Below, in pieces: positions 1 through 36,950 of a stretch of 36,950 nt of DNA. Positions within the stretch are counted from its first letter, which is position 1. Each line of letters opens with the position of its first letter. The notes beneath the pieces were generated by a model, which saw only the letters and a program-made list of their open reading frames with translations, made no database searches and was not told the origin of the DNA. The stretch spans positions 1-36,950 of the forward strand of contig DVEB01000222.1 of assembly GCA_015295905.1 (NCBI GenBank), written 5' to 3'. This DNA comes from Synechococcales cyanobacterium M55_K2018_004 (GTDB lineage: Bacteria > Cyanobacteriota > Cyanobacteriia > Elainellales > Elainellaceae). Made by a program: the position numbers and the translations under genes.

Positions 1-52
1 GTGCGCGACGCGCACGGAACAGCAAGGGGTTCAGCTTATCCAGGATTCACGT
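1..52 (+). repeat. MITE-like hairpin repeat, copy 1 (right half, cut by window edge)
   Basis: The window opens inside the second hairpin of the 122-bp repeat described at 8738-8859. The visible part is the 3' arm GCGCACGGAACAGCAAGG, the linker TTCAGCTTATCC and the right terminus ATTCACGT ending at 52. Orientation is the same as copies 2, 3, 4, 7 and 8. The left half lies outside the window, so target duplication cannot be tested. Confidence 0.85.
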
Positions 53-148
53 TAAATATAGGAATCTCAAATGAGGTCAACTCGCAGAGTTTGCATCAAT
101 GAACGCTATGCCTCCTGCGATCAGAGTTGCATTGCCGGATGTGTCTAA

Positions 149-1252
149 TCAGGGTGTGGTGGCATAAACCTGTTGATAGTACGCCTGATACTCACTCGAC
201 AACAGCGGTTGCCACCAGTGGCGATGCGTCAGGTACCATTCCACGGTTTTGCGCAGGCCAGTCTCTAGGGTTTCACTGGGAGTCCAGCCCAACTCCGTGC
301 GGATCTTAGTTGCGTTGATGGCATAACGGCGGTCGTGTCCTGGGCGGTCTTTGACAAAGGTGATCAGCTGGCGACTGGGGCGCACGGGTAAATCGGGGGC
401 AAGTTCGTCCATCAGATCACACAACTGATGTACTAGGTCAATATTTTTGACTTCATTGTTGCCACCAATGTTATAGGTCTCGCCGGGTGGGGCTTTGTGC
501 AGCACAACTTCCAGGGCACTACAGTGATCCCGTACAAACAACCAGTCGCGCACGTTCTGACCATCCCCATACACGGGTAAGGGTTTTCCCAGCAGGATGT
601 TAATACACATCAGTGGGATCAGCTTTTCGGGAAAGTGGAAGGGGCCATAGTTATTGGAACAGTTCGTGATCACCGTGGGCATGTGGTAGGTGTGGAAGTA
701 GGCCCGTGCCAAATGATCGCTGCCTGCTTTGGAAGCGGAGTAGGGGCTGTTGGGTGCGTAGGGAGTGGTCTCTGTAAAGGCGGGATCGTCCGGTCCCAGG
801 CTGCCATACACCTCATCGGTTGAGACGTGTAGGAAGCGATCGCTCATTGGTTTGCCGCGCTTTTCCCACTGTTGCCGAAACGCCTCCAGGAGCGTAAACG
901 TGCCGACGACATTGGTTTGTACAAATGCCGCAGGGCCAAGAATGGAGCGATCGACGTGCGACTCTGCGGCAAAATGAGCCACCGTATCGATCATTTCTTC
1001 CTCTAGCAAGCTATCCACTAGGGGGCGATCGCAAATATTGCCGTGGACAAACCGAAAGTTTGGGTGGTGCTCAACGGCTGCTAGGCTGCTGCGGTTCCCG
1101 GCGTAGGTGAGGGCATCCAGCACAACCACGCGATCGCCAGGGTAACGTTCAATCCAGTGGTGAACGAAGTTTGAGGCAATAAAGCCAGCACCGCCGGTGA
1201 CCAGCAAACGGCGGGGACCTCTGGAAGGGATGGTGGGTTGAGAAGAAGTCAT
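149..1252 (-). CDS. rfbB: dTDP-glucose 4,6-dehydratase
   Basis: This is the second enzyme of dTDP-L-rhamnose synthesis: it converts dTDP-glucose to dTDP-4-keto-6-deoxyglucose using bound NAD+. It is an extended SDR with a Rossmann motif TGGAGFIAS close to the N-terminus, the catalytic STDEVYG (Asp-Glu) segment, and the YSASK Tyr/Lys pair. I start at the ATG at 1252 (MTSSQPT, 367 residues), which places the Rossmann motif near residue 20; a longer reading to 1375 adds a low-complexity extension. The third glycine of GxxGxxG is alanine (GCC codon), which is uncommon in this family. It lies downstream of three glycosyltransferase genes and apart from rfbC-rfbD-rfbA, so it may be cotranscribed with the GT39 gene or separately expressed. 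Confidence 0.95.
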
Positions 1253-1401
1253 GGTTTGGGTTAGGAGGTTAGGGGTTAAAACGGTTGCAGGCATCACGGC
1301 GGCAGTTAAGGGACTGCAACTCTCGGCTCGGCAGCAAGACTCGCTGAGCAACAGATGCTCGGGGGGCCACCTCAAGGGAGGGTGATGGACTTGCTACAAC
1401 G

Positions 1402-3090
1402 TTAGCTGGGTTTCGGGACGAGTTGCCAGAGGGAAGGGTCTTGTCCTTCCATGACCAAAACTTTGGGTTGAACGTGGGGATGATTTTCAAACTGTTGTTG
1501 AAATTCATGCGTCCAGTCATCGTGTCCGCGTGGATGATAAAAGAAAAGAGTTTGGTTGGTTATTTTTTCAGCCGGGCGATCGCTGACCAGGAAATCAGCC
1601 AGAGTTGAGAGTTGGGGATCGGGCAATCCACAGGTATAGCAGCGGGGTTGTAGCAGAACAGGGATGGTAGGGTCGAGCGCATGGCTTAGGCTCAACAGGT
1701 CTCCCAGTTCTGCATCGCTGATTACCAGGGGGTTTTGTGCTGCTTGAATTGTTTGGGCGATCGCTGGCATTTCACGGTTGTGGGACTTGACCCACCACGT
1801 AGGAGCCTGCACAATCAAGCTGCTGGAAATGATCCCACAAAGCAGCACAAACCCCAGTATTAAATTGCCCTGGTTTTGGACTGGGAGAAACGGCAGGAAC
1901 CATTGTTTTCCAGCGATTGAAGGGGGTGTATGGGTTAGCTTCCAGGTGAGCAGATAGGCGATCGCCCCTTGCAGGCTGAGCAGATAGGGCAAGATATAAC
2001 GAGGAATAGTCCGCATTCCGCCTAAGAGTAGGTCAGGGAGCATCAAACCGATGGCTGTCACCGCCATGGGGGCAACCACAAACAGCCAGACCTGACGTGG
2101 GGTGTGACGACCCAGATGGAAAATAGCATAGACCAGTAGCAGCAATACTAGGCATTGCACCGCAGCATCGACAAAGCGAATTTCGGTATCAAAAATCAGA
2201 CGGCTGTGTGCCTTGAACCAGTTGCGCAGCAGCCCTGTCAGTGGTTGCGCCGCAGTGGTCCAACCTGTAACAGTGTGAATTTGTTGCAGTTGCCGCCACA
2301 CCACGGCAAACCAGGGCAGGGCGACCCCAATGCTACTGAGTAAAGCCATGCCAAAGGACAGATAAACCCGCCGGGGATGCAACCGTCCCCCAGCAAAGAC
2401 GTAGATTGCGTGGGCGATCGCCAGCAATCCTGTAAATAGGAACGTATAAAACCCGACGGCCATTGCAATCCCATAGGCGACCCAACTGGCGATTGTTCGT
2501 TGGCGCAGGGCATACAGCAGGGTTGCATTGCCGAGCAAGATTAATCCAGTCCACAGCCCATACTGGCGTGCTTCTTGGGCGTAGAGCAGATGCAGGGGAG
2601 ACACCGCAATCACTGCCACCCCGACCCAACTCACCAAGTTGGTCTGGAACACGCCTGTTTCTACAAATAATTCGCGGCAGAACCAAAACATGGCGGGCAA
2701 GGCCAGCAGACTGGCGATCGCTGCAAACCCTCGAATCACCTCAATGTTGGTGCCAAAAACCTGCGCCCAGAACCTTGCCAGAGTGTAGAACAAGGGGGGA
2801 TGTTGTGGGTCTTCCGCCGCCAGACTTTGAAGGGTATGCCGAAACGTAGAGCCAGGTTTGATGGTCTGGAACTGTTGAATGGCGGCAACGGTTGTTTCTC
2901 CAGCTTGGCGCAGAGTTTCAACGGCTGTGGCTTCGGTGAATCCGGCAATGCGTAGCGAGGTAAAGCCTTCGTCATACCAATAGACCTTCGTACCTAAGTT
3001 GGTAAACCGAAAACAAATACCCATCACCAACACGATGATGAAGAGAAATCGCATACCAGAGAATTTTGTCAACGGTTTCATCACCAACAT
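1402..3090 (-). CDS. GT39-like integral membrane glycosyltransferase (ArnT/PMT type)
   Basis: A 562-residue polytopic membrane protein. The N-terminus has a hydrophobic helix followed by VYWYDEGFTSLR, an acidic motif in the first external loop typical of the GT39/ArnT/PMT superfamily, which transfers sugars from polyprenyl-phosphate donors. Many hydrophobic segments follow through about residue 430, then a soluble C-terminal domain of roughly 130 residues. Start choice is uncertain: 3090, 3081 (MKPL) and 3054 (MRFLF) are all possible, and a GGGGTGA purine stretch sits just upstream of 3090. It is 48 bp downstream of the GT-B-like glycosyltransferase and upstream of rfbB, fitting a role in decorating a lipid-linked or surface glycan. 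The donor and acceptor cannot be told from sequence. Confidence 0.8.
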   Translation of the reverse strand: MLVMKPLTKFSGMRFLFIIVLVMGICFRFTNLGTKVYWYDEGFTSLRIAGFTEATAVETLRQAGETTVAAIQQFQTIKPGSTFRHTLQSLAAEDPQHPPLFYTLARFWAQVFGTNIEVIRGFAAIASLLALPAMFWFCRELFVETGVFQTNLVSWVGVAVIAVSPLHLLYAQEARQYGLWTGLILLGNATLLYALRQRTIASWVAYGIAMAVGFYTFLFTGLLAIAHAIYVFAGGRLHPRRVYLSFGMALLSSIGVALPWFAVVWRQLQQIHTVTGWTTAAQPLTGLLRNWFKAHSRLIFDTEIRFVDAAVQCLVLLLLVYAIFHLGRHTPRQVWLFVVAPMAVTAIGLMLPDLLLGGMRTIPRYILPYLLSLQGAIAYLLTWKLTHTPPSIAGKQWFLPFLPVQNQGNLILGFVLLCGIISSSLIVQAPTWWVKSHNREMPAIAQTIQAAQNPLVISDAELGDLLSLSHALDPTIPVLLQPRCYTCGLPDPQLSTLADFLVSDRPAEKITNQTLFFYHPRGHDDWTHEFQQQFENHPHVQPKVLVMEGQDPSLWQLVPKPS

Positions 3091-3138
3091 TCACCCCTAC
3101 GGTTGCTAGAAAACGCGATCGCCCAGACAACTCGCTGT

Positions 3139-4266
3139 TCAGCAGCAATAGACTAGATGGGTTTTCATCAGGTCTCGATAGCGTTGATCGATGGCGTTGC
3201 ACTGTTGTGTCAGAGCCTCAGGAATTGGCAAGTCTAGCCGTGAAAGCATCGTTTTAATGCGCCAACGCCAATCGTGGCGCATCAAATTTTCAAGGTAATT
3301 CCGCCGATGGATTTGGCGCAGTCGTTGAGTATCGTTGAGCAACGCTTCAATCACATCGACACACGCTTGGGGATCATCAGGGAGTTCAAGGGTGGCATCC
3401 TCCCAGTCCAATAATTCATCGGCAATGGGGGTAGTCGGACGTTTTCCCATAATGGCACAACCCGCCGCTCCACACTGAAACCAACGGAGGGTGACAAAGG
3501 AGTGAGGGAACTCTCGCATACCGGGGTACAGCGTATCGTAGGCCAAGGCAAGGCGCGATCGCCGCAGCAATTGGTAGAGTTGACGAGTACTCTCTAGGTC
3601 CGCTCGCTGGGCGTAGGGAGCAACCGGGAAATGCTCAGTCTGGCGTGGCACCAACCGCAAATAAAGGCGTGAAGACTGGGGATGGTGGTAGGTGGCACTC
3701 AATACCTGGTGGTGAAGTTTGGGAATGCGCCCATAGCTGATTAGGTCAATGCAGCGATGCGGATTCCCAGAACCATGCTGCCAGGCATCAGCCCCAAACG
3801 ATAGCAGTGAAACGGGAATGTTGAGATATCGCTGCAGCGGTTCCACCATTTCTGGCATCGGTACGAACAGATGGTCGAACTGTCGCACGGCTGCCGGATA
3901 ATCCTTGAATAACCAGGAGTCAAACACATAGGCAGCCACCACATCAAACTGCTGACGCCAGTTCGGCAAACTCGACAACACTTGCAGACGAGTGGGGTGG
4001 AGTGCAATTAACAGTAAAACATTCGTTTCGTTGGGCAGATGGAGTCGTTGCAAGGGTTGATAAAAGCCACCACTCCATTGCAGATATCGATCGGCGAGTT
4101 TGGCGGCAATACCTCCTCGTCCTCGACTCCACTGCCTGAGCGATCGCGCTTTCGGCACAAGAATTTTGGCCGCACAGCTCTCTGCAATAATTTCTTCTAA
4201 TTCGTAGAGCGGATCATCCGAGACCGAAGAAATGATCCCCCTTGCAGACAGTAAATAAACCCCCAT
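3139..4266 (-). CDS. GT-B-like glycosyltransferase family protein
   Basis: A 375-residue soluble protein. The C-terminal half resembles the CgeB/YkvP-like Glyco_trans_1 group: a conserved stretch HSFVTLRWFQCGAAG followed by MGKRPTTP and a terminal helical region with an HDWRWR segment near the end. The N-terminal half (VVAAYVFDSWLFKDYPAAVRQ, then DHLFVPMPEM) looks like the acceptor-side Rossmann fold. No membrane segment is seen. It lies between the GT4 gene (283-bp gap upstream) and the GT39-like gene (48 bp downstream), so it probably acts in the same glycan pathway. The sugar specificity is unknown. The ATG at 4266 is the only good start. Confidence 0.65.
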   Translation of the reverse strand: MGVYLLSARGIISSVSDDPLYELEEIIAESCAAKILVPKARSLRQWSRGRGGIAAKLADRYLQWSGGFYQPLQRLHLPNETNVLLLIALHPTRLQVLSSLPNWRQQFDVVAAYVFDSWLFKDYPAAVRQFDHLFVPMPEMVEPLQRYLNIPVSLLSFGADAWQHGSGNPHRCIDLISYGRIPKLHHQVLSATYHHPQSSRLYLRLVPRQTEHFPVAPYAQRADLESTRQLYQLLRRSRLALAYDTLYPGMREFPHSFVTLRWFQCGAAGCAIMGKRPTTPIADELLDWEDATLELPDDPQACVDVIEALLNDTQRLRQIHRRNYLENLMRHDWRWRIKTMLSRLDLPIPEALTQQCNAIDQRYRDLMKTHLVYCC

Positions 4267-4549
4267 CCCAGGAAATCCTTCTTGCTTAAGCGTTCACGTC
4301 GCACCTTGCGCCCTGGACTCAGCGGGATAGCCTAACTTGGCGCTCCCTGAGCAGCAGCAAACCTGGAGTTCAAATGGTGTCCTCCAAATTGTGTTGCGAG
4401 TCCTGTTCTGTTTTGCAACCCTGGATTCAGTGGCTATACTGCTTCAGCCTACAATTTTGCAGTTAGTAGTTCCCCCCTTAAGGGGGCTGACAAAAGTCAG
4501 GACTACGAACCATGTCTAGACACGCTATAACCGTAGATTGCCCTGAAAA
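4267..4549. other. Intergenic gap in the glycan locus with a compound hairpin
   Basis: This 283-bp gap separates the GT4 gene from the next glycosyltransferase gene. It has no convincing ORF. Its one clear structure is the branched inverted repeat at 4462-4510. The rest is unremarkable; ACGCTATAAC near 4522 recalls the terminus of the second repeat family at 21580-21612. Confidence 0.6.
4462..4510. repeat. Three-stem palindromic element
   Basis: An outer imperfect stem pairs GTTAGTAGT (4462-4470) with ACTACGAAC (4502-4510). Inside it are two further hairpins: CCCCC-TTAA-GGGGG (4473-4486) and TGAC-AAAA-GTCA (4488-4499). The layout resembles short dispersed palindromes in filamentous cyanobacterial genomes. 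It could interrupt or attenuate transcription between the two glycosyltransferase genes. Confidence 0.6.
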
Positions 4550-5875
4550 TTACTGAATTGCCCTCGGAGTGAGCTTTTTTTCAATCAATCGATGATATTC
4601 CCGGACAATTTGCTCTGCCTTGTTGCCCCACTCAAACTCCTGTGCCCTCAAGCGGGCCTGTATTGATAACCGCTTGCGTAGGTCTTGGTCTAGCACGAGG
4701 TCAGTGATGTGCTGTTGCAGCCTGTTGACCACGTACTGACGGGATATGGGTTCAATACTGAACCCATTTTCAGGAGTGACGTATTCCCCAATGCCGCCAT
4801 TGTTGACCACAATGCAGGGCAGGCCACAGGCCATTGCTTCCAACACCACTGCACCGCCAAACTCCCGCACCGACGGGAAGCAAAAAATATCTGCTCGACG
4901 GTAGTAGTTCAGCGTTTCCTGCTGCGCCACCCAGCCCACAAACGTGACGCGATCGCCCAGTTGTAATTGCTGCTGCTGCTGCTGCAAATTCTGCCGCTCC
5001 ACACCGTCTCCCACAATCGTCAGATGCACTCGTTGCTGAATTTCAGGCGGCAGTTGGCTGATGGCATCCAGCAGCATATCTGCCCCCTTGTAGGGCACTA
5101 GCCGCCCCACAAACAGCAGTTCAATGCAGTTGTCCGAGGCGCGAGACAAGTCGTCTACTGCGGTGGTTTCTAGGAAGGCAGCATCAATCCCATTCTCGTA
5201 GAACAGAGAGATCCGTTCATCCGGGACGTGCAATTGCTCCTGAATCATGTTCATTGTGAAGGTGGAGCCTGCCAAGATGTGGTCTGCCCGTTTGTAGGTC
5301 TCCACATAACCAGGGATCAGCCGCACCAAGTGACGGATCGCATTCAGATAGGAAAACTCTCGCCGTGCGACGTCCTGGAATCCCTTCGGAAAGGACACAC
5401 CGCCATTGACTGGCCCTAGCAGGAAAGGAACCTCCTTGCAGGCGCGAACGAGTTTCACCGGATAGCGGGGCATCATCGGTGTGAGGACGTGAACAATGTC
5501 GTAAGCGCCAGCTTGGACTTTATCCTTGAAGGCGTTGTAGACGTTGTTGTTGAACTCCGCGTAGATGGGATAGTTCAATGTGTGGTAGAGCTGCCAGACT
5601 TTGGAAACCAGTGGAGCAAACAAACGGTAGTATCCCCGAATCAACTCACTTTCGGGCATATAAATGACGTTGGTGTGTCCCTTTGCTGCGATTGCATTCC
5701 GGTTGCGCTCGTGGGTCACAAGGGTGACATTCGCCCGTTTGTCAATCTCCCGAAAAAAGTTGTAGCCCACCAGCGGCACTGAAGGCCATTCTGGATTGCA
5801 CTGCTCGATGATGAGCAGGACCTTGAGCGATGAACCGACTGGCTGGAGATGAACGTTCGTTTGAGTTTGCATCAT
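4550..5875 (-). CDS. GT4-family glycosyltransferase
   Basis: A retaining GT-B glycosyltransferase that would transfer a sugar from a nucleotide donor in the cytoplasm. The N-terminal domain begins LKVLLIIEQCNPEWPSVPLV, and the C-terminal domain holds LLFVGRLVPYKGADMLLDAI, a VGDG turn, and the EX7E motif in EFGGAVVLEAMACGLP, followed by NNGGIGEYV. I prefer the ATG at 5875 (MMQTQTN) over an upstream TTG at 5893, giving 441 residues. It follows rfbA by 81 bp on the same strand and is probably in one transcript with rfbC-rfbD-rfbA, so a rhamnosyl or other transferase feeding the same polysaccharide is likely. The N-domain details (PLVGYNF, then LLGPVNGG) fit the GT4 group but do not set the sugar. 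Confidence 0.88.
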   Translation of the reverse strand: MMQTQTNVHLQPVGSSLKVLLIIEQCNPEWPSVPLVGYNFFREIDKRANVTLVTHERNRNAIAAKGHTNVIYMPESELIRGYYRLFAPLVSKVWQLYHTLNYPIYAEFNNNVYNAFKDKVQAGAYDIVHVLTPMMPRYPVKLVRACKEVPFLLGPVNGGVSFPKGFQDVARREFSYLNAIRHLVRLIPGYVETYKRADHILAGSTFTMNMIQEQLHVPDERISLFYENGIDAAFLETTAVDDLSRASDNCIELLFVGRLVPYKGADMLLDAISQLPPEIQQRVHLTIVGDGVERQNLQQQQQQLQLGDRVTFVGWVAQQETLNYYRRADIFCFPSVREFGGAVVLEAMACGLPCIVVNNGGIGEYVTPENGFSIEPISRQYVVNRLQQHITDLVLDQDLRKRLSIQARLRAQEFEWGNKAEQIVREYHRLIEKKLTPRAIQ

Positions 5876-5956
5876 GGTGGCAGGGGGGAACAAGAGATCG
5901 TTGAGTAACTTGGTGGTCGTGTTGGGCAGACTCTGAAGGGCGAGGTATGGCGATCG

Positions 5957-7030
5957 CTACACCAGTTCAATCTGAGAATCATCCCCTACCATAAACCGGA
6001 GTGCCTGCGGGCGTTGAGGTGCTGCTTTGATGTGTGCCCGCCGCCCAATCAAGCTATCCACAATGCGCTGTTGCACGTTCGTTACGCGGGCACCCTGGAG
6101 CAGCACACTGTGTTCAATATCAACATTGATCAGCGATACGTGATCGGAAATGCTGCTGTAGGGGCCAACAAAACAGTTTTCTAGATGACAATTTTCCCCA
6201 ATCACGACCGGGCCACGAATTGTGCAGTTTATGATTTTAGACCCCTGCCCGATGTGAACACGACCCGAGATTTGACTGCGAGCATCCACTTCACCTTGGT
6301 TGCAGGCGACGGTGCAGGTGTCTAGAATGACGCGATTGGCTTCCAATAGGTCATCCTTTTTCCCAGTATCGAGCCACCAGCCAGTCAGTTGATGAGCCTC
6401 TACCGGACGCTGCCAGTCGATCAATTGCTGGATAGCATCGGTGATTTCTAGTTCTCCCCGCGCCGAGGGCTGGATGTGGGCGATCGCCTCATGGATTGCT
6501 TTTGAGAATAAATAAACCCCTACCAATGCCAGGTTTGAAGGAGGCTGCTGCGGTTTCTCGATCAACTGCAAAATGCGACCCTCAGCATCGACCCGCGCTA
6601 CGCCAAAAGCCGAGGGATTCGCAACGGGACAGAGCAGCGTCAGAGCGTCCAGGGTTTTTCTCTTGAACTGATCCACCAGGTCATGCAGACCACCCTGCAC
6701 CAAGTTATCGCCTAAGTACATCACAAAGGGGGCATCGCCCAAAAAGGGCTGGGCCACCTTGACGGCGTGGGCCAGCCCTGCCGGTTGCTCCTGCAAGATG
6801 TAGGTGATTTGGGCACCAAAGCGATCGCCATTGCCCGTCTTGGCCTTAACTTCTGCGCCCGTCTCCGGGCTGATGATGATACCAATCTCATGGATCCCAG
6901 CAGCGACAATGGCCTCCAGTCCGTACCAGAGAATTGGCTTATTGGCGACGGGCACCAGTTGCTTAGCGCCCGTATAGGTGAGCGGACGCAGACGAGTTCC
7001 TTTACCGCCCGATAGAATGAGTGCTTTCAT
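5957..7030 (-). CDS. rfbA: Glucose-1-phosphate thymidylyltransferase, long form
   Basis: Makes dTDP-glucose from glucose-1-phosphate and dTTP, the first step toward dTDP-rhamnose. The nucleotide-binding motif is SGGKGTRLRPLT at the N-terminus, followed by PVANKPILWYGLE and MYLGDNLVQGG. At 357 residues it is longer than the roughly 290-residue RmlA of enterobacteria; the extra C-terminal part (about residues 245-330) has hexapeptide-like repeats suggesting a left-handed beta-helix, as in the StrD-type long form. The ATG at 7030 overlaps the 3' end of rfbD by 29 bp, which indicates translational coupling. Confidence 0.95.
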   Translation of the reverse strand: MKALILSGGKGTRLRPLTYTGAKQLVPVANKPILWYGLEAIVAAGIHEIGIIISPETGAEVKAKTGNGDRFGAQITYILQEQPAGLAHAVKVAQPFLGDAPFVMYLGDNLVQGGLHDLVDQFKRKTLDALTLLCPVANPSAFGVARVDAEGRILQLIEKPQQPPSNLALVGVYLFSKAIHEAIAHIQPSARGELEITDAIQQLIDWQRPVEAHQLTGWWLDTGKKDDLLEANRVILDTCTVACNQGEVDARSQISGRVHIGQGSKIINCTIRGPVVIGENCHLENCFVGPYSSISDHVSLINVDIEHSVLLQGARVTNVQQRIVDSLIGRRAHIKAAPQRPQALRFMVGDDSQIELV

Positions 7031-7946
7031 AGGTCTGTGTATAGAGTTCAGTGAGCATCAACCGGAGCGATCGCCGCCAGTGGGGTGGGTGTGTCCCCAG
7101 CAGCGCAGCCGTCTTTTTACCCGAAAGAACCGAGTAGGCCGGACGTTTGGCCGGTGTGGGGTAGTCTACTGTACCAATGGGCACTACCCGCTGGACTTGC
7201 AACGGGAACCCGATCGCCGCTGCCTCTTCAAAAATGGCGATCGCGAAGTCATACCAACTGGCAACACCGCTGTTGGTGTAGTGATAGATGCCAGAGAGGT
7301 CTGACGGGTCAGGGGTTGCATCTGCCGACTTCACAATGAACTGGGCGATCGCCCCTGCCAAGTCCTTTGCCCAGGTCGGACTGCCCACTTGGTCAGCAAC
7401 CACCCGTATTTCTTCCCGGTCTGCCCCCAGCCGCAGCATCGTTTTCACGAAGTTAACGGCACCCAAGGCGCCATAGACCCACGCGGTCCGCAGAATGAAG
7501 TAGGAACAGGAAGGATGGGCCGTTGACCAGACCTGCTGGATGCCTTGCTCTCCCAATAACTTCGATCTGGCATAAACGCCAAGCGGATTCACCGGATCGG
7601 CTTCCAGATAGGGCGTATTCTTCTGACCATTGAACACATAGTCAGTGGAGAGGTGTAGAAGAGAACACCCCTGCTGCACCGCCACTTCCGCCATCACTTT
7701 GGGAGCAGTCGCGTTAATGGCGATCGCCAAGTCCGCCTCAGACTCCGCTTTATCCACAGCGGTGTAGGCTGCTGCATTAACAATCCAATCGGGTTTTGCT
7801 TCATGCAGCACTGCACGAATCTGTTGAGTATCTGTCAAATCCAACGTGCTTCGTGTTATCTGAATTACATCTCCTACGGGGGGCAGCGTTTGTTGTAGCT
7901 CGCGTCCTACCTGACCATTGGCACCTACTAGCAAAATACGCCTCAC
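7002..7946 (-). CDS. rfbD: dTDP-4-dehydrorhamnose reductase
   Basis: Last step of dTDP-L-rhamnose synthesis: NAD(P)H-dependent reduction of the 4-keto sugar. Rossmann motif LLVGANGQVGREL at the N-terminus, LSTDYVFNG (substrate/catalytic Ser-Thr-Asp), YARSKLLGE (the YxxxK pair) and LRTAWVYG are all present; 314 residues is normal for the family. The start is a GTG at 7946 that overlaps the rfbC stop codon in the sequence GTGA, and its 3' end runs into rfbA. The three genes are therefore tightly coupled. Confidence 0.95.
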   Translation of the reverse strand: MRRILLVGANGQVGRELQQTLPPVGDVIQITRSTLDLTDTQQIRAVLHEAKPDWIVNAAAYTAVDKAESEADLAIAINATAPKVMAEVAVQQGCSLLHLSTDYVFNGQKNTPYLEADPVNPLGVYARSKLLGEQGIQQVWSTAHPSCSYFILRTAWVYGALGAVNFVKTMLRLGADREEIRVVADQVGSPTWAKDLAGAIAQFIVKSADATPDPSDLSGIYHYTNSGVASWYDFAIAIFEEAAAIGFPLQVQRVVPIGTVDYPTPAKRPAYSVLSGKKTAALLGTHPPHWRRSLRLMLTELYTQTYESTHSIGR

Positions 7947-8488
7947 GCAAACACCTCCGCTTCAGCCAGCGTCTTCCCAGCCTGGTCTTTGGCAGACAGA
8001 ATGGGGGGGGACTCCAGTGGCCATGCGATCGCCAGACTGGGGTCGTCCCAAAGAATGCAACGTTCGTGCTGTGGCGCATAGTAATCAGTCGTCTTATATA
8101 GCACCTCCGCTGTGTCTGACATCACCAAAAACCCGTGGGCAAAGCCAGGGGGAACCCAGAGTTGTTTGCGGTTTTCTGCGCTCAGCAGGCAACCGACCCA
8201 TTGCCCAAAGGTGGGAGAGCTTTTGCGAATATCGACCGCCACATCAAAAATTGTGCCGAGGATAACACGGACTAACTTGCCTTGAGCCTGCTGGATCTGG
8301 TAGTGCAGACCCCGCAGCACGTTATGGCAGGAGCGGGAGTGATTGTCCTGTACAAAGTGGGTGACCTGTCCGACCTTGTCTGAGAAAACCCGCTCGTTGA
8401 AGCTTTCAAAGAAAAAGCCACGACTGTCTTCAAACACGCGAGGCTCGATCACCACAACCTCTGGAATTTCGGTCGGCAAGACGTTCAT
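7943..8488 (-). CDS. rfbC: dTDP-4-dehydrorhamnose 3,5-epimerase
   Basis: Cupin-fold epimerase that acts between RfbB and RfbD. Recognised by EPRVFEDSRGFFFESFN, the catalytic-His segment VLRGLHYQ, WVPPGFAHGFLV and YKTTDYYAP. The ATG at 8488 (MNVLPTE, 181 residues) is chosen over an upstream start at 8524 because it has a GAGGTGGG Shine-Dalgarno-like sequence at the right distance and matches the family N-terminus. It is the first gene of the minus-strand rfb transcript; the upstream 250 bp separate it from repeat copy 2 and the divergent gifB unit. Confidence 0.95.
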   Translation of the reverse strand: MNVLPTEIPEVVVIEPRVFEDSRGFFFESFNERVFSDKVGQVTHFVQDNHSRSCHNVLRGLHYQIQQAQGKLVRVILGTIFDVAVDIRKSSPTFGQWVGCLLSAENRKQLWVPPGFAHGFLVMSDTAEVLYKTTDYYAPQHERCILWDDPSLAIAWPLESPPILSAKDQAGKTLAEAEVFA

Positions 8489-8737
8489 AACAATTTCCCA
8501 CCTCAAAAGTTCTTGACAGCGCAAAAACGACCGAATAGACAGGAAAGAAGCGTCTGAGTCATCGCCTCAAGCTCTCCTGATTCAGAATTCAGATTGCACA
8601 GGCAATCTCTCATAAGAGTGCCCGAAACAATAGACGACCCAACAGATAAAATAGAACCTGCGCAAAAGCTAGCATTTCAGGCTCAGCTAAATACTTTTAG
8701 GGCAAAATTTTACAAAATCTTCAAACCCCCACAAATG
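8489..8737. other. Upstream region of the rfb operon
   Basis: About 250 bp of non-coding DNA between rfbC and repeat copy 2. It is AT-richer than its neighbours near 8640-8720 and should hold the minus-strand rfbC promoter, but no -35/-10 pair stands out enough to call. Confidence 0.4.
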
Positions 8738-8859
8738 ACGTCAGTTCGGATTAAGAGGGTTTGGGGGCACCGCGCCGGGCGCGGTGCCCCCAAACCCTCC
8801 ATGTTCCGTGCGCGCCGCGCACGGAACATGGAGGGTTTCAGCCTATCCCGAATTCACGT
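8738..8859 (+). repeat. MITE-like two-hairpin repeat, copy 2 (full length, 122 bp)
   Basis: A complete copy. Its termini are ACGTCAGTTCGG and CCGAATTCACGT, which are imperfect inverted repeats. Hairpin A is centred on the GGGCGCGG region (arms GGGGGCACCGCGCC / GGCGCGGTGCCCCC); hairpin B has arms CCTCCATGTTCCGTGCGCG / CGCGCACGGAACATGGAGG. CACAAAT occurs at 8730-8736, one base before the left end, and again at 8860-8866 directly after the right end, consistent with a target-site duplication. It lies between divergent rfbC and gifB. Confidence 0.9.
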
Positions 8860-8935
8860 CACAAATACAAAGCTTTGACGCTCCTAGGTCCAAACTCTAT
8901 AGGAGGCAATTTCCGAAAAAATTTAACTTTACCCC

Positions 8936-8964
8936 TTGACAAGAAACTGTCAAACGGTAACAAT
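8936..8964 (+). promoter_or_regulatory. Predicted gifB promoter (-35 and -10)
   Basis: A perfect -35 hexamer TTGACA at 8936-8941 is followed at 16-17 bp by TAACAAT at 8958-8964, a plausible -10. Transcription would begin near 8971, just ahead of the riboswitch. The -35 also overlaps a small inverted repeat GACA-N6-TGTC (8938-8951). Confidence 0.65.
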
Positions 8965-8970
8965 GAATAC
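8957..8970 (+). promoter_or_regulatory. NtcA-binding site (GTA-N8-TAC) over the gifB -10 region
   Basis: GTAACAATGAATAC fits the canonical NtcA box GTA-N8-TAC exactly. It overlaps the predicted -10 element and start point. At gif genes NtcA is a repressor under nitrogen limitation, and a site in this position would block RNA polymerase, so location and known biology agree. Confidence 0.8.
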
Positions 8971-8980
8971 AGAAAGTTAA

Positions 8981-9052
8981 ATCGTTCATCCTTTCAAAGT
9001 TAACTTTCCTCATTGAAAGGACGGAAGTAGGGAGTTATCCCGAAGGAACGCG
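8981..9052 (+). promoter_or_regulatory. Glutamine riboswitch (glnA RNA motif)
   Basis: The 5' leader of gifB carries the conserved glnA-motif blocks ATCGTTCATC (8981-8990), GACGGAAGTAGG (9020-9031) and CCGAAGGAACGC (9040-9051). They fold as a three-way junction: P1 CGTTC (8983-8987) with GAACG (9046-9050); P2 CCTTTCAA (8990-8997) with TTGAAAGG (9013-9020); P3 GGG (9030-9032) with CCC (9039-9041). This class binds L-glutamine, and in cyanobacteria it is known upstream of gifB, where glutamine favours expression. The call rests on motif and pairing read by eye, not a covariance-model search. Confidence 0.9.
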
Positions 9053-9080
9053 CCTCAACCATCACTTCAAAAGCGAGGCG
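9051..9080 (+). promoter_or_regulatory. Putative expression-platform hairpin masking the gifB ribosome-binding site
   Basis: CGCCTC (9051-9056), immediately 3' of the riboswitch P1 stem, is complementary to GAGGCG (9075-9080), which contains the likely Shine-Dalgarno GAGG for the ATG at 9087. The first base of CGCCTC is the last base of the conserved CCGAAGGAACGC block. Formation of the ligand-bound P1 could compete with this hairpin and expose the site. The pairing is seen; the switching mechanism is inferred. Confidence 0.55.
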
Positions 9081-9086
9081 AATTCT

Positions 9087-9539
9087 ATGAAACTCAACTA
9101 TCGCGGAGTCCAATACGACTACAATCCTCAACCCATCGATTTGACGAACCTGCAAGCGCAATCCAGTGATCTGACCTATCGCGGTGTGGCTTATACCTCT
9201 AACCCTCAAGGGGTTGGCGTTTTGCATAGCAACCCTACAACTGCTGAGTTGACCTATCGCTTCAACACCTACAAAACGAACCAACCGGTTGCTGCGCCTG
9301 TGGGTGAAACGGCTGATGTCGCAGCGATCGCGCCTACTTCCGCTAAGGAACGTGCCCGTGTTCTGATGATGAACCATCACCGTGCCGTGAAGCGGCGTCA
9401 ACAAACCATGTTGACCCGTCTAGCTGCGACGATTGGCATGGATGTTGAAACAGCCAGCCACTACTGGAACCATGTGCAAGGCAAGGTTCACCCCAGCTTC
9501 TGGGCAACCTATGACCGTAGCCACGTTGCTGCAAGCTGA
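9087..9539 (+). CDS. gifB: Glutamine synthetase inactivating factor IF17 (GifB), DUF4278 N-terminus
   Basis: A small inhibitor that binds and shuts off type I glutamine synthetase when nitrogen is plentiful. The C-terminal 65 residues match IF7/IF17 closely: RARVLMMNHHRAVKRRQQ (residues 89-106), TMLTRLAATIG, then HYWNHVQGK, SFWATYDRS. The N-terminus (1-66) holds three DUF4278-type repeats (LNYRGVQYDYNP, LTYRGVAYTSNP, LTYRFNTYKTN). At 150 residues it has the length of IF17 rather than the 65-residue IF7. The ATG at 9087 is preceded by GAGGCG. Regulation is layered: an NtcA box over the -10 and a glutamine riboswitch in the leader. No gifA copy is in this window. Confidence 0.92.
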   Translation: MKLNYRGVQYDYNPQPIDLTNLQAQSSDLTYRGVAYTSNPQGVGVLHSNPTTAELTYRFNTYKTNQPVAAPVGETADVAAIAPTSAKERARVLMMNHHRAVKRRQQTMLTRLAATIGMDVETASHYWNHVQGKVHPSFWATYDRSHVAAS

Positions 9540-9664
9540 TGGTTCTATCTAACGGGGGCTGTTGCAGGTAGATCAACCTTGGTTAGGACAGCTTAGTTTG
9601 GACGATGGTAGCGTTCTAGCCATGGATTGCTAGTTAGGTGGATAGCCAGTTAAGCAATAGCCCC

Positions 9665-9715
9665 CATCTTTGGGGGTGAGCACAGGGGCAATTCCCCTCG
9701 TTCACCCCAAAGATG
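9665..9715. other. Nested stable hairpin downstream of gifB
   Basis: CATCTTTGGGG(G)TGA on the left pairs with TCACCCCAAAGATG on the right; the inner loop contains a second stem AGGGG-CAATT-CCCCT. There is no U-run after it, so it is not a classical terminator. It could protect the 3' end of the gifB transcript or belong to an unannotated small RNA ending at the terminator at 9782-9813. Confidence 0.55.
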
Positions 9716-9781
9716 AACTGGATCCTCCTAAGATAACTGAGATAACTGACTCTGAGCATTCCTTAAACTAGTGCGTATAAG

Positions 9782-9813
9782 ACTGCCCAATCCGCTAGGA
9801 GGGGGCAGTTTTT
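9782..9813 (+). terminator. Rho-independent terminator
   Basis: Stem ACTGCCC (9782-9788) / GGGCAGT (9803-9809) followed by TTTT. It lies 240 bp after the gifB stop and upstream of cbiB on the same strand, so it ends gifB-side transcription or a small RNA starting in between. Confidence 0.75.
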
Positions 9814-9839
9814 CATGCATTGACTAGAACGAACGTTAG

Positions 9840-9940
9840 TATGGCGCTATGCGCTCATGGTGTAAAACGCTGTTTGGGGCGACCTTGCTGCGCGGGGTTG
9901 CCCACAGCTTGGTCCTAACCTATGCGTGTAGCGCGATATC
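9840..9940. repeat. Second repeat family, copy 1
   Basis: The left part has TATGGCGCTATGCGC; the right part has CCTAACCTATGCGTG followed by TAGCGCGATAT. The left end and the reverse complement of the right end share GCGCTA and scattered neighbours, suggesting an old pair of terminal inverted repeats. Related right-end sequences recur at 21580-21612 and 31241-31265. The boundaries are approximate. Confidence 0.45.
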
Positions 9941-9958
9941 AATGGGTTGAAGTGATTT

Positions 9959-10960
9959 GTGGAGAGTCATTTTTTACGCCTTATCCCGGCTCTTGTGCTG
10001 GCGATCGCCGCTGTCCTTGATTACCTGATCGGCGACCCCTGGGGCTGGCTGCACCCGGTGCAGGTGATGGGCTGGGGAATTGATCAGTATCAGCGTTGGG
10101 CCTTGCTCCATCTGAAACAACGGTCCCTGCTGAAGCTTGCGGGTGTTGTGCTCGGGCTAGGGTTAGTCGTTATTAGTGGAATGGTTGGTTGGGGCATCGT
10201 TGCGTTCAGTATGATGCTGCACCCGGCCATTGGTGTTGGGGTGCAGGGTGTTCTGTTGGCAAGTTGTTTTGCAGGGCGGAGCCTGCGGCGGGCCGCAGAC
10301 GATGTGTTGCAGCCCCTCTCGATAGGAGACCTAGTGACTGCGCGATCGCGCCTCAGTCGATATGTGGGGCGAGACACTGAAACTCTCTCCGCAGCAGAAG
10401 TTCTGCGGGCCGTGCTGGAGACCGTGACGGAGAACGCAACGGATGGGGTCATGGCTCCGCTGTTTTGGGCGATTGTCGGAGCGTTGACGCCCTTGGGCAG
10501 TGTTCCCTTCGCCCTAGCCTACAAAGCCGCCAGCACGCTCGACTCAATGGTGGGCTATCGAGAAGCCCCCTATACTGACCTAGGCTGGTTTAGTGCCCGC
10601 ATGGATGATGGGTTGACTTGGTTGCCCTGCCGCCTAACAGTCTTCACCCTGGGGCTGTTGTCGGGTCGTCCAATGCAGGTCTGGCAAATTTGCCGCCGCG
10701 ATGCCCCCCAGGACCCCAGCCCCAATGCGGGCTGGAGCGAGGCGGTTTATGCGGCCATCCTAGGCGTGCAGGTGGGAGGACGCAACGTTTATCGAGGGCA
10801 GGTCAAGGAGAAACCGCTTTTGGGAGACCCGCTTTATCCCATCACACCGGAGACGATTGAGCAAGCGATGGGGTTGACCCGGTGGGCATTCTTGAGTTGG
10901 CTGGCGATCGCAATGTCCGGGCTGATCCTAATGACTGAATTCGTCTTTGCTGGAAGTTAG
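9959..10960 (+). CDS. cbiB: Adenosylcobinamide-phosphate synthase, CobD/CbiB family
   Basis: An integral membrane enzyme of cobalamin synthesis that attaches aminopropanol phosphate to the corrin ring (adenosylcobyric acid to adenosylcobinamide phosphate). Family landmarks include LDYLIGDPWGWLHPVQVMG at the N-terminus, RDTETLSAAEVLRAVLETV, ENATDGVMAPLFWAIVG, ALAYKAASTLDSMVGYR, and the C-terminal NAGWSEAVYAAILGVQ. Length 333 residues with about five hydrophobic segments is normal. The start is a GTG at 9959; an ATG just upstream runs into a stop after two codons. It stands alone; no other cobalamin gene is adjacent. Pseudocobalamin rather than B12 is the usual product in cyanobacteria (family knowledge). 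Confidence 0.92.
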   Translation: MESHFLRLIPALVLAIAAVLDYLIGDPWGWLHPVQVMGWGIDQYQRWALLHLKQRSLLKLAGVVLGLGLVVISGMVGWGIVAFSMMLHPAIGVGVQGVLLASCFAGRSLRRAADDVLQPLSIGDLVTARSRLSRYVGRDTETLSAAEVLRAVLETVTENATDGVMAPLFWAIVGALTPLGSVPFALAYKAASTLDSMVGYREAPYTDLGWFSARMDDGLTWLPCRLTVFTLGLLSGRPMQVWQICRRDAPQDPSPNAGWSEAVYAAILGVQVGGRNVYRGQVKEKPLLGDPLYPITPETIEQAMGLTRWAFLSWLAIAMSGLILMTEFVFAGS

Positions 10961-11381
10961 CTAGGACTTGATGTGAAGCCCAAACTAATTTTGGGGCACC
11001 GCGCCGGGCGCGGTGCCCCAAAACCCTTGCTTTTCCCGAATTCACGTAAACTAGGTCCAACAGTTGAGTCTTAATTCTAGCCAAAGCATTTTGGCTTTGC
11101 GGCAACTTTGTGCGTAAACTAATGATTTTAGGGTCTGAAAGTCCTTATTTTGCGGAGTGACGCTGTAGATCACTCCGCATGCTCTCGTGGCCGTAGCACT
11201 CGCGCACCCGATTGAGGACAAAGGTTTAGGATAAAGGGGATGCGAGAGATTTACCCCCAGCCCAGGCTAGATCCCTGGCGACCTGTCCTCACCGAGGCTG
11301 GCCACCGCTGTAGAACCAGAGAGACGCTGGCTTGAGAAGACTGACCTAACTATTCCTGTGCCTCGGTTGCCCCCTTGCCCT
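10961..11381. other. Intergenic region between cbiB and the hybrid kinase
   Basis: A gap of about 420 bp holding short repeat copy 3 (10971-11047), a 10-bp-stem hairpin TGCGGAGTGA/TCACTCCGCA (11151-11179) without a U-run, and a long-range pair GAGGACA (11214-11220) / TGTCCTC (11284-11290). The hairpins could belong to the kinase leader or a structured RNA; no known class is recognised. Confidence 0.5.
10971..11047 (+). repeat. MITE-like repeat, copy 3 (short form, one hairpin)
   Basis: About 77 bp. Hairpin A is intact (TTTTGGGGCACCGCGCC / GGCGCGGTGCCCCAAAA), but hairpin B is missing: CCCTTGC runs straight into TTTTCCCGAATTCACGT. The left end is diverged (ATGTGAAGCC). No clear flanking duplication. 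It begins 10 bp after the cbiB stop codon. Confidence 0.85.
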
Positions 11382-14300
11382 ATGAAGCTTCTCGGTTCGT
11401 CTCTCTTTTCAGCCCCCCTAAAGTTCCAAAGCGACTCAATGGTAATCGTGGCGCCTGACGCTGCTGCCCTTGCCGTGATGCAGGAGATGCGAGATCGGCG
11501 GGAAAGCTACGTTCTGGTGGTGAGTGAACAGCAGCTTATAGGGATTTTCACGGAACGGGATGTGGTGCGGGCGGTTGCGGCAGGGATTGATCTGGAGCAA
11601 CAGGCGATCGCCGCCCTCATGACGCGTGATGTCATGACGATCACGGAACAAGAAGCAGCAGATATTTTCAAGGTCTTGCAGCGGTTTCGCCAACACCGCA
11701 TTCGCCATTTGCCAGTCCTCTCTGAGGGGGGCAAAGTGGTGGGAGTGATTACGCCTAAATATGTACGCGATGCTCTCCAGCCTACCGACTTGTTGCGTTT
11801 GAAGCAGGTCTCAGAGGTGATGAACCCGCGCGTGTTGTGTGCATTGGCTGACATGAACCTAGCACAACTAGCCCGCAGCATGGCCGACCACCACATGAGT
11901 TGTGTGGTGATTGTGCAACCCTTGCCGCTGCTGCCGACACCGGAGCGATCGGGGAACCCGCCCAACGATCCGGGGAACGGTCAAACGGCTGGGAGCCGAA
12001 TGGTTGTTGGACACGCACCCAACACAGCGGCGATCGCGCCTTCGGGCTGGGGGCATGTGTTGTTAAGAGGCGACCAAGATACAGAGCCTCTGCCTGATCA
12101 GCGATCGCACAGGCTTGTTCCGGTTGGGATCGTGACGGAACGTGACATCGTTACCCTGCGCATTGGCCATGCCGATTTGTCGTTGCTGACCGCTGGTGCA
12201 GTGATGAGTACCCCCTTGCTGCCGATTCGGTTGCAAGACACCCTCTGGAATGCTCACCAAGTGATGCAGGAGCACACGATTCGCCGGTTGGTCGTGATCG
12301 ACGACCAGGGAGGGCTGGCGGGCATTGTGACACAGACTAGTATTTTGAAGGCACTAGACCCCCTAGAGTTGCAAGAGCTAGTCAATTCGCTACAACAGAG
12401 CATTTTTGAGAAGACCAATCAGCTAGAGGCAGAGATTGAGCAACGGCAACAACTGGGCCTTTCCTTGCAAGAAAGTGAAGCCCGCTGCAAAGCGTCTGAA
12501 GCGCAATTGAAAGATATTTTGAATAGTGCGATCGCCGTTGTTGCTAACTACCGCCTCTACGGCCATGACTCCTGGGATGCTTATCATTCCCTTCAGGAAC
12601 ATTGCGAGTACGAATATTACTCTGCTGGCTGTCAGACGATATTTGGCTACACGGCTGAAGAGTTTCTAGAAAATAAAGCGCTGTGGCAATCGCGAGTGTT
12701 TCCGGAAGACTGGGAGACTGTGCTTCTGCCGCGCTATGACAAGATTTATGCGGGTGAACCCTCGACTGTGGAATATCGGTTCTACCATAAAGACAACTCA
12801 CTACGCTGGATTTTAGAGACCCTCACGCCTCGTTACGATGAGGCCCAACGCTGTTGGGTCTGCACGACAGTGAGCATTGATATTACGGCTCAGAAACAGG
12901 CTGAGGAAGCGCTGCGACAACAGCTTGAGCGCGATCGCCTGTTGGCCGAGTTAACTCAGCGCATCCGCCAGTCCCTCGATCTATCAGAAATTTTGCAAAC
13001 GACGGTGACCGAGGTGCGCCAGTTTCTCCAAGCCGATCGAGTGCTGATTTACCAATTCAATGCAGACTGGACCGGTGGCGTGATTGCAGAAGCCGTCACA
13101 TCACCGTGGGTCTCTCTGTTGCCGGAGTCGCCCCTACAGGCATCGCCGCAACCGCTCTCAGCAGTGCAGGACTTGGTTCGCGATCGCGCCTGTTTTTTGT
13201 CTCAATTCGTGGAGCCTAGTCAGGAAAAAGCTCCCCTCAACTTACCTGCAGGGCGATCGGGCATTGACCGGCAAGGAGTTTGGTATTTGCACGTATCCGA
13301 TGTGTCGCAGGCGAACTTGGCTCCCCGATATCAGCAGGTTTTGCAACAACTCCAGGCCAAGGCTTATCTGATCGTGCCGATCGAACAGGGCGATCGCCTG
13401 TGGGGGTTGCTGGCCCTCTACCAGAACGCTCAGACTCGCCAGTGGCAACCCTTTGAAATCAGCATTGTGGCGGATATTGCCACCCAACTCAGCGTTGCCC
13501 TCAAACAAGCAGAGCTACTCGCCCACACCCGGCAACAGTCTGTTGAACTGCAGCAGGCCAAAGAAGCGGCTGAGGCAGCAAACCGGGCCAAAAGTAATTT
13601 CTTGGCCAATATGAGTCACGAGTTACGCACCCCTTTAAATGTCATCCTGGGGTTTGCCCAATTGATGAACCAGGATAAGGCGCTGCCCGCAGAATATCGA
13701 GAGCAGATTGACATTATTGCCCGCAGTGGACAACACCTGTTGGAGTTGATCAACGATGTCCTAGATCTATCCAAGATCGAAGCCGAGAAAACCAGCCTTA
13801 GCCTCGATCGGTTTTCCCTGATCGATCTGTTGTCCCGGCTCGAAAGCATGTTTCAGTTGCAAGTGCAAGCGAAGCAATTGCGCTTTATTTTGGAAACTGC
13901 CCCCGACCTACCAGCGCAAATCTATACCGACGAAGCCAAGCTCCGCCAAATCCTGATCAATCTCATCAGTAATGCCATCAAATTCACGCCGCAAGGGGTT
14001 GTGCGACTGCGGGTTCAAGTCGTCTCAGCCGCGTCTCCCGAGACGACCGCACAAGCCTTGACCCGGTTGCGCTTTGAAGTTGAAGACACGGGCGTGGGCA
14101 TTGCCCCCGAAGACCTCAACACCATTTTTGAGCCGTTTGTGCAGACCTCCAGCGGGCAGCAGACCCACCAGGGAACCGGCCTAGGCTTGCCCATCAGCCG
14201 AAAATTAGTGCGATTGTTGGGCGGCACGCTCTCGGTTGAGAGTAGGGTCAACCAGGGGGCGCGCTTCTGGTTTGAAATTTCTGTGCCGGCTGAATCATCC

Positions 14301-15044
14301 CCAGCGGCGCTCCCGCCGACACAACCCCAGCGGATTGTCGGGCTGGCTGCGGGGCAGCCCTGTTTCCGGGTGCTGGTTGTTGATGATTCCGCCTCCAATC
14401 GTGGACTGCTAGTGCAACTGTTGGAGCCGTTGGGATTTGAGTTGCAGCAGGCCAGTGGTGGACTGGAGGCGATCGCCCTCTGGCAGGCTTGGCACCCCCA
14501 CCTGATTTTGATGGACTTACGGATGCCGGGTCTGAATGGTCTCTCCGCTGTCGAGCACATTCGGCAACTGGAGGCAGCACTGCCCGATCCACTCCAACAG
14601 TTGGGGGATGCCCCTAGGCAGACAACCCCAGTTCGGAGCAAAATCGTGGCGCTCACTGCCAGCCCTCTATCAGAGGATCGCGATCGCAGCTTGGCCGCTG
14701 GATGTGATGCTTTTTTGAGTAAACCGTTCGACTGTAACGAGTTGCTCCAAATCATTGGCGATTTGCTAGGGCTGCAATACACTTACACTGCCTCAGATCC
14801 AGAAGACTTACGCCGCAAGTCATCGCTCTCGGCAACTCAAGCCATACCCACAAAACTAGACCTGGCCGTCATGCCTCCTGCCTGGATCGCCCAACTCCAT
14901 GCCGCCGCTGCCCAAGCCAGCGATCGCCTGATTTACAACCTGCTCGACCAGATCCCCGACCAATATGCCCCTCTACGGGAAGGACTAGCACACCTGGTGC
15001 AAAACTTTCAGTACGAAATTCTGCTCAACATCAGTCGCCATTGA
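11382..15044 (+). CDS. CBS-CBS-PAS-GAF hybrid sensor histidine kinase with receiver domain
   Basis: A cytoplasmic sensor kinase with no membrane segment. Residues (counted from the GTG at 11358): two CBS pairs at about 28-140 and 150-335, the second split by a 65-residue low-complexity insert; a coiled coil (340-385); a PAS fold (385-515); a GAF domain (530-720); HisKA with NMSHELRTP, phospho-His 754; HATPase_c with N-box [21 protein letters not shown] and GTGLGLPIS; a receiver at 1003-1135 with DD 1009-1010, phospho-Asp 1053 and Lys 1122; then a tail of about 90 residues. The GAF is of the cyanobacteriochrome/phytochrome sort, but the chromophore Cys-His is Arg-Tyr (657-658, ANLAPRY), so it should not bind bilin. 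CBS pairs usually sense adenine nucleotides. I prefer the ATG at 11382 over the GTG at 11358. Its partner regulator is not in the window. Confidence 0.9.
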
Positions 15045-15077
15045 CCCACCTTGCGGTGCCGTTGTTCTAAATTCCCC

Positions 15078-15716
15078 CTAAATTCCCAAAAACGTCCGTG
15101 TCTCTTGCCAAATCTCGGCTTCAACGTTGCCCAGGGCGTGATCGCTGTCTAACTCTACCAGCCGTACCCAAGGCCGCGAAGCCGCATAATCACGGCTGAC
15201 CTGCACTGGAATCACCTCATCTGCAGTTCCATGCAGGATCAGCGTAGGCACAGGGCGCTGAAGCTGCGTAACGTCGTTGTATTGCTGGGCATCTAGCACA
15301 AAGCCATACTGTAGCGTCATCATCCGGTCTTCCCCATAGTGATAGACCGATAACGCATTGGTCTGCTGCCACTGCTGCACTTGCGCCTCCCCCAAGCGTG
15401 GTAGCCAGTGATCTAGAAAACCAAAGGCAGGGGCCAGTAGCACCAAACGTTGCACCTGTGCATAACGCTCGCCTAACCAAGCAGCGGTCACCCCCCCCAG
15501 GCTAGAACCGATTAGCACCACTGGAGTCGGGGCGGGGGGAAACAGATCTGCCACTTGGTGCAGTTGTCGAGTCAGGGTCAGTTCGGCAAAATTGTCCTGG
15601 TTTAGGTCAGGAATTACTAACGAAAGCCCCACAGATTGAAAGCGATCGCCCAGTGCTCTGGCCTTGGCAGAGTGCGGACTAGAGGCAAATCCATGCAAGT
15701 AGCAATAAAAGACCAT
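15078..15716 (-). CDS. YqiA-like alpha/beta hydrolase (esterase)
   Basis: A 212-residue soluble hydrolase of the YqiA/UPF0227 kind. The N-terminus YLHGFASSP forms the oxyanion-hole strand, GSSLGG carries the nucleophile Ser72, HGTADEVIP carries Asp166 and SDHAL carries His193, giving a full catalytic triad. The natural substrate is unknown; E. coli YqiA hydrolyses short acyl and palmitoyl esters. It converges on the hybrid kinase (33-bp gap) and is divergent from the SDR gene. Confidence 0.85.
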   Translation of the reverse strand: MVFYCYLHGFASSPHSAKARALGDRFQSVGLSLVIPDLNQDNFAELTLTRQLHQVADLFPPAPTPVVLIGSSLGGVTAAWLGERYAQVQRLVLLAPAFGFLDHWLPRLGEAQVQQWQQTNALSVYHYGEDRMMTLQYGFVLDAQQYNDVTQLQRPVPTLILHGTADEVIPVQVSRDYAASRPWVRLVELDSDHALGNVEAEIWQETRTFLGI

Positions 15717-15904
15717 GCTGCAAAAATACCCTCTCCCTTAAAAATTTTCGTTATATTTAAGGTTTTCGACTCCTGCTCAAGCCTCATGCTGAAGATAGCG
15801 GAGTCATAAGATAGCCACAGGAACTCAAGTTTCGCTAGAGTTCCGAGTCGCAGGCAAGGAGCCTTCCTTAGCGACAACCAATGCTCTGACAAAAAGCACG
15901 GTGC

Positions 15905-16828
15905 ATGACACTCCCTTCTCTCTCCCAACAAGTCATTCTAATTACTGGAGCCTCCGCTGGAATTGGTGCGGCGCTGGCGCAGGTGCTGGCGCAGCAATGT
16001 TCTGGGGTGCGGCTGGTGCTGGTGGCTCGTCGGGGCGATCGCCTGGAGGCGGTGGCTGAAGGCTGTCGGAACGCGGGGGCAGAGGTGTTGGCGTTGCCTG
16101 CCGATATTGCCCAGCCGCAGCAGGCCAAACTGCTGGTGGAGAAAACGCTGTCAGTGTTTGAGCGGATTGATGCCCTGGTCAACAACGCTGGCTATGGACA
16201 GATGGGGCCAGTCGAGCTGATTCCTACTGCGGCGGTTGAACGGCAATTTGCGACCAACGTTCTGGGGCCAATCGCCCTCATTCAAGCTGTTATTCCCGTC
16301 ATGCGGCGCCAAGGGGGGGGACGGATTGTCAACATTAGCTCGATCGGCGGACGGTTGGCTTTTCCGATGGGTGGCCTATATAGCGCCTCAAAGTTTGCCC
16401 TAGAAGGCTTGAGTGATGCCCTGCGGATGGAGTTGGAGCCGTTTAAGATTCGGGTCAGTGTGGTGGAGCCGGGGCCAGTCACGACCGAGTTCTTTGCCGT
16501 GGCGCGTCAGCAGGGAGAAGTGGCGATCGCCCATCCTGAAGCTACCCCCTACCGTGCTGCCTTTGCCAACCTGGAGAACCTGGCCCAGCAGACCGCCAGC
16601 CGCGCCTGGACTGCCGAAAAAACGGCTCGTGTGGTGTTGAGAGCGTTGAGTGATCGCCATCCCCGACCTCGCTACATTGCCGCGACTGGCGGGGCCGTCC
16701 TGCTATTCCTGATGACCAAAGTCTTGCCGACTCGCTTCGTCGATCGATTCTGGCAACGTTTCTACGGCATCGACCGGGTCATGCAGGAGTGGCAATCCCA
16801 CCCCAGGGTGGGGGATCCTTCCGGCTAG
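15905..16828 (+). CDS. Short-chain dehydrogenase/reductase
   Basis: A classical SDR: cofactor motif TGASAGIG (residues 14-21), NNAG (93-96), catalytic Ser near 145-146 (NISSIGG) and YSASK with Tyr159 and Lys163, then PGPVTTEFF. The ARR after the second strand hints at NADP preference. At 307 residues it is longer than the 250-residue core and has a C-terminal hydrophobic helix (around AATGGAVLLFLMTKVLP), suggesting loose membrane association. The substrate is unknown. It is divergent from the YqiA-like gene and 162 bp ahead of sucC. Confidence 0.88.
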   Translation: MTLPSLSQQVILITGASAGIGAALAQVLAQQCSGVRLVLVARRGDRLEAVAEGCRNAGAEVLALPADIAQPQQAKLLVEKTLSVFERIDALVNNAGYGQMGPVELIPTAAVERQFATNVLGPIALIQAVIPVMRRQGGGRIVNISSIGGRLAFPMGGLYSASKFALEGLSDALRMELEPFKIRVSVVEPGPVTTEFFAVARQQGEVAIAHPEATPYRAAFANLENLAQQTASRAWTAEKTARVVLRALSDRHPRPRYIAATGGAVLLFLMTKVLPTRFVDRFWQRFYGIDRVMQEWQSHPRVGDPSG

Positions 16829-16836
16829 AGGGGTTC

Positions 16837-16899
16837 AGGCCATCCACTATCTAGGCCATCCCCTGGAAGGCCATCTATCTGCAAGGCATCCTGCCTATC
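16837..16899. repeat. Imperfect 15-16 bp tandem repeat, four units
   Basis: Four degenerate copies of AGGCCATCYAYTATCT start at 16837, 16853, 16868 and 16884 between the SDR gene and sucC. The last unit has lost a C (AGGCATCC). Probable slippage product; no function is evident. Confidence 0.6.
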
Positions 16900-16990
16900 G
16901 GGAACCCCACCCCCTTTCTGGGCACCCTAAGCATTACCCCGTTCCCTGCTGCTTGCTTGTCACACCCTGTCCTATTCAACCCACACCGCT

Positions 16991-18145
16991 ATGGACTTAC
17001 TTGAGTACCAGGCAAAAAATTTATTTCAACAGATGGGCATCCCCGTCTTGCCCTCTCAGCAGATTAGCCAGCCGAAAGACTTAAAGGGACTCAAAATTCC
17101 CTATCCCATCGTGCTGAAATCCCAGGTCTACACAGGAGGTCGCAGCAAAGCGGGGGGCATTCGTTTTGTTGAAAATACAATCGATGCGGTAGCAGCGGCC
17201 CAGGCTATCTTTCACCTACCCATCATGGGGCAGTATCCCGAGGTGCTGCTGGCAGAAGCGCGCTATCAGCCCGAGCGCGAACTCTACCTGGCGGTGGTGC
17301 TAGATCGCTCTTCGCGGCGTCCACTGCTGCTCGGTTCCCAGGAAGGCGGAGTCGAAGTGGAATCGGTGGTCGGGCAGATGCAGCAGGTGATTGTGGACCA
17401 GGAGTTTTCGCCCTTCTATGCGCGTCGGCTGGTGCTGAAAATGGGCTTGCGGGGTGAACTGATCCAGACGGTCAGCAGTGTGGTTGAGAAGATGTACCGT
17501 CTGTTTCTGGAGAAAGACCTGGACCTAGTGGAAATTAACCCCCTGGCGGTGAGTGCTAGGGGAGAGGTGATGGCACTCGATGGCAAAATCATTGCCAATA
17601 ACGATGCCCTGGCGCGTCACCCCGACCTGACAGCGTTGTGTAGTCAACAGCCGCTCTCTAACCGCACTCGCATTACCGGCGCGCTGCCAGCGGGGATGAA
17701 CTTGGTCGAACTAGATGGTTCCATTGGCATCCTTTGCAACGGGGGGGCATTGACCATGGCAACCCTTGATCTGGTGTATAAAGCAGGCGGCAAACCAGCG
17801 AATTATCTGAATGTGGGGGGTGAGTTTTCCCACCACCTGCCTCCTAATACACTGCCTGAACGAGTTCGTCAGGGCTTAGAGGTGCTGGGCCGCGATCGCG
17901 GCACTAAAGTGGTGCTGCTCAATATCGTGTGTGGCGGGGTGGGCTGTGATGACGTCACAGAAGCGATCGCAGCACATTGGCGACGGCGCAGCGTTGGCCA
18001 TCGCCCAGTTCTGATGGTGCGTCTTGCGGGCAGCCGTTTCGATGCCGCTCATGAGATCTTGCGGGGTCTGGAAATTGGCGTAGTGCATGACCTGGATGAG
18101 GCGATCGCCCAGGCTGTTTCCCTCAGCAAATCGAAGGTTGCATAA
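16991..18145 (+). CDS. sucC: Succinyl-CoA ligase (ADP-forming) beta subunit
   Basis: The beta subunit binds nucleotide and CoA-linked substrate in the TCA-cycle step between succinyl-CoA and succinate. The ATP-grasp N-terminus begins MDLLEYQAKNLFQQMGIPV; PIVLKSQVYTGGRSKAGG, DLDLVEINPLAV and ALDGKI are typical, as are the C-terminal NGGALTMATLDLVYKAGGKPAN and NVGGEF. 384 residues is normal. Divergent stretches (QEGGVEVESVVGQM) are in the usual position of the family. It is followed by sucD; the stop codon falls inside a 13-bp tandem duplication. Confidence 0.93.
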   Translation: MDLLEYQAKNLFQQMGIPVLPSQQISQPKDLKGLKIPYPIVLKSQVYTGGRSKAGGIRFVENTIDAVAAAQAIFHLPIMGQYPEVLLAEARYQPERELYLAVVLDRSSRRPLLLGSQEGGVEVESVVGQMQQVIVDQEFSPFYARRLVLKMGLRGELIQTVSSVVEKMYRLFLEKDLDLVEINPLAVSARGEVMALDGKIIANNDALARHPDLTALCSQQPLSNRTRITGALPAGMNLVELDGSIGILCNGGALTMATLDLVYKAGGKPANYLNVGGEFSHHLPPNTLPERVRQGLEVLGRDRGTKVVLLNIVCGGVGCDDVTEAIAAHWRRRSVGHRPVLMVRLAGSRFDAAHEILRGLEIGVVHDLDEAIAQAVSLSKSKVA

Positions 18146-18163
18146 CGATCTTGCATAACGATC
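18138..18163 (+). repeat. 13-bp perfect tandem duplication at the sucC stop
   Basis: TTGCATAACGATC occurs twice back to back (18138-18150 and 18151-18163). The first copy contains the last Ala codon and TAA stop of sucC, so the second copy is a duplicate just after the gene end. Confidence 0.85.
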
Positions 18164-18276
18164 TAAGGTTGTTTGACCGAAAAATCATGAATGCAAAACC
18201 TGCTGCACTGCTTCCCCAACGTTCTCAAAATGGAAGAAAATCAACTCTTCGACCCAGTTCTTTGCAGGATTGTCCC

Positions 18277-19173
18277 ATGTTGTTTTCAGCCGCCAGCCGA
18301 GTCTTGATCCAGGGCATTACGGATCCCCTGGGGAAGGTCTACGCCCCCTTGATGCAGCAGTATGGCACGCAAATTGTGGCGGGAGTTGCCTCTGGGCAGG
18401 GAGATACGAATTTTCATGGGATCCCAGTGTTTGATTTGGTCGAGCAGGCGATCGCAACAGTAGGGCAGGTGGATACGACTGTCATCTGTGGGCATCCCTA
18501 CATGGTGCTGGATGCAGCACTAGAGGCGATCGCGGCAGGTATTCGTCACCTGGTGTTGTTGACTGATGGGGTGCCTCCGCTGGATATGGTGCGTCTGCTC
18601 CGGAAGGCAGAGGCCACGGAAACCCTAGTGGTTGGCCCCAATAGTCCTGGCATTATCGTACCGGGGGAAATTTTGCTGGGCACCCACCCTCCCGACTTCT
18701 ATGCCCCCGGCCCAGTGGGGCTGATCAGTCGCAGTGGGACGTTGACCTATGAGGTAGCCCTTCAGTTGACTCAGGCCGGCTTTGGTCAATCGATTGCCGT
18801 GGGCATTGGGGGCGATCGCATTGTGGGGTCCTCGTTCCAGCAATGGCTGCAAATTCTGGAAGAAGACGAAGCAACGCAAGTGATAGTGCTAGTGGGCGAG
18901 ATTGGGGGCGATAGCGAAGAAAATGCAGCTCGCTACATTGCCGAGGCGATCGACAAACCTGTGGTGGCCTACATTGCGGGACGTACGGCTCCGCTGGAAC
19001 CAGTCATGGGCCATGCCGGGGCGATTATTGCAGCACTCGTAGCAGACTTAAGTACCGAGATTGGCACCTTCGAGAGCAAACTCGCTGCTTTTAAGGCAGC
19101 ACAAGTGCCCGTGGCCGATCGCCCTTCCCAAATTCCCGATCTGGTGAAAAAAGCCCTGCAAAAAGTCAGCTAA
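18277..19173 (+). CDS. sucD: Succinyl-CoA ligase (ADP-forming) alpha subunit
   Basis: The alpha subunit carries the CoA site and phosphohistidine of succinyl-CoA synthetase. Key segments are [37 protein letters not shown], and MGHAGAI with His246, the residue phosphorylated in the catalytic cycle. I start at the ATG at 18277 (MLFSAAS, 298 residues): it has AGGA eight or so bases upstream and gives the family N-terminus, while the longer reading from 18151 adds an unrelated leader. The 131-bp spacer from sucC still suggests one operon. The last codon lies 4 bp before repeat copy 4. Confidence 0.93.
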
Positions 19174-19177
19174 CCTA

Positions 19178-19287
19178 ACGTCAGTTTGGCTTAAGAAGGT
19201 TTTGGGGCAGCATGCGGTGCCCCAAAAGTCTCGATTTTCCGGGTACGCCGTGGCCGGAAAATCGAGGGCTTCAGCGCATCCCGAATT
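19178..19287 (+). repeat. MITE-like repeat, copy 4 (right end lost)
   Basis: The left end ACGTCAGTTTGGCTTAAG is intact. Hairpin A is shortened (TTTTGGGGCA / TGCCCCAAAA with a short loop). Hairpin B has quite different arms, CTCGATTTTCCGG / CCGGAAAATCGAG, yet pairs perfectly. The right terminus stops at CCCGAATT and lacks CACGT. It fills the gap between convergent sucD and rubrerythrin genes, and its last two bases form part of the rubrerythrin stop codon. Confidence 0.85.
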
Positions 19288-20008
19288 AAGCAGCGCTAGC
19301 CGGGATAGGTTCGGCATAGGGGATAAAGGATTTCTTGACAGCACCGCAGATCGGACAGGCCCAATCTTCAGGAATGTCCTCGAAGGGAGTACCGGGGGCA
19401 ATACCGGAATCGGGGTCGCCCAGCACAGGGTCGTAGATCACCGAACACTTCTGGCAGATCCACTTTTGCGTTGCAGGAGTCTCAGCGACCTGTCGAGGCA
19501 TGGCCGCAATCCCATCCAAGGCATTGAGGGCATCGGTGTAGCGATTGGCATGGTAGTTTTCGATGGGCACCAGCAAGCCAAAATTGTGGGCCGCTTTGCG
19601 AAACTGGTCGGCGTGTTCTTTCGATTCCTTTTGTTGGGCTTCAAATTCTGCCTCCGCAACGCTATCACGGTCCTGGCGGGCCTGTTCGGCAAAGGAGGGA
19701 TACATGGTGGTGTATTCGTAGGTCTCACCCTCGATCGCCAGTTTCAAACAGAGGGCTGCGATCGCCTTCTTCTCTTCCTCACTGAGTGCTTGGGGGTCTT
19801 CAACCACCAACTCTGGGTGCATCACTCGAAAATGAGCAAACGCGTGTTCGGTTTCCTGCTGGGCCGTTTCCCTAAACAGCTTTGCTAAGTCTTTCATCCC
19901 CAATTGACCGACCACCTCTGCAAAGAAAAGGTATTTCCGATTTGCCATCGATTCTCCTGCAAAAGCAGCGTCCAGATTTGCCGCAGTGTTTGATGTAGGC
20001 TCTACCAT
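19286..20008 (-). CDS. Rubrerythrin
   Basis: A non-haem iron peroxidase that removes hydrogen peroxide. The N-terminal ferritin-like diiron domain (about residues 8-165) has the metal-ligand segments [26 protein letters not shown] and KEHADQF; the C-terminal rubredoxin domain (180-230) has the Cys4 site CQKC (185/188) and CPIC (218/221). I use the ATG at 20008 (MVEPTSN, 240 residues), which has AAGGA nine bases upstream. The stop codon TAA is formed where the coding sequence meets repeat copy 4. Electron donor is not in the window. Confidence 0.93.
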
Positions 20009-20196
20009 GAGTTCAATTCCTTGTGGACATTGTGTGGATAGCAATTAGCTACCCGTGAAAATCATACGTTTAATTCACGCTGGCTGTGGTTTGAACAGAT
20101 GCACGTCACGACTCAATCTGCCCACCCTGCGGGCAGCAATCTACACCCTCGCATCTAGCTCCCCGGCTCCCAAGCTCGGGAGCCGGAGTTAATTTC
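20009..20196. other. Upstream region of rubrerythrin with two GC hairpins
   Basis: About 190 bp without a gene. It holds CTGCCC/GGGCAG (20118-20136) and a strong stem CCGGCTCCC/GGGAGCCGG (20163-20186) directly before repeat copy 5. Neither is followed by a U-run on either strand. Confidence 0.5.
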
Positions 20197-20318
20197 ACGT
20201 GAATTTGGGATAAGCTGAAACCCTTGCTGTTCCGTGCGCGACGCGCACGGAACAGCAAGGGTTTCGGGGCACCGCGCCGAGCGCGCTGCCCCACAACCCG
20301 CTTAACCAGAACTGACGT
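20197..20318 (-). repeat. MITE-like repeat, copy 5 (full length, 122 bp)
   Basis: A full copy in inverted orientation, running from ACGTGAATTTGGG to CCAGAACTGACGT. Hairpin B is perfect (CCCTTGCTGTTCCGTGCGCG with its complement); hairpin A is partly decayed. It is flanked by a perfect 7-bp direct repeat TAATTTC at 20190-20196 and 20319-20325, the clearest target-site duplication in the window. Confidence 0.93.
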
Positions 20319-20406
20319 TAATTTCTGAAGGCGGCTAGCCCCTCAGAGATGAGAGCATGTCCCCTTTGCAGGCCCCCATCCCCCCGCTTCTTCTCCTTCG
20401 TGCCGC

Positions 20407-21315
20407 TCAACCTTGGATTAACTTGAGAAATACATCGGTCAAAGTTGCCTGGTCCTTTTCGACTCGTACCAGGGGCAGCGGCTTGAGGATCTCCAGCACT
20501 CGGTAGAGTAAGTCGGGTTCTCGCACAAAGACCCTATAACCCTCGATCACCGCCCCCAACGATTCGGCTTTAGCGAGGCGATCGCCCTCGAGCGGGGCCT
20601 CCAGTTCAATGCAGTAGGTCGTTCCCGAAAATTGCTGGATCAGGACGGGGGTGGGTTCTTCGGCAATAATTTCCCCTTGGTTGATGATGGCAACACGGTC
20701 TGAAAGTTCTTCTGCAATATCTAGCTGGTGCGTGGTCAGGAGGATGGCCCGCCCTTCAGCGGCAATTTCGCGCACCAATCCTTTAACGTGTTGAGTAGCC
20801 TCGACATCTAGACCTAACGTCGGTTCATCCAGCAGCAGCAACTGGGGGTCGTGGATCAGGGCAACGGCGATCGCCAACTTTTGTTGCATCCCCCGTGAGA
20901 GAGACTGGGTGACTGTGTGACGTTTTTCTATCAGGTCAAAGCGTTCTAGCAGAGCGTGCGATCGCTGACGTGCCACCCGCCGACTGAGGCCGCGTAAGAT
21001 GCCAAAGTATTCCAGATTCTCCAGCGGTGTGAGCCGCCAGTAGAGGTTGCGGTTTCCTTCTAGCACAGCCCCAAGCGAGCGCAGGGCTGTTGCATCCCGA
21101 TGGGGATCTCGACCGGCAATTTTGACCCAACCTTCGTCAGGCCAGATCAGCCCGGCAATCATTTTAATCGTGGTGGTTTTTCCAGCACCATTTGGCCCCA
21201 GAAAGGCCAAGACTTCTCCTGCATCAATTCCTAGGGAAACCTGCCGCACCGCCGGAAACACTCTTCCCCGCTCTCGGAATGTTTTTTGCAGGTGACTCGC
21301 TTCTAAAACTTGCAT
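20407..21315 (-). CDS. ABC transporter ATP-binding protein
   Basis: A single ABC ATPase of the CcmA/DrrA (ABC-2) kind. Walker A GPNGAGKTTT, Q-loop region LGAVLEGNRN, signature SLSRGMQQKLAIA, Walker B LLLLDEPTLGLD and the H-loop LLTTHQLDIAEELS are all present, followed by a C-terminal accessory domain of about 85 residues. The ATG at 21315 (MQVLEAS, 302 residues) is preferred to a TTG at 21327. No permease gene lies next to it on either side, so the membrane partner must be encoded elsewhere. The substrate cannot be predicted; ABC-2 exporters of drugs, lipids or glycans share this ATPase type. Confidence 0.9.
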   Translation of the reverse strand: MQVLEASHLQKTFRERGRVFPAVRQVSLGIDAGEVLAFLGPNGAGKTTTIKMIAGLIWPDEGWVKIAGRDPHRDATALRSLGAVLEGNRNLYWRLTPLENLEYFGILRGLSRRVARQRSHALLERFDLIEKRHTVTQSLSRGMQQKLAIAVALIHDPQLLLLDEPTLGLDVEATQHVKGLVREIAAEGRAILLTTHQLDIAEELSDRVAIINQGEIIAEEPTPVLIQQFSGTTYCIELEAPLEGDRLAKAESLGAVIEGYRVFVREPDLLYRVLEILKPLPLVRVEKDQATLTDVFLKLIQG

Positions 21316-21476
21316 GGCCTTTCCCAACGCATCACGCTATCCCACCGAAATGTTGTGTTTCGTTACAACTTCTCTCTATTGTGACGAATTTAGGATGAAT
21401 AGCTCGGAAAAGACTCAACCACTGAGCAATTCTCATGGTAGATCTCTGGTTTTCATCCTGAGAACCACCATCAATA

Positions 21477-21560
21477 ACGTGAATTCTGGATAAGCTGAAA
21501 CCCTTGATGTTCCGTGGGCGACGCGCACGGAACATCAAGGATTTTGGGGCACCGCGCCGC
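21477..21560 (-). repeat. MITE-like repeat, copy 6 (truncated)
   Basis: Inverted orientation. The end ACGTGAATTCTGGATAAG and hairpin B (CCTTGATGTTCCGTG with CACGGAACATCAAGG) are present. Hairpin A breaks off after GGGGCACCGCGCCG, and the other terminus is missing. Sequence of the second repeat family follows within about 20 bp, suggesting a nested insertion or deletion. Confidence 0.8.
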
Positions 21561-21579
21561 CGAGTTTCCTACAAAACGT

Positions 21580-21612
21580 GTGGTCCTAACCTAGGCGTGT
21601 AACGCTATAACT
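21580..21612. repeat. Second repeat family, copy 2 (one end)
   Basis: Contains CCTAACCTAGGCGTGTAACG followed by CTATAACTG, matching 9909-9940 (CCTAACCTATGCGTGTAGCG) and 31241-31265. It adjoins the broken side of repeat copy 6. Confidence 0.5.
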
Positions 21613-21795
21613 GACACACAGAGCCAAGGAGGGAGTAGACGTCAGCAGCAATTCTCAGCATGAAACCTTAACGCCCCAAAATGAGAACCATTGAAAGGTA
21701 AGACGTCAATAACAAAACACGCGATAGATGCGTTTCTGTCAATCGTCAAATGCAGAAGCTGCATTTCCACGGTGGCACTTTCTTTTCGGGTCATG

Positions 21796-21820
21796 TAATC
21801 CTAATGGGTAGGATTAGTTT
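21796..21820 (+). terminator. Possible Rho-independent terminator
   Basis: Stem TAATCCTA (21796-21803) / TAGGATTA (21809-21816), loop ATGGG, then GTTTT. There is no annotated plus-strand gene upstream, so if real it ends a small RNA or attenuates the transcript leading to the small ORF at 21951. The stem is A/T-rich, so the call is tentative. Confidence 0.35.
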
Positions 21821-21950
21821 TGCTTAACTCCTAGTAGGATCGTGACAGGGAGAAGAATGCTCTCTGCCTTCAAAAGATGCGATTCATACCAGAGGAAAGT
21901 CATCCTCGATAGCTTCACTTGTCAATACAGCATTTAAGGATCCAAAGCTT

Positions 21951-22097
21951 ATGTCAACGACTCGTAGAAAAGGTCAGCAAACCCAAACTTCACCTACGCC
22001 CAGTAGCGGTAACGTTGCCTACATTGACTTTGACAGTTGGGCAGGTGCAGTTAAACGTCAGATGCTTGACGCCCTCCGCAAGCGTGGTACTCGCTAA
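21951..22097 (+). CDS. Small basic hypothetical protein (48 residues)
   Basis: A short ORF with a good ribosome-binding site: AAGGA is ten bases before the ATG. The product starts MSTTRRKGQQ, has a Ser/Thr/Pro/Gln-rich N-terminal half, then a folded-looking half with VAYIDFDSWAGAVKRQML and a basic end ALRKRGTR. The second half could form an amphipathic helix. No membrane segment or metal site. I do not recognise the family. It converges with the gamma-glutamylcyclotransferase-like gene, the two stops being 3 bp apart, which argues that this frame is bounded as a real gene. Small basic proteins of this size in cyanobacteria are often regulators of enzymes or complexes, but no role can be assigned. 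Confidence 0.6.
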   Translation: MSTTRRKGQQTQTSPTPSSGNVAYIDFDSWAGAVKRQMLDALRKRGTR

Positions 22098-22099
22098 CA

Positions 22100-22651
22100 T
22101 TAGGCTCGGATTTTCAACTGCAGGGGTGAAGACCTAAGGTTTTCCACCCCTGTAACTTCAGCAGGCGGGCACCGTCCTTCCCGCTGTTGAAGCTGGTGCA
22201 TATGGTGAAACAGTTTCCAGCAGTACTGCTCCGGCAGGCCACAGGTGACTGCACCCCGCATCACCACACTGAAGTACCAGTCGTTGGGAGCATATTCTCG
22301 CAGCGATCGCCCTTCCTCCACAGTATAAGTCCGCACATTGGTAAACTGACGATCGCCCTGCTGCACCGCAACATACTCATGCCGATAGCCTTCCTCGCGC
22401 TTATCCAGGCGATCGCTCAGACGCAACGGCAAGCGATACAGCACCCCCTCCACCTTGGAATGGGGGTCTTCGACGATATCTAACACACCACAGTTGCGGC
22501 GCGGAAAGTGGAAGTAAAATCCCAGTCGGTAGCCATGTAGCGTTGCTGGCCCCAGGATATAGGGATGGGTGTTTTCGCCAAGCGATCGCTTCAGATCGAC
22601 CGGACACATACAGGAACCGTAGGCAAAGTAGTCAAAAAAAGGTTCAGTCAT
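22100..22651 (-). CDS. Gamma-glutamylcyclotransferase-like protein
   Basis: A 183-residue member of the GGCT/AIG2-like fold, recognised by the N-terminal FDYFAYGSCM (usual consensus FAYGSNM), GPATLHGYRLGFYFHF, VEGVLYRLPL and the DKREEGYRHEYV segment that carries the likely catalytic Glu. Enzymes of this fold release 5-oxoproline from gamma-glutamyl amines or peptides; the exact substrate is unknown. Asn of the motif is Cys here. The ATG at 22651 (MTEPFFDYF) puts the motif at the expected N-terminal place and has AAAGGAG just upstream; longer starts add a basic leader. Confidence 0.78.
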   Translation of the reverse strand: MTEPFFDYFAYGSCMCPVDLKRSLGENTHPYILGPATLHGYRLGFYFHFPRRNCGVLDIVEDPHSKVEGVLYRLPLRLSDRLDKREEGYRHEYVAVQQGDRQFTNVRTYTVEEGRSLREYAPNDWYFSVVMRGAVTCGLPEQYCWKLFHHMHQLQQREGRCPPAEVTGVENLRSSPLQLKIRA

Positions 22652-22819
22652 CTCTCCTTTTCTCATCTTTCTCTTGCTACTGTGGGATGTCATTTCCTCC
22701 CCATGCCTGCGCCCCCTTGATTCTCAAGGTTCCCAGGATTGTAGCAGATCGTCCTTGAGCAGCACGGTGTGCGTTGGTTAAGGACGGCACGATGGCGAGC
22801 CACAGCACCCTGCAGGCCC

Positions 22820-22870
22820 GTTGTTAGTACTCAACCGTTGTTGGTACTCAACCGCTGTTGGTACTAAACA
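22820..22870 (+). repeat. Three 17-bp direct repeats upstream of the GH116 gene
   Basis: Units GTTGTTAGTACTCAACC (22820), GTTGTTGGTACTCAACC (22837) and a weaker GCTGTTGGTACTAAACA (22854). Each of the first two contains an inverted repeat GTTG-N8-CAAC. They end about 15 bp before a TATAAA box, overlapping the expected -35 region, as operator sites would. Confidence 0.7.
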
Positions 22871-22884
22871 AAGCTGCACACCGC

Positions 22885-22890
22885 TATAAA
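22885..22890 (+). promoter_or_regulatory. Likely -10 box of the GH116 gene
   Basis: TATAAA lies nine bases before the ATG at 22899, so a transcript from it would be nearly leaderless. No consensus -35 is present; the 17-bp repeats occupy that position, which suggests activator dependence. Confidence 0.45.
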
Positions 22891-22898
22891 ATCGGGAA

Positions 22899-25475
22899 AT
22901 GACTGAGTTCACCCCTGCTTCGACTGTGACACCCCAAATTCCCTCCTGTGCCTGGAAACGCCCCCTAGGGTTGGGCTGGGAAAAGCCCTACACCGTGCGC
23001 TATGCCAGTAATTTAGACGATGGCCCTTGGCATGGTGCGCCGTTGGGCGGCTTTGGGGCAGGGTGCATTGGGCGATCGCACCGGGGCGACTTTAACCTCT
23101 GGCACATTGATGGCGGAGAGCACGTTTTTGCAACCATCCCAGCCTGCCAGTTCAGCGTTTTTGAAGCAGCGGCGGATGAGAAGCGTGTCTACGTGCTGTG
23201 TACCGATGCCCTGGATGGCAAGAATCATCGGGCCTGGGATTTTTATCCCAAAACGGTGAGACAGCCAGGTCAGGTAATTGACGCTGCCGGGCTTGAGACA
23301 GGTGAGTATGCAGCGCTCTATCCCCGCAGTTGGTTTACCTACCGCCATGTGTTTCAGGCCGAACTCACCTGCGAACAGTTTTCACCCATCTGGGCACACA
23401 ACTACCAAGAAACAAGTTATCCTGTTGCCGTCTTCCTGTGGACAGCCCATAACCCGACAGAAACCCCCCTGACCCTTAGCATCATGCTGACTTGGCAGAA
23501 CGTGGTGGGGTGGTTCACCAATGCGTTGAAATCTCCCACGGTGAAAGTGCGGGATGATGGCAGTCCGGTTTATGAATATCAGCCGCGTTGGGGCGATAGT
23601 ACTGGCAATTACAATCGTTTCGTCGTCGATGGCGATCGCATCGGTTGTGTGTTAGAGCGCGACCCAGAAGCCCGTGCCAAGCTTCTGCAACAGCCCTTCG
23701 ACCCCGATCAAGTTACCCTTGCAGAGGGGGATGGGCAGTGGGCAATCGCCACTCAGCAAGCCCCAGGCGTCGAGGTTTCTCACTACAGTCGTTGGAGTGC
23801 GGGCGGCGATGGGGCTGAACTGTGGCGCTCCTTCGCCGATGATGGTCGTCTGCCGAACTGGAGTGACGAAAGTCCTGCCACGCACGGCGAACAAATTGGC
23901 TGTGCGATCGCCGTCCGATTTACCCTGGCTCCTGGCGAAACTCGACACGTCCCCTTCACCCTCGCCTGGGACTTTCCGATTACCGAGTTTGCTGAGGGAG
24001 TCACCTACTGGCGCCGCTACACCGATTTTTTTGGTCGGGATGGCAAAAATGCCTGGGCGATCGCCACCCATGCCCTCGAACACTACGAGGCATGGCAAAC
24101 TCACATTCAACAATGGCAACACCCCATCCTAGAGCGACAAGACCTGCCTGACTGGTTCAAGATGGCCTTGTTTAACGAACTCTATGACCTCACTGCTGGT
24201 GCAACGCTGTGGAGTGCCGCCACTGCTAGAGATCCTCTGGGTCAGTTTGCCGTGGTGGAATGCCTCGACTACCGCTGGTATGAAAGTCTGGATGTGCGGC
24301 TCTACGGTTCCTTTGCCCTGGTGTTGCTGTTTCCAGAACTTGATAAGGCCGTCCTGCGTGCCTTTGCCCGTGCCATTCCCAGCGAAGACCCGACACGACG
24401 CAAGATTGGCTACTACTTCACCCAGGGGGTAGAGAGTCCGCTGGTGCCCCGCAAAGTCCGCAATGCTACCCCGCACGACCTCGGTGCTCCTAACGAACAT
24501 CCCTGGGAAAAGACGAACTACACCAGCTACCAGGACTGCAATTTGTGGAAAGACCTGGGTAGTGATTTTGTTCTCCAGGTCTACCGCGATTTTGTCCTGA
24601 CTGGCCGTCGGGATGTGAACTTTTTGGCGGAATGCTGGGACGCTGTCGTTGCGGCTCTCAATTATTTGAAGGCTTTTGACTACGATGGCGATGGCATTCC
24701 CGAAAATTCTGGTGCCCCCGATCAGACCTTCGACGACTGGCGACTGCAGGGCATCAGTGCTTACTGTGGTGGTCTGTGGATTGCAGCGCTAGAAGCGGCG
24801 ATCGCCATGGCCAAAGTCCTCTCGGCTGATGCCTCCTCGGCTTCCCTGCCCCACCCTCCCCAAGCCCTGCTTCCCACCTGGCAGACTTGGCTCTCCCAAG
24901 CTCGCTCGGTCTATCACCCCACCCTGTGGAATGGCAGATACTACCGGCTCGACAGCGGCAGTGGCTCGGATGTGGTGATGGCAGACCAACTCTGCGGCCA
25001 GTTTTATGCGCGACTGTTGGGCTTGCCAGATGTGGTGCCGCCAGAATGTGCGATCGCCACGCTAAAAACCATCTACGAGTCCTGCTTCCTCAAATTTGGC
25101 GAATGGATTGCCCAACGGCAACACGCTGGTGCGCATGCCAACCCCGTCCTGATTGGCGCGGCGAATGGGGTTCGTCCCGATGGTTCGCCGCTCAATCCCA
25201 ACGATACGCACCCGCTGGAAGTGTGGACAGGGATTAATTTTGGCCTTGCTGCCTTGATGGTGCAGATGGGCCTGAAAAACGAAGCCTTGTTCATGACAGA
25301 AGCCGTGGTCAAGCAGATTTACGAACACGGTCTCCAGTTCCGCACGCCCGAGGCGATCACCGCAGCCCACACCTTCCGCGCTAGCTACTACCTAAGGGCA
25401 ATGGCAATCTGGGGCATCTATGGTGCGTTGACGGGCTGGCAGGCAGCGGCTACGGAAAAATGCGCCACAGCTTGA
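22899..25475 (+). CDS. GH116 family glycoside hydrolase (GBA2-like)
   Basis: An 858-residue enzyme related to non-lysosomal glucosylceramidase and archaeal/bacterial beta-glucosidases of GH116. The N-terminal beta-sandwich domain has APLGGFGAGCIGRSHRGDFN; the C-terminal (alpha/alpha)6 barrel has the nucleophile segment DYRWYESLDVRLYGSF (Glu462) and the acid/base segment GAPDQTFDDW (Asp608), matching the catalytic pair known for Thermoanaerobacterium TxGH116. DYDGDGIPEN and the C-terminal TGINFGLAALMVQMGLKNEA are also typical. No signal peptide, so it is cytoplasmic. The substrate is unknown: glucosylated lipid, glucosylglycerol-type solutes or oligosaccharides are possibilities. Its 3' end overlaps the convergent kinase gene by 26 bp. 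Confidence 0.88.
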   Translation: MTEFTPASTVTPQIPSCAWKRPLGLGWEKPYTVRYASNLDDGPWHGAPLGGFGAGCIGRSHRGDFNLWHIDGGEHVFATIPACQFSVFEAAADEKRVYVLCTDALDGKNHRAWDFYPKTVRQPGQVIDAAGLETGEYAALYPRSWFTYRHVFQAELTCEQFSPIWAHNYQETSYPVAVFLWTAHNPTETPLTLSIMLTWQNVVGWFTNALKSPTVKVRDDGSPVYEYQPRWGDSTGNYNRFVVDGDRIGCVLERDPEARAKLLQQPFDPDQVTLAEGDGQWAIATQQAPGVEVSHYSRWSAGGDGAELWRSFADDGRLPNWSDESPATHGEQIGCAIAVRFTLAPGETRHVPFTLAWDFPITEFAEGVTYWRRYTDFFGRDGKNAWAIATHALEHYEAWQTHIQQWQHPILERQDLPDWFKMALFNELYDLTAGATLWSAATARDPLGQFAVVECLDYRWYESLDVRLYGSFALVLLFPELDKAVLRAFARAIPSEDPTRRKIGYYFTQGVESPLVPRKVRNATPHDLGAPNEHPWEKTNYTSYQDCNLWKDLGSDFVLQVYRDFVLTGRRDVNFLAECWDAVVAALNYLKAFDYDGDGIPENSGAPDQTFDDWRLQGISAYCGGLWIAALEAAIAMAKVLSADASSASLPHPPQALLPTWQTWLSQARSVYHPTLWNGRYYRLDSGSGSDVVMADQLCGQFYARLLGLPDVVPPECAIATLKTIYESCFLKFGEWIAQRQHAGAHANPVLIGAANGVRPDGSPLNPNDTHPLEVWTGINFGLAALMVQMGLKNEALFMTEAVVKQIYEHGLQFRTPEAITAAHTFRASYYLRAMAIWGIYGALTGWQAAATEKCATA

Positions 25476-28023
25476 TGGTCCTGTTTCCAGCGGCGCTGTC
25501 CTGGGAAATGCTGACGAGGCGATCGCCATCCGATGCAAAAATCAGCTTTGTGGGTTCTCCCGGCAGGCCCTCCAGCGTGCGGATCAACGTTCCGCTGCGC
25601 AGGTCGGTGATGTTAATCCGCAGATGGCCTGGGTTGACCTGAGAAGGCGCTGTCCAGGCGAGGGTGTAGCCATCGGGGCTGACTGTAAAATCACTCCACT
25701 CCGGCACATTGGGGAGGGTGCGGGCCAACCGGAGGGCAGTGTCAGTTATTTGCCATACCTGCAAGCCAGCGTCAACTGAGCTTGAAATGAGGGATTCCTC
25801 GTGCGGCAAAAAGCAGAATTTGGTTAGGCTGCGAGGGGAAAATGCCACAGTCCCTAGCAGTTCCTGGCGCTCCACACTCCAAACTTCCAGGGTCGCCGAC
25901 GAGGTGGTTGTGCCATTGCTCGGATTCTCAACCGCAAGGGTTTTGCCCGAAGGACTGAAAAAATAATTGCTGGGAATCTCTTCAGTAGGGGCCGTGCGGA
26001 CAGTCCCTAACAGGTTGCCGGTTTGGGTGTCGCGGATTTCAATCGCAGTCACCAGGGGCCCAGCAGGACGGTTTTGTTGCAGGGCGAGATCTGTGTATTG
26101 GGCGATCGCCACAGAGGTGCCATCCGGGCTGAGCGCAAATTCTCGATAGTCAGCCGCAGGGTTGGCAGCCTTTCCAGCTTGGTTGCGGGGAACCGAAAAG
26201 CCGCCCACCTGCTCTCCGGTTTCAACCCTAACGATCGAGACCTGACTAGGATCTGACCGTGATTGCAGCGTTAAAAACTGGTGATTGTCACTCAACCGCA
26301 AGCGATGGTTTCGAGGTGAGAGTCCTGCCAGCGGGATGGGCTGTTCTGGCTGCGCGAAGGCATTGCGGAGCCACAGGCGTCCTCCCTGCTCCGCCACAAC
26401 GGGCAGCGTAACGTTGAGGCTTTCGTTGGGGTGCCACCACTGCGCCCAAGCCTGGTTCTTGTCGGGAAACGCTTCTGATGTTCCCGTCGATAGGTGGATA
26501 ACGCGGACAACACCATCGGCTGCTGAACTGCGGCTGCTCGGCAGATTCGCCCAAGCGAGTCTTTCTCCGTCGGGACTCAACACCACCTGATTGCCAGCAA
26601 CGGTAGAAACAACAGTCTGGATAGCATCGTCTCGCAGGGCACTCGTCTGAGAGCGGGAGGCGAGGGTGGGTGGCATGGCCTGCCGTTGGGGAAAATGCTG
26701 TTGGCTGAGGAGCGCTAGTCCCACAAGGCTTAAAAGCACCACCACCACGATCCCTATCCCCTCCCGTTTGCTGCCTTTGGCCAGAGACTGAGGAGGCCGA
26801 CCTGTTGTGGAACTGGCCGGCTGAACCGGAGGTGCTGGTTGAGGGGGTGGGGCGATCGCCCCTGTCTGCCCTGCCTGTGCCGGTCTGACCTCCCAAGCTA
26901 GTGGTTTTGAGCGCACACCCTGATCGGCCCAACTCACCTCAACGGATGCCACAGAACCCTCAGATTCCGGGAATGCTCGTTGGGGATTAAGGGTAAAGTC
27001 TGGCAGGGCAGGTGCCTGGTCAGGGGGGACCAGCGCCACCGTAGCAGCCCTACAGTGAGGAAACGGTTTTGAAGGGAGGCCCAAGTCGAGCAGCACGTCA
27101 TTGGCGGTGGCGTATCGTCGTCGCGTCGCAGGCTCTAGCAATTGATCGAGGATTTGCCCCAACGCTTCGCTAATCGGTTGTTGCAAATAATCGCGCCAAA
27201 CCCAACGGCCTTCGCCCGTGTCGTATAGGTCAAACGGAGAGAGGTGCGTCAGCAGGTAAACACAGGTTGCACCCAAGCTATACAGATCGCTGGCAAAGGT
27301 CGCTTTGCCTCTGGCCTGCTCCGGCGCAGTGAATTCAGCGCTGCCAATCACGGTACCCGTGAGAACTGGATCGAAGGGCGCAGCCTGTTTCGCTGCCCCT
27401 AGATCAACTAAAACGAGGGGCGATCGCTGTCCTGGGGAAGACTGCGGACGGATGATATTCGCTGGTTTCACATCCCGGTGGATCACCTGGTGCTCATGCA
27501 GAAATTGCAGAACAGGCAAGAGATCCTGCAACAGTTGGCGGATTTTTGCTTCGTCAAAGATGCCTTCCTCTTCCAGTTCTTGGGCCAAGTTGCGTCCGTC
27601 AACAAATTCCTGAATTAGATACAAGTAGCCGTCTTGCTCAACGCTGTCGAACAGCGCTGGAATTTGGGGATGCTGACCCAACTGCCTCAGTTGCTCGGCC
27701 TCTTGTCGAAAGAGGGCGATCGCTTTCTCTCGATGCTCGGCAGCCTGCACTTGTGGGAAGCATTGTTTGATCACACACGGTTTGATCACACACGGCTTGA
27801 TCACACACGGAATCGGCTGGGCCGCCGTTTGCTCGATCGCCACAAAGGTTCTGCCAAAGCCACCCGAACCAAGGGGCTTCAGCGCGACGTATCGCTTCCC
27901 TCGGCCGTCTGTCGGTGAGCCGCTTAAACCCAATGGCATCCCACAGGTCTGACAAATCCCCGCCTCATCCTGAGGCGCAGGGTTCTGAGGAGATGGACAG
28001 AGCGGATTCAAGCAGTAGCTCAT
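25450..28023 (-). CDS. Zinc-ribbon Ser/Thr protein kinase with C-terminal beta-propeller-like domain
   Basis: An 857-residue membrane-anchored Hanks-type kinase. A four-Cys zinc ribbon (Cys4, Cys9, Cys24, Cys27) leads into the kinase domain (about 44-315): Gly loop GSGGFGRTF (52-60), HRDVKPANI (182-190), DLG (207-209) and GSAEFTAPEQ. A single transmembrane helix sits near 418-436 (GIGIVVVVLLSLVGLALLS). The C-terminal part, about 470-857, has SPDG- and SGKT-type repeats of a WD40/beta-propeller-like sensor. The beta-3 strand that bears the ATP-binding Lys is tripled, PCVIKPCVIKPCVIK (residues 72-86), by a 15-bp DNA repeat. The GH116 gene converges on it with a 26-bp overlap. Target proteins are unknown. 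Confidence 0.9.
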   Translation of the reverse strand: MSYCLNPLCPSPQNPAPQDEAGICQTCGMPLGLSGSPTDGRGKRYVALKPLGSGGFGRTFVAIEQTAAQPIPCVIKPCVIKPCVIKQCFPQVQAAEHREKAIALFRQEAEQLRQLGQHPQIPALFDSVEQDGYLYLIQEFVDGRNLAQELEEEGIFDEAKIRQLLQDLLPVLQFLHEHQVIHRDVKPANIIRPQSSPGQRSPLVLVDLGAAKQAAPFDPVLTGTVIGSAEFTAPEQARGKATFASDLYSLGATCVYLLTHLSPFDLYDTGEGRWVWRDYLQQPISEALGQILDQLLEPATRRRYATANDVLLDLGLPSKPFPHCRAATVALVPPDQAPALPDFTLNPQRAFPESEGSVASVEVSWADQGVRSKPLAWEVRPAQAGQTGAIAPPPQPAPPVQPASSTTGRPPQSLAKGSKREGIGIVVVVLLSLVGLALLSQQHFPQRQAMPPTLASRSQTSALRDDAIQTVVSTVAGNQVVLSPDGERLAWANLPSSRSSAADGVVRVIHLSTGTSEAFPDKNQAWAQWWHPNESLNVTLPVVAEQGGRLWLRNAFAQPEQPIPLAGLSPRNHRLRLSDNHQFLTLQSRSDPSQVSIVRVETGEQVGGFSVPRNQAGKAANPAADYREFALSPDGTSVAIAQYTDLALQQNRPAGPLVTAIEIRDTQTGNLLGTVRTAPTEEIPSNYFFSPSGKTLAVENPSNGTTTSSATLEVWSVERQELLGTVAFSPRSLTKFCFLPHEESLISSSVDAGLQVWQITDTALRLARTLPNVPEWSDFTVSPDGYTLAWTAPSQVNPGHLRINITDLRSGTLIRTLEGLPGEPTKLIFASDGDRLVSISQDSAAGNRTIKLWRIFP
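27766..27810. repeat. 15-bp in-frame tandem repeat inside the kinase gene
   Basis: TTTGATCACACACGG at 27766 and 27781, then CTTGATCACACACGG at 27796. On the coding strand each unit encodes the five residues PCVIK, so the repeat adds two extra copies of the segment carrying the kinase VAIK-type lysine. Confidence 0.9.
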
Positions 28024-28488
28024 AGGAAAACGCCAGAGGCTAAATGAATTTCAAGGACATGAGAGATGCCTGGTGCTGTTTATCATCCCCCTGGTTCCTT
28101 CCTGTTTAGCAGAAACACTGGATGTTTGGCGTGGGAGGGGCGATCGCCTATCCCATCTCTCCATGCCGAAATCCTCTACTCCCGGACGAGATTTCGATCG
28201 TAAACAAAACCAGAACATGATAAAACAAGATCGCGGTCAACGTAGAGGGCGACTCTGAGAGCGCGCTACACTTGTAGAGCGCTGTTCTTTGTCCAGCCTC
28301 GCGTGACGTCGCCAAAAGCATCGGTACAAAGGCACAACAAACTAAATACTCTAGCGCTGACTAGACTGTTGCAACGAAACGTAATAAGATTCACAACGTT
28401 TGTTATTAAAGAGCAAACAGAGTAAGCGCATCCAATTTTCTTGGAATCCGAGATCAGCGATTTCTCTTTTGGGGAGCTAAGTAGGCCA
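28024..28488. other. Divergent intergenic region between the kinase and mreB
   Basis: About 465 bp with no supported gene. It should contain both divergent promoters. A stem AGCGC-CTAC / GTAG-GCGCT with one mismatch lies at 28260-28283. AT-rich DNA at 28370-28430 is the best place for the mreB promoter, but no clear hexamers can be assigned. A 61-codon frame at 28073-28258 has no sign of coding. Confidence 0.5.
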
Positions 28489-29532
28489 GTGGGACTGTTC
28501 AATCGTTTTTCCTTTTCGCGTGACATGGGTATCGATTTAGGTACTGCAAACACGCTTGTTTATGTCTCAGGCAAAGGCATTGTCTTGCAAGAGCCGTCCG
28601 TCGTTGCTATTGACCAAAAACAAAAAGCACCGCTGGCAGTTGGCGAAGACGCTAAAAAAATGCTGGGAAGAACCCCCGGAGATGTGGTGGCCCTGCGTCC
28701 TCTGCGGGATGGCGTAATTGCAGATTTTGACACCGCAGAGTTGATGCTCAAGCATTTCATTCGGCGAGTCCACGAAGGGCGCACACTGGTCTCGCCTCGC
28801 ATTGTCATCGGGATTCCTAGCGGCGTGACGGGGGTAGAGCGGCGAGCGGTGATGGAAGCCGCAGCCCAAGCTGGTGCTCGTGATGTGTACCTGATTGACG
28901 AACCTGTGGCAGCGGCGATTGGGGCAGGGTTGCCCGTCGCAGAACCCACCGGCAACATGATCATTGACATCGGTGGCGGCACCACGGAGGTCGCGGTACT
29001 CAGTTTGCAGGGAACGGTGTTGAGTGAATCTGTGCGGGTGGCCGGCGACGAGCTGAGCGAAGCCATCATGCAGTATATGAAGAAGGTGCATAACCTAGTG
29101 ATTGGGGAACGCACGGCTGAAGAGATCAAGATTGCGGTAGGTTCTGCTTACCCGATGGATGATGACGAGGGTGTCTTCATGGAGGTACGCGGCCTCCACC
29201 TGCTCTCTGGCCTGCCTCGAACTGTCACGGTCAAGGGGCCGGAAATCCGCGAGGCCATGGCTGAACCGCTGTCGGTGATTATTGAAGCAGTCAAGCGGAC
29301 TTTGGAACGCACTCCTCCTGAACTGGCAGCCGATATTATTGACCGGGGCATCATGCTAGCAGGGGGTGGTGCTTTGCTGCGGGGCCTCGACACACTGATC
29401 AGCCATGAGACAGGGATTGTCACCCACGTTGCGGCTGATCCACTCAGTTGTGTGGTTTTGGGCACCGGGCGAGTGCTAGAAAACTTCAAGCAGCTAGAAA
29501 GGGTATTTAGCGGTCACTCTCGCAACCTCTAG
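28489..29532 (+). CDS. mreB: Rod shape-determining protein MreB
   Basis: Bacterial actin homologue that polymerises under the inner membrane and guides cell-wall synthesis. The phosphate-1 motif is [26 protein letters not shown] is phosphate-2, and [15 protein letters not shown] is the adenosine motif. I choose the GTG at 28489 ([12 protein letters not shown], 347 residues), which matches the usual cyanobacterial MreB N-terminus and has GGGGAG upstream; an in-frame TTG at 28441 would add 16 unusual residues. It is the first gene of mreBCD; mreC follows after 288 bp. Confidence 0.95.
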
Positions 29533-29820
29533 CGATCGCCCCACACGACTCACGTCCTTACAGGACGCAACCTCTGGACAAAGCCCTAGGGCGGTTGCTG
29601 CCTCCCTGAATCGTTTTGCTAGCTCTGCTAGAGGTTGTTCTATAAGCATTAATGCTCATCCATAGCCTTGAAGTTGGTCTAACCTGGTATCCTGGTAAAG
29701 GAAGTGAAGCCCACTCTCCTGCAAGCCCGGTTCGCAGTCCAAGAGCCGAAACAGCGGAACAAAGACTGATGCACTGCGGTCGTTTGCGATCGCCCTACAG
29801 AAGTTATTTCTTTCTGATTG

Positions 29821-30582
29821 ATGTTTACACTGCGTCGCTGGTGGAGTCGGCAAGGCATTGGAATTTCGCTTGTGCTTCTGGCCCTAGGAAGTGCTTGGAT
29901 GCTACGTCAAACGCAAGGAAGTTTGCTGTTTGAGATATATCAGACCTTGGCACGTCCGTTTGAAACTGCGCCTCCTTCTCCAGATACTATCCGTCAAGAT
30001 GCCCGGCTGCTTGAATTACAGCAGCGGTTAGTTGAACTGGAAAGCCAAAACCAGCAACTCAAAGAACTATTGGGCTACACCGCTACCCAAAAGCAACAGG
30101 GTGTGATTGCGCCCATCATTGGGCGCAGTTCAGATCACTGGTGGCAACAGGTGGTGCTGGGGCGCGGCAGTCAGGACGGCATCCGCCAGGGCGATGTGGT
30201 TTCTGGTGCAGGCGGCATCGTTGGACGGGTAGTACAGGTCACGCCCTCCACGAGTCGGGTTTTGCTGATTAGCGATCCAACCAGCCAGGTGGGTGTGCTT
30301 GTGAGTCGGTCGCGTTACTCTGGGGTGATGCGAGGCCAGGCGGGCAACCGGGCAGTGGTTGAGTTTTTCGACAAAGCCCCAGACGTGAAGCCGGGAGACG
30401 TGCTGACCACTTCTTCCTTTAGTCAACTGTTTCCTCCAGGGCTACCAATCGGGCGGATTGAGTCGATCGATCTCAGTAAAAGCCCGGCTCCAGAAGCCGT
30501 AGTTGTCCTCTCTGCACCCATTAGCCATCTGGAGTGGGTGACCGTTGTATCGGGTAAGTCCGATGGTGCTTCCAACCCCTAA
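29821..30582 (+). CDS. mreC: Rod shape-determining protein MreC
   Basis: A bitopic membrane protein of the elongasome. After a short cytoplasmic start (MFTLRRWWSRQ) comes one transmembrane helix (GIGISLVLLALGSAWML), a coiled coil (LELQQRLVELESQNQQLKEL), then the periplasmic beta-barrel domain with GRSSDHWWQQVVLGRGSQDG, GVVGRV-like GGIVGRVVQV and GVLVSRSRYSGVMRGQ. 253 residues. The ATG at 29821 directly follows an in-frame TTG. mreD overlaps its end by 20 bp. The 288 bp upstream contain a palindrome AGCATTAATGCT (29646-29657) but no gene. Confidence 0.93.
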   Translation: MFTLRRWWSRQGIGISLVLLALGSAWMLRQTQGSLLFEIYQTLARPFETAPPSPDTIRQDARLLELQQRLVELESQNQQLKELLGYTATQKQQGVIAPIIGRSSDHWWQQVVLGRGSQDGIRQGDVVSGAGGIVGRVVQVTPSTSRVLLISDPTSQVGVLVSRSRYSGVMRGQAGNRAVVEFFDKAPDVKPGDVLTTSSFSQLFPPGLPIGRIESIDLSKSPAPEAVVVLSAPISHLEWVTVVSGKSDGASNP

Positions 30583-31177
30583 AACCAGGACAGGTCAACG
30601 TAGAATATCAACCTTTTGGGCCACTCCTCAAGCAAGGCAGTGGCTCAACGGGATGGTGACTGTTTTGTCTGTGCTGGCCTGTCTGCTCATCCTGCCTACA
30701 CGCCTACCGGGGATGGAAATTTTGGGGGTAGGTCCCAATTGGTTGCTGATCTGGGTCGTGGCCTGGAGTGTAAAACGCAGTGTGTGGCAGGGGGCGATCG
30801 CCGGCATTACGCTAGGGCTGATTCAGGATGGTATGACTTCCCCCCACCCAACTCACACCCTCAGCTTGGCGATCGTAGGGATGCTCACCGCCCGCCTTCA
30901 GAAGCAGCGGTATATCCAGGAAGACTTTATTTCCGTGGCTCTGATTGTGTTTGGCATGGCAGTGGTGGCCGAGACTGTCACCGCTCTACAGTTCACACTG
31001 CAAGGCGTTGGTACGCCACAACACGAGGAAGCCCGCACCCTGACTGAGATCTGGACCTATCATCAGTGGATTGCTCTCAGTTCTGCAATCCTCAGCAGCC
31101 TCTGGGCACCGGTTGTTTACTATCCGCTGAATCGGTGGTGGGAACGCATGAATGCGTTTAACCAGACTCCAACGTAA
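30563..31177 (+). CDS. mreD: Rod shape-determining protein MreD
   Basis: A small polytopic membrane protein, 204 residues, with about five hydrophobic segments (LNGMVTVLSVLACLLILP, GVGPNWLLIWVVAWSV, GAIAGITLGLIQDG and later ones). The GPNWLLIWVVAWSV and GLIQDGMT segments are typical of cyanobacterial MreD. The ATG at 30563 overlaps the mreC stop by 20 bp, so the two are translationally coupled. It is the last gene of the cluster; no PBP2 or RodA gene follows here. Confidence 0.88.
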   Translation: MVLPTPKTRTGQRRISTFWATPQARQWLNGMVTVLSVLACLLILPTRLPGMEILGVGPNWLLIWVVAWSVKRSVWQGAIAGITLGLIQDGMTSPHPTHTLSLAIVGMLTARLQKQRYIQEDFISVALIVFGMAVVAETVTALQFTLQGVGTPQHEEARTLTEIWTYHQWIALSSAILSSLWAPVVYYPLNRWWERMNAFNQTPT

Positions 31178-31265
31178 GATTCAAGAACTTAAGATTCTTA
31201 AGATTCAAGACTTATGGCGCTCTGCGTTAACCAGAACTGACGTTAACCTATGCGTGAACGCTATC
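31175..31265. repeat. Repeat-rich junction after mreD
   Basis: TAAGATTCAAGA-CTTA occurs twice (31175 and 31199), the first starting in the mreD stop codon. It is followed by TATGGCGCTCTGCG, then TTAACCAGAACTGACGT (identical to the left terminus of the MITE-like repeat read in reverse, as in copy 5), then AACCTATGCGTGAACGCTAT of the second repeat family. It looks like the scar of a nested insertion. Confidence 0.55.
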
Positions 31266-31285
31266 AGATGCAACGGAGGATGCGG

Positions 31286-32095
31286 CTACGCAACAACTGC
31301 TGCCCAATTCTCCTGACTGTAGACCAAGTAATGAGCGGCAGAGAGGAGATCGCTGTGAATGCGTGTTGGCGTAAACCGTTGTAAATAACTCTTACTGCGG
31401 ATGCCACAGGTCAAGGCAATCGTGGGGATGCCCGTTGCCTGACCCGCCAGAATATCAGCTTCGGTATCGCCAATCATCCAAGCAGCATCGTAGGCGCGAT
31501 CGCCCGAACGACTGCTGGCGATCGCCTGCCTCAGCAATTGCGTCTTGTGATCCGCCAAATTTTGGTAGGCGGCTCCTTCATCCTGGCTGCCATAGATTTC
31601 GCTGAACAACCGTAGCAGTCCGTAGCCATGCAAGACCTGAGCAGCCTGAACCTGGCAACGCAGAGTGACGAGGACAAGGCGAGCGCCCTGGGCATGGAGG
31701 AGAGCCAACGCCCAGCGTACTCCCGGTTGTAGGGCGTCCTGGTGCAGCAGGGCAGGTTGGTTCACAATGCGGGTGACACCCTCCATGAACAGAGCCATCT
31801 GCGCTTCCTGTAGTCCAGACCGCAGCGCAATTTCCACATCGGGCACCCGGTCTTGCTTCATCTGCCAGAACTGCTCCTTGGTAAGCAGGTGAATCGGCAG
31901 GGTCATCCCCTGGGCTTGGTAAGTGGCTTGCACTTCAGCCAGTGCTAACTGGTAGGTCTGGTAATAGCGGTCAGAAACGTTGATGATGGGGCCGTCAAAG
32001 TCGCAAAACACCGTCAACCGGGAGGGCGATCGCCAAACCGGAAGGCTCTGAAAAGGGGAATATTGATCCGCCTTTATGGTTGCGGTGTGAAGCAT
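31286..32095 (-). CDS. HAD-superfamily phosphatase
   Basis: A 269-residue haloacid-dehalogenase hydrolase. Motif I CDFDGPI gives the nucleophile and acid/base Asp pair, motif II is LVTLR, motif III Lys lies in DHKTQLL, and motif IV is MIGDTEADILAG. A helical cap of about 110 residues after motif I makes it a C1-cap, phosphoglycolate-phosphatase-like enzyme. The true substrate is unknown. It converges on mreD and lies 129 bp downstream of dtd on the same strand. Confidence 0.85.
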   Translation of the reverse strand: MLHTATIKADQYSPFQSLPVWRSPSRLTVFCDFDGPIINVSDRYYQTYQLALAEVQATYQAQGMTLPIHLLTKEQFWQMKQDRVPDVEIALRSGLQEAQMALFMEGVTRIVNQPALLHQDALQPGVRWALALLHAQGARLVLVTLRCQVQAAQVLHGYGLLRLFSEIYGSQDEGAAYQNLADHKTQLLRQAIASSRSGDRAYDAAWMIGDTEADILAGQATGIPTIALTCGIRSKSYLQRFTPTRIHSDLLSAAHYLVYSQENWAAVVA

Positions 32096-32224
32096 AAATT
32101 GTTACTAAGACTACGCTTTTTGCAATACTTTTTCACACTAGCAGGTAAACCATAAGTCGTCAACGAGCTAACCAATGTTCCCATTAATAATGCTTATACC
32201 TTTCATTGAGTGCTCCCTGGGGTG

Positions 32225-32674
32225 CTACTCTGCTTCGCGCTCCAGGATCAGCGTCACTGGGCCATCATTTTCAATCAAGACCTGCATCATCGCCCCAAAT
32301 TGTCCCGTTTCGACACGCAAGCCACTCTGGCGCAGTTTGTCTACAAATTGTTTGTAAAGATCCTCAGCCTTGGTGGGAGTCGCAGCACAGTCAAACGAAG
32401 GGCGTCGCCCTTTACGGCAATCGCCGTACAGCGTGAACTGGCTGATAACCAGCAATTCGCCGCCAATTTCCTGCACCGATTGGTTGAACCTGCCACTGCT
32501 GGAGTCTGGGAAAATTCGCAACTCCAGACACTTACGCGCCATCCAGTCCAACTCTGAGGGGGTATCCGTTTCTGCGATCCCCACCAGTAAGTTGAGGCCC
32601 CGGCCAATTTTACCGACGACCTGACCATCAACCACGACTTGAGACTGTGTGACTCGTTGGACAACTACTCGCAC
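32225..32674 (-). CDS. dtd: D-aminoacyl-tRNA deacylase
   Basis: Removes D-amino acids (and glycine from mischarged tRNA-Ala) from tRNA, protecting translation. The N-terminus [17 protein letters not shown], the active-site SQFTLYGD and the C-terminal NDGPVTL, which carries the Gly-cisPro motif, are all present; 149 residues is standard. It is divergent from the helicase gene. Confidence 0.95.
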
Positions 32675-32818
32675 AGATCACTCCTTTGCTGTCGGATGTG
32701 CAATTTGGGATTTGGGATCTGGGGTTTAGGCCTAGAACATTTGCAGGATTTTCACCTCTGCCAAGATCCCCGACAGAACACTAGCATCAATAAAGAATGC
32801 TTTGGATACTGGATCGGG

Positions 32819-35350
32819 ATGCCTGATATGTCGCCCAAACTCAACGTTGGCCTTGCAACGGGAGATTTCATCGATGACCCCCTGCAACCCCTAGTAGAAA
32901 AACTCCAGGACTTGCGCGATCGCCTACGACCAGGACAGCGGTGCATTGCCGATTGGCAGGGTGGCCCACTAGCGGTTTCGGCGGTGCCGGGGGCCGGGAA
33001 ATCAACAGGGATGGCAATCGCTACGGCAATTTTACTCGGGCGACGTTACCTGGAAATAGCACGGCGAGCGCGGTTGGGCGGTGCTTCGGGGCGATCGCTT
33101 TCCCTATCCGGCGAAGAGAGTCTGCCAGAGCACCGGCAGCGGCAACTCCAGGGGCAACTGGTGCTGGTTACGTTTACGCGGTCGGCGGCGGCAAATTTGC
33201 GGGCCAAAATCCGTAGCTACCTGCGAGAATTGGGTTTACCGGGGAGTGGGTTTGCCGTCCACACCCTGCATGGACTGGCGCTCAACATTGCCACGCGCTA
33301 TCCCGAACTGTCAGGGCTGTCGCTCGACCGCATGACTCTGGTTTCGACGAACCAAAGCCATCGCCTGATCCGCAATACCGTGGAGCAGTGGGTCAGCACC
33401 CATCCCCACCTCTACCAGCAACTATTAGAGGGGCGGCAGTTTGACGGAGAAGAGACCGAACGCCTACGGCGGCAGTCTGTCCTGCAAACGGAAGTGCTGC
33501 CCTCCCTAGCCCATACCGTCATTCGTGAGGCCAAAAGCTCTGGTTTGCTGCCAGCGGATGTGCGGCGAATTGCCCAAGAACTGGCGCAGCGCTGCGCGGC
33601 AACCCCCAGAGAAACCAACGCAGGGTATGATGTGCTGACAATTGCTGCAGGACTGTACGAGCAGTATCAAAGCCTCCTACAACAGCGCGGCTTGATTGAC
33701 TACGATGATATGATTCTCGCGGCCCTGCGGGTGCTGGAAAATGAGGCCGCTCGCAAATTATTTCAAGCCCAGATCTTTGCGGTTTTTGAGGACGAAGCCC
33801 AGGACTCGTCTCCACTCCAAACGAAACTCCTAGAAACCCTGGCGGCGGCTCCCGACGATCCTGGGCAACTTGACCTCGTGCGCGTGGGCGATCCCAATCA
33901 GGCGATTAACTCTACGTTCACACCGGCGGATCCCATTTTTTTCCGGGAGTTTTGTGAGCAGTGTCAGCGCCAGGGCAGACTGGCAGAGATGGACCAAGCC
34001 GGACGCAGTACTGCGGTGATCATCGAGGCGGCGAACTTTATGCTGCGGTGGGTCAACCAGCACTATGGGGAATCGCAAGGTGCCACGGTGAAGGATGAGA
34101 GAGCGATCGCCCCCCTGCCCTCCTCTAGCCCGCCAGTCTCTGCGACTCCCTTTCGGCTGCAGACGATCCATCCTGTTCCGCCCAACGATCCCCAAGCCGA
34201 TGCAAACCCTGCTCCCGTAGGCACTGGGTTGGAGATCCGTTTCCCCCCCGATTTGCATCGCTCGGTTGAATTAATTGCTCAACGCGTGACCGATCTCCTG
34301 ACGGCCCACCCGGATCACCGAGCAGCGGTGCTAGTGCGGGAGAACCGCCAGGGTAAATTTATCGCTGACCTGTTACGAAACCCGGTGCAGTCTGGCATTG
34401 GGGCAGATTTGGCCGCAAAGGGGATTGAGATCTACGAGGTGGGGGAGCGCGATCGCCATTCCCACGTTCCGGCAGAAATTTTCACCCTGCTCCAGTTTCT
34501 CGATCGCCCCCATTCACCGGATTCCCTCAAGGCCGCCCTGCAAGTGCTAGTCGATCGCCGCCTGATCCCCACGCAGGATCTCAATGCCCTCAGCGCCCAG
34601 CCCGAAGCATTTCTTTACCCAGGCCCATTGGAATTGCCCCAACCTGCGCCCGTCATTGAAGCGCAACGCTATTGCCGGGGGCTGCTGCGCGCTCGCCTGG
34701 AACTCTCGCCTCACCAGATCATTCCCTTTCTAGGACTAACATTGCAGTACGACCAGACCGAACTAGCGACGACCGATAAACTGGCAGCCCGCATTGCCCA
34801 GCAAACTTCAAACAACCCCTCTATGGCAGCCATTCTGGATGTTCTGGGAGAAATTGTCCGAGCAGAGAGGTTTGAACCTGTGGAAACGGACGATCCGGAT
34901 GCTCGCTATACTCGCCCTAGGCAACTCACTATTATTACGATGCACAAGGCCAAAGGGCTGGACTGGGACTACGTGTTTTTGCCCTTCCTGCACGAGCAGT
35001 CCATTCCTGGACACCTGTGGGTTCCTCCCCAAATGCAGTTTCTCGGTGATTTCACCCTAGCAGAGGTGGCCCGTGCTCAGATTCGGAGCAGCATTCATCA
35101 GCACAGCGAGCTACCTGATCTAGAGCAAGCCTGGCGACAGGCAGAAGTGCTGCAAACGGCAGAAGAGTTTCGCCTCCTCTACGTTGCCATGACACGAGCA
35201 CGCCGTCTGCTATGGATGGCAGCAGAGCGCAAAGCCCCATTTACCTGGAGCAAGCCTGAGAACTTGGAAGACAAGCCCCCTTGCCCAGTCTTACCAGCGT
35301 TGGTACGCCAGTTTTTCCAGGGCAAGGGATCGGTTGCCGAAATAACCTGA
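32819..35350 (+). CDS. UvrD/Rep-type superfamily 1A DNA helicase
   Basis: An 843-residue 3'-5' DNA helicase likely used in repair or replication restart. Motif I VPGAGKST (about 56-63), motif Ia VTFTRSAAANLRAKI, motif II VFEDEAQDSS, motif III VRVGDPNQAI, motif V TIITMHKAKGLDWDYVFLP and motif VI LLYVAMTRARRLLW are all readable. A 35-residue insert (about 80-112) separates motifs I and Ia, and a Pro/Ala-rich linker sits before the 2A region. The ATG at 32819 (MPDMSPK) is chosen; the reading further upstream is Cys-rich and overlaps dtd. DEAQD rather than DExQD variants and the divergent 2B region suggest a cyanobacterial-specific UvrD-like group rather than uvrD itself. Its TGA stop is the first part of the target duplication of repeat copy 7. 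Confidence 0.88.
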   Translation: MPDMSPKLNVGLATGDFIDDPLQPLVEKLQDLRDRLRPGQRCIADWQGGPLAVSAVPGAGKSTGMAIATAILLGRRYLEIARRARLGGASGRSLSLSGEESLPEHRQRQLQGQLVLVTFTRSAAANLRAKIRSYLRELGLPGSGFAVHTLHGLALNIATRYPELSGLSLDRMTLVSTNQSHRLIRNTVEQWVSTHPHLYQQLLEGRQFDGEETERLRRQSVLQTEVLPSLAHTVIREAKSSGLLPADVRRIAQELAQRCAATPRETNAGYDVLTIAAGLYEQYQSLLQQRGLIDYDDMILAALRVLENEAARKLFQAQIFAVFEDEAQDSSPLQTKLLETLAAAPDDPGQLDLVRVGDPNQAINSTFTPADPIFFREFCEQCQRQGRLAEMDQAGRSTAVIIEAANFMLRWVNQHYGESQGATVKDERAIAPLPSSSPPVSATPFRLQTIHPVPPNDPQADANPAPVGTGLEIRFPPDLHRSVELIAQRVTDLLTAHPDHRAAVLVRENRQGKFIADLLRNPVQSGIGADLAAKGIEIYEVGERDRHSHVPAEIFTLLQFLDRPHSPDSLKAALQVLVDRRLIPTQDLNALSAQPEAFLYPGPLELPQPAPVIEAQRYCRGLLRARLELSPHQIIPFLGLTLQYDQTELATTDKLAARIAQQTSNNPSMAAILDVLGEIVRAERFEPVETDDPDARYTRPRQLTIITMHKAKGLDWDYVFLPFLHEQSIPGHLWVPPQMQFLGDFTLAEVARAQIRSSIHQHSELPDLEQAWRQAEVLQTAEEFRLLYVAMTRARRLLWMAAERKAPFTWSKPENLEDKPPCPVLPALVRQFFQGKGSVAEIT

Positions 35351-35354
35351 GGAA

Positions 35355-35433
35355 AGTCAGTGCTGGTTGAAAAGGTTTTGGGGCACCGCGCCGGGCGCGG
35401 TGCCCCAAAACCCTTGCTGTTTCGAATTCACGT
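35355..35433 (+). repeat. MITE-like repeat, copy 7 (short form, 79 bp)
   Basis: Left end AGTCAGTGCTGG (one base lost from ACGTCAG), intact hairpin A, no hairpin B, right end TTCGAATTCACGT. It is flanked by a perfect 7-bp duplication TGAGGAA at 35348-35354 and 35434-35440. The left duplicate starts with the TGA stop of the helicase gene; the convergent RRM gene ends five bases after the right one. Confidence 0.93.
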
Positions 35434-35444
35434 TGAGGAAGTTG

Positions 35445-35900
35445 TCAAGAGTTTGCCGTTTGGGCAGACAGGAGTTGCTTAAGCTTCTCTAGCTCTTGTG
35501 CCCAACGAGGATCAGGCTGTACCGACTCTGACTCAGTGGACGCGCTCTTTTGCTTCGACTTGTTGCCCTTACTGCGCTTTCCAGAGTTCGAGTTACCAGA
35601 GGGGGCAGCAGCTTCAACAGATCCCTCTTCCCCGTCCTCACCTTTGCCCTTGGTGCGGGGCAGAGCTTTTTCAATCTTGAGGGGGGTGTCTTGATAGAGA
35701 TAGTTGTTGAACTTTTCAATGAATTGATCGGCCTGCTCATCCGTTTTCACGGTGACAAAGCCAAAGCCACGGCACTTGCCGGTTTTGCGGTCGGTGATGA
35801 TTTTCGTAGTGACCGACTCATCAAATTCGGAAAACAAAGCTGCTAGCTCTTGTCGCTCCAGCTCTTTTGGCAAGTTGCCAACATAAAGACGAATTGACAT
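35445..35900 (-). CDS. RRM RNA-binding protein, Rbp family
   Basis: A 151-residue single-RRM protein of the cyanobacterial RbpA type. RNP2 is RLYVGNL near the N-terminus and RNP1 is CRGFGFVTV, inside an RRM of about residues 1-82. The tail is rich in Gly, Ser, Lys and acidic residues (KGEDGEEG, GKRSKGNKSKQKS), unlike the Gly-rich tail of cold-induced forms. Proteins of this family bind RNA 3' ends or thylakoid-targeted mRNAs and are often cold regulated. The ATG at 35900 (MSIRLYVGN) has GGGAGGAG ten bases upstream; the longer frame to 35984 is leader. Confidence 0.92.
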   Translation of the reverse strand: MSIRLYVGNLPKELERQELAALFSEFDESVTTKIITDRKTGKCRGFGFVTVKTDEQADQFIEKFNNYLYQDTPLKIEKALPRTKGKGEDGEEGSVEAAAPSGNSNSGKRSKGNKSKQKSASTESESVQPDPRWAQELEKLKQLLSAQTANS

Positions 35901-36255
35901 AGACGAAGACTCCTCCCGACTTGGATCAGACAAATTTGCTGGAAAGTGTTGATAAAGGTTGGATTGAAACAGAGCTAGACTCACAACAGTTTGTCAATAA
36001 GAAGCGGCAGAGCCAATTGAAGTTACAATTCAACTTGCAATCACTCCAATTGCGGGCACTATACAGTTTGCATCCGAACTCTGTGGCGACTTTGATAGAT
36101 TCACCATCTATATGCCATTCACTAAGGTATCATGCAGATTGACTAATCGACCGTTCAAGCAGTAGATTTCATCCTTAATTCAGGGAAGATAAGGATCTCT
36201 TAAGCAAAAGTTCGCCATCTGTCTCCTGATGGCTTCACAGTTTCCTCTACAAGGC
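35901..36255. other. Upstream region of the RRM gene and spacer
   Basis: About 355 bp, AT-rich for this window, probably a long 5' leader and promoter for the minus-strand RRM gene. It contains an imperfect palindrome AAGTTACAATTCAACTT (about 36020-36036) and, on the minus strand, TATAGT as a candidate -10 near 36060. At 36214-36233 lies a weak hairpin GCCATC/GATGGC that may end the small minus-strand gene at 36256. Confidence 0.45.
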
Positions 36256-36393
36256 TCAGCCCTCAGGTGTGCAAACGGTTTTCCCCAGTCGGAAGTTTAG
36301 ACTGCATCCCTCAGAAGTCTTGAAGGGCTGGCAATGCACACAGTTCAAGACTTCCTGTGCTGCCGCACCAACATCGCACTGGTAGGTGTTCAT
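36256..36393 (-). CDS. Possible small Cys-rich protein (45 residues)
   Basis: A short frame starting MNTYQCDVG with GAGGG seven bases ahead of the ATG. It holds Cys at residues 6, 18 and 21 (LNCVHC), then 30 and 41, so it might bind a metal or form disulfides. The frame can be extended to 36594 but the extra 67 residues run into repeat copy 8 and look non-coding. No family is recognised. A TATAGAAT sequence on the minus strand near 36455 could be its -10. Confidence 0.4.
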   Translation of the reverse strand: MNTYQCDVGAAAQEVLNCVHCQPFKTSEGCSLNFRLGKTVCTPEG

Positions 36394-36551
36394 ACGGAAT
36401 CCCTCTGTCAAGTAGCCGTTGGTTGTGGCATACAGTGTGGACAGCGCGCCTATTCTATACCACAGCGAACCGACTCCATGACCGACATCAGCATCAGCCT
36501 TGCCCCTGGGGATGTCTGAGGAACTGTTCAGCAGAAGGGATTGACTAAATA

Positions 36552-36683
36552 ACGTCAGTTCTGGCCAGTTCTGGCTAAGAAGGTTCTGGGGCACAGCGCT
36601 AAGCGCTGTGCCCCAGAACCTTTGCTGTTCTCTGCGCGACGCGCAGAGAACAGCAAAGGTTTCAGCTTATCGCGAATTCACGT
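36552..36683 (+). repeat. MITE-like repeat, copy 8 (132 bp)
   Basis: A full copy with a 10-bp internal duplication CAGTTCTGGC (36556-36575) that explains the extra length. Hairpin A has arms TGGGGCACAGCGCT / AGCGCTGTGCCCCA, and hairpin B CCTTTGCTGTTCTCTGCGCG with its exact complement. TAAATA flanks it at 36546-36551 and 36684-36689. Confidence 0.92.
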
Positions 36684-36692
36684 TAAATAAAA

Positions 36693-36714
36693 ACCAGTCA
36701 CAAAGGTGACTGGT
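36693..36714 (-). terminator. Rho-independent terminator, minus strand
   Basis: Stem ACCAGTCAC / GTGACTGGT with a 4-base loop; on the minus strand it is followed by TTTTTATTT. It implies a minus-strand transcript entering from the right. Confidence 0.75.
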
Positions 36715-36781
36715 CTAATTCGCTGTGTTGGAAGGATTTTGTGAATGAGGAGAACCGTGTTGCTCTGTCGATTGCTGTGGC

Positions 36782-36883
36782 TTACTCAGCGATCGCAATC
36801 AAGCCCACCCACATCCTGTTAAGAAATGTAACATTCTCGCGGAAATATTGCAACAAATCTTCCAGAAGACTGTCGGTTTTCAA
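36782..36883 (-). CDS. Possible minus-strand ORF or gene remnant (33 residues from a TTG)
   Basis: The minus-strand frame ending at 36782 encodes a hydrophobic C-terminus RMWVGLIAIAE and continues open through repeat copy 9 to the window edge; the first plausible start is a TTG at 36883. It ends about 70 bp before the terminator at 36693-36714. It may be a tiny gene or the 3' remnant of one split by the repeat. On the same strand GTTACATTTCTTAACA precedes an ATG at codon 24. Confidence 0.25.
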   Translation of the reverse strand: MKTDSLLEDLLQYFRENVTFLNRMWVGLIAIAE

Positions 36884-36893
36884 CCCTATGCCA

Positions 36894-36950
36894 ACGTGAA
36901 TTCGGGATAGGCTGAAACCCTCAATGTTCCGTGCGCGGCGCGCACGGAAC
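36894..36950 (-). repeat. MITE-like repeat, copy 9 (cut by window edge)
   Basis: Inverted orientation, starting ACGTGAATTCGGGATAGG and running into hairpin B (CCCTCAATGTTCCGTGCG). The rest lies outside the window. Confidence 0.88.

Follow-up and report, generated by a model that had tools for sequence, protein, structure and literature searches.

Probable control of gifB by an NtcA box and a glutamine-I riboswitch in the cyanobacterium M55_K2018_004, with a conserved stem over the Shine-Dalgarno sequence

The closest described system is gifB of Synechocystis sp. PCC 6803, which encodes the inactivating factor IF17 and carries an NtcA box centred at -7.5 together with a type 1 glutamine riboswitch in its leader (Klahn et al., 2018, as reviewed in PMC6316151). 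In that organism NtcA represses transcription, glutamine activates translation of IF17, and glutamine synthetase is inactivated. Three conserved arginines of IF7 and IF17, along with lysine K102 of the Synechocystis IF17, matter for glutamine synthetase binding (PMC6316151). The aptamer is known from a structure comprising P1, P2 and P3 (Ren et al., 2015, via PMC11477058), in which G23 enters the P1 helix upon glutamine binding and pairs there with C60; this linchpin pair forms only when the ligand is bound (PMC11477058). The pair at the ligand has been named as C1:G59 (PMC6698751). Glutamine-II (DP) riboswitches (RF01704) respond to the same ligand and are likewise ON switches, likely translational (PMC6698751), but the pseudoknot architecture belongs to that class.

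We analysed a stretch of 36,950 nucleotides from Synechococcales cyanobacterium M55_K2018_004 (the window; contig DVEB01000222.1), in which gifB is very probably under the known double control by NtcA and a glutamine riboswitch, this control being taken as a whole. Direct reading of positions 8936–9539 located TTGACA, AACAAT, the NtcA box, the glutamine aptamer and the IF17 reading frame where the first-pass annotation had placed them. The features of the locus, all on the plus strand, are as follows.

8936–8941, plus: -35 element TTGACA, conserved ahead of the NtcA box in the majority of IF17 leaders
8957–8970, plus: NtcA box GTAACAATGAATAC, an exact GTA-N8-TAC over the -10 hexamer AACAAT (8959–8964), predicted site centred at 8963.5
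8981–9054, plus: glutamine-I (glnA) riboswitch aptamer, full-length match to RF01739 (57.3 bits, E 3e-10)
8983–8987/9046–9050, plus: aptamer P1
8989–8996/9014–9021, plus: aptamer P2
9022–9029, plus: aptamer conserved block CGGAAGUA
9030–9041, plus: aptamer P3
9042–9051, plus: aptamer conserved block GAAGGAACGC
9051–9056, plus: 5' arm CGCCUC of the anti-Shine-Dalgarno stem, directly after P1, its first base C9051 being the counterpart of the linchpin base C60
9075–9080, plus: Shine-Dalgarno GAGG(CG), 6 nt ahead of the ATG and forming the 3' arm of the stem
9083–9086, plus: UUCU, which pairs with GGAA (9045–9048) on the 3' side of P1 in the ligand-free minimum-energy fold
9087–9539, plus: gifB, glutamine synthetase inactivating factor IF17 (150 aa), with a DUF4278 N-terminal part and an IF7-like C-terminal part

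The reading frame at 9087–9539 is identified by homology as gifB. The first half of the protein matches DUF4278 (PF14105, E 2.3e-13) and the C-terminal 66 residues are recognised by NF052599, the model for glutamine synthetase inactivating factors (E 5.3e-27, 93.9 bits against a cut-off of 70), an arrangement and length that agree with the published description of the Synechocystis protein (DUF4278 plus an IF7-like part, 149–150 aa). In an alignment of 26 inactivating factors (the IF17 of the window, 24 other IF17-type proteins from relatives and the source genome, the second IF17 of that genome included, and its 66-residue IF7), R91, R104 and R111 are invariant and K102 is present in 24. These matches and the invariant arginines bear out the earlier assignment of an IF17 coding region. 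A search by sequence found no protein relative with a solved structure. The source genome also carries a gene for type I GlnA (677 bits).

The promoter follows the Synechocystis gifB plan, with an NtcA box over the core promoter as in an NtcA-repressed promoter, and the spacer between TTGACA and AACAAT is 17 nt. On its own the box is weak evidence, because the whole window contains five exact GTA-N8-TAC matches where 2.1 are expected. Its placement, by comparison, is non-random: among 82 related aptamers, 65 are preceded by an exact box no more than 60 nt from P1, where shuffled sequence gives 1.1 on average. The distance to P1 is mostly 9–18 nt among these relatives and 12 nt in the window. 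The sequence GTAACAATNNATACAGAAA recurs in most IF17 leaders, with TTGACA about 17 nt before AACAAT, and this recurrence suggests that promoter and aptamer are under selection as one unit. If the box centre lies at -7.5 as in Synechocystis gifB, transcription would start at about 8971, upstream of the aptamer. NtcA itself is encoded in the same genome (388 bits). The segment TTGACAAGAAACTGTCAA (8936–8953) is an inverted repeat that also yields a promoter-like site on the minus strand (8953–8926), probably by chance.

The leader RNA is classed by covariance-model search as a glutamine-I riboswitch. The match covers positions 1–53 of the 53 in RF01739, scores well above the gathering score of 35, ends 32 nt before the gifB start codon, and is the only one to this family among the 362 contigs of the source genome; the window matches RF01739 and not RF01704. 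The Rfam search that had been proposed as a way of refuting the glnA-motif call, with its conserved blocks, was thus positive. As in Synechocystis, the aptamer lies in the 5' leader of a DUF4278/gif gene.

The same arrangement is widespread among relatives. At least one glutamine-I aptamer is present in 50 of 60 related genomes, from which about 80 aptamers were oriented for comparison of their leaders. By position, 28 of 35 IF17-type genes have an aptamer. The remaining seven at first appeared to lack one, but reading their leaders showed that four possess an aptamer whose P2 or P3 has a long insert and which had escaped the fast genome search, raising the count to 32. The three exceptions are the second IF17 of the source genome, one relative (L147) and a gene with an internal stop (L149). 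Short IF7-type genes carry an aptamer in only one case of 37 (L079, an 80-residue IF7-type gene that lacks DUF4278 and lies directly behind a glutamine-I aptamer). Given the frequency at IF17-type genes and the published Synechocystis case, the gifB of the window is a normal member of a known arrangement, which agrees with the first-pass view that the riboswitch class is already known; the stack of NtcA box, riboswitch and IF17 gene is common in cyanobacteria.

Downstream of the aptamer, CGCCUC (9051–9056) pairs with GAGGCG (9075–9080) to form a 6-bp stem over the Shine-Dalgarno sequence. A stem covering this site in the same register, its first base immediately following the P1 strand GAACG, is found in 66 of 81 related leaders and is absent from the other 15; in most relatives it ends close to the ATG. 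The register is sharply defined, since the mean pairing score of 14.8 falls to 1.7 one base upstream, and swapping arms between leaders gave lower pairing than the native combinations in all 2000 permutations. Covariation is limited: the compared sequences are related and most pairs of the stem do not vary. Pair 4 is C-G in 55 leaders and U-A in 11; one double change each is seen at pairs 3 and 5. When only leaders with the minor 5' arm are considered, their own 3' part is not significantly better paired (474 of 2000 random choices equalled it). From this comparison of leaders, the Shine-Dalgarno-hiding stem is conserved in a register that starts from C60.

This register places the stem in direct competition with the ligand-dependent pair of the aptamer. 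Since C1:G59 is the pair at the ligand, C60 is the next base after G59 and corresponds in the window to C9051, which is also the first base of the anti-Shine-Dalgarno stem. Pairing of C60 with G23 and pairing with its partner in the stem are mutually exclusive, so that ligand binding would cost the stem at least one G-C pair. The locus here differs from the solved aptamer in having a natural expression platform in which C60 plays this second role. We tentatively suggest, from the sequence arrangement, that in cyanobacterial glutamine-I riboswitches the C60 linchpin pair itself might transmit ligand binding to the ribosome-binding site; part of this idea may already have been published. In ViennaRNA calculations for the window, the cost of opening the Shine-Dalgarno sequence falls from 8.9 kcal/mol in the free leader to 8.7 with P1 formed and to 6.6 when C60 is withdrawn as well; across 77 leaders the drop has a median of only 0.3 kcal/mol. 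Forcing P1, with or without C60 unpaired, leaves the Shine-Dalgarno sequence paired, and we therefore dropped these calculations as a thermodynamic proof of its release. They do not refute the role proposed for C60, because they contain no tertiary contacts.

A different route from ligand to ribosome is offered by full strand exchange, in which GGAA from the 3' strand of P1 and UUCU extend the anti-Shine-Dalgarno stem until glutamine reforms P1 and releases it. This fold is the minimum-energy state of the ligand-free leader (-33.5 kcal/mol), and forcing P1 in the window costs 3.1 kcal/mol. The 6-bp stem nevertheless persists when P1 is forced, and extensions of the GGAA/UUCU type occur in 13 of 61 relatives against 11.0 ± 2.3 in shuffled tails. 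With relatives at chance level, we rejected strand exchange as a family-wide switch and consider it unlikely as the explanation here. The suggestion in the first-pass annotation of a readable switch mechanism is thus upheld for the conserved sequestering stem; its opening by glutamine is only inferred, folding shows no release, and the extra pairing specific to the window is not conserved above chance.

A translational switch at the linchpin base was also weighed against readings that place control elsewhere or deny it altogether. The riboswitch could act on transcription termination or mRNA decay, and the sequence is compatible with decay, but the stem is not followed by a U-tract and no terminator-like site was found in the leader between the aptamer and the start codon, while the stem ends on the Shine-Dalgarno sequence, near the ATG as it does in most relatives; control at these levels is accordingly very improbable. 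That aptamer or promoter has decayed to a remnant, leaving gifB without regulation by glutamine here, might be entertained because the second IF17 paralogue of the genome has no recognisable aptamer. However, the aptamer of the window is one of the highest-scoring of the roughly 100 in 60 genomes (top score 59.9) and all its conserved blocks are intact, which leaves the remnant reading with scarcely any credibility.

Under the double-control model, high 2-oxoglutarate (poor nitrogen) would place NtcA on the -10 element and repress transcription, and plentiful nitrogen would release NtcA so that the leader is transcribed. The aptamer would then make translation dependent on glutamine: without ligand, the CGCCUC/GAGGCG stem would mask the Shine-Dalgarno sequence, and with ligand, a stabilised P1 would draw C9051 into the aptamer, weakening the stem and allowing IF17 to be made and to inactivate glutamine synthetase. 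Our analysis observed the sequence elements, the family memberships and the conservation of the NtcA box and of the stem register; by analogy, NtcA repression, activation by glutamine and inactivation of the synthetase of the Synechocystis type are inferred to hold in M55_K2018_004 too. The proposal that gifB reads 2-oxoglutarate through NtcA and glutamine through RNA gains support from the matching families and from the same geometry in Synechocystis (PMC6316151). In the main, the result bears out, for one more cyanobacterium, a control system that is already in the literature. The comparison of leaders contributes evidence on the expression platform, which the cited papers cover least, in the form of a stem that hides the Shine-Dalgarno sequence and begins at the ligand-dependent linchpin base in most leaders, and this register provides a simple mutational test of how the glutamine signal reaches the ribosome.

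The source genome, unlike the described Synechocystis case, has a second IF17 paralogue that lacks a recognisable aptamer (L150, G000:C312:16350-17500; 157 aa). It has an NtcA box, GTAGCTTATAATAC, and its leader of about 180 nt gave no Rfam match; together with gifB it offers a natural comparison with and without the riboswitch. A further DUF4278 gene (L094, G000:C104:389-509) is preceded by an NtcA box, GTAACATATACTAC, and by a long leader that has no aptamer and can pair CUCAGGCAU with AUGCCUGAG beside the Shine-Dalgarno sequence. Both leaders were considered as new aptamers and dropped, having no Rfam match and no similar leader by DNA similarity in the 60 relatives.

Many glutamine-I riboswitches are followed by genes for an unannotated microprotein family (L171–L190, also L013, L042, L047 and L076) of about 36–53 residues with one likely membrane span and a consensus of approximately MxTALxxGLEIIxxVTVMxxVxxPxLCWVLPDR; neither Pfam nor NCBIfam gave a match for it. 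Of the 291 genomes of the class, 55 contain relatives with E values up to 0.1, the weakest of them doubtful. RF01739 lies nearby above its gathering score at 14 of the best 20 loci and at none of the next ten. At the loci that were read the aptamer is just upstream, and several have an NtcA box and the same Shine-Dalgarno-hiding stem. This family may deserve more interest than the gifB finding itself. At two other loci (L005 and L007) a soluble peptide of 49–51 residues (KTYRVSxDTVAFMLSSGFSTDGSWYQWVKKNRQQxIDR) replaces DUF4278 after a glutamine aptamer; the L005 peptide has no Pfam or NCBIfam match. The window also contains a dispersed family of GC-rich double-palindrome repeats, at 1–58, 8740–8865, 10969–11037, 20189–20314, 21475–21579, 35353–35424, 36561–36691 and 36894–36950. 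A 66-base piece of this repeat has 79 matches in the genome, both arms counted, and copies are found ahead of both gifB and gifA (C59) and, in several cases, at contig ends.
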